Source: Zobellia alginiliquefaciens
GTDB taxonomy: Bacteria > Bacteroidota > Bacteroidia > Flavobacteriales > Flavobacteriaceae
Length of the DNA: 64,000 nt
Direction: 5' to 3'
NCBI RefSeq assembly: GCF_029323795.1
Contig: NZ_CP119758.1
Coordinates: 2,232,001-2,296,000 of the forward strand
The number at the start of each line of letters is the position of its first letter. Positions within the stretch are counted from its first letter, which is position 1. Below are positions 1 to 64,000 of this stretch, in pieces. The translations under genes were made by a program, and so were the position numbers. The notes below the pieces were generated by a model. That model was given only the letters and a program-made list of their open reading frames with translations. It ran no database searches and was not told the DNA's origin.

Positions 1-518
1 ACAATATTAAAACGGTAGAAGGTCCGGATGATTTTGCATCTATGGAGGAGGTTGTTTTTAGGCGTTATAAGCGTTTGCTGGCGGAAGATGAGCCATTGCC
101 GCAGTTAATTGTTATTGACGGGGGAAAAGGGCAATTGTCATCCGCTTTAAAAAGTTTGGATATCCTTGGATTACGTGGAAAAATAGCTATTATAGGAATA
201 GCAAAACGTTTGGAGGAAATCTATTTTCCAGAAGATAATATTCCCCTGTATCTCGATAAAAAGTCTGAGAGTTTAAAGATTATTCAGCAATTACGAAACG
301 AAGCACACCGCTTTGGTATTACTTTTCATAGGAATAAGAGAAGTAAGTCCGCTATAAATTCTAAGTTAGAGAGCATTGAAGGCATTGGCGAAAAGACGGC
401 AGAAGAACTTTTAAAGCGGTTCAAATCCGTAAAGCGAATAAAAGAAGCATCCATAGAAAACCTCACCGAAACCGTTGGTGTGTCTAGGGCGAAAAAAATT
501 TATGAAGCATTTCATTAA
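1..518 (+). CDS. uvrC: UvrABC excinuclease subunit C, C-terminal part (5' truncated by window)
   Basis: This is the last ~170 residues of UvrC, the subunit of nucleotide excision repair that cuts on both sides of a lesion after UvrA/UvrB loading. The frame is already open at base 3, reading NIKTVEGPDDFASMEE, so the ATG at 42 is internal and not the start. The segment VIDGGKGQLSSA belongs to the RNase H-like endonuclease domain that makes the 5' incision. The last ~55 residues (IEGIGEKTAEELLKRF, then VGVSRAKKIYE) are the tandem helix-hairpin-helix DNA-binding domain. The stop is 21 bases before the next gene, so the two may be co-transcribed. The GIY-YIG and UVR domains lie outside the window. 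Confidence 0.96.
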   Translation, partial: NIKTVEGPDDFASMEEVVFRRYKRLLAEDEPLPQLIVIDGGKGQLSSALKSLDILGLRGKIAIIGIAKRLEEIYFPEDNIPLYLDKKSESLKIIQQLRNEAHRFGITFHRNKRSKSAINSKLESIEGIGEKTAEELLKRFKSVKRIKEASIENLTETVGVSRAKKIYEAFH

Positions 519-539
519 AGTTACGACTAAGACTATACT

Positions 540-2801
540 ATGCAGAGAGTCATATTAGGTATTGGTTTATTTTTATTTACCTGTTTTGCCATGGCACAAG
601 ACCCGGAAAAGAAAGACCTGAAAGTGGGTTTGGTGTTAAGTGGTGGCGGTGCAAAAGGAATGGCGCATATTGGTGCCATAAAAGTTTTGGAAGAGGCCGG
701 TATTCAAGTAGATTATATAGGAGGTACCAGTATGGGGGCCATTGTGGGCTCTTTATATGCGGCGGGTTATAGGGGAGACCAGTTAGATTCTATTTTTAGA
801 GCAACGGATTTCACCAACCTTATACAGGATAATCTGCCTAGAAACGCTAAAACCTTCTATGAGAAAGAGAACTCGGAAAAGTATGCCGTTACCCTTCCTT
901 TTGACAATTTTAAAGTATCCGTTCCGCCTGCGTATTCTGGTGGCCAAAATGTTTATAATGAGCTTGTGAAGTTCTTGTATCCCGTGCGGAATGTAAATGA
1001 TTTTAATGAATTGCCAATTCCGTTTGTTTGTGTGGCCACAGATGTGGAGACAGGTGAAGAAGTTATTTTAAGGGAAGGTTATTTGCCAGAAGCTGTTATG
1101 GCCAGTGGTACGTTGCCCTCACTTTTTGAACCGGCCCGAATTAATGGTAAGGTATTGATAGATGGCGGAGTAGTGAATAACTACCCTATTGATGAGGTCA
1201 GAAAAATGGGTGCGGATATAATAATTGGGGTAGATGTACAGCACGGCCTTAGAAACAGGGAGTCGTTATTGACCGCTACCGAGATTTTATTGCAAATCAA
1301 CAATTATAGGACCGTTCTGGATATGGCCGAAAAATCTAAAAAGACGGATATCTATATAAAACCTTATATGGAAGATTACTCTATTATAGATTTTAATCTT
1401 GGTGATGTAATTATTAAAAGTGGAGAAGAGGCGGCCCGCAAAAAAATAGATACTTTAAGAGCTATTGCTTCTAGGCAAAGCGGAAAAAGGAAAGCTAAGC
1501 AAAGAATTATTTCTTCCGATACGTTAAGTATTAGTCATTTGGTGATATTGGAAAGTGAGAATTATTCTAGGGGTTATGTAAAAGGAAAATTAAGATTTGA
1601 TACGGATAAGCCAACCACCTTTTCGCGGGTACAGCAAGGCATCAGTAATTTAGCGGCCACGGGAAATTTCCATACCATTCATTACAAAATACAGGATGAC
1701 GAAGACAATGATGAGCAAGAGATGATTTTGGACCTGAAAGAAAATAAGAGTAAATCTTTTATTCGCATTGGGGCACATTATGATAACCTTTATAAAACTG
1801 CGGCTATTCTAAACTATACGCGAAAAAGTTTGATCACTAGGGATGATGTTTCTTCTTTTGACTTTATTATTGGGGATAACGTTAGATACAAACTACAGTA
1901 TTATGTAGATAAAGGGTTTTATTGGAGTTTTGGATTCAACTCAAGCTTTAATGAGTTTGAAAAGGATGTCGATTTTGATCTGGTGAGAAGTAATTTTGGT
2001 GTACAGGCCGGGGCAAACTTGAATTCCATTAATATGGATATAACAGATTTTACCAATCAGGTGTATGTTCAAACGGTATTGCGGGAGGAGTTTGCTTTCA
2101 GAATGGGCGTAGAGCATAAATATTTAAAATATAGTACCAAAACTTTAGCGCAGGTAGCAAATACAGGGCAGGTTTCCGGAAATACCAATACGAGAACATT
2201 TCTTGAAAAAAGTAGTTTTTACAGTGCTTTCGGCCAGCTTACTTTTGATACATATGATGACAAATATTTTCCGTCAAAAGGGTTGTATTTTGATGGTGAT
2301 TTTCATTTCTACGTTTTCTCATCGGACTTTAATAATAACTTTAAAGAGTTTTCAATTGCAAAGGCAAAAGCAGGACTCGCTATACCTTTTTTAAAGAACT
2401 TTTCATTGAATGTTGAGACTCAGGGCGGATTTAAATTGGGTACTTCCAATGTGTCTTCTTTTGATTTTATTCTTGGGGGTTATGGCACGCATCTTTTGAG
2501 CAATTTTACACCGTTTTTTGGGTATGATTTTTTAGCACTTCCGGGTAACGCTTTTGTAAAGGCATATGGAAGACTAGATTATGAATTTGCACCAAAAAAC
2601 CATTTAATGTTCACGGCAAATTATGCCAACGTTGCAGATGATATTTTTAGAACGGGAGATTGGTTTGAGTTGCCAACTTACTCTGGTTATGGTGTTGGCT
2701 ACGGATGGGAATCTTTCGTAGGACCAATGCAAATGCACTATTCATGGTCTCCGGAAGGCAAGACCAATAATTTCTTTTTTAGTCTAGGGTATTGGTTTTA
2801 A
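540..2801 (+). CDS. Patatin-like phospholipase with C-terminal outer-membrane beta-barrel
   Basis: A 753-residue exported protein. A signal peptide (~residues 1-19, ending AMAQ) precedes a patatin domain with the oxyanion motif SGGGAKG (34-40), nucleophile motif GTSMG (Ser64) and catalytic DGG (Asp208). All catalytic elements are present, so it should be an active lipid acyl hydrolase. From about residue 320 there is a POTRA-like linker and then an Omp85-like barrel with alternating aromatic strands ending in GYWF, giving a C-terminal aromatic residue as outer-membrane barrels have. The arrangement resembles PlpD-type (type Vd) patatins, but in Bacteroidota the enzyme is usually not known to be released. 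It could act on outer-membrane phospholipid or on foreign membranes. It follows uvrC by 21 bases. Confidence 0.92.
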   Translation: MQRVILGIGLFLFTCFAMAQDPEKKDLKVGLVLSGGGAKGMAHIGAIKVLEEAGIQVDYIGGTSMGAIVGSLYAAGYRGDQLDSIFRATDFTNLIQDNLPRNAKTFYEKENSEKYAVTLPFDNFKVSVPPAYSGGQNVYNELVKFLYPVRNVNDFNELPIPFVCVATDVETGEEVILREGYLPEAVMASGTLPSLFEPARINGKVLIDGGVVNNYPIDEVRKMGADIIIGVDVQHGLRNRESLLTATEILLQINNYRTVLDMAEKSKKTDIYIKPYMEDYSIIDFNLGDVIIKSGEEAARKKIDTLRAIASRQSGKRKAKQRIISSDTLSISHLVILESENYSRGYVKGKLRFDTDKPTTFSRVQQGISNLAATGNFHTIHYKIQDDEDNDEQEMILDLKENKSKSFIRIGAHYDNLYKTAAILNYTRKSLITRDDVSSFDFIIGDNVRYKLQYYVDKGFYWSFGFNSSFNEFEKDVDFDLVRSNFGVQAGANLNSINMDITDFTNQVYVQTVLREEFAFRMGVEHKYLKYSTKTLAQVANTGQVSGNTNTRTFLEKSSFYSAFGQLTFDTYDDKYFPSKGLYFDGDFHFYVFSSDFNNNFKEFSIAKAKAGLAIPFLKNFSLNVETQGGFKLGTSNVSSFDFILGGYGTHLLSNFTPFFGYDFLALPGNAFVKAYGRLDYEFAPKNHLMFTANYANVADDIFRTGDWFELPTYSGYGVGYGWESFVGPMQMHYSWSPEGKTNNFFFSLGYWF

Positions 2802-2803
2802 CG

Positions 2804-2831
2804 TCCTTAGGTTAAGGATGCTGTTTTTTTT
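2804..2831 (+). terminator. Possible weak terminator after patatin gene
   Basis: A perfect 6-bp stem TCCTTA/TAAGGA with a GGT loop lies 3 bases after the stop and is followed, after TGCTG, by eight Ts. The stem is short and AT-rich and the T run is displaced, so termination would be weak. Confidence 0.4.
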
Positions 2832-2989
2832 CCGATATTTGTGATGTATGCTACAATTAAGAGTTGATATTACTGCTCACCTTAGAGCCATGTGGTAAAT
2901 AGCCAATTTTCCATAGTTCATGCTAAAGCGTGAACGGCGTTATTATTTTTTCGACTTTTTAAATTTTCAATTCACTAAAAACATATATC

Positions 2990-4132
2990 ATGTCAACTTT
3001 AGACACTACCTCGTTGAATTTGCCCAAGGAAAATCCGGAAGCAGAAGATTTTCTTCCATTATTGGGTACGGATTATATAGAACTTTATGTAGGCAATGCC
3101 AAGCAAGCTGCCCATTATTATATGGCAGCTTGGGGTTTTCAGCCATTGGCCTATGCAGGGCTTGAAACCGGACTAAAAGACCGCGTGTCCTACGTATTAC
3201 AGCAAGATAAGATTAGGCTGGTGCTTACCTCCCCGTTAAAATCTGGAGGAGATATTAATAAACATATAGATGCTCATGGAGATGGTGTCAAAGCTATTGC
3301 ACTTTGGGTAGATGATGCTTCCAAAAGTTATCTTGAAACAACAAAAAGAAGTGCGGAAAGTTATTTAGAGCCTAAAACCATTTCAGATGAAGATGGGAAA
3401 GTAGTTTTGTCCGGAATACATACCTATGGTGAAACGGTACACATTTTCGTGGAACGAAAGGATTATCAGGGTGTTTTTATGCCCGGTTATCAGCCGTGGA
3501 ATCCATACTTTAAACCAACGGATGTGGGACTTAAATATGTAGACCACATGGTGGGAAATGTGGGTTGGAACGAAATGAACAAATGGTGTGAGTTTTATGC
3601 CAAGGTCATGGGGTTTGCTCAGTTGGTATCTTTTGATGATAAGGATATCTCTACGGAATATACGGCGCTCATGAGTAAGGTGATGAGTAACGGTAACGGA
3701 AGAATTAAGTTTCCGATTAATGAACCTGCCGATGGTAGAAAAAAATCACAGATAGAAGAATATATAGATTTTTACAATGGGGCAGGTGTGCAACATATGG
3801 CATTGGCTACGGATAATATTGTTGAAACGGTTACGGCCTTAAGAGATAGGGGTGTGGAATTTTTAAAGGTACCCTCTAGTTATTATGAAGATGTGCTGGA
3901 TCGTGTAGGAGAAATAGATGAAGATTTAGCACCTCTAAGTGAATTGGGAATTCTTATTGATAGAGACGAAGAAGGGTATCTATTACAAATATTTACCAAG
4001 CCAATCTTGGATAGACCCACAATGTTTATTGAGATTATTCAAAGAAAAGGAGCTAAATCATTCGGTAAAGGAAATTTTAAAGCACTTTTTGAGGCTATAG
4101 AAAGAGAACAAGAGTCTAGGGGTACACTGTAA
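2990..4132 (+). CDS. hppD: 4-hydroxyphenylpyruvate dioxygenase
   Basis: Converts 4-hydroxyphenylpyruvate to homogentisate, the second step of tyrosine breakdown, using Fe(II) and O2. The 380 residues match the family's usual length. Two VOC half-domains are visible, and the C-terminal half carries the iron triad: His186 in VDHMVGN, His269 in GVQHMAL and Glu348 in MFIEIIQR. The conserved C-terminal gate helix (FGKGNFKALFEAIE) is also present. The ATG at 2990 puts MSTLDTTSLN at the N-terminus. In this group hppD often sits near kynA, as here, though 1.3 kb and the RNA candidate separate them. Homogentisate dioxygenase is not in the window. Confidence 0.97.
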   Translation: MSTLDTTSLNLPKENPEAEDFLPLLGTDYIELYVGNAKQAAHYYMAAWGFQPLAYAGLETGLKDRVSYVLQQDKIRLVLTSPLKSGGDINKHIDAHGDGVKAIALWVDDASKSYLETTKRSAESYLEPKTISDEDGKVVLSGIHTYGETVHIFVERKDYQGVFMPGYQPWNPYFKPTDVGLKYVDHMVGNVGWNEMNKWCEFYAKVMGFAQLVSFDDKDISTEYTALMSKVMSNGNGRIKFPINEPADGRKKSQIEEYIDFYNGAGVQHMALATDNIVETVTALRDRGVEFLKVPSSYYEDVLDRVGEIDEDLAPLSELGILIDRDEEGYLLQIFTKPILDRPTMFIEIIQRKGAKSFGKGNFKALFEAIEREQESRGTL

Positions 4133-4306
4133 ATTTTGTCTTGCGGATTCTTTAGTTCGGTTTTTAATGGTAGAACAGGTGATTTTGCAGGTAAAAATGG
4201 TGTGTTTTGGGCCTAAATTAGAGGTCATATCTTAATGAATTGCCAAATTTAGAGCTGTAAGCAAAAATAACTGTTAATGTAATAGTTAAAGTAAGTTAAA
4301 ACGGTT

Positions 4307-4334
4307 TTTGGTTTAAAGGTTTGCCTTAAATTTG
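4307..4334 (+). promoter_or_regulatory. Bacteroidota-type promoter for the RNA candidate at 4340
   Basis: TTTG at 4307-4310 and TAAATTTG at 4327-4334, an exact match to the -7 consensus TAnnTTTG. The 16-base spacer is slightly shorter than the usual ~19. It predicts a transcription start near 4340, exactly where the first hairpin begins. No open reading frame follows within the next 300 bases, so it should drive a non-coding transcript. Confidence 0.55.
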
Positions 4335-4339
4335 TAGGC

Positions 4340-4445
4340 GTAAGGGGTGGTTCCCTTACAACTTTAAGTATTGGTTTTTCATAATTTAAAGTTTGGTTGG
4401 TTATTTAGGAAAAGCCCTGACATGAAATGTTGGGGCTTTTTTTTT
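4340..4445 (+). ncRNA. Candidate ~105-nt structured small RNA
   Basis: Three consecutive hairpins fill this stretch with almost no unpaired sequence at the 5' end. Hairpin 1 is GTAAGGG (4340-4346) with CCCTTAC (4353-4359). Hairpin 2 is AACTTTAA (4360-4367) with TTAAAGTT (4386-4393), both perfect. Hairpin 3 is the terminator at 4410-4445. A TAnnTTTG motif ends 5 bases before hairpin 1. There is no coding potential and the nearest genes are 207 bases upstream (hppD stop) and 190 bases downstream. Promoter, folded body and terminator together define an independent transcription unit. I cannot assign a family. Rfam families from flavobacteria such as Flavo-1 or 6S-Flavo should be compared, though I do not see the single long bulged hairpin expected of 6S RNA. 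Confidence 0.6.
4410..4445 (+). terminator. Intrinsic terminator of the small RNA candidate
   Basis: AAAAGCCC pairs with GGGCTTTT, extended inside by ACAT/ATGT across a GAA loop, and ends in a run of nine Ts. It is 280 bases after hppD and 190 before the next gene, so it fits the RNA candidate better than hppD. The remaining 4446-4635 is AT-rich; I see no gene in it and no clear promoter for the next gene. Confidence 0.85.
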
Positions 4446-4635
4446 AATCCGTAGTTGGACCTGTTCGGTTCAACACCAGTTTAGGATTTTTAATGTAGAT
4501 GAAATCCTATGAAAATCATTAAAAAAACAGAGCTGTGTAATGCATACAATACTTTGGAATAAATTTTGTTTAAGTAATTGTAAGCCCTTAATATGATATG
4601 AATGCGTTTTGTATTTTTATCGTAATACTACAGCT

Positions 4636-5415
4636 ATGAAAAAAGCCTTTGCATTACTTTTCCTTTTCACATTTTTTTCTTCTTACTCTCAGAATAGTAA
4701 GTCGGCCTTTGATGCCGGTGAGTGGCTTAAATTTAGAATGCATTACGGTTTTCTAAACGCTAGTTATGCAACGCTACATGTTAAATCTGATATAATTGAT
4801 GATGTACCTGTGTATCATGTTGTAGGTAGGGGAGAGACTACCGGGTTTGCAAGTGTGTTTTTTAAAGTAGACGATACATATGAAAGTTACTTTGGTAAAG
4901 AAGACGGTAAGCCATATAGATTTATTAGGAAAATAAACGAGGGTGGGTATACCAAGGATGTAGAAATCAATTTTGATCATGAGGAAGATAAAGCCGTTCT
5001 GAATGATAAAAAGCATAATAAAAAGTATAATTTTGAACTACAGGATAGTATTCAAGATTTGTTATCCGCATTCTATTACCTTAGAAACAACTATGATCCT
5101 AAGGATTTGGTAAAGGGTGAGGCCGTGAAATTGAAAATGTTGTTCGATGACGACGGTATTTTCAACTTTAAGCTAAAATATTTAGGTACAGAAGTGCTTA
5201 AAACTAAGTTCGGTAAGGTAGAATGTTATAAATTTAGGCCTTTGGTACAGTCCGGTCGAGTTTTTAAGGAAAAAGAAAGTCTTTCGCTTTGGGTTTCTAC
5301 TGACAATAATAGAATACCTATTCGCATTCAGGCAGATTTGGCGGTCGGATCGATAAAGGCGGACCTTGACGGATATAACGGACTAAAGCATCAGTTCAAG
5401 ATAATAATGGATTAA
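4636..5415 (+). CDS. DUF3108 domain exported protein
   Basis: About 259 residues with a signal peptide (MKKAFALLFLFTFFSSYSQ), so probably periplasmic. The body matches the DUF3108 pattern: an N-terminal AGEWLKFRMHYGFLNASYATL, a central VEINFDHEEDKAVL and a late LSLWVSTDNNRIPIRIQADL. It is a beta-rich fold of unknown function. The ATG at 4636 is chosen because it opens the signal peptide; an upstream TTG at 4609 would add nine unlikely residues. It is 7 bases before kynA and likely heads the operon DUF3108-kynA-M23 peptidase. Confidence 0.85.
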   Translation: MKKAFALLFLFTFFSSYSQNSKSAFDAGEWLKFRMHYGFLNASYATLHVKSDIIDDVPVYHVVGRGETTGFASVFFKVDDTYESYFGKEDGKPYRFIRKINEGGYTKDVEINFDHEEDKAVLNDKKHNKKYNFELQDSIQDLLSAFYYLRNNYDPKDLVKGEAVKLKMLFDDDGIFNFKLKYLGTEVLKTKFGKVECYKFRPLVQSGRVFKEKESLSLWVSTDNNRIPIRIQADLAVGSIKADLDGYNGLKHQFKIIMD

Positions 5416-5422
5416 AACCCTA

Positions 5423-6394
5423 ATGAGAGATAAAGAGCGAATAGATTCACAAATTTCAAAACTAGAAGAGAAGTACAAAGATTCCGGTCAGGATTTAAGT
5501 TCTTATTTAGATGGGCTTCTTTATCAACGTTACCTCACCTATTGGGATTATATTCATTTAGACACCCTATTAAGTCTTCAGGTGCCCCGCACCTATTTTC
5601 CGGATGAGGAAATTTTTATCATGTACCATCAGATTACAGAGTTGTATTTTAAGCTTATTCTTCATGAGCAAAAGCAGTTGGTGGATGATAAATCTCAAAA
5701 TATAGATTTCTTTATAGAAAAGGCAAGACGTATCAATAGTTATTTTAAGGCTTTGATATCTTCTTTTAGTATTATGATAAAAGGTATGGAGAGAGAACAG
5801 TTTCTTCAATACCGTATGGCATTGCTTCCGGCCAGTGGTTTTCAGTCGGCACAGTACCGTATGATAGAGATTTATGCCACACCTTTGGAAAATTTAGTAC
5901 ACCATACAGAAAGAGATTCCTTTTCCTCGCAGAATAGTATAGAAGAGCTTTATGAGGCAATATATTGGAAAAAAGGAGCCACTGACTTAGCTACGGGAGA
6001 AAAGACATTGACGCTCAAGCAGTTTGAGTATAGGTATACACCTCGCTTGATCAGAATTGCAAAACAGGTGGAGCAGAATACCATTTATCGGAAATACCTG
6101 CAATTACCTGCTGATAAGAAAGATAATAAAGAGCTAATAGAAGCGTTAAAGACATTGGATATGAATGCCAACGTAAATTGGCCTTTAATGCATATGGGGT
6201 CTGCTCATCGTTATTTAGGAAAGGATAAGGAACAGATAGATGCTACAGGAGGAACAAATTGGAAGGAGTATTTACCGCCCAGTTTTCAGAAAATCGTGTT
6301 CTTCCCGGAAATCTACACAAAACAAGAGTTAAATAATTGGGGTAAAGAATGGGTAGACCATATCTTTAACCCGGATAAGAAACATACAGATTAG
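5423..6394 (+). CDS. kynA: Tryptophan 2,3-dioxygenase family protein
   Basis: Heme enzyme that opens the indole ring of tryptophan to give N-formylkynurenine. The 323-residue sequence has the family's YWDYIHLDTLLSLQ and MYHQITELYFKLILHE segments, where His69 matches the active-site base. A C-terminal MHMGSAHRYLG segment aligns His257 with the axial heme ligand, followed by ATGGTNWKEYL, equivalent to the GTGG loop that binds substrate. Sequence is divergent from proteobacterial enzymes but typical of Bacteroidota forms. It sits 7 bases after DUF3108 and only one base before the M23 peptidase start, so translation is probably coupled. No other kynurenine-pathway gene is in the window. Confidence 0.93.
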   Translation: MRDKERIDSQISKLEEKYKDSGQDLSSYLDGLLYQRYLTYWDYIHLDTLLSLQVPRTYFPDEEIFIMYHQITELYFKLILHEQKQLVDDKSQNIDFFIEKARRINSYFKALISSFSIMIKGMEREQFLQYRMALLPASGFQSAQYRMIEIYATPLENLVHHTERDSFSSQNSIEELYEAIYWKKGATDLATGEKTLTLKQFEYRYTPRLIRIAKQVEQNTIYRKYLQLPADKKDNKELIEALKTLDMNANVNWPLMHMGSAHRYLGKDKEQIDATGGTNWKEYLPPSFQKIVFFPEIYTKQELNNWGKEWVDHIFNPDKKHTD

Positions 6395-6395
6395 C

Positions 6396-7688
6396 ATGAA
6401 TAAATATTGGGGCCTTCTTTTAGTTATTTTAGTAACCATTTCTTGTAAAGATGATAAACCTGTTCAGAAAGAACCGGTGCAAATGGCGTCAATTGTTCCA
6501 ATTGAAAAGCCCGTCATGAAGCAATTTGGGTTTAACTTAAATGATTTTACCGTGCAGTTAGATACGGTAAAGAGAGGTGATAGCTTTGGTGAATTAATGC
6601 TTCAGCATAAGGTAGACTATCCTAAAATTGCTAAAATTACCCAAGAGTTTAAAGATACTTTTGATGTTCGCAAGATTCGTGTGGGTAAACCATACCTCAT
6701 TCTAAAATCTAAAGACACCACGGAAGCGGCCCAAGTTTTTATTTATGAAAATGACCCAATTAATTATACGGTCGTTGATTTAAGAGATACCGTAAAAGCA
6801 TATAAAAATAAAAAAGAAGTGACCTATGTGGAGCGTGAAGCTTCAGGGGTTATTGAAAGTTCATTGTCTCAGGCTATCTTGGAACAGGGCATAGATTATA
6901 CAGTTACCAATAGCTTATCTGAAGTTTATGCTTGGACCATTGATTTCTTCCGTCTTCAAAAAGGAGATAAATTCAAGGTAATTTATAAAGAAAAATTTAT
7001 CAATGATTCTATTTATGCCGGTGCCGGCCCTATTGAAGCTGCATATTTTGAGCACAACGGCAGACCAATTTACGCTTTTGCTTACGAAAATGATTCCTTA
7101 AAAAATATTGTTGATTATTTTGATGAGGAGGCGAACAACCTTAGACGTACCTTTTTAAGAGCTCCGGTTCAGTTCAGTAGAATTTCTTCACGTTATAATC
7201 TAAAACGAAGAATCCGTTATTACGGAAATAAAATTAGACCTCACAGAGGTACGGATTATGCCGCGCCAAAAGGAACACCTATTTTGGCCACTGCAGATGG
7301 TACGGTAACGGAATCTACAAGAAGAGGAGGTAACGGAAAATATGTAAAGATCAGACATAACGGAACTTACTCTACGCAATACCTGCACATGAGCAAGCAA
7401 AATGTAAAGCGAGGAGAATTTGTAAGACAGGGAGATGTAATTGGGTGGATCGGAATGACAGGTAATACTAGTGGTCCCCACGTTTGCTATCGCTTTTGGA
7501 AAAATGGAAGGCAAGTAGATCCTTTAAGAGAGGAGCTGCCCTTGGCCGAGCCATTGGATCAGTCTTTGCAACCGGAGTACTTCAACTATGTCAATCCAAT
7601 AAAAGACCAGTTAGATTGCATGACATATCCAGAAAGTCCGGTACAAGAGGATATTCTAGTTGAAGATTTGGCATCTGCCGAAAAATAA
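6396..7688 (+). CDS. M23-family peptidase lipoprotein with LysM-like region
   Basis: A 430-residue envelope protein. The lipobox ends at Cys17 (ILVTISC), so it is probably lipid-anchored. Residues ~55-105 (VKRGDSFGELM to GKPYLIL) resemble a LysM/OapA peptidoglycan-binding module. Residues ~278-370 are the M23 (LytM) metallopeptidase fold with metal ligands His283 and Asp287 (HRGTDYA) and His331 in QYLHMS. The usual final motif HxH reads His362-Val-Cys364, so the second histidine is a cysteine. I recall this HVCYRFW form from other Bacteroidota M23 proteins, so it may be a subfamily trait rather than inactivation. The probable role is peptidoglycan cross-link cleavage or regulation of it. Confidence 0.9.
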   Translation: MNKYWGLLLVILVTISCKDDKPVQKEPVQMASIVPIEKPVMKQFGFNLNDFTVQLDTVKRGDSFGELMLQHKVDYPKIAKITQEFKDTFDVRKIRVGKPYLILKSKDTTEAAQVFIYENDPINYTVVDLRDTVKAYKNKKEVTYVEREASGVIESSLSQAILEQGIDYTVTNSLSEVYAWTIDFFRLQKGDKFKVIYKEKFINDSIYAGAGPIEAAYFEHNGRPIYAFAYENDSLKNIVDYFDEEANNLRRTFLRAPVQFSRISSRYNLKRRIRYYGNKIRPHRGTDYAAPKGTPILATADGTVTESTRRGGNGKYVKIRHNGTYSTQYLHMSKQNVKRGEFVRQGDVIGWIGMTGNTSGPHVCYRFWKNGRQVDPLREELPLAEPLDQSLQPEYFNYVNPIKDQLDCMTYPESPVQEDILVEDLASAEK

Positions 7689-7701
7689 CGGCTCCTAGGG
7701 T

Positions 7702-7731
7702 TTTGGTTTAGAGTGATATGGTTTATTTTCG
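7702..7731 (+). promoter_or_regulatory. Probable promoter of pgi
   Basis: TTTG at 7702-7705, an 18-base spacer, then TATTTTCG at 7724-7731, one base off TAnnTTTG. It predicts a start near 7737 and a leader of about 30 bases before the pgi ATG. Confidence 0.45.
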
Positions 7732-7766
7732 CCATAGACAATTGCTAACACTATAAAAAATCCAAA

Positions 7767-9404
7767 ATGTCATTACATAGCACTAATCCTACTGAAACTT
7801 CTGCTTGGAAGAAGCTTTCTCAGCACTTTGAAAACACCAAAGAAGAACAGTTAAAAGACCTTTTTGCTTCAGATGCATCCAGGGCGGAAAAATTCACTTT
7901 AAAGTGGAACGATTTCTTAGTAGACTTCTCAAAAAACAGAATTACAGACGAAACTTTGCAATTGCTTTTAGAATTGGCCAACGAGGTAAACTTGGCGGAT
8001 GCTATTCAGAAACAATTTGGTGGAGATGAGATCAACCAAACCGAAGGCCGTTCGGTTCTTCATACCGCACTTCGTGCTAAACAGTCCGATACCATTTTAG
8101 TAGATGGCGAGAATGTAATGGATGAGGTGTATGAAGTTAAAGAGCATATAAAGGAATTTACAGAAACTATTATCTCCGGAAGTGCAACCGGGTATACCGG
8201 TAAAGCTTTCACTGATGTGGTTAATATTGGTATAGGTGGGTCGGATTTAGGGCCTGCCATGGTAACTGAAGCGCTTAAATTTTACAAAAATCACCTAAAG
8301 CTTCATTTTGTAAGTAATGTAGATGGGGATCTTGTAAATGAGGTGTTAAAGGAACTTGATCCAGAGACTACGCTATTTGTGGTTGTTTCCAAAACATTTA
8401 CAACTCAAGAAACCCTTAGTAATGCTACTACCATTAAAAAATGGTTTCTAAAACACGGAACGCAAGAAGATATAGCCAAACACTTTGCTGCTGTATCTAC
8501 AAATACGGAAGCTATCTCTGAATTTGGTATCGCTGCTGAAAACGTATTTCCAATGTGGGATTGGGTTGGCGGTCGTTTTTCATTATGGAGTGCCGTTGGT
8601 CTCTCAATTGCATTGGCTGTAGGTTTTGAAAATTTTGATGAGTTATTGGCAGGTGCAAATGAAATGGATGAGCATTTCAAAACCGCTGATTTTAAAGACA
8701 ACCTTCCTGTAACCTTAGCATTGATAAGTGTTTGGTACAATAATTTCTATGGGGCGGAAACCGAGGCTATCATACCATATACACAATATCTTAGTAGATT
8801 TTCTGCATATCTTCAGCAAGGTATAATGGAAAGTAACGGTAAAAGCGTAGGCCGTAATGGCAAGCGTGTAAACTATGAGACCGGTACTATTATTTGGGGA
8901 GAGCCAGGTACGAATTCACAACACGCTTTCTTTCAGTTGATTCATCAGGGAACAAAAATTATTCCAGTAGACTTTATTGGTTTCAAGAAGTCTTTACATG
9001 GCGATGTTGATCATCACAATAAATTAATGGCCAATTTCTTTGCCCAAACAGAAGCCTTAATGAACGGTAAGACTGGTGATCAAGTTCGTGAAGAGCTAGA
9101 GAGCAAGGGGATGAGTGAAGGCGAAATAGATAGGCTATTATCTTTTAAGATATTTGAAGGAAACAAACCTACCAACACCATCCTTATAGATAAATTATCG
9201 CCAAGAAGTTTAGGAAGCCTAATTGCACTTTATGAGCATAAAATATTTGTACAAGGCATTATTTGGAACATATTTAGTTATGATCAATGGGGTGTGGAAC
9301 TGGGTAAACAATTGGCGGGTACGATTTTGAAAGACATTCAAGGTTCGGAAATTGCTGATCATGATAGTTCTACTTTGCAACTTCTAAAATATTTTAAGGG
9401 TTAG
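7767..9404 (+). CDS. pgi: Glucose-6-phosphate isomerase
   Basis: Interconverts glucose 6-phosphate and fructose 6-phosphate in the cytosol. The 545 residues are the length of the long bacterial/eukaryotic form. Family signatures are intact: [15 protein letters not shown] (phosphate loop), [37 protein letters not shown], and [16 protein letters not shown], which contains the catalytic His. It has its own promoter and follows the M23 gene by 78 bases. Downstream, a short AATAC/GTATT hairpin with eight Ts (about 9405-9427) may be its terminator, before the long inverted repeat at 9428. Confidence 0.98.
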
Positions 9405-9427
9405 AATACCGTTTCCGTATTTTTTTT

Positions 9428-9478
9428 AGAACAATGGCGCAACATCTTATTTTTAAGAAGATGTTGCGCCATTGTTCT
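9428..9478. repeat. Perfect 21-bp inverted repeat with 9-base loop
   Basis: Bases 9428-9448 are the exact reverse complement of 9458-9478, separated by ATTTTTAAG. The core reads TGGCGCAACATCTT and is more GC-rich than its surroundings. There is no T run on the downstream side of either strand, so it is not a standard terminator. A T run stands on the left side only. It resembles a REP/BIME or MITE-like palindrome. The core recurs with one extra base at 49871-49885. The rest of the gap to 9576 holds a weak -7-like CACTTTTG at 9537-9544 ahead of the receptor gene. Confidence 0.85.
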
Positions 9479-9576
9479 GTATATTCGCAAAGGGGTTATT
9501 TAACCTTCCCTTAACATTCGCAAGACCAAAATGAAGCACTTTTGCAGCAAATTGAGAAAACGTAAAAACTGAACAA

Positions 9577-12192
9577 ATGAAAAAAATGTACTTCGCATGG
9601 GTCGCATTTCTAATGACGACCATCGCATTTTCACAAGCTACTATAACGGGAACCGTTATAGATGGTGAGCTTAATGAGCCATTACCGGGCGCAAGTGTTG
9701 TTATTCAAGGAACCACAAATGGTACCTCCACTGATTTTGATGGTAAGTTTCAAATTGATGTTACTGAAAGTACAGGAACTCTAGTAGTTTCTTATATTGG
9801 GTACACATCTAAGACGGTAGCTTTCACTGCTACTGGTAGTATAGGTTCTATTACTTTGGAGCCTGATGCAGAACAATTAGGGGAAGTTGTTGTTGTTGGA
9901 TCTGGTGTTATAGATTTAGCAGAAGACAGAAAGACTCCTGTGGCAGTTAGTACGGTAACTAAAGGTGTTATTCAGCGAAAAGCTGTTGGTAATGTTGACG
10001 TTGCTGAAATAGTGAAAAACACACCTTCTGTTTATGTATCTGGTCAAACTGGATTTGGTGACGGACAATTGTTTATGAGAGGTTTCGATCAAACAAATGT
10101 TGCAGTACTATTGAACGGTCAGCCTGTAAATGGTATGGAAGATGGAAGAGTATATTGGTCTAACTGGGCGGGTATTGCAGATATAGCAAATGGTGTTCAG
10201 GTGCAGCGTGGTCTAGGTTCTTCAAAGCTGGCTATCTCTTCTGTTGGTGGTACAATGAACTTAGTTATGAAATCTACGGATAGAGAGCAAGGTGGATTTG
10301 CTAGATTTTTAACAGGAAACGATGGTTATTTAAAAGGAACTGTTTCTTATGATACAGGAATTAACGATAAGGGTTGGTCCTTTTCTTTGCTGTTAGATCA
10401 TTGGCAAGCAGAAAATAAGTGGGCAGATGGAACATTTGGCTCAGGACAAACTTATTTTTTCTCTGTTGGTTATAAGCCAAATGAAGACCATTCATTTAAT
10501 TTCTTGATTACTGGTGCTCCTCAGCAACATGGTCAAAGATGGTCACAAAGTTTAACTACAATAGAGGAGGATCCAAAGTTCAATCAACATTGGGGATATA
10601 CTTCAGGTTTGAACTCTTCAACAGGATATTACACAGACGATATAGAATCTGAAAGAACCAATTTTTACCATAAGCCTGTAGCAAACTTAAACTGGGACTG
10701 GTTAATTAATGATAAGTCACAATTGTCTACAGTAGTATATGCTTCTGTTGGTAGAGGTGGTGGAACCGGAGATCGTGGTGATGGCCGTGTTAGAACGGAT
10801 GATGGTCAAATGGACTATTACGGTATTGAACAGCAAAATTTAGCTGATCCTGATGGAATTGGGCAATCTGGAGATTATTTTATTCTTGATGATGGAGAAG
10901 AAGAAGGTAACTATATTCGCCGATCTTCAATGAACAATCATTTATGGTATGGTTTAGTAACCAACTACGAAACTGAATTGAATGAATATTTCGATTTTAA
11001 TGTTGGTGCTGATTTTAGATTTTATACAGGAGACCACTTTAGACAAGTAACTGATTTTTATGGTTTAGATGGCTGGGCAGATGATAGACCAGATAATCTT
11101 GTTGTGACTGAATCTTTCGATTATAATCCTTGGTCTACACTTTTTGATTATGCGGATGAGGATCAGAGAATAGATTATGATTATTCTGAAACAATCAATT
11201 ATCAAGGTATATTTTCCCAGGTTGAATACTCTAAGAATAAATTCTCTGCATTCTTGCAAGGAGCTGTATCTAATCAATCTTATGTTAGAGATGGTAGATT
11301 GGTTGGTCCTGGAAAGTCTGATAAATTGAATAAAATAGGATATAACCTTAAAGGAGGTATGAGTTATGATGTTAATGAAGAATTTACTTTGTTCGTAAAT
11401 TCAGGTCATTACTCTCGTCAACCTTTCTTGGATAATGTTTTTAGTAATATTCGGTATTCTAATGATTTAGTTGTGCCAGATGTAGATAACGAGGAAATAA
11501 CAAGTGTTGAATCTGGATTTAGGTTTAATAAAGGAAACTTTAGAGCAAACTTTGACTTTTATTACACGAATTGGGATAACAGAGTTATTCTAACTACAGG
11601 TACTGAAATGATCGATGGAGATGAGGTTGATGTTAATAACTTCAGAAGAGGTGTACGCCAAGAACATAAAGGTGTAGAATTAGATCTTAAATATAGGATA
11701 GCTAACAAATATAACTTAGGTGGTTATATTTCTGCTGGTTCTTGGAATTATAGAAGTATTGATAGAATCGATTCTTATAGTGATGATAGCGGAGAATTGC
11801 TTTCAAGTGTAACATCTGGTAATGATTTGAACAGTGTGGACGGAACACATATCACTACTGCGCCTCAAACTACTGCAGGTTTAACTTTTGATGGAGAAAT
11901 CTTTAAAGGTTTGAGAATAGATGCCAACTGGAACTTTTACGAAAGACATTACCAAAATGATATAGATTTCTCAGGATCTGATATAGAAACTCAAGACAAT
12001 GGGATATTACCTTCTTATTCGTTACTTGATGCTGGAATTGAATATGCATTCATGTTTGGAGAGAATAAGTTAACTCTTAGAGCTAATGGGTTTAACTTGT
12101 TAGATGACATTGAGCTTCAGCAAACAGATGATTTTGGTTATTATAATACAAACGGATTCACATGGAATGCGTCTGTTAGATATGATTTCTAA
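9577..12192 (+). CDS. TonB-dependent receptor with carboxypeptidase-regulatory-like N-terminus
   Basis: An 871-residue outer-membrane receptor. A signal peptide ends FSQA near residue 20. Residues ~22-108 (ITGTVIDGELNEPLPGASV to ITLEPDAEQL) form the carboxypeptidase D regulatory-like Ig domain common in Bacteroidota receptors. The plug starts at GEVVVVGSG (~115) and contains FMRGFDQTNVAVLLNG and a DGRVYWSNWAGI motif. The rest is a 22-strand-type barrel ending in SVRYDF with the terminal Phe. No SusD-like partner follows; a terminator closes the unit. The plug is clearly related to that of the receptor at 14592. The substrate is unknown. Confidence 0.93.
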   Translation: MKKMYFAWVAFLMTTIAFSQATITGTVIDGELNEPLPGASVVIQGTTNGTSTDFDGKFQIDVTESTGTLVVSYIGYTSKTVAFTATGSIGSITLEPDAEQLGEVVVVGSGVIDLAEDRKTPVAVSTVTKGVIQRKAVGNVDVAEIVKNTPSVYVSGQTGFGDGQLFMRGFDQTNVAVLLNGQPVNGMEDGRVYWSNWAGIADIANGVQVQRGLGSSKLAISSVGGTMNLVMKSTDREQGGFARFLTGNDGYLKGTVSYDTGINDKGWSFSLLLDHWQAENKWADGTFGSGQTYFFSVGYKPNEDHSFNFLITGAPQQHGQRWSQSLTTIEEDPKFNQHWGYTSGLNSSTGYYTDDIESERTNFYHKPVANLNWDWLINDKSQLSTVVYASVGRGGGTGDRGDGRVRTDDGQMDYYGIEQQNLADPDGIGQSGDYFILDDGEEEGNYIRRSSMNNHLWYGLVTNYETELNEYFDFNVGADFRFYTGDHFRQVTDFYGLDGWADDRPDNLVVTESFDYNPWSTLFDYADEDQRIDYDYSETINYQGIFSQVEYSKNKFSAFLQGAVSNQSYVRDGRLVGPGKSDKLNKIGYNLKGGMSYDVNEEFTLFVNSGHYSRQPFLDNVFSNIRYSNDLVVPDVDNEEITSVESGFRFNKGNFRANFDFYYTNWDNRVILTTGTEMIDGDEVDVNNFRRGVRQEHKGVELDLKYRIANKYNLGGYISAGSWNYRSIDRIDSYSDDSGELLSSVTSGNDLNSVDGTHITTAPQTTAGLTFDGEIFKGLRIDANWNFYERHYQNDIDFSGSDIETQDNGILPSYSLLDAGIEYAFMFGENKLTLRANGFNLLDDIELQQTDDFGYYNTNGFTWNASVRYDF

Positions 12193-12213
12193 GAATAGAA
12201 TAACTTGTATACT

Positions 12214-12242
12214 AAAACCCTGCCCATCGGCAGGGTTTTTTT
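12214..12242 (+). terminator. Strong intrinsic terminator after TonB receptor
   Basis: AAAACCCTGCC (12214-12224) pairs perfectly with GGCAGGGTTTT across a CATC loop and runs into seven Ts. It separates the receptor from the membrane-protein gene. Confidence 0.93.
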
Positions 12243-12285
12243 ATGCCCAAAAATCAGTACATTTAAACCTTAAAATATATCTATT

Positions 12286-12726
12286 ATGTACGAAGTTATT
12301 CAGGTGGTTCACTCTTATTTGGCCTATGTTGTGCTTGCGCTTTTATTTTTTGCCGTTGCTAATGCTATTATGGGCTGGGTAGGCAATAAAATGTTTACTA
12401 TGGAAAAGGATTTGCGTCTAAGTCTTTTTACATTGATTTTGTCTCACATTCAGCTGTTGGTGGGCTTGATACTATATTTTGTTTCGCCAAGTGGGCTTCA
12501 AGCTATTCAGGCCTTGGGGATGGGCGGTCTTAATTCTGCATCAAGATTACTGGCAGTAGAACATCCGTTCATAAATATTATTGCTATCGTTCTAATTACG
12601 GTGGGTTGGTCGCGTCATAAAAAGTTTGTTGAAGGCGATAAGAAGTTCAAAAGCATCGCAATTTTTTACGGTCTTGGATTAGTACTTATTCTTAGCCGCA
12701 TTCCTTGGGGGCAATGGCTTGGTTAA
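12286..12726 (+). CDS. Four-helix membrane protein, cytochrome b-like (tentative)
   Basis: 146 residues with four hydrophobic helices (~10-30, 46-66, 92-108, 123-138). Histidines fall at or near helix positions in three of them: His9, His54 and His93, with His111 after the third. That spacing would suit b-type heme binding, and relatives in flavobacteria are often labelled cytochrome b. I infer this from pattern only; there is no CxxCH and no recognised catalytic motif. It is preceded by a strong terminator, so it starts its own unit, and lies 42 bases before the DUF1080 gene, with which it may be co-transcribed. Confidence 0.7.
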   Translation: MYEVIQVVHSYLAYVVLALLFFAVANAIMGWVGNKMFTMEKDLRLSLFTLILSHIQLLVGLILYFVSPSGLQAIQALGMGGLNSASRLLAVEHPFINIIAIVLITVGWSRHKKFVEGDKKFKSIAIFYGLGLVLILSRIPWGQWLG

Positions 12727-12768
12727 ATCAATGGCCATTCAACCAGGAACATTAACTAAACCAACTAT

Positions 12769-13362
12769 ATGAAACAGATTTTAGTATTAGTATTTACACT
12801 CTTTACAGCTCTTACATTTGCTCAGGAGAAAGAACTTTTTAATGGAAAAAATTTAGACGGCTGGACGGTCTACGGAACTGAAAGGTGGTACGTAGAAGAT
12901 GGGCTTCTAGTTTGCGAGAGTGGTCCTGATGAACAATACGGATATTTAGCTACGGACAAACACTACAAAAATTTTGAACTGTCCTTAGATTTTAAGCAAT
13001 TGGCAGACGGTAATAGTGGCGTGTTTATTCGTTCTACCGTAGAGGGTACAACAGTTAGTGGTTGGCAAGTAGAGGTTGCGCCACCGGGGTATTTCACGGG
13101 TGGTATTTATGAATCCTATGGTCGTCATTGGTTGGTGAAACCTGCCCCTGAAAAAGACAAAGCTCTTAAAATGGGTGAATGGAATACTATGAAAATACGT
13201 GTAAATGGAGACAATGTTACTTCATGGTTAAACGGTACTGAAATGGTTTCCTTAAATGATGAAAAAGTAGGTGCAGGTGACGGCTCTGTAATACTACAGA
13301 TTCATGACGGTGGAGGAATCAAGGTACAATGGAAAAATATTAAAATTAAAGAACTGAAGTAA
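12769..13362 (+). CDS. DUF1080 / 3-keto-disaccharide hydrolase domain exported protein
   Basis: 197 residues with a signal peptide ending TFAQ (~residue 19), so periplasmic or secreted. The remainder is one DUF1080 domain, a concanavalin-like beta-sandwich now also called 3-keto-disaccharide hydrolase: KELFNGKNLDGWTVYG at its start, NSGVFIRS in the middle and IHDGGGIKVQWKNIKIKEL at the end. Members hydrolyse 3-keto sugars or act as carbohydrate modules, and the single-domain form here cannot be assigned to one. No sugar-utilisation cluster surrounds it. Confidence 0.88.
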   Translation: MKQILVLVFTLFTALTFAQEKELFNGKNLDGWTVYGTERWYVEDGLLVCESGPDEQYGYLATDKHYKNFELSLDFKQLADGNSGVFIRSTVEGTTVSGWQVEVAPPGYFTGGIYESYGRHWLVKPAPEKDKALKMGEWNTMKIRVNGDNVTSWLNGTEMVSLNDEKVGAGDGSVILQIHDGGGIKVQWKNIKIKELK

Positions 13363-13385
13363 TTTTTGTGTTCTTAAAATATTTG

Positions 13386-13436
13386 AAGCGGCCTGTTCAG
13401 AATCTATTACGAGCAGGCTGCTTTCATTTTTTATGC
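13386..13436 (+). terminator. Hairpin terminator between convergent genes
   Basis: AAGCGGCCTG (13386-13395) pairs with CAGGCTGCTT (13414-13423) through one G-U pair and is followed by TTCATTTTTT. It serves the DUF1080 gene; its right side overlaps the stop region of the minus-strand nuclease gene. Confidence 0.72.
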
Positions 13437-14470
13437 ACAGGTTTTATGAGATACATATAGACGGGAAAGTGGTCTGAATAGCCGCCAGTATAGCTTCCGC
13501 CGGCATACGTTCTTTGTGGGTATCCTTTGTATTGTCCTTTTTGCGAGATTAAATATGGTGCGTTAAAGACATTGGCTTTCCAAAATTTATAATTGCCAAC
13601 TTTAGGGTTTAGAATGTTTTCGGTGAAGAAGATTTGGTCAAATAAGTTCCATTTGTCTCGGTAGGCGAGTGAGCCGACACCCTTTTTGTAAAGTCTTTCC
13701 ATGGGGTTGTATAAACTCATACTATCTAATTGCTTAGCTTTTCCAACGGTCTTCAGTATTTTTTTGAAGCTATCGTTGTTAGGGTCGTCATTAAAATCAC
13801 CCATACTAATGATTTTGGCATCAGTGTCTAAGCGTTGGACCGAATCTATAATGCGTTTACTAAGCTTTGCCGCTGCCATTCGGTTGGGCTTACTTCTAGC
13901 CTCACCACCACTACGGGAGGGCCAGTGATTTACCATGAAGAAGAATTGCTCATCATCTAACAATCCGCCTACAATGAGTTGGTCTCTGGTGTAGTTTCTT
14001 TCATCGTCATCATTTATTAAAAGTAATCTGTGGCTTGCGGAAGAAGTAGGTAGAAACACAGATTTTTTGTACAAGAGTGCCACGTCAATACCACGTTCGT
14101 CAGGTGAGTCATAATGGACTATGCCATAATCTTTAGTAATTAGGTTTGGGTGATTGATCAAGTCATCAATAACCTTACGGTTTTCGACTTCACAGATACC
14201 AATAATGTCAGGAGAGGTTCTGCTTTTATCAGAACCTATTTCTGATAGTACGTAAGAAAGATTGTCCAATTTTTTATTATAACGTTCCTCGGTCCATTGA
14301 TCTTTTCCTTCCGGTGTTCGGTCATCATCAAATATTAGGGTGTCATTCTCCGTGTCGAACAGGTTTTCTAAGTTATAGAATGCAATTGTTCTAATTCGAT
14401 ACGATTTATTTTCTTGGGAATTGACCCCAAATGAGAGTAAAATGAAAATTGCTACAAGTCTAAAATTCAT
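13424..14470 (-). CDS. Secreted endonuclease/exonuclease/phosphatase (DNase I-fold) protein
   Basis: 348 residues from the ATG at 14470, chosen because it opens a signal peptide (MNFRLVAIFILLSFGVNSQ); upstream in-frame codons would bury it. The EEP fold shows its metal and catalytic residues: FYNLENLFD (~31-39), Glu94 in GICEVEN, His182 in VNHWPSR, Asp225 and Asn227 in MGDFNDDP, and Asp333/His334 in GGYSDHFPV. It is therefore probably an active secreted nuclease or phosphodiesterase. It is divergent from the TonB receptor at 14592 with 121 bases between. The downstream partner of that receptor has a lamin-tail domain, a fold known to accompany synaptojanin-like hydrolases in bacteria, which supports joint work on extracellular nucleic acid or phosphoester. 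Confidence 0.88.
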   Translation of the reverse strand: MNFRLVAIFILLSFGVNSQENKSYRIRTIAFYNLENLFDTENDTLIFDDDRTPEGKDQWTEERYNKKLDNLSYVLSEIGSDKSRTSPDIIGICEVENRKVIDDLINHPNLITKDYGIVHYDSPDERGIDVALLYKKSVFLPTSSASHRLLLINDDDERNYTRDQLIVGGLLDDEQFFFMVNHWPSRSGGEARSKPNRMAAAKLSKRIIDSVQRLDTDAKIISMGDFNDDPNNDSFKKILKTVGKAKQLDSMSLYNPMERLYKKGVGSLAYRDKWNLFDQIFFTENILNPKVGNYKFWKANVFNAPYLISQKGQYKGYPQRTYAGGSYTGGYSDHFPVYMYLIKPVHKK

Positions 14471-14591
14471 ATAATCAGATAGATGTAAATACCAATTAAC
14501 GAAAAAACGATGGATTTTGTAGGTCTTTCTTGTCAGATACTTCATGTTTTCGATATCTTGACCAGGATTACCGACCATTAAACCCCCGTTA

Positions 14592-17321
14592 ATGCGCTTT
14601 CCTTTTGTAGCCCTCTTTTTTCTTATATGGCAGTGTACTGTTTGGGCTCAAACGAGTCATTCTATTGAAGGGGAGATTCTCTCGCTTCGGTCAAAACTGT
14701 CTATTGTAAATGCAAAAGTTAGCTTGGAAGGGCTAATGATTTCTTCCAATTCCAATGATAAGGGAAGATTTGCTTTATCTGTTCCAGATGCGGGTGAGTA
14801 TATTTTATCCATAGAAGCTACAGGTTATATCGTAAAACGTTTGCCTGTTTCTGTAACGAAAGAGAGGCTTGATTTAGGAACACTTTTGCTAGATCAAGAC
14901 CTGCAAATTGAACAGTCGGACAATCTTATTTCTCTAAGCGATTCAGAATTGTTAGATGATGAGGTAAGCTCTAATTCATCGGGATTGCTGAGGGCAACAC
15001 GCGATTTGTTTCTCAACAGAGCGGCTTTTGATTTCGGTCAGGCATTTTTCCGAGTTCGTGGTTATGACTCGCAAAATGGAACTGTATTGCTGAATGGTAT
15101 TTCAATGAACAAGTTTTATGACGGCAGACCGCAATGGAACAACTGGGGCGGCATGAACGACGTAACTAGAAATCAACAATTTACGAATGGACTTGAGGCA
15201 TCTGATTATACGTTTGGTGGTATTTTGGGGAACACCAACATAGATACCCGACCTTCTGGTTTGAGGCCGGGTACGCGCCTTTCTTCGTCTTTTTCGAACC
15301 GAACCTATGCTGGGCGGTTAATGGCCACATATACTTCAGGCGTTCAAAAAAATGGCTTAGTATATAGTGTATCCGGTTCAAGAAGATGGGCAAAACAAGG
15401 TTATATAGACGGAACTTTATACGATGCGTTTTCGTTGTTTGGTGCTATAGAGTATCAGATTAATGAACAACATAGTCTAAATGCTACAGCTCTGTGGGCT
15501 TCCAACCGGCGAGGACGTTCTTCGGCAATAACGGAAGAGGTTTTTGAGTTGGCAGGGAAGAAATACAATCCCTATTGGGGAGAACAAGATGATAAGATTA
15601 GGAATTCTCGGGAACGAAAAATAGCGGAACCCATTTTTATGCTCAATCATTATTTTAACTCGGAAAAGTTTAGTTTAAATACTGGAATGGCCTATCAATT
15701 TGGCACAAATTCTAGAAGCCGCTTGGGGTACTATAAAGCTCCAAATCCTGACCCAACATATTACCGTTATCTGCCTAGTTTTTACATTAACAGCCCCGTG
15801 GGTGCCAATTTTATCAGTGCAAATACGGCAAAAGAAGGTTTCTTGAACAGTCCTCAAATGGATTGGAACCAAATTTATACCGCTAACTCAAATGGGCAGG
15901 CTGCTTATGTGCTGTATGATGATGTTGCAGATGACACTCAGATAAGTGTAAATACAATAGGAAATCTAATTTTGACCGATAGGCTCTTAGTTGATTTTGG
16001 TTTCACCTATAAAACCATGAATTCAGAAAATTATGCCAGAATCAATGATTTGTTCGGTGCTGATTTTCATTTGGATATTGACCCTTTTTCAGAAACCCTA
16101 AATGATAATACCGGTCAGGTAGAGAAAACTGAAGGTGATATTTTTAATTATAAGTACCTAATGGATGCTGATCAGTTTGAAACGTTTGCCCAACTTAGGT
16201 ACAATCAAGAAAAGTGGAGTGCTTTTATTGGGGGTAAGTATATGACCACCGGTTATCAACGTGAAGGCCTTTTTGGCAATGATCGCTACCCAAATAATTC
16301 TTTAGGTAAGGGAGAGACTATTAGTTTTAGTACATACGGAGTGAAATCGGGTTTTACCTATAAGGTAACGGAAAGGCATTGGTTATCTGCTCATGGGGCA
16401 TATATGAATAGGCCTCCAGTGTTGCAAAACGTATTTATCAACCCTAGGGAAAATAATAGTATTGTTCCTAATATCCAAAGCGAAACAAATTCCACTTTAG
16501 ACCTTAATTATTATTTACGCCTTCCAAAATTGACAGGGAGGCTGACAGGTTTTTATACCCGTTTTCAAAATACAACAGACGTTAATTTCTTTTTTGTTGA
16601 TGCGGGTGTTGGGTCGGACTTCGTGCAGGAGGTGCTTACAGGTCTAGATAAGCTTCATATGGGCACGGAACTGGGGTTGGAGTATCAATTGTCGTCAGCG
16701 GTAAAACTAACCGCTGTGGCTGCCGTAGGTAAGTATGTGTATGCAAGCGACCCTAATGTTGCCATTAATTTTGATACGGCAGGAAGGGAAGAAGACCTTA
16801 TCAATTTAGAAGGAGCGGTAAACCTGGGTGTCGCAAAGGTTAAAAATTATAAATTGGCGCAAGGTCCACAGCAAGCCTACGCAATAGGTATTGAATATCG
16901 CGATCCAAAATATTGGTGGGTGGGTGCTACAACAAATTACTTGTCAAATAATTATGCCAATATATCTACTCTTACTAGAACCCGAAGTTTTTATTTGGAC
17001 CCAGAGACAAATCAACCATTTCCGGAGGCCACAGAAGAGAACGTTAGTAACGCGCTGGCCCAAGAGCCATTAGATAATTTTTACTTACTAAACCTAGTAG
17101 GTGGTAAATCTTGGTTGAGAAAAGGAAAATATATTAGTGTTTTTGCAAGTGTCAATAATCTTTTTGATGCAGTGTATCGAACGGGAGGTTATGAGCAGAG
17201 TAGGAATGGCAATTATGGTCAGTTCAAACAGGATAATTTAAGTGGTACGCCATCCTTTGCACCTAAATATTGGTATGGTTATGGACGCACTTATTTTTTG
17301 AACTTGGCATATAGTTTTTAG
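14592..17321 (+). CDS. TonB-dependent receptor paired with nuclease/DUF5689 locus
   Basis: 909 residues. A signal peptide ends VWAQ (~20), and a carboxypeptidase-regulatory-like domain covers ~25-105. The plug is reduced at its start and has FFRVRGYDSQNGTVLLNG and DGRPQWNNWGGM, close to the equivalent motifs of the receptor at 9577, so the two are paralogues. A long barrel ends YFLNLAYSF with terminal Phe. The DUF5689/lamin-tail lipoprotein starts 11 bases later, clearly the same operon. It is most likely the outer-membrane importer for whatever the nuclease and lipoprotein capture; that substrate is inference. Confidence 0.92.
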   Translation: MRFPFVALFFLIWQCTVWAQTSHSIEGEILSLRSKLSIVNAKVSLEGLMISSNSNDKGRFALSVPDAGEYILSIEATGYIVKRLPVSVTKERLDLGTLLLDQDLQIEQSDNLISLSDSELLDDEVSSNSSGLLRATRDLFLNRAAFDFGQAFFRVRGYDSQNGTVLLNGISMNKFYDGRPQWNNWGGMNDVTRNQQFTNGLEASDYTFGGILGNTNIDTRPSGLRPGTRLSSSFSNRTYAGRLMATYTSGVQKNGLVYSVSGSRRWAKQGYIDGTLYDAFSLFGAIEYQINEQHSLNATALWASNRRGRSSAITEEVFELAGKKYNPYWGEQDDKIRNSRERKIAEPIFMLNHYFNSEKFSLNTGMAYQFGTNSRSRLGYYKAPNPDPTYYRYLPSFYINSPVGANFISANTAKEGFLNSPQMDWNQIYTANSNGQAAYVLYDDVADDTQISVNTIGNLILTDRLLVDFGFTYKTMNSENYARINDLFGADFHLDIDPFSETLNDNTGQVEKTEGDIFNYKYLMDADQFETFAQLRYNQEKWSAFIGGKYMTTGYQREGLFGNDRYPNNSLGKGETISFSTYGVKSGFTYKVTERHWLSAHGAYMNRPPVLQNVFINPRENNSIVPNIQSETNSTLDLNYYLRLPKLTGRLTGFYTRFQNTTDVNFFFVDAGVGSDFVQEVLTGLDKLHMGTELGLEYQLSSAVKLTAVAAVGKYVYASDPNVAINFDTAGREEDLINLEGAVNLGVAKVKNYKLAQGPQQAYAIGIEYRDPKYWWVGATTNYLSNNYANISTLTRTRSFYLDPETNQPFPEATEENVSNALAQEPLDNFYLLNLVGGKSWLRKGKYISVFASVNNLFDAVYRTGGYEQSRNGNYGQFKQDNLSGTPSFAPKYWYGYGRTYFLNLAYSF

Positions 17322-17331
17322 TATAGAATAG

Positions 17332-18708
17332 ATGAGAAAAAGGTTTAACTTCAATAATCTGGTTTTTGTTTTGTCGGTTTTTATAACCGTATGTTTTTGT
17401 GGTTGTGTAAAGAGCCGTAACTACGAACAGTTATCAAATGATTGTATATCGGACCTGATGGCTAATGCTACCTTTTTAGAAGTGAAAAGTCTTTATAAGG
17501 GCGATACTTTCCAAATACAAGAGGATTTGATTATTGAGGGGTATGTGGTTTCTTCGGATGTAGATGGGAACTTTTTTAGTGTATTATATTTTCAAGATAG
17601 TCCCATGAACCCAACCGAAGGATTCCAGATAGAAATAGACGTTAGGGACTCACATTTGTTTTATCCGACAGGAACAAAAATCGGAATCAAATTAAAAGGC
17701 TTATATCTGGGAAAGAGTAAAGACGTATTTAAACTTGGGGCTACGTTTACTTCTTTTGGAAATGTTTCCGTAGGCAGAGTACCTGCTGCAATAGTTGACG
17801 AACATGTTTTTAGGATCTGTAATGAGGAAAAGATGATGGAGGAGCCTACGCTAGTTTCAATAGCCAATATTAATAAAGAGCTTACAAATACACTAGTGAA
17901 ATTAACGGATGTAGAGTTTAAAGAAGAGGAGTTGGGAAAAACATATGCAGAAGAAGGAGTGGAAACAGAGCGTGTTCTAACTGATTGTAACGATAATGAG
18001 ATTGTTGTTGTAAATAGTGGGTATTCTGATTTCCAAGCCCAAATTCTTCCAGAAGGCAGAGGGGATTTAATTGGTGTTTTGTTGCGAGAAAATGATGAGT
18101 ATAGAATAAGCATACGAAGCACTTCGGATATCAATTTCAGCCAAGAGCGTTGTGTTGAATTGATAGATGAATTTACCTCTGAGAATATCCTTATTTCGGA
18201 ACTGGCGGATCCTGATAATAATGCTTCGGCCAGATTTGTAGAACTCTTTAATGCATCGGAAGAAGATTTGAGCTTGAAGGGTTGGAAATTAAAACGGTAT
18301 ACCAACGCAAATACCGAGGTCAGTTCAGAAATAGATTTATCAACATTATTAATTAAAGCCAAAAGTTATTTGGTGATTTCGGCAAACAAAGAAGAGTTTG
18401 AAACCGTTTATGGATTTGCTCCTGATCTGGGGGTGGGAACCAATAGTCCAGCAGACTCAAACGGCGATGATAATCTAGAATTGGTAGACCCTTTTGGAAC
18501 TGTTATAGATATTTTTGGTGTGGTCGGTGAAGACGGAACGGGAACCAACCATGAATTTGAGGATGGCAGAGCGGTACGGAAACAAGAAATAGTAAAGGGT
18601 ACTGCAATTTATAATATGCAGGAGTGGAATATATCTAATGATACTGGTGGGGCAGGAACTACAAATCAACCTAAAATGGCACCGGATGACTTCTCTCCCA
18701 AGAAATAA
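17332..18708 (+). CDS. DUF5689 and lamin-tail domain surface lipoprotein
   Basis: 458 residues. The N-terminal hydrophobic stretch ends in CFCGC, giving a lipoprotein cysteine near residue 25. Residues ~45-275 match the DUF5689 type, an OB-like beta-barrel region (IQEDLIIEGYVVSSDVDGNFF through LIGVLLRENDEYRISIRSTSDI). Residues ~285-440 form a lamin-tail domain (ILISELADPDNNASARFVELFNAS, LSLKGWKLKRY, LVISANKEEF, LELVDPFGTVIDIFG). Such lipoproteins in Bacteroidota usually sit on the cell surface next to their TonB receptor. OB and lamin-tail folds both suit nucleic-acid or hydrolase tethering. Probable role: surface capture partner for the receptor at 14592 and nuclease at 13424. Confidence 0.85.
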   Translation: MRKRFNFNNLVFVLSVFITVCFCGCVKSRNYEQLSNDCISDLMANATFLEVKSLYKGDTFQIQEDLIIEGYVVSSDVDGNFFSVLYFQDSPMNPTEGFQIEIDVRDSHLFYPTGTKIGIKLKGLYLGKSKDVFKLGATFTSFGNVSVGRVPAAIVDEHVFRICNEEKMMEEPTLVSIANINKELTNTLVKLTDVEFKEEELGKTYAEEGVETERVLTDCNDNEIVVVNSGYSDFQAQILPEGRGDLIGVLLRENDEYRISIRSTSDINFSQERCVELIDEFTSENILISELADPDNNASARFVELFNASEEDLSLKGWKLKRYTNANTEVSSEIDLSTLLIKAKSYLVISANKEEFETVYGFAPDLGVGTNSPADSNGDDNLELVDPFGTVIDIFGVVGEDGTGTNHEFEDGRAVRKQEIVKGTAIYNMQEWNISNDTGGAGTTNQPKMAPDDFSPKK

Positions 18709-18722
18709 AACTTAAATCAATT

Positions 18723-19115
18723 TTACAGAAGAATTTTCTCTAGTTGATCAGCATAAATGGGCTTAATAAGATAATTGCTTTCTAGGTTAAAGCTTTTTGC
18801 GGTTTCTATGTCTTTAGGGTTTATTGAAGAGGTCATCATGTAGATAACGGGCTCTTTTTTGTCCTTTGGCCAGATTTCGCGCATTTCGGAAATAAAATCC
18901 CATCCGCCCATGATAGGCATATTAATATCTATAAGGATCAGTGAAGGCAACTCGGTGTTTTGAGTAATCATTTCCTGAACGCTTTCAATGGCGTCAAGTC
19001 CATTTTCATAGACAATTGGTTCAGAAGGGAACTCTAAGGCTTGCATGGCGCGCTTTAGCCCAAACACAACTATTGCATCGTCATCAACAATGCAAATTTT
19101 ATCAAATTTGGTCAT
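18723..19115 (-). CDS. Single-domain response regulator (second of pair)
   Basis: 130 residues comprising only a CheY-like receiver: acidic pocket DDD at 11-13, phospho-acceptor Asp63 in LIDINMPIMGGWDF, Thr/Ser of switch in MMTSSINPKD, and Lys in NYLIKPI. No DNA-binding or output domain follows, so it signals by protein contact or phosphotransfer. It lies 77 bases downstream of a paralogous receiver and ends 14 bases from the convergent lamin-tail gene. Confidence 0.94.
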   Translation of the reverse strand: MTKFDKICIVDDDAIVVFGLKRAMQALEFPSEPIVYENGLDAIESVQEMITQNTELPSLILIDINMPIMGGWDFISEMREIWPKDKKEPVIYMMTSSINPKDIETAKSFNLESNYLIKPIYADQLEKILL

Positions 19116-19192
19116 TTACTTTTGGGGTAAACAGGGTTAAATTTTCATGAAAGAAATGGCTCTCATGAAGGTTTAAAAATAAGCAAATGCTT

Positions 19193-19609
19193 TTAGCTGC
19201 CAATGCTTTGAAGGATATTGTGTAAATCCTCTATTGAAATAGGTTTTAAAATGTAATTATTGATAATCTCATATTCTTGAATTCTTGTAATATCCCTGGG
19301 GTCAACGGAAGAACTTATAATGTAGATGGTAATCTCTTCGCTATTGTTATTGGGTAGCTGAACAAATTCATCTAAAAATTCCCATCCGTTCATAATTGGC
19401 ATATTTATGTCCAAAAAAATCATAGGAGGTAATTCTTCTCCTTTTTCGGTCCTCTCTTTTAGACCCTCATATGCCTCTAGGCCATCATTGTAGACAATGA
19501 TTTCGTCCGTGAAATTCACCTCGTTCATTATGCGCTTTGTGCCATAGATAAAAATTGGGTCATCATCTATAATGCACACGCTCTTAATTTTAGAAATTGT
19601 TATACTCAT
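19193..19609 (-). CDS. Single-domain response regulator (first of pair)
   Basis: 138 residues, a stand-alone receiver: DDD at ~15-17, phospho-acceptor Asp67 in FLDINMPIMNGWEF, switch residues in ISSSVDPRD, and the conserved Lys in NYILKPI. The ATG overlaps the kinase stop in an ATGA junction (19606-19609), so it is translationally coupled to the kinase and is its most likely direct partner. It closely resembles the receiver at 18723, indicating tandem duplication. Confidence 0.95.
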   Translation of the reverse strand: MSITISKIKSVCIIDDDPIFIYGTKRIMNEVNFTDEIIVYNDGLEAYEGLKERTEKGEELPPMIFLDINMPIMNGWEFLDEFVQLPNNNSEEITIYIISSSVDPRDITRIQEYEIINNYILKPISIEDLHNILQSIGS

Positions 19610-21810
19610 GTCAATGGTTTTTCAAAATATAATATAAATACACTACCTACATCTACGGTGCTCTCCACCTCAATTTTACCGTTCATGGCCTCCATTTGAT
19701 TTTTTGTGATGAAAAGTCCAATTCCCTTGGCATCTTTGTTACGGTGAAAAGTTTTGTACATACCAAACAACTTATCGTTATGCCGCTTTAGGTCTATTCC
19801 CAAGCCATTGTCCTTAAATGAGACTTTAATGTGACTTGATTTTCTCTCTGAACTTATTTGAATTAAGGGAGGTCTTTCCGGAGAACTATATTTGAGGCTA
19901 TTGGTAATTAGATTTAAAATAATACTGTCTAAATATGCTGGAATGCCCTTTATAACAAGGTCTTTGGGGACATTTATCTCGCAAACGGCTTTTTTTTCCT
20001 TTATAATTAGATTTAGATTTTTTTCTACGGCTTTAATAGCTTCATAAAGGTTAATGTCCTTCATTTTTTCAATAGCACCAATTTTCACCTGCACAACTTC
20101 ATTAAGGTGCAAGATGGTTTCATTAAGACTGTCCGAAGCACCGCGGAGCATTCCCAATAGATTTTTCCGCTCGTTATCGCTCCTTTCTTTTACAAGAAAA
20201 TTGGTGAGCATAGATAGGTTGCTGGAGTGGGAGCGCAAGTTATGGGATACGATATGGGCAAAGTTTAAAAGACTATCATTCTGTTCCGTAGTAATATCTA
20301 CTAAGCGGGTTAATTTCTTTTCATTTTCTATCTGCGGGGTAATATCCGTAATCTGAGAAATGAAATGTAAAATTTTACCGTTAATGTTTCTAACTGCGGT
20401 TACCGTTAATATTCCGTGAATAACACTGCCGTCCTTATGGAAATAGCGTTTACCTATCTGGTAACTGGGTATTTCACCGGCAATGGTTTGGTGAAGTAAA
20501 TCTAAATCATTCTGTAAATCTTCGGGGTGGGTTATTTGCTGAAAAGTTAATTTAAGAAGCTCCTTTTCTTTATAACCTAGACTAGAGCAAAGACTTTGGT
20601 TCACTTTGATCCATTTGCCAGATATACTTACAATGGCCATACCTGTATCCGAATTTTCGAATGCGCCAAAAAATGACTCTTGACTCTTGGCGAGCATCAT
20701 TTGGCTATTCTTCAGCTCCGTAATGTCCCAATTGGTACCTGTCATTTTAATGGCTTTCCCATTAGAATCTCTTTGGGTAACCGCTGTGGCCTTTATGAAT
20801 CTAACTTCTCCGTTGGGCCAGATAACTCTAAATTCGGTGTCAAAATCTTTTTCTCCGGATATGGCCATGGCAATCTCTTGGTCCCCGCGCTTTTTATCAT
20901 CAGGGTGTAGACCGGCCTGCCAGGCTTCGTACTCACCGTTAAAATCATTTTTGTTAATTCCGTAGAGGCGGTACATATTATCGTCCCACACGAGTTGGTT
21001 GTTTACCATGTCATAGTCCCAAATGCCAACATTGGCTCCTTGGGTAGCCAAAGCTAACCGCTCACTAACTTTGCTTAGGCTAAGCTCGGTTCTCTTTTTT
21101 TCGTCAATATCTTGGAAGGTACCGTACAGGCGTTCACATTTACCATCAGTAAATACAACTTCTCCTTTAGCGCGAACCCAGAGTTCTTTTCCCTTTGCCG
21201 TAACAATTATTAGTTCTGTATCCCATGGGGTGCCATCGGCAATTCCATTGCTGACCAGATTGGTGATTAAATCTCTGTGTTCTCCTTTTTTATAGAAGTT
21301 AATACCGGATTCTAAGTTAGGTTCGTAGTCCCTAGGTACTTCATGTATATCCTTGGTTATGTCGGTCCAATATATATTATTGGTAGTCATATCTAGTTCC
21401 CAGCCACCTATTCGGGCAACCTCTTCGGCCTTGGCATAAAGTTCTTCGCGTCGTTTGGTTTCGGTTACATCTTCTAAAAGAACAATAAGACCTCCAATTT
21501 TTTCATCGGAATCTGTCCAAGCACTTATTTTCCATTTTATCCATTGTTCATTGCCATTGGGGTAAATGAATTTTTGACCAGAATTCATATTTTTGGAGCC
21601 ATTTTCTAGGCATTCTTCAAATATGGGTTGTAGTATATTTTTGGTGTGGGGTATAACCTGGTAATAATTTTCGCCGATTATAGATTCGTAATCGGGGCAA
21701 AAGTCATTTAGCCAGACTCTAGAATTTCCTGCAAAGCGTAGTTCAGTATCTAAAATAGCAACTGCGCTGGGGGAATCTTTGATTAATGAGGTTATCGAAA
21801 GAGTTTGCAA
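19606..21810 (-). CDS. Multi-PAS sensor histidine kinase
   Basis: 734 residues, with no transmembrane helix visible, so a cytosolic sensor. Four PAS/PAC units follow one another (~5-115, 125-240, 245-365, 370-490), the third and fourth of PAS_3/PAS_9 style. A dimerisation domain with phospho-acceptor His523 in IVSHNLRSHSSNL comes next, then a HATPase domain with N box (NLITNSLKYSS), G1 (DNGLGID) and G2 (KGIGLFI). The start is a TTG: an in-frame stop lies five codons upstream and the next Met is ~75 codons in, inside the first PAS. It heads a kinase-receiver-receiver operon. Several PAS domains suggest redox, light or small-ligand sensing, but no cofactor residue decides which. Confidence 0.92.
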   Translation of the reverse strand: MQTLSITSLIKDSPSAVAILDTELRFAGNSRVWLNDFCPDYESIIGENYYQVIPHTKNILQPIFEECLENGSKNMNSGQKFIYPNGNEQWIKWKISAWTDSDEKIGGLIVLLEDVTETKRREELYAKAEEVARIGGWELDMTTNNIYWTDITKDIHEVPRDYEPNLESGINFYKKGEHRDLITNLVSNGIADGTPWDTELIIVTAKGKELWVRAKGEVVFTDGKCERLYGTFQDIDEKKRTELSLSKVSERLALATQGANVGIWDYDMVNNQLVWDDNMYRLYGINKNDFNGEYEAWQAGLHPDDKKRGDQEIAMAISGEKDFDTEFRVIWPNGEVRFIKATAVTQRDSNGKAIKMTGTNWDITELKNSQMMLAKSQESFFGAFENSDTGMAIVSISGKWIKVNQSLCSSLGYKEKELLKLTFQQITHPEDLQNDLDLLHQTIAGEIPSYQIGKRYFHKDGSVIHGILTVTAVRNINGKILHFISQITDITPQIENEKKLTRLVDITTEQNDSLLNFAHIVSHNLRSHSSNLSMLTNFLVKERSDNERKNLLGMLRGASDSLNETILHLNEVVQVKIGAIEKMKDINLYEAIKAVEKNLNLIIKEKKAVCEINVPKDLVIKGIPAYLDSIILNLITNSLKYSSPERPPLIQISSERKSSHIKVSFKDNGLGIDLKRHNDKLFGMYKTFHRNKDAKGIGLFITKNQMEAMNGKIEVESTVDVGSVFILYFEKPLT

Positions 21811-22293
21811 TTTATATTCGTTTTATCGTAAAAATAGGTTTTATCTATCTAATGTAAGTATGAATAGGATGCATTGTGTTATACGTGTAAGGGATTTTAA
21901 CAAAAATTACGGCAATAATATACGAAAATTCTCTCAAAATTACATCTGAATAATTCGTTTTAACTTCATAAGAAGGTGTTTTCCTATTTTTTCCTTTGGT
22001 TCATTTAAAAAAAGTTTTGTTTTAATCGATTAATATATAGTGAAAATCTATTTTAAAATAATCTTTTAATATTGATTATCTATGCTCTAATTGCCCCTTA
22101 TAAGTATCTTTATACAATAAATAGTACTGATGTTCAGTATCATAGGTAGGAAATTTGAATTAAGAAAATGTTGATATAATAAAAGAGTGGAGCAGCAGTA
22201 TATACCATGGCTCTTTTGTTTAAATTTATAAAATGAACGATGTCGGAAATTTATGTTTTGGACAATTGAAAAGCAGTAAATATTTTACGGATT
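21811..22293. other. 483-base AT-rich gap between divergent genes
   Basis: No gene is supportable here. It must hold the promoters of the kinase (minus) and the ankyrin gene (plus). A loose hairpin AAAAGAG (22181-22187) with CTCTTTT (22211-22217) encloses a 23-base loop and could be a weak terminator or RNA feature. A near -7 TATGTTTT occurs around 22250. Otherwise it is low-complexity AT sequence. Confidence 0.5.
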
Positions 22294-22767
22294 ATGAACG
22301 ATAAATTTTTTAATGAAATACGCTTGGGTAACCTCAAAGAGGTGAGTTCAATGCTTAATGAGAGTCCTGAGTTGGTAAATGTTACTGACCAGAGAGGTTC
22401 TACGCCCCTTATTTTAGCAACCTATTACGATCAAATAGAAACAGCAGAACTCTTACTTGAAAAAGGAGCAAAAATAGATGCAATTGATGCTTCTGGTAAT
22501 ACTGCTTTGATGGGGGTTTGTTTTAAAGGTTTTTCCGGGATAGCACAAATGTTGATAGATAAAGGGGCCAATGTAGATGTGCGTAATTCCATGGGAGCAA
22601 CAGCCCTTATTTATGCAGCTACGTTTAAGAGGGTTGAGATCGCCAAATTGTTGAAGGACAAAGGAGCGGATACAACTGTCAAAGATGCTAGAGGCAATAC
22701 GGCATTAGATCATGCAAAGATGCAAGGTGTTCCTGAGCTCATAGATTTGTTAAATACTCAGGATTGA
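22294..22767 (+). CDS. Ankyrin-repeat protein
   Basis: 157 residues consisting of about four ankyrin repeats with no signal peptide, so cytosolic. Consensus repeat pieces are clear: QRGSTPLILATYYDQIETAEL, ASGNTALMGVCFKG, SMGATALIYAATFKRVEIAKLL and ARGNTALDHAKMQG, separated by DKGA turns. Bacterial proteins of this size are protein-protein adaptors, in some species linked to catalase or oxidative stress. It lies 10 bases before the Nudix gene, suggesting an operon of small cytosolic proteins with the Nudix and amidase genes. Confidence 0.93.
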   Translation: MNDKFFNEIRLGNLKEVSSMLNESPELVNVTDQRGSTPLILATYYDQIETAELLLEKGAKIDAIDASGNTALMGVCFKGFSGIAQMLIDKGANVDVRNSMGATALIYAATFKRVEIAKLLKDKGADTTVKDARGNTALDHAKMQGVPELIDLLNTQD

Positions 22768-22777
22768 TATTCAGCAA

Positions 22778-23395
22778 ATGGTGAGGCAATTAGATAAGAT
22801 AAAGCGTATAAAAGCTCTGGCAGAAACAGGTCTTGTTTATGCCGAAGATGAATATCATCGCGAACGGTATGAGGAGCTAAAAGAAATAGCGTTAGACTTG
22901 TTGGCTTCTGTTGCTGATCGCCCTATAAATATCTTGAAGGATTTCTATATGCCGGTTACTGACTATCCCACGCCCAAGGTTGATGTACGGGGACTAGTGC
23001 TGAACGAAAAAAATCAAGTTCTAATGGCTAAGGAAAGTATTGATGGCAAATGGACCATACCCGGTGGATGGGCGGAGGTAGGTTACCCACCATCAACATG
23101 TGTAACCAAGGAAATTGAAGAGGAGACGGGATTGCATACAAGTGTAGTGCGGCTCTTGGCGGTATATGATAAGCAGTCACATCCGCATCCGCCACAGCCC
23201 TTTTATGTCTATAAATTATGTTTTTATTGCCAAGTTGCCGGAGGAGAGCTCAACCATGGTTTTGATATGCAAGGAGCTGCTTTTTTTGATCTGGATGACT
23301 TGCCCCAACTTTCAAAGGACCGTATTTTGGAATCACAATTAAAGCAACTACATGCCATGGTAGTGGAAAATAAAAAGGATGTATATTTTGATTAA
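22778..23395 (+). CDS. Nudix hydrolase with N-terminal Nudix_hydro_N domain
   Basis: 205 residues. Residues ~1-60 (RIKALAETGLVYAEDEYHRERYEEL) form the helical N-terminal domain of the Nudix_hydro_N group. The Nudix domain follows from PKVDVRGLVLNEKN. Its Nudix box reads GGWAEVGYPPSTCVTKEIEEETGL: the usual first Glu is Tyr and Arg is Lys, as expected in this subgroup, while the metal-binding EIEEE is intact. Members hydrolyse ADP-ribose or related nucleoside diphosphate derivatives. It is 10 bases after the ankyrin gene and 8 before the amidase gene. Confidence 0.9.
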   Translation: MVRQLDKIKRIKALAETGLVYAEDEYHRERYEELKEIALDLLASVADRPINILKDFYMPVTDYPTPKVDVRGLVLNEKNQVLMAKESIDGKWTIPGGWAEVGYPPSTCVTKEIEEETGLHTSVVRLLAVYDKQSHPHPPQPFYVYKLCFYCQVAGGELNHGFDMQGAAFFDLDDLPQLSKDRILESQLKQLHAMVVENKKDVYFD

Positions 23396-23403
23396 CTTTT
23401 TCT

Positions 23404-24177
23404 ATGGATGAACAGCTTAAAGTGGCCTTGGTACAAACCTCATTGGTATGGGAAGACCCACAAACCAATAGGGAAGACCTGGGCTTAAAAATTGATGCTA
23501 TTTCTTCGGATGTTGATTTGATTATACTTCCGGAGATGTTTACTACCGGTTTTACCATGTCTCCTCAAAATATTGAGAAAGATGAAGGGCCGCAAACCTT
23601 AATCTGGATGCAGGACAAAGCCAAAGAAAAAGAGGTGGCCCTAATAGGAAGTGTAGTCTTCCACGAGAACGGATCGTATACAAATCGCCTTTTATTTGTT
23701 GAACCGGACGGAAAAGTTTCAATCTATGATAAGCGCCATACCTTTACTCTTGCCGGTGAAGATAAAGTGTATAGGGCAGGCAATGAACGGCTGATCGTAA
23801 ATTATAATGGATTTAAAATATGTCCTATGGTCTGTTATGATTTACGTTTTCCTGTTTGGGCCAGAAATACCGAGGATTATGATGTTTTGGTTTATGTAGC
23901 CAACTGGCCAGAACCTAGAATTACCGCTTGGGATACGTTACTAAAAGCACGTGCCATAGAAAACATGGCCTATTGTATTGGGGTAAATAGAATTGGCTCG
24001 GATGAAGTTGGTCACAAGTACCCAGGGCATTCAGTAGTGTTTGATAGTTTGGGGAAGGATTTGGTATTTTCCTCAAAGGAAGAAATTGTAACCGCTACAT
24101 TAGCAAAGAAACATATTGAGGAAGTCCGTAATAAGCTTAAGTTTTTGAATGATAGAGACCACTTTAGTCTGGAATAA
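23404..24177 (+). CDS. Carbon-nitrogen hydrolase, omega-amidase (YafV-like)
   Basis: 257 residues of the nitrilase superfamily with the Glu-Lys-Cys triad: Glu44 in ILPEMFTTGF, Lys110 in IYDKRHTF and Cys144 in MVCYDLRFPVW. YafV-type omega-amidases deamidate 2-oxoglutaramate or 2-oxosuccinamate, repairing side products of glutamine transaminases; the short length and DLRFPVWARN context favour this group over nitrilases. It is the last gene of the ankyrin-Nudix-amidase set and overlaps the convergent Ig-like gene by 14 bases. Confidence 0.92.
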   Translation: MDEQLKVALVQTSLVWEDPQTNREDLGLKIDAISSDVDLIILPEMFTTGFTMSPQNIEKDEGPQTLIWMQDKAKEKEVALIGSVVFHENGSYTNRLLFVEPDGKVSIYDKRHTFTLAGEDKVYRAGNERLIVNYNGFKICPMVCYDLRFPVWARNTEDYDVLVYVANWPEPRITAWDTLLKARAIENMAYCIGVNRIGSDEVGHKYPGHSVVFDSLGKDLVFSSKEEIVTATLAKKHIEEVRNKLKFLNDRDHFSLE

Positions 24178-25774
24178 TAAATGTTTGTTCCATTTCCCAG
24201 TTGGCACGTACTTCAATTACATCGGGGTAGTAGCTTATTTTTTCAGGTTGTTGCTGTTTAAGAAAATTACCTGTATCCCATTTTCCATTGCCGTTAGTGT
24301 CAAAAATTACCCGAACCAAATACTTTGATGGTTCTAGATTATTGAATTCAAATACTTTTGGCTCTTCTGCTGTAATCTCCCGCTTCAGCTTTCCTTGTTC
24401 ATCGGTTAATTGAACAATTATTGGATAATCCGCACCGGTAATATTGAATCTTAAATTACCATAATCAGCATAACTTCCAGTAGATAGGTAGTAGGAGGTA
24501 GTGTCGTTCGGTTGTTCAAAGAAATCTGTAATGGCGCCAGGCAGTAGGTCCAACTGGTAACTTTGATTTGGTTCAATAGCAAAATTAACATCAATTTTAT
24601 TCTCTATGGTATCCAGTTTGGTGGTGAAATCCACCGCCAGGGAGTCTTGATTGGTTATGAAAATAAGTGTAGAATCTATTGAACTGATAGGTGTTGTGGA
24701 CGAAATAAAAAATGGGTCGTTAAAATTAAGCGAACCGTTTTGATTGGGATTCAATCTCATAGAGTCAATCTCTACCTTTCTGTTTTTAACAGTGAAGGTG
24801 TCAGTAATTTGCAACCTTTCATTTGTGGCCGTAAAAACAATGGAATCCATTTCATAAGGTGTGAACCAGAAATTGAGGGTGTCCTTATCTTTTTCTTTGA
24901 GTATTTTGGTCTTGACAGTATCCGGTATGGAGGTTATAGGTTTTATTTCCACATCGCTGGCATCGCCATAATAACCAAAAATAATCTTGTTTTGAGCCAC
25001 TAGGCTTGGTACGGCCATGCTGTAATTAGGTACTTCTTTGAAGAGCGTAAGTACGTAAGTAGAATCCGTAGGCAAGTTAATGGTGTCTTTTAGAAAAGCT
25101 ATTTTATCCACGTTCTGATCGAACATATTGTTCTTGGCTTCGTCTTTAAGGGCAAAAAGCTTGTACTGTCCTTCCTTTAAATTCTTAAGTTTAAAAATAA
25201 CCGCACTATCTAGAGTGTTTGTAATATAGTTTGGCGGTCTTTTAAAAATGGTAGAATCAGTATAGGCCGTATCAATTTCATAGAGCATAACACTTATAAA
25301 ATCATCCGCTTTCTTCTTAAAGGCATCTTTTACCGCTCCGGTCAGGTCTAAGGAATCAATATAATCTCCGGTAGAAAAAACATAAGTCAAAAAACTACTA
25401 GGGTTTCCTTCATTATTGTCTTGTACACTTTGACCGAAATTTAAGGTGTACGTAGTGTTTTCCCGTAGGGTATCCTTAAATTTTAATTCTACGTATTTAC
25501 TGGCACCTCCCTGCGGTTTTATGTCTGGTTGATATTTTAAAGGAGGGGAAACTATAAGTTGTTCCTGAACATCCGTAAGTTTAATGAACTCATCAAAATA
25601 TAGCCTAATGCGGCTAGCCTTAAAATTGGTGGTCATACTGTCCGGTTCTGTTTTGGTCAGAGAAGGAGGGGTAAGGTCTTTAGGGCCTCCACTTGGGCTA
25701 CCTCTACGTGCACATTGCCATAAAACGGCAACTATCATAAATAAAAATAGAAAGGTGAAAAACCGGCGGACCAT
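24164..25774 (-). CDS. SbsA Ig-like domain lipoprotein
   Basis: 536 residues with a lipobox cysteine at 21 (VLWQC). The mature N-terminus (GGPKDLTPPSL, TEPDS, IRLYFDEFIKL) is the Bacteroidota SbsA Ig-like (Big_5) domain, followed by a transthyretin-like/carboxypeptidase-regulatory region and a late Ig-like repeat. The C-terminal VIFDTNGNGKWDTGNF is a typical extracellular loop motif. It is probably a conserved surface or periplasmic lipoprotein of unknown function. It lies 50 bases downstream of comF on the same strand. Confidence 0.85.
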   Translation of the reverse strand: MVRRFFTFLFLFMIVAVLWQCARRGSPSGGPKDLTPPSLTKTEPDSMTTNFKASRIRLYFDEFIKLTDVQEQLIVSPPLKYQPDIKPQGGASKYVELKFKDTLRENTTYTLNFGQSVQDNNEGNPSSFLTYVFSTGDYIDSLDLTGAVKDAFKKKADDFISVMLYEIDTAYTDSTIFKRPPNYITNTLDSAVIFKLKNLKEGQYKLFALKDEAKNNMFDQNVDKIAFLKDTINLPTDSTYVLTLFKEVPNYSMAVPSLVAQNKIIFGYYGDASDVEIKPITSIPDTVKTKILKEKDKDTLNFWFTPYEMDSIVFTATNERLQITDTFTVKNRKVEIDSMRLNPNQNGSLNFNDPFFISSTTPISSIDSTLIFITNQDSLAVDFTTKLDTIENKIDVNFAIEPNQSYQLDLLPGAITDFFEQPNDTTSYYLSTGSYADYGNLRFNITGADYPIIVQLTDEQGKLKREITAEEPKVFEFNNLEPSKYLVRVIFDTNGNGKWDTGNFLKQQQPEKISYYPDVIEVRANWEMEQTFIIPD

Positions 25775-25824
25775 ATGACTAAACTATAGCACAAAGAAAC
25801 AACTAATTTTCTTTAATTCCATAC

Positions 25825-26520
25825 TTATGGTACCACGGCCATACTGGTAATGTAAACTGTAGTATTTGGAGCTTGGGCGAGTACGCGGGCACAAATTTCC
25901 ATAGTAGCTCCCGTAGTGATGACGTCATCTACGAGAAGTATGTTTTTGCCTTTTATAGCATTGGGGTCAGACAAAATATAAAGGTCTTCAATATTTTGCC
26001 ATCTTCCTATTCTTCCCTTTTTTGTCTGCGTTTTTGTATTTGCGGTTTTGATCAGAATGGTATCTGAGTAATCTGTGTTTAAGTGAAAAGCAAGGCGTTG
26101 GGCAAATGAAGAAACCTGATTGTATCCGCGTTGTCTAAATTTTTTCTTGTGTAGCGGCACCGGAATAATAATGTCAATAGAATTGTGAAGTTCTTTATTT
26201 TCTTTTAGAATCTGCCCATACCAATCGCCTAAAAAGGAGCCAACTTCCTCTTGATTTTTGTACTTTAAATGGTGAATAAGCTCTCTAACAATCCCGTTTT
26301 CGGAGAAAAAAAGCATTGAACTTGCTTTTTTTATGTTAATTCTGCCATAAAATATACGGTCAACAGGGTTTTCATCGTTAAAAGTATAATCGGTAAGTGG
26401 CAAATCGTTTCGGCAAATGGTACAGATGAGTTTCTCTCCTCTGTTTAAATGAACATTACATCCAAAACATACCCTTGGTGCTAAGACCGAATTAATATCA
26501 TTTAGTATATTTGCTAACAT
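25825..26520 (-). CDS. comF: ComF family phosphoribosyltransferase-like protein
   Basis: 231 residues from the ATG at 26520; an in-frame TTG four codons earlier is less likely. The N-terminal zinc finger CFGC...CTIC is followed by a PRTase fold with IPVPLHKKKFRQRGYNQ and the PRPP motif VLLVDDVITTGATM. ComF supports DNA uptake during natural transformation and has helicase-associated roles in Gram-positive bacteria. Its function in Bacteroidota is unproven. It is divergent from the coiled-coil gene at 26577. Confidence 0.93.
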   Translation of the reverse strand: MLANILNDINSVLAPRVCFGCNVHLNRGEKLICTICRNDLPLTDYTFNDENPVDRIFYGRINIKKASSMLFFSENGIVRELIHHLKYKNQEEVGSFLGDWYGQILKENKELHNSIDIIIPVPLHKKKFRQRGYNQVSSFAQRLAFHLNTDYSDTILIKTANTKTQTKKGRIGRWQNIEDLYILSDPNAIKGKNILLVDDVITTGATMEICARVLAQAPNTTVYITSMAVVP

Positions 26521-26529
26521 TTTAAAGAC

Positions 26530-26539
26530 CAAACTTTTG
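26530..26539. promoter_or_regulatory. Possible shared -7 element of divergent genes
   Basis: CAAACTTTTG is almost self-complementary: the plus strand reads AACTTTTG and the minus strand AAAGTTTG, both ending in the TTTG half of TAnnTTTG. The gap between the two starts is only 56 bases. Suggestive only. Confidence 0.35.
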
Positions 26540-26576
26540 CCCTAGTGCAACCTACTTAAAAGCCCCACACGCCCCA

Positions 26577-27473
26577 ATGGACGTTCAAGATACTAAATTT
26601 AACTACAAAATAATACTTGCTGCACTGGTTGCGGTTATCATAGGTATCTTGATAGCATTTTACTATAGCTATGCGCAATCTAGAAGTCAGATCGTTTTCT
26701 TGGAACAGGAAAAAGAATTGTTGGTAAAGGACCTTACCATCATGAAAACTGATGTTGATAGACTCTCCGCTCTTAACGAGGTAAATGAAATTGAGCTGGA
26801 AAGTTCAAAATATAGGGTGCAACAATTGTTGGATTCTGTGGGTCGTTTAAACTTCACGGTAGAAAAGCTTAGAGAGTATAAAACAGAACTTCGTAGATTG
26901 GAAGCTAAGAACGACAGTTTAAAGCTCAAGAATAATTTCTTGAGATATAACAATATGTTGCTATCCGATAAGTACGAAGAGACAAAGAAGCAAATAGAAG
27001 TTTTAAGAGGAAAAAGTAGTTCTCTTGCAGAAGCGGAAGCCCTTCAGAGAAAAAAAATAACGGAGTTAAACAAAGAACTCAAATCAAAAAAATATTTGGC
27101 GTTACAAAATACGGAAGGTAGTGGCTTTAGGTTGCGTTCCGGTAAACCTATCAAAACAAATAAAGCTTCATTAATAGAAAAGCTTCGTGGTTGCGTTACC
27201 GTTGCTGCAGATGGTCATGAGTTAAATGCAAAGAAGGTTATTTACTTTCAGTTTTTAGATTCCAATATGAGGGTGATTGAGGATAACGCAAATACAATTG
27301 CCGTAAATGGTAATATTTACAGTAAACGAGTAGAGTTTACATTTAGCGGTGAGGAGACCAATGTGTGTGACTTCATTACCTTGCCGCAGGGTTCTTTAGG
27401 GGAAGGTATCTATAGATTGAACGTTTTTGAAAACCAGAAACTTCTATCTTCAAGTGAATTTGAACTAAAATAA
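26577..27473 (+). CDS. Membrane-anchored coiled-coil protein, unknown function
   Basis: 298 residues. One transmembrane helix (~11-30, IILAALVAVIIGILIAFYYS) is followed by a long coiled coil (~38-165, heptads rich in Leu, Lys, Glu) and a globular beta-rich C-terminal domain (~185-298) with LRGCVTVAADGHELNAKKVIYFQF. The C-terminal part looks periplasmic. I do not recognise the family beyond its conservation in flavobacteria. Topology resembles MotB/Tol-associated or cell-division scaffolds, but no motif supports either. It is 37 bases upstream of glyS and reads in the same direction. Confidence 0.85.
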   Translation: MDVQDTKFNYKIILAALVAVIIGILIAFYYSYAQSRSQIVFLEQEKELLVKDLTIMKTDVDRLSALNEVNEIELESSKYRVQQLLDSVGRLNFTVEKLREYKTELRRLEAKNDSLKLKNNFLRYNNMLLSDKYEETKKQIEVLRGKSSSLAEAEALQRKKITELNKELKSKKYLALQNTEGSGFRLRSGKPIKTNKASLIEKLRGCVTVAADGHELNAKKVIYFQFLDSNMRVIEDNANTIAVNGNIYSKRVEFTFSGEETNVCDFITLPQGSLGEGIYRLNVFENQKLLSSSEFELK

Positions 27474-27498
27474 ATTTTTACCGATTGCCCTAATATTC

Positions 27499-27506
27499 TA
27501 TTTTTG
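27499..27506 (+). promoter_or_regulatory. -7 promoter element of glyS
   Basis: TATTTTTG is an exact match to TAnnTTTG and ends only 4 bases before the ATG at 27511, so transcription should begin at or near the start codon (leaderless or nearly so). An AT-rich TTTTTA about 18 bases upstream may stand in for the -33 element. Confidence 0.6.
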
Positions 27507-27510
27507 CCGC

Positions 27511-29067
27511 ATGGCAAAACAAGAAGACGATTTTAAGAGGGTAATTTCCCATGCAAAGGAATATGGTTATGTATTCCAATCCAGTGAAATATATGATGGG
27601 TTAAGTGCTGTTTACGACTACGCGCAGAACGGTTCGGAACTCAAAAAGAATATAAGGGAATACTGGTGGAAAGCTATGGTTCAGCTCAATGATAACATTG
27701 TTGGGATTGACGCTGCTATTTTTATGCACCCTACTACTTGGAAAGCTTCGGGCCATGTTGATGCTTTTAGTGACCCGTTAATCGATAACAAGGACTCCAA
27801 AAAGAGATACCGTGCAGATGTGCTCGTTGAGGATTATGTGGCCAAAATCGAAAATAAAATTGAAAAAGAGGTAACCAAAGCAGCAAAACGTTTTGGGGAT
27901 AAGTTTGATAAAGAGCAGTTCTTGGCTACAAATCCTAGGGTTGTTGATTATCAAGAACAAGCAACTTCTATTCTAAAAAGGTTGGGAAAATCTTTGGAAA
28001 GGGAAGATTTAGAAGATGTTAAAAAACTAATTGAAGAGTTAGATATCGCTTGCCCAATGTCTGGGTCTAAGAATTGGACGGAAGTAAAGCAGTTCAACCT
28101 TATGTTCGGAACAAAATTGGGAGCTACGGCAGAAAGCGCCATGGACCTTTATTTACGTCCGGAAACCGCACAAGGTATTTTCGTAAACTTCTTGAATGTG
28201 CAGAAAACGGGTAGGATGAAAATTCCTTTTGGAATAGCCCAAACGGGGAAAGCATTCCGTAATGAAATAGTAGCACGTCAGTTCATTTTTAGAATGCGTG
28301 AGTTCGAACAAATGGAAATGCAATATTTCATTAAACCGGGAACACAGCAAGAATGGTACGAAAAATGGAAAGAGAACCGTATGAAATGGCATCTTTCGCT
28401 AGGTCTTGGCCAAGAGAATTACCGTTTTCATGATCATGAAAAATTGGCACATTATGCAGATGCTGCCGCAGATATAGAATTCCGTTTTCCTTTTGGATTT
28501 AAGGAACTTGAAGGAATACACTCTAGAACAGACTTTGATTTATCGAGTCATGAGAAATTTTCAGGTAAGAAATTGCAATATTTTGACCCTGAAACTAGAG
28601 AAAGTTATGTGCCGTACGTATTGGAGACCTCAATAGGTTTGGATCGTATGTTCCTAGCTGTTTTTTCTAACTCTTTACGAGATGAGGAACTGGAAAATGG
28701 TACGGTCAGAACGGTCTTGAAATTACCTGCTGTTTTGGCACCTACAAAGGCTGCAATATTTCCATTGGTGAAAAAAGATGGGCTTCCTGAAATTGCTCAT
28801 AAGATTATTGATGACCTTAAGTGGGACTTTAATGTGGTGTATGATGAGAAGGATGCCGTAGGGCGTAGATATAGAAGGCAAGATGCCAATGGTACGCCTT
28901 TCTGTATTACCGTAGATCATCAAACGGTAGAGGATAATACGGTAACCATTCGCCATAGAGATTCTATGGAGCAAGAGAGGGTTGCTATTACCGACTTAAA
29001 AGGAATTATTGCCCAAGCAGTTGATATGAGAAGCTGGTTAATGAAAATGCAGGAGCAAGAAGTCTAG
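27511..29067 (+). CDS. glyS: Glycyl-tRNA synthetase, dimeric class II type
   Basis: Charges tRNA-Gly. The 518 residues match the single-chain alpha2 glycyl-tRNA synthetase rather than the alpha2beta2 type. Class II motifs are evident: motif 2 around FRNEIVARQFIFRMREFEQMEM and motif 3 in the C-terminal LETSIGLDRMFLAVF. An anticodon-binding domain follows from APTKAAIFPLVKK. Its start has a -7 element 4 bases upstream. The final CTAG is shared with the stop of the convergent TonB receptor gene, a 4-base tail-to-tail overlap. Confidence 0.97.
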   Translation: MAKQEDDFKRVISHAKEYGYVFQSSEIYDGLSAVYDYAQNGSELKKNIREYWWKAMVQLNDNIVGIDAAIFMHPTTWKASGHVDAFSDPLIDNKDSKKRYRADVLVEDYVAKIENKIEKEVTKAAKRFGDKFDKEQFLATNPRVVDYQEQATSILKRLGKSLEREDLEDVKKLIEELDIACPMSGSKNWTEVKQFNLMFGTKLGATAESAMDLYLRPETAQGIFVNFLNVQKTGRMKIPFGIAQTGKAFRNEIVARQFIFRMREFEQMEMQYFIKPGTQQEWYEKWKENRMKWHLSLGLGQENYRFHDHEKLAHYADAAADIEFRFPFGFKELEGIHSRTDFDLSSHEKFSGKKLQYFDPETRESYVPYVLETSIGLDRMFLAVFSNSLRDEELENGTVRTVLKLPAVLAPTKAAIFPLVKKDGLPEIAHKIIDDLKWDFNVVYDEKDAVGRRYRRQDANGTPFCITVDHQTVEDNTVTIRHRDSMEQERVAITDLKGIIAQAVDMRSWLMKMQEQEV

Positions 29068-31145
29068 ATTTTAATTGCTAGGCTTAAGCTGCTATACCAA
29101 TTTCTTCCATTTCCGGGATAAAAATATCTGGGTTCACTGCCGCCAAATCCTGTGGCATTGATAAGTACGGATTGGGCATATTGAGTGTCAAAAATATTAT
29201 TGATACCAAAGTGCAATCCAAAATTGAACCTATGGGAAACCTGTTTTCTGTATCCTAGTTTTGTGTTCCATACATTGTAAGAGTCACTGTACAGCGTATT
29301 GGCATCTGTAAGGGAAATTTCATCAACATATTGGTGGGTGGTGTTCCAGTAAAATCCAGTATTTGCCTGTATTTGCAATCCGGAATTAAATCTGTGTTTT
29401 GGCACCCCGGTCAAAGGGTTTCCAGAGAAATCATTGTCTCCATCAATAAATTCTACAAAGCTAAAATCGCTTAAAGTGTAATTTATAAATGGTCGTATTT
29501 TAAGCCAAGAGGAGATAGAAGTGGTATAACTCAACGCTAGGTCTATACCTTGGTGTTTAGTACTTCCCGCATTTTTGCCAACATACTGATCTTCGCCAAT
29601 GCGCTGGTCTACCAATAGATTTTTGATGTCCATATGGTACACGGCCATATCTACATGAAGTTTTCTTTTGAAGAAGTAAAGTTGACCACCTAGTTCGTAA
29701 TTAATGCCTGTTTCCTGTGCAATATCCGGGTTGATTACTCCTTCTGGTGTCAAAGACCTTTCTAGGCTTGGATTTGAGAAACCACGGCTTATATTGGCAT
29801 AAACTTTATAATTCTGGTCAAAGTCATAGTTGAGGTTTAGACTAGGCAGGGCAATGACATCAAAGTTCCTTTTTGCATTTTTGTTGTTGGCGCCCGAATT
29901 GAATTTATCCCTAAAATCGTAATGTGTTTTGTTAATGTTAAGTCCTATTTGCGCTGTAAATTTATCATTTAAGGGTAGTGTTAAAGTGCTGAAGGCGTTG
30001 AATTTTCTACGAAACTCTTTATTGTCGCTTAGTTGTTGCCCAAGTAAACTGCCATTTCCATTATTGTCTTCGTATAAATTTTCAAACGTGCCCCAATTGT
30101 ATTCGTCTTTATATAATTCAGCTCCAAAAGTGTATTCTGCTTTTTTCTGAAGAAAATCAAAACTTCCTAGAAAGCGTGTTCTAAAGCCATAGCCATTAGT
30201 TATTTCATCCAGAATGTTGAACGGCCTGGGCTCATAATGATCAAGATAGGTGTAGAAAACGCTAGTTGTATTTTCTAATTTTGTACTGAATTTATGCTGA
30301 AATGACAATCCTGCTAGTGTATAATTGTTGTCTTCAAAACCTTGGGCGGACTTCCAAGTAAAAGCAGCTTGTTTCGGGTCTTCTTCTATGGCAGATTTAC
30401 TTATGGAACTTGGTATTTGAGCAAAATAGTCAATATGGTTCAGTAAAAAGGAAATTTTGTTTTTAGGGTTGATTTGGTATGAGGTGTTAATGAGAACCCC
30501 ATCACGCTCAAACTTATTGTTCTCACGGTACCCGTCCGTTTCCATATGTCCGTAACTAACTTTTAATGAAAGTTTTGAGTCTGAATGGGAAAACATAAGA
30601 TTGTTCTTTTTCAATCCATAGGAACCTAAGGTAAAATTATTTTTAAATTGAGATTCTTTATTGGTATTTTCTGGAGAGTGCAAAATGATAGCGCCACCAA
30701 GTCCTGAGCCATAGGCGGTTCCTTTAGGGCCTTTAATTACTTCTATGCCTTCTAGGTTTTCTAGGTCGTACGCTTCAATGGTAGAAGTCCCGGTGCCATT
30801 GGTCAGGGGAATCTCATTATAGTAAAGATTAAGCTTGTCCGTTCCGTATTGCGCGCGGGCACCAATGCCCCTTATTGTAATTTTATTGGTGTTTAAAGCT
30901 CCCGAGAGAACAAATACACCGGGTATTTCGTTTATGGCGGATACCATATCAACAGGACTATAGTTTTGAATATTTTCTGAGGTTACTTTTGCCGAAGCTA
31001 TAATGCCGGTTGCTGTTTTGGGTAAAACCGTATCTGTGATAGTTACACCTTCCAAACGGGTAATACTATCTTTTTTTGATTGGCTCTGAGCGTTTGTAAA
31101 ATGTACACATATAACTGCTAACAGGACCACAAAAATATATCTCAT
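29064..31145 (-). CDS. TonB-dependent receptor, siderophore/FecA-like
   Basis: 693 residues with a signal peptide ending TNAQ (~19). Unlike the other receptors of the window it has no carboxypeptidase-regulatory domain and goes almost directly to a plug: LEGVTITDTVLPKT, IPGVFVLSGALNTNKITIRGIG, LNLYYNEIPLTNG, IEVIKGPKGTAYGSGLGGAI. The size and plug style match ferric-citrate/siderophore-type importers, though there is no nearby siderophore or iron gene. The barrel runs to the end (SLSLAIKI), lacking a terminal aromatic residue. Only 94 bases separate its start from the divergent exonuclease gene. Confidence 0.92.
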   Translation of the reverse strand: MRYIFVVLLAVICVHFTNAQSQSKKDSITRLEGVTITDTVLPKTATGIIASAKVTSENIQNYSPVDMVSAINEIPGVFVLSGALNTNKITIRGIGARAQYGTDKLNLYYNEIPLTNGTGTSTIEAYDLENLEGIEVIKGPKGTAYGSGLGGAIILHSPENTNKESQFKNNFTLGSYGLKKNNLMFSHSDSKLSLKVSYGHMETDGYRENNKFERDGVLINTSYQINPKNKISFLLNHIDYFAQIPSSISKSAIEEDPKQAAFTWKSAQGFEDNNYTLAGLSFQHKFSTKLENTTSVFYTYLDHYEPRPFNILDEITNGYGFRTRFLGSFDFLQKKAEYTFGAELYKDEYNWGTFENLYEDNNGNGSLLGQQLSDNKEFRRKFNAFSTLTLPLNDKFTAQIGLNINKTHYDFRDKFNSGANNKNAKRNFDVIALPSLNLNYDFDQNYKVYANISRGFSNPSLERSLTPEGVINPDIAQETGINYELGGQLYFFKRKLHVDMAVYHMDIKNLLVDQRIGEDQYVGKNAGSTKHQGIDLALSYTTSISSWLKIRPFINYTLSDFSFVEFIDGDNDFSGNPLTGVPKHRFNSGLQIQANTGFYWNTTHQYVDEISLTDANTLYSDSYNVWNTKLGYRKQVSHRFNFGLHFGINNIFDTQYAQSVLINATGFGGSEPRYFYPGNGRNWYSSLSLAIKI

Positions 31146-31239
31146 AGGTGATTATTTATTTGAAGTGGCTAAAATTAACAAACTCACAGGGCATCTTTGC
31201 ACACAATGCTTATTTTCGTAACGCAAAAAAACAAAAGAC

Positions 31240-32007
31240 GTGAAAATAGTATCCTACAATGTAAACGGCATCCGTGCCGCAATTAACAAAGGTTTTATAG
31301 AATGGTTGCAAACTGTTGGGCCTGATGTGGTTTGTCTACAGGAAATAAAGGCAATGGAAGAGCAATTAGATCTATCTCTTTTTGAAGAAGCGGGGTATGC
31401 CTATAATTATTGGTTTAGCGCTCAGAAGAAAGGGTATAGCGGTACTGCAATCCTATCAAAAAAACAACCGGATACCATTCAAAAAGGAACGGGTATAGAT
31501 TATATGGATTTTGAAGGCCGAAATATTAGGGCAGATTTTGGAGATGTTTCAATAATGAGCATGTATTTGCCCTCTGGTACAAATTTAGCTCGGTTGGATC
31601 ATAAGCTAATGTACATGGCAGATTTTCAAAAGTATGCGGACGACCTTAGAAAAACACGACCTAACCTAATTGTTTTAGGCGATTATAATATTTGTCATGA
31701 AGCTATAGATATCCATGACCCTGTGCGTAATAAAAATGTTTCCGGGTTTTTACCTGTAGAACGTGAGTGGATAGGTGGCTTTATGGAAAGCGGATTTATT
31801 GATAGCTTTCGTCATTTTAACAAAGAACCTGATAATTATACGTGGTGGAGTTACCGGGCAAATGCCAGAAACAACAATAAAGGATGGCGTTTGGATTATG
31901 CCATGGTTGCAGAACCATTAAGAGATAGATTAAAAAGATCGGTAATCTTGTCAGAAGCAAAACATAGCGATCATTGTCCTATTTTAGTTGAAATTGATAC
32001 GCCTTAA
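31240..32007 (+). CDS. xth: Exodeoxyribonuclease III
   Basis: 255 residues, cytosolic. AP endonuclease and 3'-5' exonuclease of base-excision repair. The EEP fold has IVSYNVNGIRAA at its start, Glu in VCLQEIKAM, GDYNICH near the middle and SDHCPILVE at the end, all as in ExoIII. The start codon is GTG; reading MKIVSYNVNGIR at the N-terminus leaves no better choice. Upstream, TATTTTCG at 31211-31218 and CATCTTTG at 31192-31199 are two near -7 elements; I cannot tell which is used. Confidence 0.95.
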   Translation: MKIVSYNVNGIRAAINKGFIEWLQTVGPDVVCLQEIKAMEEQLDLSLFEEAGYAYNYWFSAQKKGYSGTAILSKKQPDTIQKGTGIDYMDFEGRNIRADFGDVSIMSMYLPSGTNLARLDHKLMYMADFQKYADDLRKTRPNLIVLGDYNICHEAIDIHDPVRNKNVSGFLPVEREWIGGFMESGFIDSFRHFNKEPDNYTWWSYRANARNNNKGWRLDYAMVAEPLRDRLKRSVILSEAKHSDHCPILVEIDTP

Positions 32008-32084
32008 GCCAGTGAATCGGTTGTATTCATTCCTATTGAAATAAGTATTTCGGCGAATTTTAGAGAACAATCGGTAAGGGGTTT

Positions 32085-32113
32085 TTTGTAACCCTTCAAA
32101 TTGCTTAAATTTG
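32085..32113 (+). promoter_or_regulatory. Promoter of aldo/keto reductase gene
   Basis: TTTG (32085-32088), a 17-base spacer and TAAATTTG (32106-32113), an exact -7 match. It predicts a start near 32119 and a leader of about 37 bases. Confidence 0.62.
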
Positions 32114-32155
32114 GGCTTTTTGAAAAATAGCACCCCAAAATACCCCAAAGAATAC

Positions 32156-33196
32156 ATGAAAAATACTACCCTACCCTACACTGATATAGAAGTCAGTAAA
32201 ATTTGCCTTGGTACAATGACCTGGGGCAAGCAGAATACGGAAGCAGAAGGTCATGAACAGATGGACTATGCCCTTCAAAAAGGAGTTAATTTCTTTGATA
32301 CGGCAGAGCTCTATCCTGTACCTGCGCATCCTGACCGTCATTCTGCCACCGAAAAAATCATTGGAACCTGGTTTAAGAAAAACGGAAACCGCGATAAAGT
32401 GGTTCTGGGAACTAAAATCGCAGGTAAGGCCGAGTTTACAAAATTTATACGGACCAACGGATTTTCTCCGGATGCCATACGTAGTGCCGTTGAAGGTAGT
32501 TTAGAACGGTTGCAGACAGATTATATTGATTTATATCAATTGCATTGGCCTGAAAGAAATACCAATTATTTTGGAAAAAGAGGATATAAACATGACATCT
32601 CTGACCATTGGAAGGATAATATTCACCAAGTGTTGGAGACCATGCGAGATTTAATTCGCGAAGGAAAAATTAGACATGTGGGTATATCTAATGAAACGCC
32701 ATGGGGAACTATGCGTTTCTTAACGGAAAGCAAAGTGCATGCTAGTCTTCCGCGAGCTATAACCATTCAGAATCCATATAGTCTTTTAAACCGTCAGTTT
32801 GAAGTAGGGCTTTCAGAAATTTCATTACGTGAAAAAATAGGTCTTTTGGCTTATTCCCCAATGGGTTTTGGAACCTTGTCCGGAAAATATTTGGGCGGTA
32901 TGAAACCTGCTACGGGCAGGATTACGCTATTTCCTAATTACAGTAGATATAGTAGTGAGGCAGCAGTTAAAGCAACCGAACAGTATCATGACCTAGCGGA
33001 GAAACACGGACTTTCTATGGCGCAAATGGCTCTGGCTTTTGTGAATACAAGGCCATTCGTGACCAGTACCATTATTGGTGCTACATCAATGAAACAATTG
33101 CAGGAAAATATTGCAAGTATAGACCTAAAATTAAGTGAAGAAGTGCTTGAGGGTATTGAGGCAATACATAATTCTATTCCTAACCCTGCGCCATAA
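32156..33196 (+). CDS. Aldo/keto reductase
   Basis: 346 residues from the ATG at 32156; a TTG at 32111 would add 15 residues but lies inside the -7 promoter motif. The fold carries FFDTAELYPVPAH (catalytic Asp and Tyr), VVLGTKIAG (Lys) and DLYQLHWPER (His), with the NADPH-binding tail VTSTIIGATSMKQLQENI. The length and the inserted NTNYFGKRGYKHD segment resemble the Tas/YghZ-like branch. The substrate is unknown. A 32-codon membrane-peptide gene follows by 15 bases. Confidence 0.92.
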   Translation: MKNTTLPYTDIEVSKICLGTMTWGKQNTEAEGHEQMDYALQKGVNFFDTAELYPVPAHPDRHSATEKIIGTWFKKNGNRDKVVLGTKIAGKAEFTKFIRTNGFSPDAIRSAVEGSLERLQTDYIDLYQLHWPERNTNYFGKRGYKHDISDHWKDNIHQVLETMRDLIREGKIRHVGISNETPWGTMRFLTESKVHASLPRAITIQNPYSLLNRQFEVGLSEISLREKIGLLAYSPMGFGTLSGKYLGGMKPATGRITLFPNYSRYSSEAAVKATEQYHDLAEKHGLSMAQMALAFVNTRPFVTSTIIGATSMKQLQENIASIDLKLSEEVLEGIEAIHNSIPNPAP

Positions 33197-33211
33197 ACGG
33201 AAACAGACATT

Positions 33212-33310
33212 ATGTTCTTTTTAAAAGTAGGCTTCGGTCAAATTATAGTAATAGTGGCAGTAATCTTAATTATAATGGTTACTGCCCGTATTCTGCGGGA
33301 TAAGAGATAA
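33212..33310 (+). CDS. Candidate 32-residue single-pass membrane peptide
   Basis: A short frame, ATG to TAA, coding for a peptide with N-terminal MFFLKVGFGQ, a hydrophobic core of ~17 residues (IIVIVAVILIIMVTA) and a basic end RILRDKR. This is the layout of a small inner-membrane protein with a cytosolic C-terminus. It starts 15 bases after the reductase stop and ends before the convergent radA. A-rich sequence precedes the ATG. It is unlike TatA, which has a Pro hinge and amphipathic helix. Coding status is inferred from composition only. Confidence 0.5.
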   Translation: MFFLKVGFGQIIVIVAVILIIMVTARILRDKR

Positions 33311-33332
33311 ATAGTTGTGTTAATTAGCTTGG

Positions 33333-34694
33333 TTAGCCAAATAAGGAGCTGACCATATCCTCTATTTTTGCAACAAGATGGATTTCTATTTTTGTGTTTT
33401 TTAAGGCGATTTTGTTGTTCTTGGAAACATAAATAGAGGTGAAGCCTAATTTCTCTGCCTCCGAAATTCTTTGGTCAACTCTTTGTACAGGTCTAATCTC
33501 ACCTGCTAGACCAACTTCTGCGGCAAAACAAACTCCTTTTTCTATAGGAATATCTTCGTTGCTGGAAAGTATTGCGGCAATTACGGCAAGATCAATGGCG
33601 GGATCATCTACAGAAATACCTCCAGTAATATTTAAGAAAACATCTTTCGCTCCTAATTTAAAACCTGCTCGTTTTTCAAGTACTGCCAACAGCATATTCA
33701 GTCGCTTGGCATTGTAACCTGTGGTGGAGCGCTGCGGAGTTCCATAAACTGCCGTACTTACCAAAGCCTGTATTTCTATCATAAGAGGCCGCATACCTTC
33801 TACAGTAGATGCTATGGCCGTTCCGCTTAGGCCTTCATCGTTCTTGGAAATTAATATTTCAGATGGATTGTTCACTTGGCGCAGTCCACTACCTTGCATT
33901 TCATAGATTCCAAGTTCTGCAGTTGAGCCAAATCTATTTTTCAGAGAACGTAGAATGCGATACACATAGTTGCGATCACCTTCAAACTGTAATACGGTAT
34001 CAACCATATGTTCCAAGATTTTAGGCCCGGCTATGGAACCGTCTTTGGTAATATGGCCAATGAGAATAACAGGTGTATTTGTCTCTTTGGCAAATTTGAT
34101 AAGTTCTGCGGTACATTCCCGTATTTGGGAAATACTCCCGGCAGCAGATTCTATATAATCGGAATGTAATGTCTGAATTGAATCGATAACAACAATATCC
34201 GGTTCTGTAGATTCTATTTGTTTAAAGATATTTTGGGTCTTGGTTTCTGTAAGTATAAAGCAGGTTTCGCTATTCGGATGAATTCTATCCGCTCGCATTT
34301 TAATCTGTTTTTGACTTTCCTCTCCCGAGACATATAAAGTTTTATACGGAAGTTTTAAGGCTATCTGTAGAAGCAATGTACTTTTACCAACACCAGGTTC
34401 ACCGCCTAACAAAACTAATGCGCCGGGCACTAGACCGCCGCCCAATACGCGGTTGAATTCCAGGTCAAATGTATTTAGCCGTAGTTCCTTATCCGTGCTG
34501 ATTTCATTAACACGTAAGGGTTTCGCTATTTTTTTTAGGGGAGTTGTATTGGCCTTCCAGCTTGTTTTTTCTTCCTTTTGAACAACCTCTTCAACTACAG
34601 TGTTCCATTCTTTGCAAGCGGAACATTGTCCCACCCATTTGGCATATTGAGTGCCACAGTTCTGGCAGAAAAATGCGGTTTTTGTTTTGGCCAT
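33333..34694 (-). CDS. radA: DNA repair protein RadA (Sms)
   Basis: 453 residues. A zinc finger (Cys10, Cys13, Cys24, Cys27), a RecA-like ATPase with Walker A in GGEPGVGKSTLL, the RadA signature KNRFGS (in LRSLKNRFGSTAE), and a Lon-protease-like C-terminal domain (GAKDVFLNITGGISVDDPAIDLA) appear in order. RadA is a DnaB-like helicase that extends recombination intermediates. On the minus strand TACCTTTA (34716-34723) is one base off the -7 consensus, upstream of its ATG. It is 67 bases downstream of the esterase-like gene on the same strand. Confidence 0.97.
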   Translation of the reverse strand: MAKTKTAFFCQNCGTQYAKWVGQCSACKEWNTVVEEVVQKEEKTSWKANTTPLKKIAKPLRVNEISTDKELRLNTFDLEFNRVLGGGLVPGALVLLGGEPGVGKSTLLLQIALKLPYKTLYVSGEESQKQIKMRADRIHPNSETCFILTETKTQNIFKQIESTEPDIVVIDSIQTLHSDYIESAAGSISQIRECTAELIKFAKETNTPVILIGHITKDGSIAGPKILEHMVDTVLQFEGDRNYVYRILRSLKNRFGSTAELGIYEMQGSGLRQVNNPSEILISKNDEGLSGTAIASTVEGMRPLMIEIQALVSTAVYGTPQRSTTGYNAKRLNMLLAVLEKRAGFKLGAKDVFLNITGGISVDDPAIDLAVIAAILSSNEDIPIEKGVCFAAEVGLAGEIRPVQRVDQRISEAEKLGFTSIYVSKNNKIALKNTKIEIHLVAKIEDMVSSLFG

Positions 34695-34761
34695 ATCTTA
34701 GTTTGAAGATTGGCCTAAAGGTAAAAATTTGTTTGATATTTATGCGGATATGTAGCTTGAT

Positions 34762-35904
34762 TTAGTATCCAAAATCAGCCTTCAAAGCATCTATTTTCTC
34801 TAAGGCCATTTCTTTGGTCAAGAAATCTATTTCATCCATGGCGAAAGCTTTTTCAAAGGTTTTGAACGCTTTCTTAGGTTCACCTAATTGCTCATAATAT
34901 TCGCCTTCAAAATAAAAGCCCATCATAGTTTCAGGGAATTCCTTTTTACAAAGGTCTGAAAGCGGTTTTAAAGACTCGGTATCTTCTTTTTTTCGGCATG
35001 CAGCATAAACGGCCATGATATCGTTAAGGTCAACCGTTTTTTTAAATCCGAATAAATCTTCAATACTCTGGTATTTGTTTTCTAGGTACTGAAAAACAGG
35101 GTCTTCTGAGGTTAGTATTTGTTCTTTGTATTCTTTTGGGCTAATAGGCTTGAACATGCCAAAGATATTATCAAAAGCCTTTCCTAGGCCATAGGTGGCT
35201 ACAGAAATATGGTCGGCACCATCATATTGCTGAAAGTTATAATGAAGCGATTCTTTTTCGATAGCTTTAATAGCTTGGTTCATTTGAAGAATTCTGGGCG
35301 TGTTTTTGTTCTTTTCGCCCTCAACGATCAATTCATAAAAAATTTGTTTGTCAAACGCTGCCAAACGTGACGGAACCCTGGTTTCCATCTCCGGAGCCAA
35401 AGTAGGGGAAATATTTATATACGCATTGAAAAGCGAATTCTCCTTAAAGAGCCAGTAGTTGGTAAAGTTGGCTGTTATGTCATAACCCACAATCATTTTA
35501 AATGGTGCGGTACTGTAGTTAAGGTCAAGGTATGGTATGATTTCCATTCCTAAAAACTCAAAGAATTTTTTTGCCTTTTCGGAGGGAAGTCCAGAGTCTG
35601 GTTCAAAAGCGCAATCGTCAAAACGGATACTCTTTTTGCTTTGCTCTATACCAACAACAATACTAGCTGGCATGCCATGAAACTTATGGTAAAATTTAGC
35701 GTTGGCAACTACTTGGTCAAAGAGATATTCCCCATCTAGTACAACAATTAGGGGGTATTTTTTTTCTTCATCATAATCTTCTGGAAAGTAGTATTTTACA
35801 TCGCGTCTTTCCTGTAATTTGAACGATTCAAAAATCTCTTGTGTGACTTGTGCGTTTAGAGAAGCGCATAGTAGGCATGCAAAAAAAGTAAGTTTGCGTA
35901 ACAT
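34762..35904 (-). CDS. Esterase-D-like exported protein lacking catalytic serine
   Basis: 380 residues with a signal peptide ending LNAQ (~19). The domain at ~21-255 has the alpha/beta-hydrolase outline of the enterochelin esterase family: RRDVKYYFPEDYDEEKKYPLIVVLDG, a strand IVVGIEQ, EIIPYLDLNY, and a nucleophile elbow at residues 140-145. That elbow reads GYDITA instead of GHSMGG, so the serine is Asp142. A plausible catalytic His232 (GADHISV) remains. Residues ~300-375 form a helical, TPR-like tail (EYYEQLGEPKKAFKTFEKAFAMD). It is either a non-catalytic binding protein or an unusual Asp-nucleophile enzyme. Gene order: flippase-like, this gene, radA on the minus strand, with this gene's stop upstream of radA. 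Confidence 0.8.
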   Translation of the reverse strand: MLRKLTFFACLLCASLNAQVTQEIFESFKLQERRDVKYYFPEDYDEEKKYPLIVVLDGEYLFDQVVANAKFYHKFHGMPASIVVGIEQSKKSIRFDDCAFEPDSGLPSEKAKKFFEFLGMEIIPYLDLNYSTAPFKMIVGYDITANFTNYWLFKENSLFNAYINISPTLAPEMETRVPSRLAAFDKQIFYELIVEGEKNKNTPRILQMNQAIKAIEKESLHYNFQQYDGADHISVATYGLGKAFDNIFGMFKPISPKEYKEQILTSEDPVFQYLENKYQSIEDLFGFKKTVDLNDIMAVYAACRKKEDTESLKPLSDLCKKEFPETMMGFYFEGEYYEQLGEPKKAFKTFEKAFAMDEIDFLTKEMALEKIDALKADFGY

Positions 35905-35931
35905 GGTTCAGTTTTTGGGTACAACAAAACC

Positions 35932-36897
35932 TTATCGGTTTCTGTTGAATAACGGTAATACCAGAAAAGATATTGCCCCAAAAACGACTATCATTAGAGT
36001 TTGTGCTATCCACATAATCCACCCAAAGGCATCGCCCGAGACAGCACTAATACCAAAAATGGTTAATGCACTGCTTACGGCAATAGGATAGAGGCCGATT
36101 CCGCCATTGGTGGCGGTCATGGCAAACGATCCTGCTACAAAAGCTACCATCAACTCACTTAAGGAAAGGCTAATGGTTTCCGGAACGGTGAATTTAATAA
36201 CCCAAAGCATGCCAATATAACAGCCCCAGATGAAAAGAGTATGTAGTACAAATGCCCATTTCTTTTTCATTTTAAAAATGCTAAAAACACCTTCCATAAG
36301 ACCTTTTACGAAGCCTTTAATTTTAACCGCTATGGCGTGCGATGATTGTTTAATGAAGATAAAAAAGAAGACAAGTCCAATAATTCCTGCGCCCATTAAT
36401 ATTAGTAAGCCTTTCATATTGAATCCTTTTTCTTGTAAAAAGCCTAAAATACTGTCTGTTTGAAGTATTAAGGTTAGACCAATGATCAATAGTAGCATAA
36501 TTACATCAATAACGCGCTCCGTTACTATGGTTCCAAATCCTTTTTCAAAGGGTACGTCTTCATAACTGGTGAGTGCGGTAGCTCTTAGTATTTCGCCTGT
36601 TCTAGGGATGCCCAAGTTGGCAAAATATGCCATTAGAAGAATGAATACGTTATTAATGACCTTGGGTCTGTAACCTAGGGGTTCCAATAGAAAATTCCAG
36701 CGAACGGCTCGTGAGATATGCCCGAGCATACCTAAAAAAATGGAAAGGCCTACCCAAAGAAGGTTTGCTTCCTTTATGTAAAATAATATCTGTGTTCTGT
36801 CTTCTGGTGAGGTCTTTTGGTAGGAATACCAAACTAAAAAAACTCCCAAGACGATTGGGAGTGCTGTTTTTAGTACCTTTTTAATATTTTCGTTCAA
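35932..36897 (-). CDS. Lysylphosphatidylglycerol synthase TM-region / flippase-like membrane protein
   Basis: 321 residues with about eight hydrophobic helices and the family pattern HISRAVRWNFLLEPLG, YFANLGIPRTGEILRATAL and TNGGIGLYPIAV of the UPF0104/LPG-synthase TM domain. It lacks the cytosolic aminoacyl-transferase domain of MprF, so it is a stand-alone flippase-like unit of unknown lipid. The start codon is TTG, 2 bases after the panD stop, so translation is probably coupled. It is the third gene of panC-panD-flippase, a linkage I recall from other flavobacteria. Confidence 0.87.
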   Translation of the reverse strand: MNENIKKVLKTALPIVLGVFLVWYSYQKTSPEDRTQILFYIKEANLLWVGLSIFLGMLGHISRAVRWNFLLEPLGYRPKVINNVFILLMAYFANLGIPRTGEILRATALTSYEDVPFEKGFGTIVTERVIDVIMLLLIIGLTLILQTDSILGFLQEKGFNMKGLLILMGAGIIGLVFFFIFIKQSSHAIAVKIKGFVKGLMEGVFSIFKMKKKWAFVLHTLFIWGCYIGMLWVIKFTVPETISLSLSELMVAFVAGSFAMTATNGGIGLYPIAVSSALTIFGISAVSGDAFGWIMWIAQTLMIVVFGAISFLVLPLFNRNR

Positions 36898-36899
36898 GG

Positions 36900-37250
36900 C
36901 TATTTTAGCAAATTGGTTTGCTCATTAGGGAAAACTAACGAAGGATTAAATGTTTTGGCTTCTTCAATATCCATTCTTCCGTAGGTAATCAAAATAAGAA
37001 TATCGCCAACAGCTACTTTTCTGGCCGCAGCACCGTTTAAAGTGATTTCGCCACTATTTCGTTGTCCCGGAATAGCGTAGGTTTCTAGCCGTTCGCCATT
37101 GTTATTGTTAACAATTTGCACTTTTTCGCCTCTAATAATATTGGCTGCATCCATTAAATCTTCATCAATGGTAATGCTACCGATATAATTTAAATCGGCT
37201 CCAGTGACTTTTACACGGTGAATCTTGGACTTTACAACTTCTATTTGCAT
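36900..37250 (-). CDS. panD: Aspartate 1-decarboxylase
   Basis: 116 residues. Makes beta-alanine from aspartate for pantothenate synthesis, using a pyruvoyl group from self-cleavage. The processing site Gly24-Ser25 lies in [10 protein letters not shown], followed by the usual AANI...[14 protein letters not shown] and an AARKVAVGD stretch. It is 17 bases downstream of panC. Confidence 0.96.
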
Positions 37251-37267
37251 GTGACAAAGGTAATTAA

Positions 37268-38110
37268 TTATAGAGCAATATTATCTATTAGTCTAACGCC
37301 ATCGGCATAAACGGCAATAAAAGCTCTATATTTTATATTTTCTTTTTTTGTTGTGATTGGGCTTAGGGTTTCTACATCGGCTATTTCAATATATTCCAGT
37401 TCCAATTTTTCCTGTTCGCCAAACTTTTCTCTAATCCAATTCAGTACATAATCAGCACTTTTCGTGCCAAATTTTTCTTTGGCAGTGAGGAGTGTATGAT
37501 ATATGAACGAAGCTTTTTGTCGTAGTTCTGGAGATAATCTTTCATTCCGTGAACTCATAGCCAGGCCATGGGGTTCCCTTACAATTGGGCAGCCCACTAT
37601 TTCTACGGGAATTTGTTGTTGTTTTACAAGCTTTTTTATGATTTGTAGCTGTTGAAAATCTTTTTCCCCAAAGTATGCCCGGTTTGGTGTTACTAGTAAT
37701 AGGAGGGCTTCAACAATAGTGCCTACACCGTTAAAGTGGTCATCTCTAAATGCACCTTCCATAACCGTATCCAAGCCTTCAAAATTATATTTTTTGGCTT
37801 TTATCTTTTTGTCATATACTTCGTCTGCAGAGGGAGAAAAAACAAGAATGTCATCTGAAACACTTGAAAGTAATTCCAAATCGGCATCAAAAGTGTGCGG
37901 ATATTTTGCTAGATCCTCCTTATTATCAAACTGTGTAGGGTTTACAAAAATACTAACTACAACGGTCTCATTTTCATCAACGGCCTTTTGAACTAAAGAG
38001 GCATGCCCCGTGTGGAGTGCTCCCATAGTGGGTACAAGTCCTAATCCATTGGTTTTTGGCAGGGTGGAAATATGGTCTAAGAGTTCTTTTTTAGTTTTGA
38101 ATACCAACAT
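37268..38110 (-). CDS. panC: Pantothenate synthetase (pantoate-beta-alanine ligase)
   Basis: 280 residues. Joins pantoate and beta-alanine at ATP cost. Signatures: [15 protein letters not shown], where HTGH is the nucleotidyl-transferase HIGH motif, [26 protein letters not shown] and MSSRNERLS. Together with panD it supplies the pantothenate branch; panB is not in this window. It heads the minus-strand panC-panD-flippase operon from a divergent promoter. Confidence 0.97.
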
Positions 38111-38130
38111 AGGTTTGGTTTAAAAGCGAG

Positions 38131-38138
38131 CAAACTTA
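38131..38138 (-). promoter_or_regulatory. -7 element of the panC operon
   Basis: On the minus strand this reads TAAGTTTG, an exact TAnnTTTG match 20 bases before the panC ATG. No clear -33 is visible. Confidence 0.55.
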
Positions 38139-38169
38139 CTATAATTACGGCTAATCTGTAGAATTTTTG

Positions 38170-38177
38170 TAATTTTG
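38170..38177 (+). promoter_or_regulatory. -7 element of the glycogen-synthase-like gene
   Basis: TAATTTTG, an exact match to TAnnTTTG, 40 bases before the ATG at 38218 and divergent from the panC element 31 bases away. Confidence 0.55.
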
Positions 38178-38217
38178 CAGCCACGTTGTACCAAATAAAT
38201 AAAAAAACATTGCATAT

Positions 38218-39027
38218 ATGAATGGCAAAAAGATATTGTTCGTGTCGTCGGAGTTAGTACCCTATCTTCCACAGAACGAAGTTTCCCTAATGTCTTATGA
38301 AACTCCTAGGATGGTAAATAGCAATGGCGGCCAGATACGGATTTTTATGCCAAGATATGGTAATATAAACGAACGTAGGCATCAGCTTCATGAAGTTATT
38401 CGTTTGTCTGGGATGAATCTCGTTATTAATGATATGGATATGCCTCTGATAATAAAAGTGGCCTCCATACCTCGCGAGCGCATTCAGGTCTATTTTATAG
38501 ATAATGATGAGTACTTTAAGCGCAAAGCTACGTTTGCAGATGCAGATGGTAATTTGTTTCCGGACAATGACCAGAGAGCAATTTTCTTTGCTAAAGGAGT
38601 TGTTGAAACGGTTAAAAAGTTAAACTGGTCCCCAGATATAATTCACGTTCATGGATGGATGGCTTCTTTGTTGCCTTTGTATCTAAAGAAGTATTATGCA
38701 GACGAGCCATTGTTTGATGCCAGTAAAATAGTTACTTCAGTTTACGGTAAGTCTTTTGATGGTGAGCTTGATTCTGATATGATCAAGAAAGTTGCTTTTG
38801 ATGGCATATCTGAAGATAGTATTGAGGCGTTAAAAACTCCTACCTATAATAATTTGTTAAAGATAGCCGTAGATCATTCTGATGCCGTTATTTTAGCAGC
38901 GGAAGAAATTCCGGAAGATTTACAGAGTCATATATCCAACCTAGAAAAACCTGTGTTGCCGTATGTTTCCTTGCAAGAATTTGAGGAGGCGTATGCCAAT
39001 TTTTATAACACTGAAGTTTTAAAATAG
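38218..39027 (+). CDS. Glycogen/starch synthase-like protein (GT5 catalytic N-domain only)
   Basis: 269 residues matching the N-terminal GT5 domain: KKILFVSSELVPYLPQNEVSLM (the KxGGL position altered to QNEVS), FMPRYGNINERRH, DNDQRAIFFAKGVVE, and IHVHGWMASLLPLYL. It ends before the second Rossmann domain that carries the sugar-nucleotide site, so it is about half the length of a full glycogen synthase. Without that domain it may be a regulatory or binding protein. I recall this short form in other flavobacteria, next to panC and DUF4270, so I do not call it truncated. Confidence 0.85.
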   Translation: MNGKKILFVSSELVPYLPQNEVSLMSYETPRMVNSNGGQIRIFMPRYGNINERRHQLHEVIRLSGMNLVINDMDMPLIIKVASIPRERIQVYFIDNDEYFKRKATFADADGNLFPDNDQRAIFFAKGVVETVKKLNWSPDIIHVHGWMASLLPLYLKKYYADEPLFDASKIVTSVYGKSFDGELDSDMIKKVAFDGISEDSIEALKTPTYNNLLKIAVDHSDAVILAAEEIPEDLQSHISNLEKPVLPYVSLQEFEEAYANFYNTEVLK

Positions 39028-39032
39028 CCCGA

Positions 39033-40859
39033 ATGATTTTTTTGAACAGATTAAAGCTCCCTGCTCTTGCAGTAATAGTATTGGTCACCATCTTTGCATC
39101 TTGTGAGGAAGACTTAACAACCGTTGGTTCTGGAGTGGTTGGGGGTGAGCCGTTCAAGAATAACAAGGCGGTTTATGATGTTTTTGCCTATAATAAAAAG
39201 ATAAAAGCAGTATCGACCAATAGATTGCCAATTTATCAATTGGGAATTTATGATGATCCGCTCTACGGGAAAACAGAGGCACAGGTAACTACTCAGGTTT
39301 TACTTCCTAGTGGAAATCCAACTTTTGGAGTAACTACACAAACAAATGAAGATGATCCTTCTAGTGTAACTCAGATTCCTGAAAATGAAACTATAGATTC
39401 AGTTTACCTTTATATTCCATTTTTGACTAATCCTACGGGCGATGCAGATTTAGATGGACTTATTGATGAGTTGGATGATTTGCCTTTAGACCCTAACAGT
39501 GATACTGATGAGGGGGGGTTGACGGATAGTCAGGAAAACTCAAGGGGCTCCAATCCCCTTGATGCGTCCGATGATACGGATGATACCGATTTTGTAGCGA
39601 ATCAATTTGCTAAAACATTTGACCTAGATAGTATTTATGTGGATGGTCGTTTGTATAGCGATAATATGCCTAACCCAGGTTTTAATTTAAAAGTTCAGAG
39701 GTCCACTTACTTTTTAAGAGACCTTGATCCTTCTGTAAATTTTCAGGAAGCTCAAGAGTACTATTCTTCTCAAGAATTTGCCCCAACCTTTGTAGATGAA
39801 GTTATTTATGATAGTGAGGTGAGTTCAGAGCCCATAGTTATAAGTAGTGAACAAATACCTTTGCGAAAAACTGATGACGAATCCACGGAAGATGTTGATG
39901 AGTCCACTCAATTTAGCTACTTGTCTCCCGGCATTCGCGTAGCATTGGATAAAGTCTTTTTTCAAGAAAATATTTTAGATAAGGAAGGTTCAACGGACCT
40001 TGAATCTCAGGCAAATTTTAAAGAGTTTTTACGGGGGTTGCATTTTTCAGTTTCTTCCGGAGGCAATGATGTTATGTTCTTGTTCAATCTTAAATTGGCC
40101 AATATAACGGTTTCGTACAGCTATGATACGGCAGACAGTGAAGGTGTCGTTACTGCTAAGGGAGGTCAAACAGATTTGGTCCTTAATTTTTTAAGAGATT
40201 CTTTTACTTCAACGGGACAACTTGCTTCTACGGATGGAAACGCGGTTAACACATTTGTTAACGAGGTTTACCCTCCTGAAATAACAGACAAGTTAGACAC
40301 GGGTGAAAATGCATCAGAGATATATTTAAAGGGTGGTGCGGGAACTTTTGCTGAAATCAAATTGTTTGATGAAGTGAATGGCCTAGAGGTTATTAATGAG
40401 ATAAAGTCAAATAATTGGATTATAAATGATGCCAATCTTGTATTTTATGTTGCAGATGAAAATTTAGGTGTTGAACCACCACGGCTTTATTTATTTAATT
40501 CTGAGACTAATGCTATATTGCCTTTGTCCGCTACCGATGCAGACGGTCTTTCTGAGGAATACGGAGGGATTATCGAAACCTCTAGTGATGGTGAAGGGGT
40601 GAAGTACACGGTCAATGTTACTACGTATATAAATAATCTTGTTCTAAATGATGCGGACAATGTTACGTTAGGCCTTACTACTACGCCTAGTTTGTTTTTA
40701 GGTACCGTGGCAAATGCTATGTTGGAGAACGGAGAAGAACGGGAGTTGCCGCTTGCAAATACGTTGTCCCCTTTAGGTACGGTGTTGTATGGTAGTGCGG
40801 TAGATGCTAACGAAGATAAAAAGTTGCAGCTTGAAATTTTCTATACCGAAACCAACTAA
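39033..40859 (+). CDS. DUF4270 lipoprotein with calcium-binding-like insert
   Basis: 608 residues with lipobox Cys24 (IFASC). DUF4270 features include VGSGVVGGEPF and YDVFAYNKKIKAV near the start and a long beta-rich body. Residues ~135-185 are a run of Asp-rich repeats (DADLDGLIDELDD, LDPNSDTDEGG, SNPLDASDDTDD) that resemble thrombospondin type 3 calcium repeats. It is probably anchored to the outer membrane, with unknown function, and sits 5 bases after the GT5-like gene, a pairing that suggests one operon. Confidence 0.88.
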   Translation: MIFLNRLKLPALAVIVLVTIFASCEEDLTTVGSGVVGGEPFKNNKAVYDVFAYNKKIKAVSTNRLPIYQLGIYDDPLYGKTEAQVTTQVLLPSGNPTFGVTTQTNEDDPSSVTQIPENETIDSVYLYIPFLTNPTGDADLDGLIDELDDLPLDPNSDTDEGGLTDSQENSRGSNPLDASDDTDDTDFVANQFAKTFDLDSIYVDGRLYSDNMPNPGFNLKVQRSTYFLRDLDPSVNFQEAQEYYSSQEFAPTFVDEVIYDSEVSSEPIVISSEQIPLRKTDDESTEDVDESTQFSYLSPGIRVALDKVFFQENILDKEGSTDLESQANFKEFLRGLHFSVSSGGNDVMFLFNLKLANITVSYSYDTADSEGVVTAKGGQTDLVLNFLRDSFTSTGQLASTDGNAVNTFVNEVYPPEITDKLDTGENASEIYLKGGAGTFAEIKLFDEVNGLEVINEIKSNNWIINDANLVFYVADENLGVEPPRLYLFNSETNAILPLSATDADGLSEEYGGIIETSSDGEGVKYTVNVTTYINNLVLNDADNVTLGLTTTPSLFLGTVANAMLENGEERELPLANTLSPLGTVLYGSAVDANEDKKLQLEIFYTETN

Positions 40860-40995
40860 TTTTTATACAAAACAACTACTCTAATTTTATTTGCGTGAAG
40901 TTATACTTGTAGATGGTAAGATTTTCCTTACTATACCAATTAACGATATTTTTCGTTTTATAGGTGTGTTTTAGGGGGATTTGGCTAGCATCTAT

Positions 40996-41003
40996 TACAT
41001 TTG
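40996..41003 (+). promoter_or_regulatory. -7 promoter element of glmS
   Basis: TACATTTG matches TAnnTTTG exactly, 44 bases before the ATG. The leader is far too short for a glmS ribozyme, and none is seen. Two small hairpins further up (AACGA/TCGTT and GTAAG/CTTAC) lie in the 188-base gap. Confidence 0.6.
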
Positions 41004-41047
41004 CGCTAAAGTATTTATTTTCCCCAACTTAAATTAACTTATACAGT

Positions 41048-42895
41048 ATGTGTGGAATAGTAGGTTACATAGGTCATAGAGATGCCTATCCGATTATCGT
41101 AAAAGGTTTGCAACGTCTTGAATATAGAGGGTACGATAGTGCCGGTGTTGCAGTATATGATGGCGAACAAATAAATTTGGCAAAGACCAAAGGCAAGGTG
41201 GAGGACCTTAAGAAAAAGGCGGAAAGCACTATTTCATTAAAAGGAAATCTTGGTATAGGCCATACACGTTGGGCTACACATGGTGTCCCAAATGATACAA
41301 ACTCTCACCCTCATTACTCCAATTCTGGCGACTTGGTAATTATCCATAACGGGATTATAGAAAATTATGAATCCATCAAGAAAGAGTTGGTTAAAAGAGG
41401 CTATACTTTTGAATCTGATACAGATACCGAAGTTTTAATAAACCTTATTGAAGAGGTTCAAAAAACCGAGGATGTAAAGTTGGGTAAAGCTGTTCAGATA
41501 GCATTAAATGAAGTAGTAGGTGCATACGCTATTGCTGTTTTTGATATTAAGAAACCAGACGAGATTGTTGTTGCAAAACTTGGTAGTCCATTAGCCATTG
41601 GTGTTGGTGAGGACGAGTTTTTTATTGCTTCGGATGCTTCTCCTTTTATAGAGTTTACTAATAATGCAGTTTATCTTCAAGATGAGGAAATGGCCATTGT
41701 TCGATTAGGAAAGGAAATCAAACTTCGTAAAATAAAGAATGATGCAGTAGCATATCCTAATATCCTTGAACTCAAAATGAATATAGAGGAGATAGAAAAA
41801 GGGGGTTATGATCACTTTATGCTTAAGGAAATATATGAGCAACCAAGAGCAATTTTGGACACCTATAGAGGTAGATTAAGAGCTGCGCAAGGGCTAATAA
41901 AAATGGCCGGTATTGATGAGAACATAGAAAAGTTCATGAATGCCAATCGTATAATTATTGTTGCTTGTGGTACATCTTGGCATGCAGGTTTGGTTGCCGA
42001 ATATATATTTGAGGACTTGGCAAGGATACCTGTAGAGGTGGAATATGCATCTGAATTTAGATATAGAAATCCGGTTATAACAGATAAAGATGTTCTTATA
42101 GCCATTTCGCAATCGGGTGAAACGGCAGATACTTTGGCTGCTATAAAATTGGCCAAGGAGAAAGGAGCATATGTGTTTGGCGTATGTAATGTGGTTGGTT
42201 CTTCTATTGCAAGAGAAACAGATTCAGGTGCCTATACGCATGCAGGGCCTGAAATAGGAGTAGCATCAACTAAGGCTTTTACTACTCAAATCACGGTACT
42301 TACACTAGTAGCCTTGAAACTGGCAAAAGAAAAAGGTGTTTTCTCCCAGTCTAGATTTCATGAATTTTTGACTGAACTGGAAACTATTCCTGCAAAAGTA
42401 GAAAAGGTTTTAGAGAGCAATGCGCTTATAGAAATCATCGCGGATGTATATAAAGATTCTACCAATTGTTTGTATTTAGGTAGGGGATATAACTTCCCTG
42501 TTGCTTTGGAAGGAGCTTTAAAGCTTAAAGAAATCAGTTATATTCATGCTGAGGGGTACCCTGCAGCTGAAATGAAGCACGGTCCCATTGCTTTGATAGA
42601 TGATCAAATGCCGGTTTTTGTTATTGCTACTAAAAAAGGGCATTATGAGAAAGTGGTTAGTAATATCCAAGAGATTAAATCTAGAAAAGGAAAGATTATA
42701 GCTATTGTAACTGAAGGAGATACGCAGGTTACAGAGTTGGCAGATCACGTTGTGGAAGTTCCTGAAACATTGGAAAGCCTTACGCCATTGCTAACAACTA
42801 TCCCGTTGCAATTGTTGTCATACCATATAGCGGTTATGAGAGGATGTAATGTAGATCAGCCTAGGAATTTGGCAAAATCGGTTACAGTGGAATAG
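41048..42895 (+). CDS. glmS: Glucosamine-6-phosphate synthase (isomerizing)
   Basis: 615 residues. Makes glucosamine 6-phosphate from fructose 6-phosphate and glutamine, the entry to peptidoglycan and lipid A amino sugars. The glutamine amidotransferase nucleophile is Cys2 (MCGIVGYIG), with LEYRGYDSAG and HTRWATHG. Two SIS domains follow, with VACGTSWHAG, SQSGETADT, STKAFTTQ and the C-terminal QPRNLAKSVTVE. pgi, upstream in the window, makes the fructose 6-phosphate substrate. It has its own promoter and a strong terminator. Confidence 0.98.
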   Translation: MCGIVGYIGHRDAYPIIVKGLQRLEYRGYDSAGVAVYDGEQINLAKTKGKVEDLKKKAESTISLKGNLGIGHTRWATHGVPNDTNSHPHYSNSGDLVIIHNGIIENYESIKKELVKRGYTFESDTDTEVLINLIEEVQKTEDVKLGKAVQIALNEVVGAYAIAVFDIKKPDEIVVAKLGSPLAIGVGEDEFFIASDASPFIEFTNNAVYLQDEEMAIVRLGKEIKLRKIKNDAVAYPNILELKMNIEEIEKGGYDHFMLKEIYEQPRAILDTYRGRLRAAQGLIKMAGIDENIEKFMNANRIIIVACGTSWHAGLVAEYIFEDLARIPVEVEYASEFRYRNPVITDKDVLIAISQSGETADTLAAIKLAKEKGAYVFGVCNVVGSSIARETDSGAYTHAGPEIGVASTKAFTTQITVLTLVALKLAKEKGVFSQSRFHEFLTELETIPAKVEKVLESNALIEIIADVYKDSTNCLYLGRGYNFPVALEGALKLKEISYIHAEGYPAAEMKHGPIALIDDQMPVFVIATKKGHYEKVVSNIQEIKSRKGKIIAIVTEGDTQVTELADHVVEVPETLESLTPLLTTIPLQLLSYHIAVMRGCNVDQPRNLAKSVTVE

Positions 42896-42921
42896 TCTTT
42901 TTTAGAAAAGTTTAAGTTTTT

Positions 42922-42958
42922 ACAGGTCCTGACATCCGTCAGGACCTGTTTTGTTTTA
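42922..42958 (+). terminator. Strong intrinsic terminator after glmS
   Basis: A perfect 12-bp stem, ACAGGTCCTGAC with GTCAGGACCTGT, across an ATCC loop, followed by TTTGTTTT. It isolates glmS from the receptor operon. TAACTTCG (43053-43060) further on is a near -7 for the receptor gene. Confidence 0.95.
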
Positions 42959-43090
42959 GTGAATATGTAATTTGGACTAGTGTTTTTTACGAAAAAAGTA
43001 CTATGCATGCATAATTTTTTCCATTTTATGATTATTGGTCGAAAAAAAAATGTAACTTCGAGTTACTAACATTTTTAACTTAAACTTAAC

Positions 43091-45883
43091 ATGAGAGCAA
43101 TACTATTTTTAGCCTTGCTGTTGGCGTCTAGCTTTGGATTTTCGCAAACAACGGTGAACGGGAAAGTGGTAGATCAGAACAGTCAGCCCGTACCAGGGGC
43201 CAACATCGTTATTGAAGGAAAAGCGATAGGCACCACAACGGATTTTGACGGTAATTTCAATTTGCAAACGTCTGAAGTACCCCCTTTTCAGTTAAGAATT
43301 ACCAGCATCGGATATTCTGATGCTACAGAGGAAGTCACCTCTAACAATCAAACCCTGACCATTGTAATAGATGAGTCTCAAACCTTTTTAGATGAAGTTG
43401 TTATATCGGCTTCTAGAACGCCAGAGCGAATTTTTGAATCGCCGGTTACTGTAGAAAGAATTGGTGTTTCCGAAATAAAAAACGGTACAGCTGCTGATTT
43501 TTATGGAGGTCTTGAAAATTTAAAAGGGGTTGATGTCAATACCAACAGTTTAACCTTTAAATCTATAAACACAAGGGGTTTTGCATCTTTCGCTAATACC
43601 CGCTTTATGCAACTTGTTGATGGTATGGATAACTCAACACCGGCATTAAACTTCCCTATTGGGAATTTAGTAGGCTTGGTTGAACCGGATGTTTTAAGTG
43701 TTGAGCTGTTGCCTGGAGCATCGTCCGCACTTTACGGAGCAAATGCCTTTAATGGTATTTTGTTTATGCGAAGTAAAAATCCTTTTGATTATGAAGGTAT
43801 AAGTGTATCCGTTAAACGAGGTATCACTTCTCAAAAAGCTGCAGGAGACAATTCGTATACGGACTTCGGAATCCGAGCGGCCTATAAGTTTAGCGATAAA
43901 TTTGCAGGTAAAGTCAATTTCGGATATTTAAAAGGAACCGATTGGGCGGCTAATAATATAGATGATAAGAATACACCAGGAGGTACAAGGGATAATTTGA
44001 ATTATGACGGTGTAAATGTATACGGAGATGAAGTTTCTACCAACATTAAAGAAGTAGCGCTTACATTAGAAGGTTTAGGTGTCCTACCAGCTGGAGCGAA
44101 TGCTTTGGTGCCTTCGGAAATAGTAAGTAGAACGGGTTATAATGAAAGTGATCTTACGCAATATAATGCGGAAAGCATTAAAGCGGATTGGGGTCTGTAT
44201 TACAGACCAATTGAGGGTAGTAACTTGGAGATTTCCTATGTTGGAAAGGTGGGTACAGGTACCACCATATACCAAGGTACCAATAGGTATAATATTGATG
44301 GGTTTTTTCAGGAACAGCATAAACTTGAAATCAAAAATGATAATTTTTTCGTGAGAGGGTATGTAGTTGGCGATAAAGCAGGTGACTCTTACGATATGGT
44401 GTTTACTGGTATTAATATCAACAGAACTTGGAAAGATGATAATACCTGGTTTGGTGAGTATACAGGGGCCTATGTGCAGGCAACTTTGGCGGGTGCTACG
44501 GATGATCAGGCGCATGCTGCGGGTAGAGCACAAGCAGAGTCAGGAAGGTATTTGCCAGGAACATCAGAATTTGAAGCTGCCTTTAACAAAGTTATTAAAG
44601 ACCCTGATTTGAGTAAGGGTTCACAGTTTTACGACCAATCTAAATACTACCATGCAGATGGTAACTATAACTTTAGTCATTTGATTGATTGGGCGGAAAT
44701 TCAAGTTGGGGGTTCGTTTAGGGAGTATAGTTTAAATTCCTTAGGTACCATTTACACAGATTCGGAGGAAGACGGTCCAATTGATTATTCTGAATTTGGA
44801 ATTTATTCACAAATCCAAAAGACCTTGCCTCTGGCAGGAGAAAAAAGTTTAAAGTTGACCGGGTCTGTTCGTTATGATAAGTCTGAGTTTTTTGACGGAT
44901 TCCTTTCTCCTAGGATATCTGCTGGTTATACTTTAAACAGAGACCATAACATTAGAGCTTCGGCGCAAACGGGTTTTAGAAACCCTACTACTCAAGATCT
45001 TTTTATTGGTTTGGATGCCGGTAGGGCAATTTTGGTGGGATCTGCACCGGATAATTTGGAGCAGTATTCTAGGGATTATGATGTAAGCGCTACGGGTCAA
45101 CTTGTATACCAACAGCCATCTTCCGTTACGCAAACCGGTGCTGATGCCTATAACAACTCGTATTCTGCGGCTTCTGTAACTGCATTGGGACAAACAGGGA
45201 ACCCTGCGGACCTAGAGGTTGCCAATCCAGATTTAGTTAAGCCTGAAAAAGTGACTTCTTTTGAGATTGGATACAGAGGTAAGGTTGATAAGCTTGTTAT
45301 TGATTTTAGCACCTATTATAACAGTTATAAAGATTTTATTTCTCAAGAAGTAGTTGTTTCACCTTTTTATGGAGAGGTTGGTGATGGTGCACTTTCGGTA
45401 GCGGCAATAGCTAACGGAGATTATCAAGCGTATAGCACGTATACTAATACTGATGCTAATGTTAATTCGTATGGTGCTTCTTTGGGGCTTAACATGAAAG
45501 TATTTGGAGATTTTAATTTGGGAGGTAGTTACACATTCACAAAATTAGATTTTGATCGTGATGCTAATCCAGATGTAATGTTGAACTTCAACACTCCAGA
45601 ACACAAGTTCAAAGCATCTTTTGGAAATGAGCAGTTATTTGAAAATTTTGGATTTAACGTGTCATACAGATTCAGTGATGATTATTTCTGGGAAGCTACT
45701 TTTGGTAATGGCGTTATTCCAGAGTTTCATGTAGTTGATGCACAAATCAATTATGACGTTCCAAGTATTAAATCTTCCTTTAAACTGGGAGGTACAAACC
45801 TAACTGGTAAAGAATATTACACTGCGTTCGGTACCGGGTATATTGGGTCTATGTACTACTTATCTTGGACTATTAATAATTAA
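43091..45883 (+). CDS. TonB-dependent receptor paired with SGNH lipoprotein
   Basis: 930 residues. The signal peptide ends GFSQ (~19). A carboxypeptidase-regulatory-like domain covers ~22-105 (VNGKVVDQNSQPVPGANIV). The plug begins LDEVVISASRTPERIF and contains FKSINTRGFASF, MQLVDGMDN and VELLPGASSALYGANAFNGIL, a TonB-linked colicin/siderophore-like plug. The barrel ends YYLSWTINN, without the usual terminal aromatic residue. The SGNH hydrolase starts 20 bases later, so the two are an operon and should form a capture-and-import pair on the outer membrane. Confidence 0.93.
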   Translation: MRAILFLALLLASSFGFSQTTVNGKVVDQNSQPVPGANIVIEGKAIGTTTDFDGNFNLQTSEVPPFQLRITSIGYSDATEEVTSNNQTLTIVIDESQTFLDEVVISASRTPERIFESPVTVERIGVSEIKNGTAADFYGGLENLKGVDVNTNSLTFKSINTRGFASFANTRFMQLVDGMDNSTPALNFPIGNLVGLVEPDVLSVELLPGASSALYGANAFNGILFMRSKNPFDYEGISVSVKRGITSQKAAGDNSYTDFGIRAAYKFSDKFAGKVNFGYLKGTDWAANNIDDKNTPGGTRDNLNYDGVNVYGDEVSTNIKEVALTLEGLGVLPAGANALVPSEIVSRTGYNESDLTQYNAESIKADWGLYYRPIEGSNLEISYVGKVGTGTTIYQGTNRYNIDGFFQEQHKLEIKNDNFFVRGYVVGDKAGDSYDMVFTGININRTWKDDNTWFGEYTGAYVQATLAGATDDQAHAAGRAQAESGRYLPGTSEFEAAFNKVIKDPDLSKGSQFYDQSKYYHADGNYNFSHLIDWAEIQVGGSFREYSLNSLGTIYTDSEEDGPIDYSEFGIYSQIQKTLPLAGEKSLKLTGSVRYDKSEFFDGFLSPRISAGYTLNRDHNIRASAQTGFRNPTTQDLFIGLDAGRAILVGSAPDNLEQYSRDYDVSATGQLVYQQPSSVTQTGADAYNNSYSAASVTALGQTGNPADLEVANPDLVKPEKVTSFEIGYRGKVDKLVIDFSTYYNSYKDFISQEVVVSPFYGEVGDGALSVAAIANGDYQAYSTYTNTDANVNSYGASLGLNMKVFGDFNLGGSYTFTKLDFDRDANPDVMLNFNTPEHKFKASFGNEQLFENFGFNVSYRFSDDYFWEATFGNGVIPEFHVVDAQINYDVPSIKSSFKLGGTNLTGKEYYTAFGTGYIGSMYYLSWTINN

Positions 45884-45903
45884 TTTTTTAATCTAAAGTA
45901 GAA

Positions 45904-47565
45904 ATGAAAAACTTAAAATATATATACATCTCTTTAGGTATTTTGGCTTTTACAGCTTGTAATGAACCTGAGGATGTAGACCTTGAGCCAGAAGTAATGG
46001 CAGAGGCACTTGCTGAATTAAATACGGGTTCAGCAGATTTTTCAACGTATGTTTCTTTGGGAAATTCTTTGACTGCGGGTTTCACGGACGGTGCATTATT
46101 TCAAGCAGGTCAGAACTCGTCGTTACCTAATTTACTTTCTCAAAAATTCAGTCTTGTAGGTGGGGGCAGTTTTACCCAGCCATTAATTAAAGATAACATT
46201 GGAGGACTTTTATTAGGCGGTGTTCAAATTGCCGATCCAAGATTTTATTTTTATAGTGATACTAACCCTGATGATGATTTCGATTCAGGACCATATTTAT
46301 TAGGAGTTAATCCGGATGAAAACGATTTAACACCTGTATCACCAATAACTGATATTGCAGTTGACAATCCATCGGGTCCGTTCAATAACATGGGTGTTCC
46401 TGGTGCTAAGAGTTTTCATTTGTTAGCGCCTGGTTATGGGAATGTAGCCAATTTAGCTGCAGAACTTGCCAATCCTTATTACGTTAGGATGACAGGAGCC
46501 ACTCCCGATGCATCAGTGTTAGAGTTGGCAATGGCTCAGTCACCAACATTTTTTAGTCTGTGGATCGGTAATAATGATGTGTTGGGCTATGCATTATCTG
46601 GTGGAGATGGTACAAATCTCATAACGGATCAACCCACTTTCGATTTTGCTATAAATACACTGGTGACCACTCTAACTTCAAGTGGTGCAAAAGGTGTAAT
46701 GGCAAATATTCCATACGTAACATCTATACCGCACTTTACAACCGTTCCCCATGATCCAATAGATCCTGCGGAAAATGATTTTGCAGCTCAGGTTCCAACT
46801 TTAAATACAGTTTATGGGGCATTAAATCAGGTTTACAATGCGATGGGCGAAACGGCACGTGTAGTAGTGTTTTCTGATTCTTTAAATAATGCAGTAGTAA
46901 TTAAAGATGAGTCATTAACGGATATTTCAGCTCAGATTACCGGCGCTTTTAATGCCAACCCTGCTTTTCCTATCTTTGTAACACAATTAGGTTTGCCCGA
47001 GGATGCCGCTCCATTGGTAGCTAATCTTTTGGGTAGCACTTACGGGCAGACAAGGCCGGCAACGGAAAACGATTTATTGGTATTACCTAGCAGTAATGTT
47101 ATTGGTACGGTAAACGAAGAATCTTTTGCGGTATTATCGGCAGCTGATCTGCCTCCTGCAGTTGCAGGGCAATTTTCAGTTGAAGGCATTACATTGCCCT
47201 TAGGTGACAAATGGGTGTTAACACCAGAAGAACAAGATGAAATTAAAATAGCTACCGATCAGTTTAATGCTACGATTACATCTGCCGCTTCTGCCGCTGG
47301 CTTAGCGTTCGTAGACGCCAACCAACTATTACAAGATTTGGCTCAAGGAGGTGTTACTGATGGGGATTTTACCTTAACGGCCAATTTGGTAACAGGTGGA
47401 GGTTTTTCTTTAGATGGTGTGCATTTGACCGCAAGAGGATATGCTCTAATCGCTAATGAATTTATGAAGGCTATCGATGCTGCTTATCAATCTAATTTTG
47501 AGGCATCGGGCTCATTGTTCAACATCGGAAATTATCCTACGAACTACTCACCTGCATTACAATAG
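45904..47565 (+). CDS. SGNH/GDSL-family hydrolase lipoprotein
   Basis: 553 residues with lipobox Cys19 (LAFTAC), probably outer-membrane anchored. SGNH blocks are in order: block I GNSLTAG with nucleophile Ser55, block III IGNND with Asn224, and block V SLDGVHLTARG with Asp504 and His507. Block II glycine lies in MGVPGAKSFHL. The catalytic set is complete, so it is probably an active esterase, lipase or deacetylase. It is longer than usual SGNH enzymes, with large acidic inserts (EDVDLEPEV and 115-160). A terminator follows. Confidence 0.9.
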   Translation: MKNLKYIYISLGILAFTACNEPEDVDLEPEVMAEALAELNTGSADFSTYVSLGNSLTAGFTDGALFQAGQNSSLPNLLSQKFSLVGGGSFTQPLIKDNIGGLLLGGVQIADPRFYFYSDTNPDDDFDSGPYLLGVNPDENDLTPVSPITDIAVDNPSGPFNNMGVPGAKSFHLLAPGYGNVANLAAELANPYYVRMTGATPDASVLELAMAQSPTFFSLWIGNNDVLGYALSGGDGTNLITDQPTFDFAINTLVTTLTSSGAKGVMANIPYVTSIPHFTTVPHDPIDPAENDFAAQVPTLNTVYGALNQVYNAMGETARVVVFSDSLNNAVVIKDESLTDISAQITGAFNANPAFPIFVTQLGLPEDAAPLVANLLGSTYGQTRPATENDLLVLPSSNVIGTVNEESFAVLSAADLPPAVAGQFSVEGITLPLGDKWVLTPEEQDEIKIATDQFNATITSAASAAGLAFVDANQLLQDLAQGGVTDGDFTLTANLVTGGGFSLDGVHLTARGYALIANEFMKAIDAAYQSNFEASGSLFNIGNYPTNYSPALQ

Positions 47566-47590
47566 ACATTGTTTTTCTTACATTTTATAA

Positions 47591-47616
47591 GGCGCCAGTT
47601 AATGGCGTCTTTTTTT
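47591..47616 (+). terminator. Intrinsic terminator after SGNH gene
   Basis: GGCGCCA pairs with TGGCGTC (one G-T pair) across GTTAA, followed by seven Ts. Confidence 0.92.
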
Positions 47617-47641
47617 GTGCTGAAAAAAGAATAAAAAGTAG

Positions 47642-47672
47642 TTTACAATTCGAGTTGAAAAACATACCTTTG
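47642..47672 (+). promoter_or_regulatory. Promoter of atpD-atpC
   Basis: TTTA at 47642-47645, a 19-base spacer and TACCTTTG at 47665-47672, an exact -7 and near-consensus -33. It predicts a start near 47678 and a ~70-base leader. Confidence 0.65.
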
Positions 47673-47735
47673 CAGCCTGAAAAACATAGGTGTATTAAGG
47701 TGTTTTTCAATACAGTAAGTAATTTGAATTCATAA

Positions 47736-49256
<1,521 letters not shown>

Positions 49257-49279
49257 TTAGTACCAAGAACTAAGTAATA

Positions 49280-49320
49280 AGTATTAAGTACTTTTTACTT
49301 TGGACTAACTACTTAATACT
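49280..49320. repeat. Perfect 11-bp inverted repeat between atpD and atpC
   Basis: AGTATTAAGTA (49280-49290) and TACTTAATACT (49310-49320) are exact reverse complements around a 19-base loop. The left flank also contains tandem TAAGTAATAAG-type repeats. There is no T run, so it is not a classic terminator. It could modulate the ratio of the two subunit messages or be a dispersed palindromic repeat. Confidence 0.75.
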
Positions 49321-49326
49321 AAGAAT

Positions 49327-49605
49327 ATGTATTTAGAAATTGTATCACCAGAAGCCACTTTATTTTCAGGCGAAGTAACATCGGTAACCGTACCGGGAGT
49401 GAATGGCGAGTTTCAAATTTTGAACGGTCACGCTGCTATAGTTTCTTTGCTTCAAGAAGGTAATGTTCGTGTTGATGGCAATATAAAAATAGAAGAAGCG
49501 TATGCCTCTAAATTCTCTAAGGATGCTAGCGGAAAGGTAATACTTCCCATTGCTAGTGGAACTGTTGAAATGAGTGATAATCGGGTAATTGTATTGGCTG
49601 ATTAA
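49327..49605 (+). CDS. atpC: F1 ATP synthase epsilon subunit, short form
   Basis: 92 residues. It has the N-terminal beta-sandwich (YLEIVSPEATLFSGEVTSVTVPGVNGEFQILNGHAAIVSLL) that contacts gamma and the c-ring. The C-terminal helical hairpin that inhibits F1 in other bacteria is absent; short forms like this are known in Bacteroidota. The frame ends cleanly and a strong terminator follows, so it is not a truncation. It is 70 bases after atpD across the inverted repeat. Confidence 0.95.
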   Translation: MYLEIVSPEATLFSGEVTSVTVPGVNGEFQILNGHAAIVSLLQEGNVRVDGNIKIEEAYASKFSKDASGKVILPIASGTVEMSDNRVIVLAD

Positions 49606-49624
49606 CGATACGTTTTAAAAGTCT

Positions 49625-49659
49625 AAAGCCCAAAGATTTTAATCTTTGGGCTTTTTTTT
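49625..49659 (+). terminator. Strong intrinsic terminator after atpC
   Basis: A 14-bp stem, AAAGCCCAAAGATT with AATCTTTGGGCTTT, and a two-base loop, followed by a T run. Confidence 0.95.
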
Positions 49660-49934
49660 ATGACTGTGTTTTAACCCTTGTACTTATTACCACTTTTCTT
49701 AAAGTTTGTTCGAATAAATTTTTAGGAAAGAATACCAAAATATAGCTGTTGATTGCCTTGTGAGTTGAAAAGAATAAGATGAAATAGCTTTCTATGGTCT
49801 TTTTAAGGGGCTGTAAGCGTGTTATTATTCGGGCATCGATAATTTATTGGGAAGTCAGACGTCCGCCCTGTGGCGCAAGCATCTTGCTTATGCTGTCAAA
49901 GTAACGATCTAAATTAGGTTATCCTCAATTTTTA
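49660..49934. other. Gap with GC-rich double hairpin at 49864-49889
   Basis: No gene is seen. In otherwise AT-rich sequence a GC-richer patch carries two adjacent hairpins: CGCC-CTGT-GGCG (49864-49875) and AAGCA-TCT-TGCTT (49877-49889). Its TGGCGCAAGCATCTT (49871-49885) matches the inverted-repeat core at 9435-9448 apart from one extra G, so it may be a degenerate copy of the same dispersed element. Confidence 0.5.
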
Positions 49935-50462
49935 TTATAAAAACACAATTTTCCACTCTTGATCGGCTGCATCATACGTTTTCAGTTCCTTAAAACCTAC
50001 CGCATAGTGTGCTTGTATGGAGCGGGCGTTGGTTGCGTCTATTTCAGTTATAATACAATTAAAGCTCTTCTGGGTTTTAGCTTGCATAGTCTCGTACAAT
50101 TTCCTGAAAATCCCTTGCCTACGAAAAGCCTTGTCCACACAGATTTGGCCCATGGCGATACAATTGGTGATGAGTGGAACCGTGCAATCCAATTCCTTGA
50201 ACATAGGTTTAAGAACCTCTATCTCATTGGCGAATTTTGGGTGCATGCATAGCGCATAAGCTACGACCTGTTCACCGGATTTTGCGATGATATGCGGACA
50301 CACATCGTTCATGGCTTTTAGTATCTCAAAATTATGAACTACGGTAACAAAGCCCTCTTTCTCCTTTTCTTGCGCTGAAACCGAAGTAGGTAGGTTTTTC
50401 TGCTGGAGTACTAGAATTTGTTCCAGTTCAATAGCTGTCGTAGCCGTGGTGTAGATAATCAT
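49935..50462 (-). CDS. GNAT-family N-acetyltransferase
   Basis: 175 residues, cytosolic. The acetyl-CoA fold is indicated by VVAYALCMHPKF, CIAMGQICVDKAFRRQGIFRKLYETM (the Q/R-x-x-G-x-G/A loop as RRQGIF) and IITEIDATNARSIQAHYAVGFKEL. Substrate cannot be inferred. Its ATG is one base from the stop of the M61 peptidase gene, so it is the second gene of that operon. Confidence 0.9.
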   Translation of the reverse strand: MIIYTTATTAIELEQILVLQQKNLPTSVSAQEKEKEGFVTVVHNFEILKAMNDVCPHIIAKSGEQVVAYALCMHPKFANEIEVLKPMFKELDCTVPLITNCIAMGQICVDKAFRRQGIFRKLYETMQAKTQKSFNCIITEIDATNARSIQAHYAVGFKELKTYDAADQEWKIVFL

Positions 50463-50463
50463 T

Positions 50464-52269
50464 TTATTTCGATTTGAGCCATTCTTCTCTTTGCTTCAGT
50501 TGTTTTTTTGAAGATTTTTCATCCTTTTTTTCCATTAAAAACAGACTGTAATCGGGGTCAGCTTTTAAGGTTAGCTTTGTTTGTTTTTTCATTCCAAAAC
50601 GGTTGAAGTCTATTTCTAAGATGTCGCCTACTTTCAATTTTTCAATATAAGCGCTAAACTGTTGGCCATCTGGGAAACCACTACCATTTATGTTGGTGAT
50701 AATATCACCTTTGTCAAGTCCGCCTTCGTACGCTGGAGAACCTATTTTTGGGTTGGACCGTACCTCACCATGACCATCTCCGTTTAGGGAAACGGATGTC
50801 CCGAAGTAAGGTGTTTCAGAATTTTGCATTAAGGTAACTCCAACAGTTTTCAAAAGTGAATTGTAATCTGGCATTTCACTTTGATAGATGTAATTATCAA
50901 AAAATCTGTCAGCGAAATCACTGCCTGCATAGTCCGCTAAACCTTGTTCCAAGTTTTTAACTGTATAGGGTGTTTCCGTTTTTCCGTACTTTTCCCAGAC
51001 CAGTTTCATATAATCGTCTAGATTCAGTTTTTCCTCGCGCAGCGATAAATCCAAAGCAAGACCAAGAACACTTCCGTAAGAATAATAAGAAATAAAGGTA
51101 TTCTCTCTATTTACGGGGTCCACAGATGTAGCCGCATCTACAAAAGGAGCCTGGTAGCTCATTTCTATTGGATTAAAAAATTGACGTGCTGGCGAGTTCC
51201 AAACGTAGTTGAATGTTCCTGAAATACCTTCTACATATTTTTTAGGTGTTATAATTCCTGCCCTACAAAGAATAAGATTGGTGTAGTAACTGGTAAAACC
51301 TTCGGCAAACCAAAGTGCACCACTCATATTAGCTTCCTCAAAATTAAAAGGCTCTAAAGATTCCGGGCGGATGCGCTCTACGTTCCAGGCATGAAAAAAC
51401 TCATGAGAAACCGTACCAATATTCCCTTCCATGCCTCCCTTTGCAAGACTGCGCGTACTTGTTAGAATTGTTGAATTGCGGTGCTCCATACCATCACCGG
51501 AAGCGTTTGGAATGTAACAGGCCAAAAATGTGTAGGTGCCGTAATCGAAATTGGGTAATTCACCAAAAACGTCCCTCTCGGCAAGAACTACTTTCTTTAC
51601 GTTTTCAAAGTAGGCATCAAGTTCTTCTTCTGTGCCGTTATGGTGGAGAACAAAACGTATTTTTTGTTTCTTTCCAGTGTTTTCTACTTCGAACTCACGA
51701 ACGGAATGGTTACTGATTTCCGTTGGGCTGTCCATAAAATAATAGAGGTTAGGCGCGGAATAGGTGGTGCCGGAGATCAATGACAACTGTGTGGCAACTT
51801 TCCACTCTAAATCTTTTCGAACTTTAAAATCGACCTCAATTTTTCTATCGCTTAAAGTAGGTGCGTACATAAAGGTAGCGGGAATATTCAGGTGGGCATG
51901 GGTTTCGTCCACTTGTGAATAAGTACCGTCACCACGGTTCGCAAACAAGGTGTACGTAATATTTATAGTTCCGTCGTGCCCTATGACCTTCCACTCATAC
52001 GGGTTTGGTCGAATAATTTTTAGGCTTTTCCCTTTACTATCAGTAGCCTTAAAATTATATACATTCTTTGCGAATTCGTGTAGGGCATAACGCCCGGGAG
52101 AGGTGCGGCTCATGCGAAAAGCGATAGTATCGGATTTTAGTTGGGGAAAGTTACCATTAATCACCGCCTCATGGTGAACAGCATTTTCAAAAGAAATGTG
52201 GTAGCTGTTTGTTTGGCTAGAAAGCATGTTAATAGTAATAAGCAGAAGGGACGAAAAGAAGACTTTCAT
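50464..52269 (-). CDS. M61-family metallopeptidase with PDZ domain
   Basis: 601 residues with a signal peptide near MKVFFSSLLLITINMLSSQ. An N-terminal beta domain (~20-200) precedes the gluzincin peptidase domain with His289-Glu290-x-x-His293 in VSHEFFHAWNVERIRP and the third zinc ligand Glu323 in ALWFAEGFTSYY. A PDZ domain occupies ~495-575 (GSPAYEGGLDKGDIITNINGSGFPDG). This is the glycyl-aminopeptidase-like M61 arrangement. It is probably periplasmic and removes N-terminal Gly/Ala or related residues from peptides. The C-terminus is Lys-rich (KSSKKQLKQREEWLKSK). Confidence 0.94.
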   Translation of the reverse strand: MKVFFSSLLLITINMLSSQTNSYHISFENAVHHEAVINGNFPQLKSDTIAFRMSRTSPGRYALHEFAKNVYNFKATDSKGKSLKIIRPNPYEWKVIGHDGTINITYTLFANRGDGTYSQVDETHAHLNIPATFMYAPTLSDRKIEVDFKVRKDLEWKVATQLSLISGTTYSAPNLYYFMDSPTEISNHSVREFEVENTGKKQKIRFVLHHNGTEEELDAYFENVKKVVLAERDVFGELPNFDYGTYTFLACYIPNASGDGMEHRNSTILTSTRSLAKGGMEGNIGTVSHEFFHAWNVERIRPESLEPFNFEEANMSGALWFAEGFTSYYTNLILCRAGIITPKKYVEGISGTFNYVWNSPARQFFNPIEMSYQAPFVDAATSVDPVNRENTFISYYSYGSVLGLALDLSLREEKLNLDDYMKLVWEKYGKTETPYTVKNLEQGLADYAGSDFADRFFDNYIYQSEMPDYNSLLKTVGVTLMQNSETPYFGTSVSLNGDGHGEVRSNPKIGSPAYEGGLDKGDIITNINGSGFPDGQQFSAYIEKLKVGDILEIDFNRFGMKKQTKLTLKADPDYSLFLMEKKDEKSSKKQLKQREEWLKSK

Positions 52270-52422
52270 TAATTTAAATTTAATATGGCCAAGATAATAC
52301 TTAATGTAGGCTTTACCTAGGTTTGAAAAGATTGATAAGTTGGATATTTAGGTAAGATTTTACTTAATAAACAAGCAACCGTTTAAGAATCAGGGTATCT
52401 GCTTAGTGTCTAAAATATACCC

Positions 52423-53007
52423 ATGAAAAACATACTTTGTTTTGTGCTCTTTAGTTTTGGCTTTCTACAAAGCGGTAGTGCACAAGATGATGAACCTCCG
52501 CAAATATTTAGAAATCAATTTTCTACAAATTTAGTATTGCCCATTGTTCAGAGTTTTGATATGAGCTATGAGCGTACTGTAGCCAATAAATGGGCTGTAG
52601 GTGTTTCAAGTGCGGTTTATGGTGATGATATTAAAGAGTTGGATACTGATAATTCTAGCTATAATCGCACTACAAATTTTGAAATAATGCCATTTGTGCG
52701 ACTTTATCTGAATGGTACACAGACAAAGAGTCATTTTTTTGAAATTTTTGGGTCTATATCGGAAGTTGATGAAACGGGGAGGTATGTTAGAACTATTAAC
52801 GACCAAGGTTATGGTGTGTATGCTATTGGCACTAAAACCTATACAGTAGGAGGTTTGGGAACAGGATATGGGTATCGGTTTTTATTTGTGAAAAACAGAT
52901 TAGTTGTTGAAGCACAATTGGGCATACGCACGAACTTTAGTACAAATTATATCTTTTTAAATGTTGCTTTTGTTCGCACGGGAATACGAATAGGATATAG
53001 ATTTTAA
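52423..53007 (+). CDS. Small outer-membrane beta-barrel protein
   Basis: 194 residues. A signal peptide (ending SGSAQ, ~20) and a body of alternating amphipathic strands with turns such as FRNQFSTNLVLPIVQSFDMSYERT, FGSISEVDETGRYV and GTGYGYRFLFVKNRL, ending in GIRIGYRF with terminal Phe. This is typical of an eight- to ten-strand outer-membrane barrel (DUF3575-like). The function is unknown. It is 11 bases before the lipoprotein gene at 53018, suggesting an operon. Confidence 0.82.
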   Translation: MKNILCFVLFSFGFLQSGSAQDDEPPQIFRNQFSTNLVLPIVQSFDMSYERTVANKWAVGVSSAVYGDDIKELDTDNSSYNRTTNFEIMPFVRLYLNGTQTKSHFFEIFGSISEVDETGRYVRTINDQGYGVYAIGTKTYTVGGLGTGYGYRFLFVKNRLVVEAQLGIRTNFSTNYIFLNVAFVRTGIRIGYRF

Positions 53008-53017
53008 TACAGAAATT

Positions 53018-53605
53018 ATGCGTTTAAGATATATTGGTGCAATGCTTTTGGGATTATTTCTTGTAGGTTGTTACCACGATGACGATGGCGGTTCAAGCTA
53101 TATTTATGTAGAGGCACTAGACGCGTTTACTTTTGAAGCTGAAGATGAATATGTGGTAGGGGATACCATCTTCTTCTCTCAGAAATTTAGCCGATATCTC
53201 AAAGAAAATGGTTATTCCGAGTTATTGGATGTCTATGAAACAACAAAAGCTGAACAGTTTGGTTACTCCTTCGATTTACAGAAATTTTCTGAATTTTCTA
53301 ATACTTATGTAAGTATCTCTATTGATTCAAAATACCTGTTAACAACGGAACTGGATACTTCAGACTATTACTATTCTAATTATGGCACTATTGCGGAACT
53401 CAACGATCAGAAGGACGCCTATGAATCTAAAGTGGGTATTATTTTACCGGAAAGCGGAAAGTTTAAATTAGATTTTTCGAATGTTCAATTTAGAAGTCAA
53501 TTTTATCACCATTTGTACAACGAAAATATTTCTCTCAGCATAGCGCATCAATTTACGGATATAGATGATACTACTTTAGAATTTGTTGTATCGGAAGAAG
53601 ATTAG
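53018..53605 (+). CDS. Lipoprotein of unknown function
   Basis: 195 residues with lipobox Cys18 (LFLVGC) followed by the Asp-rich stretch YHDDDGGSS, a pattern that favours export to the outer surface in Bacteroidota. The rest is an unrecognised domain rich in Tyr, Asp and Ser with no catalytic motif. It is probably co-transcribed with the barrel gene upstream. A start 62 bases later belongs to bioF and has its own promoter. Confidence 0.8.
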   Translation: MRLRYIGAMLLGLFLVGCYHDDDGGSSYIYVEALDAFTFEAEDEYVVGDTIFFSQKFSRYLKENGYSELLDVYETTKAEQFGYSFDLQKFSEFSNTYVSISIDSKYLLTTELDTSDYYYSNYGTIAELNDQKDAYESKVGIILPESGKFKLDFSNVQFRSQFYHHLYNENISLSIAHQFTDIDDTTLEFVVSEED

Positions 53606-53653
53606 CCTAGTTCGAACTTTAGTCAAAAAACAAAGTATTTCGCCCAAAGATGC

Positions 53654-53661
53654 TACATTTG
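53654..53661 (+). promoter_or_regulatory. -7 promoter element of bioF
   Basis: TACATTTG, an exact TAnnTTTG match, ends 5 bases before the bioF ATG (53667), predicting a leaderless or near-leaderless message. No good -33 is seen. Confidence 0.5.
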
Positions 53662-53666
53662 GGGTT

Positions 53667-54818
53667 ATGGTTGGTTTTCCAAAAAAATTAGTGAAAAAGC
53701 TGGATGATAGGGCTGATGCGAATGCCTTACGGAGCTTGCCTGTGCCCAATAATTTAATCGATTTTTCTTCAAACGATTATTTAGGTTTTTCTACCAATAA
53801 ACTCATTTCCGAAGGGGCCACTCGTTTTTTAGAAAATTTGAATGTTCCGCAAAATGGTGCCACAGGTTCTCGTTTACTTTCCGGTAATCATGAACTCTAT
53901 CAAACTTTAGAAAACACATTGTGTAAATTTCACCAAACAGAAGCCGCTCTGGTTTTTAACTCTGGATATGACGCCAATCTTGGTTTTTTTAGTTCGGTCC
54001 CACAAAGGGGGGATGTTGTTCTATATGATGAATATATTCATGCCAGTATTCGCGACGGCATTCGGATGGGTAACGCCAAAAGTTATAAGTTCAAACATAA
54101 CGGCTTGGAGGATTTGTTGATAAAATGTAAAGCTGAGCACAGTAAAAACTCAACTGAAGCAGAAATATATGTAGTAACGGAGTCTATATTTTCTATGGAT
54201 GGCGATGCACCAGATTTGAAAGCATTTGCCGAAATATGTGCATCGTACAATTGTAATTTGGTGGTAGACGAGGCCCATGCAATTGGTGTCTTTGGTAGGC
54301 ATGGTGAGGGTTTGGTTCAGGAGTTAGGTTTGCAGAATTCTATATTTGCTAGGCTGGTTACTTTTGGCAAGGGAATTGGGTGTCATGGTGCCGCGATTCT
54401 AGGCAGTGAGCGTTTAAAATCCTATTTAATCAATTTTGCCCGCAGTTTTATGTATACAACAGGGCTTCCGCCGCATGGAGTGGGCTCCATACTATCGGCT
54501 TACAATTGTTTGAAAAACAGGACGGGGAATCTTGAAAGGCTAAAGCAGAATATTTCCTATTTCAATGGTAAATTAGCGGGTTTAAAATTGCAGTCGCATT
54601 TTATTCCAAGTAATTCGGCTATCCATTGCTGTTTGGTTTCTGGTAATAATAAGGCCCGAACTATGGCTAAGGTAGTGCAGAAAAAAGGGTTTGATGTAAG
54701 ACCTATTCTTTCACCTACTGTGCCAGAGGGTCAGGAAAGATTGCGCATTTGTCTTCATAGTTTTAACTCTGAAAAAGAGATGGATGATTTACTAAAAGTG
54801 GTGGCGGAGCTTGTATAA
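53667..54818 (+). CDS. bioF: 8-amino-7-oxononanoate synthase
   Basis: 383 residues. Condenses pimeloyl-thioester with alanine, the first committed biotin ring-assembly step. The ATG at 53667 (MVGFPKKLVKKLDD) is chosen because it gives the family length; the frame is open upstream to a TTG at 53583 that overlaps the previous gene. Features of the alpha-oxoamine synthase family: FSSNDYLGFS, NGATGSRLLSGNHELY, VVDEAHAIGVFG and the PLP lysine in TFGKGIG (Lys235). It heads the bioF-DUF2007-bioD set. Confidence 0.94.
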   Translation: MVGFPKKLVKKLDDRADANALRSLPVPNNLIDFSSNDYLGFSTNKLISEGATRFLENLNVPQNGATGSRLLSGNHELYQTLENTLCKFHQTEAALVFNSGYDANLGFFSSVPQRGDVVLYDEYIHASIRDGIRMGNAKSYKFKHNGLEDLLIKCKAEHSKNSTEAEIYVVTESIFSMDGDAPDLKAFAEICASYNCNLVVDEAHAIGVFGRHGEGLVQELGLQNSIFARLVTFGKGIGCHGAAILGSERLKSYLINFARSFMYTTGLPPHGVGSILSAYNCLKNRTGNLERLKQNISYFNGKLAGLKLQSHFIPSNSAIHCCLVSGNNKARTMAKVVQKKGFDVRPILSPTVPEGQERLRICLHSFNSEKEMDDLLKVVAELV

Positions 54819-54820
54819 TT

Positions 54821-55204
54821 ATGAAAGAGAAATTTTACACTTTAGCCTCTTTTGAATACCCAGCGGATGTTCAAATATTGAAAGGAAAATTAGAATCCGA
54901 AGGTATTTCCGTTTTCTTGAAAGATGAATATACGTTGAATTCTGACCCTATGATCAGCAATGCTATTGGTGGGGTGAAAGTGCAGGTATACACAGAGGAT
55001 AAAGAAAAGGCAATTGAAATATATAATGAAATTAGGGCTTATGCCCTTGATGACAATGGCAATTTAATTGTGTGCCCTAACTGTAAAATGCAAAAATCAG
55101 AGGTGTATTATAACAGAAAAGGAATTTTATATAAACTTTTTCCATTTTTTGAGGAAAAAAAATACAAATGCCTACATTGTAACATGATAACAAAACCTCA
55201 ATAG
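54821..55204 (+). CDS. DUF2007 domain and zinc-ribbon protein
   Basis: 127 residues, cytosolic. Residues ~1-75 match the DUF2007 putative signal-transducing fold (FYTLASFEYPADVQILKGKLESEGIS, GGVKVQVYTEDKEKAIEIY). Residues ~82-124 are a zinc ribbon with CPNC and CLHC pairs. It lies 2 bases after bioF and 1 base before bioD, so it is translated as part of the biotin operon, though it has no known biotin role. Confidence 0.83.
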   Translation: MKEKFYTLASFEYPADVQILKGKLESEGISVFLKDEYTLNSDPMISNAIGGVKVQVYTEDKEKAIEIYNEIRAYALDDNGNLIVCPNCKMQKSEVYYNRKGILYKLFPFFEEKKYKCLHCNMITKPQ

Positions 55205-55205
55205 A

Positions 55206-55823
55206 ATGCAGCAAATTTTTGTAACAGGAATATCCACCGAAGTAGGAAAAACTATAGCCTCCGCAATAATAGCGGAAGCCCTAGAGGCCGATTATTGGAA
55301 ACCTGTACAAGCGGGTGATTTAGATAATACGGATAGTCACAAGGTAAAGTCCTTGATTTCTAATGATAAGACCGTCATACACAAAAGTAGCTACGAGCTA
55401 AAAACACCAATGAGTCCGCATGCTGCTGCAGAAAGAGATGGTGTAAAAATAGACCGACTTGATATTGTTGAACCTGAAACCGATAATTCTTTGGTCATTG
55501 AAGGTGCAGGTGGTATTTTAGTCCCTCTGAGTGAAAATGATACGGTTTTAGATATCATTATGCCCACCTATCATGTGGTGGTGGTTTCAAGACACTATTT
55601 GGGAAGTATCAACCATACGCTGCTAACCATTGGTTGGTTGCAGCAGAAAGGGTATGATGTTTCTGTGCTTTTCAGTGGGGAAGAAAATCCAGAAACCGAG
55701 AATATTATCCTTCATAAAACAGGGGTGTCGTTAATTGGCCGCATAGATGAGGAACCTTCTTTTGATAAGGCGGTCATTAAGAAATATGCGGATAAGTTTG
55801 CTTCCATCTTAAAAACACTATAA
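55206..55823 (+). CDS. bioD: Dethiobiotin synthetase
   Basis: 205 residues. Closes the ureido ring using CO2 and ATP. The P-loop is GISTEVGKT (Lys15), with WKPVQAGD, SPHAAAERDGV, and the switch VIEGAGGILVPLSEN. It follows the DUF2007 gene by one base and ends 7 bases before the convergent glycosyltransferase gene, which separates it from bioA. Confidence 0.95.
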   Translation: MQQIFVTGISTEVGKTIASAIIAEALEADYWKPVQAGDLDNTDSHKVKSLISNDKTVIHKSSYELKTPMSPHAAAERDGVKIDRLDIVEPETDNSLVIEGAGGILVPLSENDTVLDIIMPTYHVVVVSRHYLGSINHTLLTIGWLQQKGYDVSVLFSGEENPETENIILHKTGVSLIGRIDEEPSFDKAVIKKYADKFASILKTL

Positions 55824-55830
55824 TTTAAAA

Positions 55831-57453
55831 TTAATCAATTCGTACAAGGGCCAGGTCAACTTTACTGATTGTAAAATCATAGAGAGATTCCCGTTCTTCA
55901 AGGTTTTGTTTGTTGAAAATGTAGTATCCCGGTAATTCGCACTGATCTGTTTTGGTTACAATAGCTTTCCGGGACATTTCCAAATACGCTGCGGTTTCAT
56001 ATAGTTTAAAGGGTGTTTGAATATGGGTGCGCAAATCTTCTTGTGAGAAAACATACAGCCGAGCTTTATTACCAATTATTTTATGAATGTCTTTTGCATA
56101 GGCCTGATGTGGTGCGCTTGAAGAAGTCATAGCCTTTAATGGTAGCGCAACATGGTCAAAAACCAATCTACAAACTACCATAAAACCAATGACAAATAAA
56201 TGTTTGGTGTGTCCCTTGGTTTGATGATGATAAAGCAACACTGCAGCCAATACCAAACTGAAGAGAGGCATCGTGTATTTTAGGTGAGGTAAAATTGAAA
56301 AATAACTTATAAAGGGAACAATGAAACAAGCAATAGTTGCAATGACCATAATGATTTTAAAAAAGGTATGATAAGTCTTGTGCTTCCAATTGGTCTTGCC
56401 AAGTTCAAGAAATAATGGATAAGTAAGTAACGTTACTGCCATAGGAAAAAACATATACGTGTAGCGCATTCTTGCTCCAGGGGAAATCCAGTACACTAAA
56501 AAATTGGCAATAAATGTGATGACTAAAAAAACCAAGTAAGGTTGAGCCTTAATGTTTTGTATTTGTTCCTTTTTCCAAATAAATAATAGGAATAGGGTAG
56601 CCGGAAAAATTACTGCTACAAAGTTCAAAGGAAAGAAGATAAGATGAGTTGCGAGTCCGCTAAATCGGTCGCTTAATAAGGTCCGCTGGTGAGTCAGTCC
56701 CCACATTTCAGAAAGGTAATGCTCTAAGTTTTCAAAACTCCCATAGACGTAAAAATAGAAATATACGGCCGCGGCACATAGCGTGAGACTAAAAAGATGC
56801 GGCCAAGATAAAAGTAGTTTTAAATCTTTCTTATAAAGCAGATAGCTAACTAGCGTGATTATAGTAAAGGCAAAAGAAGCAAAGCCTTTGGTTAAAAAAG
56901 CAAGGGTAATAAAAAAATAGGCGCATCCGAACAATAGGAGGAAACGTTTTTGTTGGTAAAAATGATAAATACTGTAAAGACTCAAAACGACCAATAGGGA
57001 ATAGAAAATATCGATTTCAGCTGTTACACAGAAGTAGAAATAAAGGTCTGCACAAACCAAATAGTAGAATGCGCTAAGAATGCCGAATTTTAGGTTGATA
57101 TATTTTCGTCCCATGTAAAACGTTAGAATACCGGTCAGTAAAAATGAAAATGCCGAGGGAAACCGAAGCGCAAAAGTGTTATAGCCAAAAATTTTCATGC
57201 TTCCGGCTAACACAATATTCCAAAGTGGTGGATGGTCGTAAAAAGTTTCGTTCAGAATGGTGGTGACTACAAAATTGTTGTTGAACAACATTTCCAATGC
57301 TACTAATGCTCGGCGGGGTTCTTCGGTGTGTAGAGGGGCTAGATGCAGATTGTAAAAAAGGGATATCGTATAAAAAATGAAAATTAAAAATGATAGCCAG
57401 TATAGATTTTTGGTATGGGTCGGTTGTAAAAATCCGGTATCAAAAAACTTCAT
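55831..57453 (-). CDS. ArnT-like glycosyltransferase, family 39
   Basis: 540 residues with about twelve transmembrane helices. The ATG at 57453 is preferred to an upstream GTG at 57474 because it opens MKFFDTGFLQ. The conserved first periplasmic loop has TEEPRRALVALEML, and FYDHPPLW is the acidic/His motif of the ArnT/PMT family. Such enzymes move sugars from polyprenyl phosphate onto lipid or protein. It lies on the opposite strand inside the biotin region, separating bioD from bioA. Confidence 0.88.
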   Translation of the reverse strand: MKFFDTGFLQPTHTKNLYWLSFLIFIFYTISLFYNLHLAPLHTEEPRRALVALEMLFNNNFVVTTILNETFYDHPPLWNIVLAGSMKIFGYNTFALRFPSAFSFLLTGILTFYMGRKYINLKFGILSAFYYLVCADLYFYFCVTAEIDIFYSLLVVLSLYSIYHFYQQKRFLLLFGCAYFFITLAFLTKGFASFAFTIITLVSYLLYKKDLKLLLSWPHLFSLTLCAAAVYFYFYVYGSFENLEHYLSEMWGLTHQRTLLSDRFSGLATHLIFFPLNFVAVIFPATLFLLFIWKKEQIQNIKAQPYLVFLVITFIANFLVYWISPGARMRYTYMFFPMAVTLLTYPLFLELGKTNWKHKTYHTFFKIIMVIATIACFIVPFISYFSILPHLKYTMPLFSLVLAAVLLYHHQTKGHTKHLFVIGFMVVCRLVFDHVALPLKAMTSSSAPHQAYAKDIHKIIGNKARLYVFSQEDLRTHIQTPFKLYETAAYLEMSRKAIVTKTDQCELPGYYIFNKQNLEERESLYDFTISKVDLALVRID

Positions 57454-57528
57454 GTTTCTTAGATTTTTCTGCACTAAAGATCATCAAAATACTTTATAAA
57501 AAAAGTTTTAATTCATCATCTTTGTACT

Positions 57529-58830
57529 ATGAAGAATGAAATTGAGACAGAAACATTAGCATCTGAAAGTCTATCCGTTAGGGATAAAAAACACCTATGG
57601 CACCCCTTAACTCAGCATAAACTACATCCTGAAATGTTAGGAATCGTTAGTGCAAAAGGTGCTGTTTTGTACGATGAAAACGGAAAGGAATATATAGACG
57701 GCATCGCTTCGTGGTATACGAGCGCCTATGGCCATTGTAATGAGTATATTACGGAGAAGGTCTATGCGCAGATGCAAAAACTAGATCAGGTGGTATTTAG
57801 TGGGTTTACGCATGAGCCCGCTATAGAATTATCCGAAGAACTTATAAAATTGCTTCCGGAGAATCAAGAAAAATTATTTTTTTCGGATAATGGTTCAACG
57901 GCTACTGAAATCGGTATTAAAATGGCATTGCAATTCCATTTCAATCAAGGCCGAAAACGTAAAACGATGCTGGCTTTTGAAGAAGGGTTTCATGGTGATA
58001 CATTTGGGGCCATGTCTGTTTCTGGACTATCGGTTTACAACGGGCCTTTTGCTGAATTTTTTATTGACGTAGAACGTGTAGATGTTCCTACGGATGAAAA
58101 TATAGAGGCAGTTCTATCTAAGTTGGAAAAGAGGTTGCAACAAAACGATATTGCCGGATTCATTTATGAGCCTTTAGTACAAGGTGCTGCTGCCATGAAA
58201 ATGCACACAGCCGATAATTTGAATCGTATTTTGAAACTCTTGAAAAAGCACGGAGTTCTTACCATTGCCGATGAGGTTATGACGGGCTTCGGTAAAACCG
58301 GAAAACCTTTTGCATCGGAATATATTGAGACAAAACCAGATGTCATTTGCATGTCAAAAGCATTGACGGCAGGTTTGGTGCCTATGGCAATTACCAGCTG
58401 TTCACAAGAAGTGTACAATGCTTTTTATAGTGATGATATGGCAAAAGGGCTCTTTCATGGGCATACTTACACGGCAAATCCGCTGGCATGCACTGCAGCT
58501 ATAGCCGGTCTGGAGCTGTTGCAATCTGAAGAAATTCAAGTAGGCATCAAAAGAATTATCGGTTCTCACCAAAAATTCAATACTAGAATAAAGAATCATC
58601 CAAAAGTAGCACGTACAAGACAATGTGGAATTATTTTTGCGTTGGATTTGAATGTAAAAATGGAACGTTATGGGAATTTACGCGACCAAATGTTCAAGCA
58701 TTTCATGGATAATGGCGTATTTTTGCGCCCCCTTGGTAGTACTATTTATATTTCTGCCCCTTATGTAATCACAGATGGGCAACTGCAAAAAATATATACT
58801 ACCATTGAAGATTTACTGAATAGTATTTAA
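57529..58830 (+). CDS. bioA: Adenosylmethionine-8-amino-7-oxononanoate aminotransferase
   Basis: 433 residues. Transfers an amino group, normally from S-adenosylmethionine, to KAPA to give DAPA. Class III aminotransferase features: HLWHPLTQH, GIASWYTSAYGH, FFSDNGSTATE, EEGFHGDTFGAMS, TIADEVMTGFGKTG (Asp248) and the PLP lysine Lys277 in CMSKALTAG. CATCTTTG (57517-57524) 4 bases before the ATG is one base off the -7 consensus. It is 9 bases before the ketoacyl synthase gene. Confidence 0.96.
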   Translation: MKNEIETETLASESLSVRDKKHLWHPLTQHKLHPEMLGIVSAKGAVLYDENGKEYIDGIASWYTSAYGHCNEYITEKVYAQMQKLDQVVFSGFTHEPAIELSEELIKLLPENQEKLFFSDNGSTATEIGIKMALQFHFNQGRKRKTMLAFEEGFHGDTFGAMSVSGLSVYNGPFAEFFIDVERVDVPTDENIEAVLSKLEKRLQQNDIAGFIYEPLVQGAAAMKMHTADNLNRILKLLKKHGVLTIADEVMTGFGKTGKPFASEYIETKPDVICMSKALTAGLVPMAITSCSQEVYNAFYSDDMAKGLFHGHTYTANPLACTAAIAGLELLQSEEIQVGIKRIIGSHQKFNTRIKNHPKVARTRQCGIIFALDLNVKMERYGNLRDQMFKHFMDNGVFLRPLGSTIYISAPYVITDGQLQKIYTTIEDLLNSI

Positions 58831-58839
58831 ATCCGCAGT

Positions 58840-60027
58840 TTGAAAGAACCGATATCCATTACCGCAATAGGCTCAATTTCCCCGTTGGGAAAAACTTCTG
58901 AAGAAACATGGCAAAACTACCTTAAAGATGTTCACTTTTTTGAGCAGAAGGCTTTTGGAGATGACAAGGAATGGGCGGCCCCATTGTCCAAAGATTCAAA
59001 AAAAGAAATTGAAGAGCTCAAAAATTCCGATAATAAATATAAAAGTCTTGATGATTCTGTTTTGTATGCGCTTTACGCTTCGCGTGATGCTATAGCTAAA
59101 GCTGGATGGAAGGAAGGTGATGATTTTGGAATAAATATTGGGTCATCAAGAGGGGCAACGGCACTCTTTGAAAAATACCATCAAGAGTTTCTTGAAAATA
59201 ACCGAACGGCAACACTTTCGTCGCCCACCACAACCTTGGGAAATATTTCCTCATGGGTGGCACATGATTTAAAAACAAAGGGTCCTGAAATTTCACATTC
59301 TATTACGTGTTCTACGGCACTCCATTCGGTTTTAAACGGCGTAGCGTGGATTCGTAGTGGTATGGCCAATAAATTCCTAGTGGGTGGTAGCGAGGCAGCT
59401 TTAACCCCCTTCACTATTGCTCAAATGAAGGCGCTAAAGATTTATTCCCAATTTAAAGCAGGAGATTCTCCCGAACCAAATAAAATTGGTTTTCCTAGTC
59501 GTGCTTTAGATTTTGAAAAGGAAAAAAGCACTATGATTCTTGGAGAAGGCGCCTCTGTAATGTGTTTGGAGAAAGGAGTGAGCGAAAATACCTTGGCCGT
59601 TATTGAGGGTGTTGGTTATGCTACAGAACCTTTACGCCATAATATTTCTATTTCAACGGATGCGGAGTGTTTTCAGGGTTCCATGAAAATGGCTTTAGGT
59701 GAAATAGATCCTGATGAGGTTGATGCAATTGTGATGCATGCGCCGGGTACAATTAAAGGTGATATATCTGAGTATAAGGCAATTGAAAAAGTTTTTTGTA
59801 ACAAGTTACCTTTTCTTACTACAAATAAATGGAAAGTAGGGCATACTTTTGGAGCTTCGGGAGCGTTAAGCATAGAATTAGCGGTCTTGATGTTGCAGCA
59901 CCAACAGATAGTAAAAGTACCTTTCATTACTTATTCGTCTACACCGGATAAACTCAACAAAGTCCTGGTAAATGCAGTTGGTTTTGGGGGTAATGCAGTT
60001 TCAATTTTGTTGTCTCGTAACGTATAG
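58840..60027 (+). CDS. FabF-like beta-ketoacyl synthase in biotin cluster
   Basis: 395 residues. The start is a TTG 9 bases after the bioA stop; the fold begins at once (ISITAIGSISPLG), so no later start fits. The thiolase fold has a full KAS catalytic triad: Cys157 in ITCSTALHSVLNG, His300 in VMHAPGTIKGD and His335 in KVGHTFGASG. It is FabF/KAS-II-like rather than KAS-III. It is linked to bioA by position and may supply chain elongation for pimeloyl synthesis, which bioC or bioH would otherwise do; neither is in the window. Pigment or polyketide use is possible but no other such gene is near. Confidence 0.88.
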   Translation: MKEPISITAIGSISPLGKTSEETWQNYLKDVHFFEQKAFGDDKEWAAPLSKDSKKEIEELKNSDNKYKSLDDSVLYALYASRDAIAKAGWKEGDDFGINIGSSRGATALFEKYHQEFLENNRTATLSSPTTTLGNISSWVAHDLKTKGPEISHSITCSTALHSVLNGVAWIRSGMANKFLVGGSEAALTPFTIAQMKALKIYSQFKAGDSPEPNKIGFPSRALDFEKEKSTMILGEGASVMCLEKGVSENTLAVIEGVGYATEPLRHNISISTDAECFQGSMKMALGEIDPDEVDAIVMHAPGTIKGDISEYKAIEKVFCNKLPFLTTNKWKVGHTFGASGALSIELAVLMLQHQQIVKVPFITYSSTPDKLNKVLVNAVGFGGNAVSILLSRNV

Positions 60028-60080
60028 TCCGCTTTCGAATTAGTTTAAGGTAAGATTATTCTTATCTTTAGTCACCAACC

Positions 60081-60088
60081 TAACTTTG
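60081..60088 (+). promoter_or_regulatory. -7 element before NfeD-like gene
   Basis: TAACTTTG is an exact TAnnTTTG match 6 bases before the ATG at 60095, again predicting a very short or absent leader. Confidence 0.5.
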
Positions 60089-60094
60089 CTACTT

Positions 60095-60673
60095 ATGGAA
60101 CTAGGGTTCGAAATGATGACGTTATTTGAGAAAATCTATTGGGTTACTGCTGTGGTGGGATCCATAGTTCTCATAATTCTTTTGCTTCTGACCTTTATTG
60201 GAGGTGAGATGGATGATATTGACGGTGACGTTGATACTGAAATAGATGCGGATACCGGTATTGAATTTCAATTTTTATCTTTCAAAAATCTTGTCGGCTT
60301 TTTTACCATTTTCGGGTGGTCCGGTATTGCTTGTTTAGATGCCGGAATGTCAAAAGGAGTAACCGTTTTTATATCGCTGGTTTGTGGTTTACTGATGATG
60401 TTCACCATGGCTTCTCTTTTTTATTATCTAGGAAAGTTGCAGAGCAGCGGTACTTTAAAACTCAAAAATGCTCTAAATCAAGTTGGAGAAGTATACCTGA
60501 CTATTGGTGCCAATCGTAAGAGCATCGGTAAAGTGAGTATAAATGTGCAAGGTACGCTACGTGAATTGGAAGCGCTTACCAATGCCAATATAGACCTTGT
60601 ACAAGGCAATGTGGTTATCGTAAAGGAAGTAACCGCAAACGGAATTTTAATTGTTGAACCCCTAAATAAATAA
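60095..60673 (+). CDS. NfeD-like membrane protein with OB-fold tail
   Basis: About 192 residues. The ATG at 60095 is chosen; the frame opens nine bases earlier at a TTG that lies inside the -7 motif. Two or three hydrophobic helices (starting ~15-38, VTAVVGSIVLIILLLLTF) flank an acidic loop EMDDIDGDVDTEIDADTG. The C-terminal ~70 residues (LNQVGEVYLTIG to VVIVKEVTANGILIVEPL) have the NfeD OB-fold pattern. NfeD proteins work with flotillin/stomatin partners, and the flotillin gene follows 4 bases later. Confidence 0.85.
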   Translation: MELGFEMMTLFEKIYWVTAVVGSIVLIILLLLTFIGGEMDDIDGDVDTEIDADTGIEFQFLSFKNLVGFFTIFGWSGIACLDAGMSKGVTVFISLVCGLLMMFTMASLFYYLGKLQSSGTLKLKNALNQVGEVYLTIGANRKSIGKVSINVQGTLRELEALTNANIDLVQGNVVIVKEVTANGILIVEPLNK

Positions 60674-60677
60674 CCAA

Positions 60678-62114
60678 ATGTTACTAGTACCCCTACAGTT
60701 AGCGGGAAGCGCCTCGTTGCTCGCCATTGGCTTTGCCATTCTTTTCTTTTTTATCATAATCATATCGTTTATCAGGCGGTACAAGCGTTGTCCTTCAGAC
60801 CGTATTCTTGTGGTTTATGGTAAAGTTGGTAGCGGAAACTCGGCCCGTTGTATCCATGGTGGAGCATCCTTTATATGGCCTGTAATTCAAGATTACGAGT
60901 ATCTAGATCTAACACCTATTTCTATAGAGGTAAATCTGGTCAATGCGTTAAGTAAGCAGAACATTCGTGTAAATGTGCCTTCTCGTTTTACTATTGGTAT
61001 TTCTACAGAGCCTGGCATTATGCAAAATGCAGCCGAACGTCTTTTAGGTCAAGGTTTGGAGCAGATCCAAGAACTTGCAAAAGAAATTATATTCGGACAA
61101 CTTCGTTTGGTTGTTGCGTCTATGGATATTGAAGAAATTAACAACGACAGAGATAAGTTTCTAACGAACATTTCCAACAGTGTAGAGTCGGAATTAAAGA
61201 AAGTAGGTCTAAAATTGATCAACGTAAACATTACGGATATTGTTGATGAGTCCGGGTATATAGAAGCTTTAGGTAAAGAAGCGGCAGCACACGCAATAAA
61301 TGCGGCAAGAAAATCTGTTGCCGAGAAAACTAGAGATGGTTCTATTGGTGAGGCGAACGCCGTTCAAGATGAGCGTACGCAAGTTGCAGCGGCAAATGCC
61401 CAAGCGGTAGAAGGGGAAAATGTTGCAAAGATTAATGTAGCCAATTCGGATTCGTTACGTCGTCAAAGAGAGGCGGAAGCAGAAAGAACGGCAATTGCAG
61501 CAGAAAAAGTACAAGCGGCAAAAGCTTTGGAAGAGTCCTATGCGGCTGAGAAAGATGCGGAAATTGCGAGAGCGGAGCGGGTTCGTAGTTCGCAAATGGC
61601 AGATATTGTTGTGCCTGCGGAAATAGACAAGAAAAAAGTTGAAATTGATGCCGAAGCGGAAGCGGAAATGATTCGTAGAAGGGCAAAAGGGGAAGCCGAT
61701 GCGATATTGTTTAAAGCCCAAGCGGAAGCTAAAGGTCTGTTTGAAATATTAACGAAACAGGCGCAAGGTTTAGATGAGATCGTAAAAGCTGCGGGTAATA
61801 ATCCAAAAGATGCCGTATTGTTATTAGTGGCCGATAAACTTCCTGAATTGGTAAAAACCCAAGCCGAAGCTATTAAAAACATTAAAATAGATAAGGTTAC
61901 CGTTTGGGATTCCGGAGCAAAAACTGCGGATGGAAAAGGCTCAACGGCCAATTTTATTTCGGGCATGTACAAGTCCGTACCGCCGCTGCAGGAAATGTTC
62001 AATATGGCAGGAATGCAATTGCCCGAATATTTAAAAGGAAAAGATATTCCTGATGGTGAAGTTCCCGGGGATGGAAAGACCGTTGATTCTGAAAAGAAAA
62101 ACGATTCGGAATAA
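60678..62114 (+). CDS. Flotillin-family protein
   Basis: 478 residues. An N-terminal hydrophobic hairpin (~10-35) is followed by an SPFH domain (~40-200, GGASFIWPVIQDYEYLDLTPISIEV) and a flotillin coiled coil with EA-rich repeats (~225-345, such as EAERTAIAAEKVQAAKALEES). A C-terminal region ends with a Gly/Asp-rich tail. Flotillins organise lipid microdomains, and pairing with NfeD is the classical operon. It is bounded by a terminator downstream, between it and bioB. Confidence 0.93.
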   Translation: MLLVPLQLAGSASLLAIGFAILFFFIIIISFIRRYKRCPSDRILVVYGKVGSGNSARCIHGGASFIWPVIQDYEYLDLTPISIEVNLVNALSKQNIRVNVPSRFTIGISTEPGIMQNAAERLLGQGLEQIQELAKEIIFGQLRLVVASMDIEEINNDRDKFLTNISNSVESELKKVGLKLINVNITDIVDESGYIEALGKEAAAHAINAARKSVAEKTRDGSIGEANAVQDERTQVAAANAQAVEGENVAKINVANSDSLRRQREAEAERTAIAAEKVQAAKALEESYAAEKDAEIARAERVRSSQMADIVVPAEIDKKKVEIDAEAEAEMIRRRAKGEADAILFKAQAEAKGLFEILTKQAQGLDEIVKAAGNNPKDAVLLLVADKLPELVKTQAEAIKNIKIDKVTVWDSGAKTADGKGSTANFISGMYKSVPPLQEMFNMAGMQLPEYLKGKDIPDGEVPGDGKTVDSEKKNDSE

Positions 62115-62136
62115 ATCTTCTTTGTAATAATAAATT

Positions 62137-62170
62137 AAAGGCCTGTCAAGATATTTTGATAGGCTTTTTT
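62137..62170 (+). terminator. Intrinsic terminator after flotillin gene
   Basis: GCCTGTCAA pairs with TTGATAGGC (one G-T pair) around a six-base loop, followed by six Ts. Confidence 0.9.
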
Positions 62171-62200
62171 AGTTTCCTGAAGCATGATTATTTGGCCTAA

Positions 62201-62233
62201 TTTGGAATATCAATTTTAGAAAGGTTATTTTTG
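62201..62233 (+). promoter_or_regulatory. Promoter of bioB
   Basis: TTTG (62201-62204), a 21-base spacer and TATTTTTG (62226-62233), an exact -7. It predicts a start near 62240, about 15 bases before the ATG. No BirA-type operator palindrome was recognised. Confidence 0.65.
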
Positions 62234-62253
62234 ACCCGAGATTTCAAAAGACT

Positions 62254-63348
62254 ATGAGCGAAACAAGACATAACTGGACGAAAGAAGAGATTCTTGATAT
62301 TTACAATAAACCATTAATGGAGTTGCTTTATGATGCGGCTACTATCCATAGAAAACATCATGATCCAAATACGGTTCAGGTTTCTACATTACTTTCTATA
62401 AAAACAGGGGGGTGCCCAGAAGACTGTGGGTATTGTCCACAAGCGGCAAGATATCACACGGATATTGAAGGGAACGACCTTATGAAAGTTTCGCACGTAA
62501 AAGCGCAGGCTTTAAGGGCAAAAGCTTCCGGTAGCTCGCGAGTTTGTATGGGTGCAGCATGGCGAAATGTAAAGGATGGTCCTGAGTTTGATCAGGTGTT
62601 GGAAATGGTGCGTACCATTAACAAGCTAGATATGGAGGTTTGTTGTACGTTGGGTATGTTAACCGAAAATCAAGCACACCGTTTAGCTGAAGCCGGTCTT
62701 TATGCTTATAACCACAATTTAGATACATCAGAAGATTATTATAAAGATGTTATTTCTACACGTGCTTTTGAGGATCGACTAGAAACAATAGATAATGTTC
62801 GTAAGAGTAACGTAACAGTTTGTAGCGGTGGAATCATCGGTATGGGTGAGGCCATTGAAGATCGAGCTGGAATGTTGGTCGCTTTGGCAAGTTTAAATCC
62901 TCAGCCGGAATCTGTTCCAATTAATTCCCTGGTGGCCGTAGAAGGTACGCCAATGGAAGATATGGAGCCTGTTTCCATTTGGGATATGATTCGTATGGTA
63001 GCCACCACGCGTATCGTTATGCCGGAAACACAGGTGCGTTTATCTGCTGGCCGTACGGAAATGAGTAGAGAAGGACAGGCCATGTGCTTCTTTGCAGGTG
63101 CTAATTCCATTTTTGCAGGAGACAAGTTATTGACTACTCCAAATCCCGATGTAAACGAGGATATGGAAATGTTTAAAATGTTGGGTCTAAATCCTCAAAA
63201 ACCATTTACTAAGGTATCTCAACCAAAAACAGTAGAAGCGGCAGAATCTAAACTGCAGCCTTTGGGTGAAAAGCCAAAATGGACTAGACCGGGACATACA
63301 ATTGAACGTAACGAAGAAGCAAAGGCAAAGAGTAAAGTGGTAGATTAG
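62254..63348 (+). CDS. bioB: Biotin synthase
   Basis: 364 residues. Radical-SAM enzyme that inserts sulfur into dethiobiotin. The [4Fe-4S] cysteines are Cys54, Cys58 and Cys61 in GGCPEDCGYCPQ. The auxiliary-cluster ligands align to Cys98 (SRVCMGAAW), Cys130 (EVCCTLG) and Cys190 (TVCSGGIIGMGE), with the Arg in VRLSAGR. The C-terminus is extended and Lys/Glu-rich (NEEAKAKSK). It is transcribed from its own promoter, apart from bioA and bioF/D, with NfeD/flotillin between. Confidence 0.98.
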   Translation: MSETRHNWTKEEILDIYNKPLMELLYDAATIHRKHHDPNTVQVSTLLSIKTGGCPEDCGYCPQAARYHTDIEGNDLMKVSHVKAQALRAKASGSSRVCMGAAWRNVKDGPEFDQVLEMVRTINKLDMEVCCTLGMLTENQAHRLAEAGLYAYNHNLDTSEDYYKDVISTRAFEDRLETIDNVRKSNVTVCSGGIIGMGEAIEDRAGMLVALASLNPQPESVPINSLVAVEGTPMEDMEPVSIWDMIRMVATTRIVMPETQVRLSAGRTEMSREGQAMCFFAGANSIFAGDKLLTTPNPDVNEDMEMFKMLGLNPQKPFTKVSQPKTVEAAESKLQPLGEKPKWTRPGHTIERNEEAKAKSKVVD

Positions 63349-63382
63349 TTTAATTTTAAGAAAATATTTCCATAAGGTTAAT

Positions 63383-63390
63383 TAAATTTG
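63383..63390 (+). promoter_or_regulatory. -7 element of the cupin-like gene
   Basis: TAAATTTG, an exact TAnnTTTG match, lies 26 bases before the TTG start at 63417. Confidence 0.5.
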
Positions 63391-63416
63391 CCAACTTATA
63401 AATAACCTTAGTTCCA

Positions 63417-64000
63417 TTGAAGTTAGCAGCCATTCCAAGGGTATCTACAATCTCCAAGGAAGATTTTTTAGAACACTATTTTAAACCACAGAAACCTGTG
63501 GTGATAGAGTGTGCTATAGAAAATTGGCCTGCATTTGAAAAATGGAGCCTTGACTATATCCGTGAGGTTGCCGGAGATAAAGTTGTGCCGTTGTATGATG
63601 ATAGGCCTGTGAACCATGAAGATGGTTTTAATGAGCCGCATGCAAAAATGAAGATGTCCGAGTATATTGATTTGCTAAAGGCCAAACCTACCAAATACCG
63701 GATTTTTCTTTGGAATGTTTTAAAGGAAGTGCCTCAGCTTCAAAAGGATTATGAGTTTCCAGATTTTGGGCTCACTTTAAAAAAGAAGCTGCCCATGCTC
63801 TTTTTTGGGGGTAGGGATTCGTTTACTTTTATGCACTATGATATTGACATGTCCAATATTTTCCATTTTCATTTTGAAGGGAAAAAAGAGTGTATTCTGT
63901 TTGCCCCATCTGAAACTAAATACTTGTATAAAGTCCCCAATTCGCTTATTACGCATGAAAGTATAGATTTTGATAACCCGGATTTTGAAAAATGGCCAGT
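63417..64000 (+). CDS. JmjC/cupin-like 2-oxoglutarate oxygenase (3' cut by window)
   Basis: The first ~194 residues of a cupin-like (Cupin_8) protein. The start is taken as TTG at 63417; no ATG precedes the conserved region. The sequence KLAAIPRVSTISKEDFLEHYF leads into the JmjC-like core, with the Fe(II) motif HYD in FTFMHYDIDMSNIFHFHFEG and KECILFAPSETKYLY after it. Bacterial members include tRNA-modifying and protein hydroxylases, but this one cannot be assigned. The frame runs off the end of the window. Confidence 0.88.
   Translation, partial: MKLAAIPRVSTISKEDFLEHYFKPQKPVVIECAIENWPAFEKWSLDYIREVAGDKVVPLYDDRPVNHEDGFNEPHAKMKMSEYIDLLKAKPTKYRIFLWNVLKEVPQLQKDYEFPDFGLTLKKKLPMLFFGGRDSFTFMHYDIDMSNIFHFHFEGKKECILFAPSETKYLYKVPNSLITHESIDFDNPDFEKWP

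Follow-up and report, generated by a model that had tools for sequence, protein, structure and literature searches.

The window analysed here is a stretch of 64,000 nucleotides, which corresponds to positions 2,232,001–2,296,000 of the 5,066,785-bp single-contig genome of Zobellia alginiliquefaciens. The region of interest lies between two genes. The upstream neighbour (2990–4132) was called hppD in a preliminary description of this DNA; for its product, Pfam yields only glyoxalase/dioxygenase-superfamily domains. Downstream, a DUF3108 gene (PF11306) starts with an ATG at 4636. A patatin/Omp85 gene (PF01734, PF19143) is also found in the window. The preliminary description placed a self-contained small RNA gene here, at a distance from both neighbours and free of open reading frames. 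The distances are as given there (HPPD end at 4132, DUF3108 ATG at 4636), and no listed open reading frame of at least 40 aa overlaps 4339–4445. The following features were located:

4285–4300, plus strand: GTTAAA-N4-GTTAAA upstream element, conserved upstream of copies of the RNA
4327–4334, plus strand: –7 promoter box TAAATTTG, which fits the Bacteroidota consensus TAnnTTTG
4339–4445, plus strand: predicted small RNA of about 107 nt, with the 3' end taken from the T tract and the 5' end from the position of the box
4340–4359, plus strand: hairpin 1, a covarying stem of 8 bp with a TGGT loop; GUGGU is kept in or at the loop
4360–4393, plus strand: hairpin 2, nearly invariant, with a 10-bp outer stem and UUUUUCAU in its upper part
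4361–4409, plus strand: conserved core of 49 nt, exact in most copies of type 1
4394–4406, plus strand: linker GGUUGGUUAUUUAGG, unpaired in the minimum free energy (MFE) fold and the best seed candidate
4407–4445, plus strand: intrinsic terminator hairpin and T tract in the MFE fold

For the 5' end we used a –7 box at –12 to –5, the placement given in PMC9723704. The MFE fold of 4338–4446 has an energy of –39.3 kcal/mol compared with –22.0 ± 3.1 kcal/mol in 200 dinucleotide shuffles (z = –5.66), none of which was as good. It contains the two back-to-back hairpins that had been described, and TAAATTTG ends 5 bases ahead of hairpin 1, in line with the earlier claim of a box within 6 bases of the hairpins. 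The single-stranded linker had been drawn as 4394–4409. Positions 4394–4406 are indeed unpaired, but 4407–4409 belong to the terminator hairpin. This hairpin (4407–4443, 17 bp) pairs into the T tract at 4437–4445, which consists of nine T. A simple terminator scan found no site in 3000–6000, presumably because its rule asks for a T run following the stem and thus passes over a hairpin in which the T tract is itself paired with the A arm. UUUUUCAU in hairpin 2 is the complement of AUGAAAAA. A micro-ORF on the minus strand (ATGAAAAACCAATAC...), with 8 codons in the Zobellia copies, was rejected, as by eye it is not kept in variants.

Distribution and covariation

The RNA is kept in all nine Zobellia genomes searched, with a nearly unchanged transcript between diverged flanks. 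A BLAST search of 299 Flavobacteriaceae genomes gave matches better than 1e-21 in 49 of them (counted from the listing) and matches at E ≤ 0.01 in 194, the weaker of which are mostly partial and probably due to chance. A covariance model (R1) was built from 45 sequences out of 75 references, with near-identical and very divergent ones excluded. At E ≤ 0.001 it matched 107/299 sampled family genomes and 88/236 genera, where the strict search filters may have let weak copies escape and the lowest-scoring hits could be due to chance; at E ≤ 1e-6, 79/299 family genomes remained (counted from the listing). Most genomes in which the model found the RNA have one match apiece. A 2.6-Mb genome (G030) carries three R1 matches at separate places, so that spread within one genome is possible. 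Class-wide, R1 matched 10/395 genomes. Nine belong to the same family; in the remaining one (L217) no core is seen by eye, and its match was taken as chance.

A 22-base pattern searched over named species matched at least 120 stretches. The genera among the matches listed include Zobellia, Maribacter, Arenibacter, Cellulophaga, Allomuricauda and Robiginitalea as well as Kordia, Gillisia, Christiangramia, Salegentibacter and Capnocytophaga. A match in Rhinopithecimicrobium (L262), which we take to be a sphingobacterium, has by eye no terminator after the core and is probably a chance hit.

In total, 200 loci were examined, 76 found by BLAST, 4 by the model and 120 by the named-species pattern (of at least 120 matched). 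The core pattern used for counting found no copy in six of them (L086, L212–L214, L262 and L332). The remaining loci gave 171 distinct copies with enough flank, 118 of which are of type 1, the form present in the window. Since the copies were found by the core pattern, presence of the core is partly a selection effect. The 49-nt core is exact in 101/118 distinct type 1 copies, and in 43/53 among the loci picked by BLAST alone. An additional count on part of the loci gave 97 copies of type 1 (core exact in 81), 24 of type 2, 13 of type 3 and 7 others. Common to the types are roughly UUUUCAU, AUUUAA and GUUGGUUA, followed by the terminator; exceptions include L212–L214. Flavobacteriaceae comprise degraders of algal polysaccharides and some fish pathogens, and to our knowledge their small-RNA control has been mapped in few species. 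A core kept letter for letter in many genera offers an entry point to it.

The transcription signals are conserved as well. A terminator-like hairpin with a T run was found in 171/171 distinct copies, all picked by the core pattern, which agrees with the strong terminator described earlier. For the upstream side, 172 distinct copies with 150 bases of upstream sequence were compared, after 23 duplicates and 4 copies too near an end had been dropped. GTTAAA is present upstream of the RNA in all 172, the GTTAAA-N4-GTTAAA repeat in 117 and an exact TAnnTTTG in 127. A control stretch 740–850 bases upstream contained GTTAAA in 1/149 (part of the loci). The final GTTAAA starts 32–33 bp ahead of the –7 box in 74/103 copies with both elements, and the repeat occurs a single time, at the RNA gene, in 2.064 Mb of the own genome. 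We infer that the repeat is the site of a dedicated regulator and resembles an activator site. A sigma-70 scan gave nothing that fits the RNA start, presumably because Bacteroidota boxes lie outside sigma-70 rules.

Hairpin 1 shows two-sided changes at six of seven pairs, with 95% of cells paired in the 45 sequences; for pairs 11–34 and 12–33 such changes occur in 14/45 and 17/45 sequences, respectively. When the partner is slid, every whole-structure measure falls, a figure which includes the other helices. A crude caller, which misread some, counted 46 distinct hairpin 1 stems. Thus, compensatory changes in a conserved structure, as looked for in an sRNA gene, are found in hairpin 1. They had been suggested for both hairpins, but hairpin 2 is nearly invariant in the 45 sequences, and its covariation is uninformative because there is hardly any variation. 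Moreover, three distant copies (L090, L094 and L100) fold without hairpin 2. From this lack of variation and the distant copies it looks as if the sequence of hairpin 2 rather than its helix is kept. The terminator helix, with 34.9% of cells paired on columns misaligned by MAFFT, was excluded as evidence and is included in the whole-structure figures.

The sequence signals of an independent sRNA gene are all found here, namely a promoter box and a terminator of its own and no ORF. Judged from such signals, there is almost no doubt that 4339–4445 is a genuine gene for a regulatory RNA.

The RNA could be the ortholog of an sRNA from Flavobacterium psychrophilum, e.g. Rfp13, Rfp15 or Rfp18. This is a serious possibility, if somewhat less than even; the transcript would then be known, not the family, and a trans-acting role would be compatible with it. 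PMC9723704 describes Rfp11, Rfp13, Rfp15 and Rfp18 as structured and conserved. In four genomes of genus g127, which is Flavobacterium only by our guess, the RNA is present and has the same genes on either side. Against this, Rfp11 is reported under a different promoter class.

Linker modules and gene order

Parts of the RNA recur elsewhere in the genome. TTGGTTGGTTATTTAG has exactly two occurrences per genome in 9/9 Zobellia genomes, one in the RNA gene and one 3' of a 303-aa lipoprotein-like gene without a Pfam match, where the copy has a hairpin and T run of its own in the alignment. In the own genome this 3'UTR (L007/L161, at 2,209,135) lies some 27 kb upstream of the RNA gene; a stretch of 17 nt shortly before its terminator is identical to the RNA linker region and is kept in 9/9 genomes. 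The string TTTGGTTGGTTR is found at 9 places in the own genome versus 3 for the reversed control. These are the RNA gene, three terminator-bearing 3'UTRs, one leader and four sites inside genes. The 3'UTRs follow the 303-aa lipoprotein-like gene, a 64-aa lipoprotein-like gene and an Hsp20 gene (PF00011). The leader belongs to an ECF-type sigma factor gene (PF04542), with TTTGGTTGGTTR on the other strand; at this place (L166, own genome 4,212,733) CAACCAACCAAAAAAC stands before the ATG and is complementary to the RNA linker.

In the Hsp20 3'UTR, TTGGTTGGTTA, a hairpin and a T run are kept in 9/9 Zobellia genomes. This 3'UTR (L158; 650,897–651,062, minus strand) carries the linker module and a terminator, together with a small inserted hairpin, and is a candidate for a 3'UTR-derived sRNA. 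Linker-like sequence also precedes the terminator after the 64-aa lipoprotein-like gene (L163; 2,677,622), and a weaker linker-like copy precedes one after an LRR protein gene (L109; 2,608,261). Such 3'UTR copies of the seed would bear on whether a single RNA network is fed by several mRNAs. Terminators do not carry the module as a rule: of the 156 found in 864 kb, 2 are preceded by GGTTGGTT and 3 by the reversed string.

This rarity also speaks against a binding site for a protein. In such a reading, the RNA would bind or sequester a protein, e.g. of the RRM type, at a site formed by the GGUUGGUUA-terminator module, and pairing with mRNAs would be secondary. A core of 49 nt that is unchanged in 101/118 type 1 copies is in our judgement long for a seed, the linker and terminator module is also found at mRNA 3' ends, and RbpB is reported to bind FopS RNAs (PMC11697453). 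However, no RRM protein turned up when 864 kb of the own genome were scanned with a crude motif, and we regard protein binding as the main function as unlikely.

The usual gene order is HPPD or patatin gene, RNA, DUF3108. A DUF3108 gene is found downstream of the RNA in 69/76 loci. In the other seven, the RNA was not located by the pattern (L086, L107), the contig ends (L037) or the stretch examined holds no DUF3108 match (L087, L093, L097 and L101). A patatin gene lies upstream, with no HPPD match in the stretch examined, in 14/76 loci. Among the 120 named-species loci examined (of at least 120 matched), 110 have a DUF3108 match. Tandem pairs of RNA copies occur in Kordia jejudonensis, Cerina litoralis and L101; two DUF805b RNA motifs (RF02914) were seen near the latter pair, at 1094–1128 and 1786–1818 of L101. 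Ahead of DUF3108, at 4546–4568 of the window, stands ACAATACTTTGGAATAAATTTTG, which is partly common to many other genera and resembles a sigma-54 –24/–12 promoter. Judged by this likeness, it would put DUF3108 under separate control.

Although the conserved order with DUF3108 downstream would suit a cis-acting leader or attenuator of the DUF3108 operon, or the 3' end of the HPPD transcript, we consider this very improbable and set it aside on the gene-order evidence (4/76 loci without DUF3108 and 14/76 with patatin and no HPPD upstream in the stretch examined), to which are added the RNA's own promoter box and upstream element, the strong terminator 190 bases before DUF3108 and the separate conserved promoter-like string between them.

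Pairing with translation start regions

According to PMC11697453 and PMC7366714, neither the classical sRNA chaperones nor Shine-Dalgarno signals are present in this phylum. Pairing of the RNA with mRNA start regions was assessed for three seeds at seven thresholds, uncorrected and with crude start calls. Under these terms, the linker at 670 starts of the own genome gave 6 sites at ≤ –20 kcal/mol versus 1.2 (1/100 shuffles). At 936 independent starts it gave 4 versus 2.2 at ≤ –20 kcal/mol (47/200 shuffles) and 35 versus 22.6 at –16 (19/200 shuffles). For the combined 1606 starts the values are 10 versus 3.1 ± 2.1 at ≤ –20 kcal/mol (3/500 shuffles) and 64 versus 37.9 at –16 (17/500 shuffles).

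In the replicate starts, the whole seed showed no clear enrichment and the loop region none at –14 or better. Within 25 nt of ATGAA, TAACCAACC has 46 sites in nine genomes, after removal of the nine in the RNA gene itself, versus 46 for the reversed control. An anti-start-codon loop as the sole seed was rejected: strongly pairing sites were not enriched in the replicate, and in nine genomes just two occurrences of TTTAAATTATGAAAAA lie elsewhere than in the RNA gene. Two candidate target sites of the RNA lie in the window, at adjacent genes:

60073–60087, plus strand: in the leader of a 192-aa gene (start 60095; no Pfam match), rank 1 of 672 starts, –24.0 kcal/mol
60659–60677, plus strand: ahead of a Band_7/SPFH (flotillin-like) gene (start 60678; PF01145), rank 2 of 672 starts, –23.5 kcal/mol

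At the first site CCAACCTAA is kept in 7/7 aligned sequences, while two of the nine genus genomes are without the region. The second is only partly kept in the genus. The earlier proposal of the linker as a seed-like region is therefore upheld in part: it lies within the conserved core, recurs in the 3'UTR modules and shows mildly enriched complementarity at start codons, but the pattern test was null. Since the linker enrichment is mild and the pattern test null, pairing of the RNA with start regions is held to be likely, yet unproved.

We propose that the RNA acts in trans by base pairing, its linker blocking regions of translation start in the manner of GibS and FopS, and assign this a probability of roughly 0.6. 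Support for the blocking of start regions by the linker is moderate, and its action in trans we infer. The proposal is based on the conservation of the RNA, the covariation, the conserved promoter and terminator, the 4/76 loci without DUF3108, the 3'UTR modules, the complementarity of the linker and a layout similar to FopS. An activator bound at the GTTAAA repeats would switch the RNA on. Hairpin 1 may cap and shield the 5' end. The conserved core, and in it mainly the linker, would pair to leaders and start codons in several mRNAs; the UUUUUCAU stretch could assist once hairpin 2 opens. Pairing would block ribosome entry, as reported for GibS and FopS of Bacteroides. The 3'UTR modules of linker and terminator in the Hsp20 and lipoprotein mRNAs may release further RNAs with the same seed.

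Comparison with known small RNAs

An Rfam 15 scan gave no family at its gathering score in the window and none on the RNA in eight homologous loci. Flavo-1 and 6S-Flavo, named in the preliminary description as families to check, missed their gathering scores in the window and in these loci. Flavo-1 is a flavobacterial RNA motif like the present RNA, but without a match at threshold. Sub-threshold listings rest, by our reading, mostly on the terminator and were disregarded. With no Rfam match, and with conservation, covariation of hairpin 1 and a conserved box and terminator, the self-contained sRNA gene of the preliminary description is supported.

The core strings were not found in the main texts of the literature searched, where sequences are rarely printed, which makes this a weak negative, and no title on Zobellia sRNAs was among the matches listed for Zobellia and small RNA. 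Base-pairing sRNAs are already known as a kind. In the literature searched we found no account of the present RNA as a family whose anatomy and range are defined; the F. psychrophilum sRNAs are possible orthologs, judged by description. Rfp18 in particular resembles it by description, being a flavobacterial sRNA that is structured, conserved and transcribed as a separate unit; for Rfp18, PMC9723704 reports pairing through a third stem-loop and an effect on metalloprotease mRNAs.

GibS from Bacteroides thetaiotaomicron is similar by description, being an intergenic sRNA with an unstructured part that pairs around start codons (PMC7366714). It differs in its genomic place and in its promoter PM2, which is not the ordinary box.

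FopS RNAs are reported to occur in Bacteroidaceae, to block start codons and in one case to derive from a 3'UTR (PMC11697453). The FopS model (RF04319) reaches 17.2 bits on the window copy and 12.5 bits on the distant copy L104, compared with a gathering score of 56. It aligns to 4371–4447, with UUUUUCAU, GGUUA and the terminator in register. String alignment to FopS was tried for six forms. The score of the window copy was reached by 74/300 shuffles and three other forms likewise do not stand out; only type 3 (2/300 shuffles) and L216 (0/300), a putative ortholog, do so. A single-stranded 5' seed directly before the terminator, as in FopS, is not seen in the present RNA, in which two predicted hairpins precede the linker.

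An ancient phylum-wide module, consisting of UUUUUCAU as an anti-start-codon element, GGUUGGUUA or GGUUAAU and a terminator, might connect stand-alone sRNA genes and 3'UTR copies throughout Bacteroidota in one network with a shared seed, which we regard as speculative and rather doubtful. If so, the stand-alone forms would be the Flavobacteriaceae RNA and the GibS and FopS RNAs of Bacteroides, and heat-shock (Hsp20) and envelope mRNAs would release RNAs with the same seed. The present RNA differs from FopS by its covarying 5' hairpin and its usual syntenic place. It shares with FopS the succession of UUUUUCAU, a spacer, GGUUA(A)U and the terminator, as well as the presence of several copies per genome.
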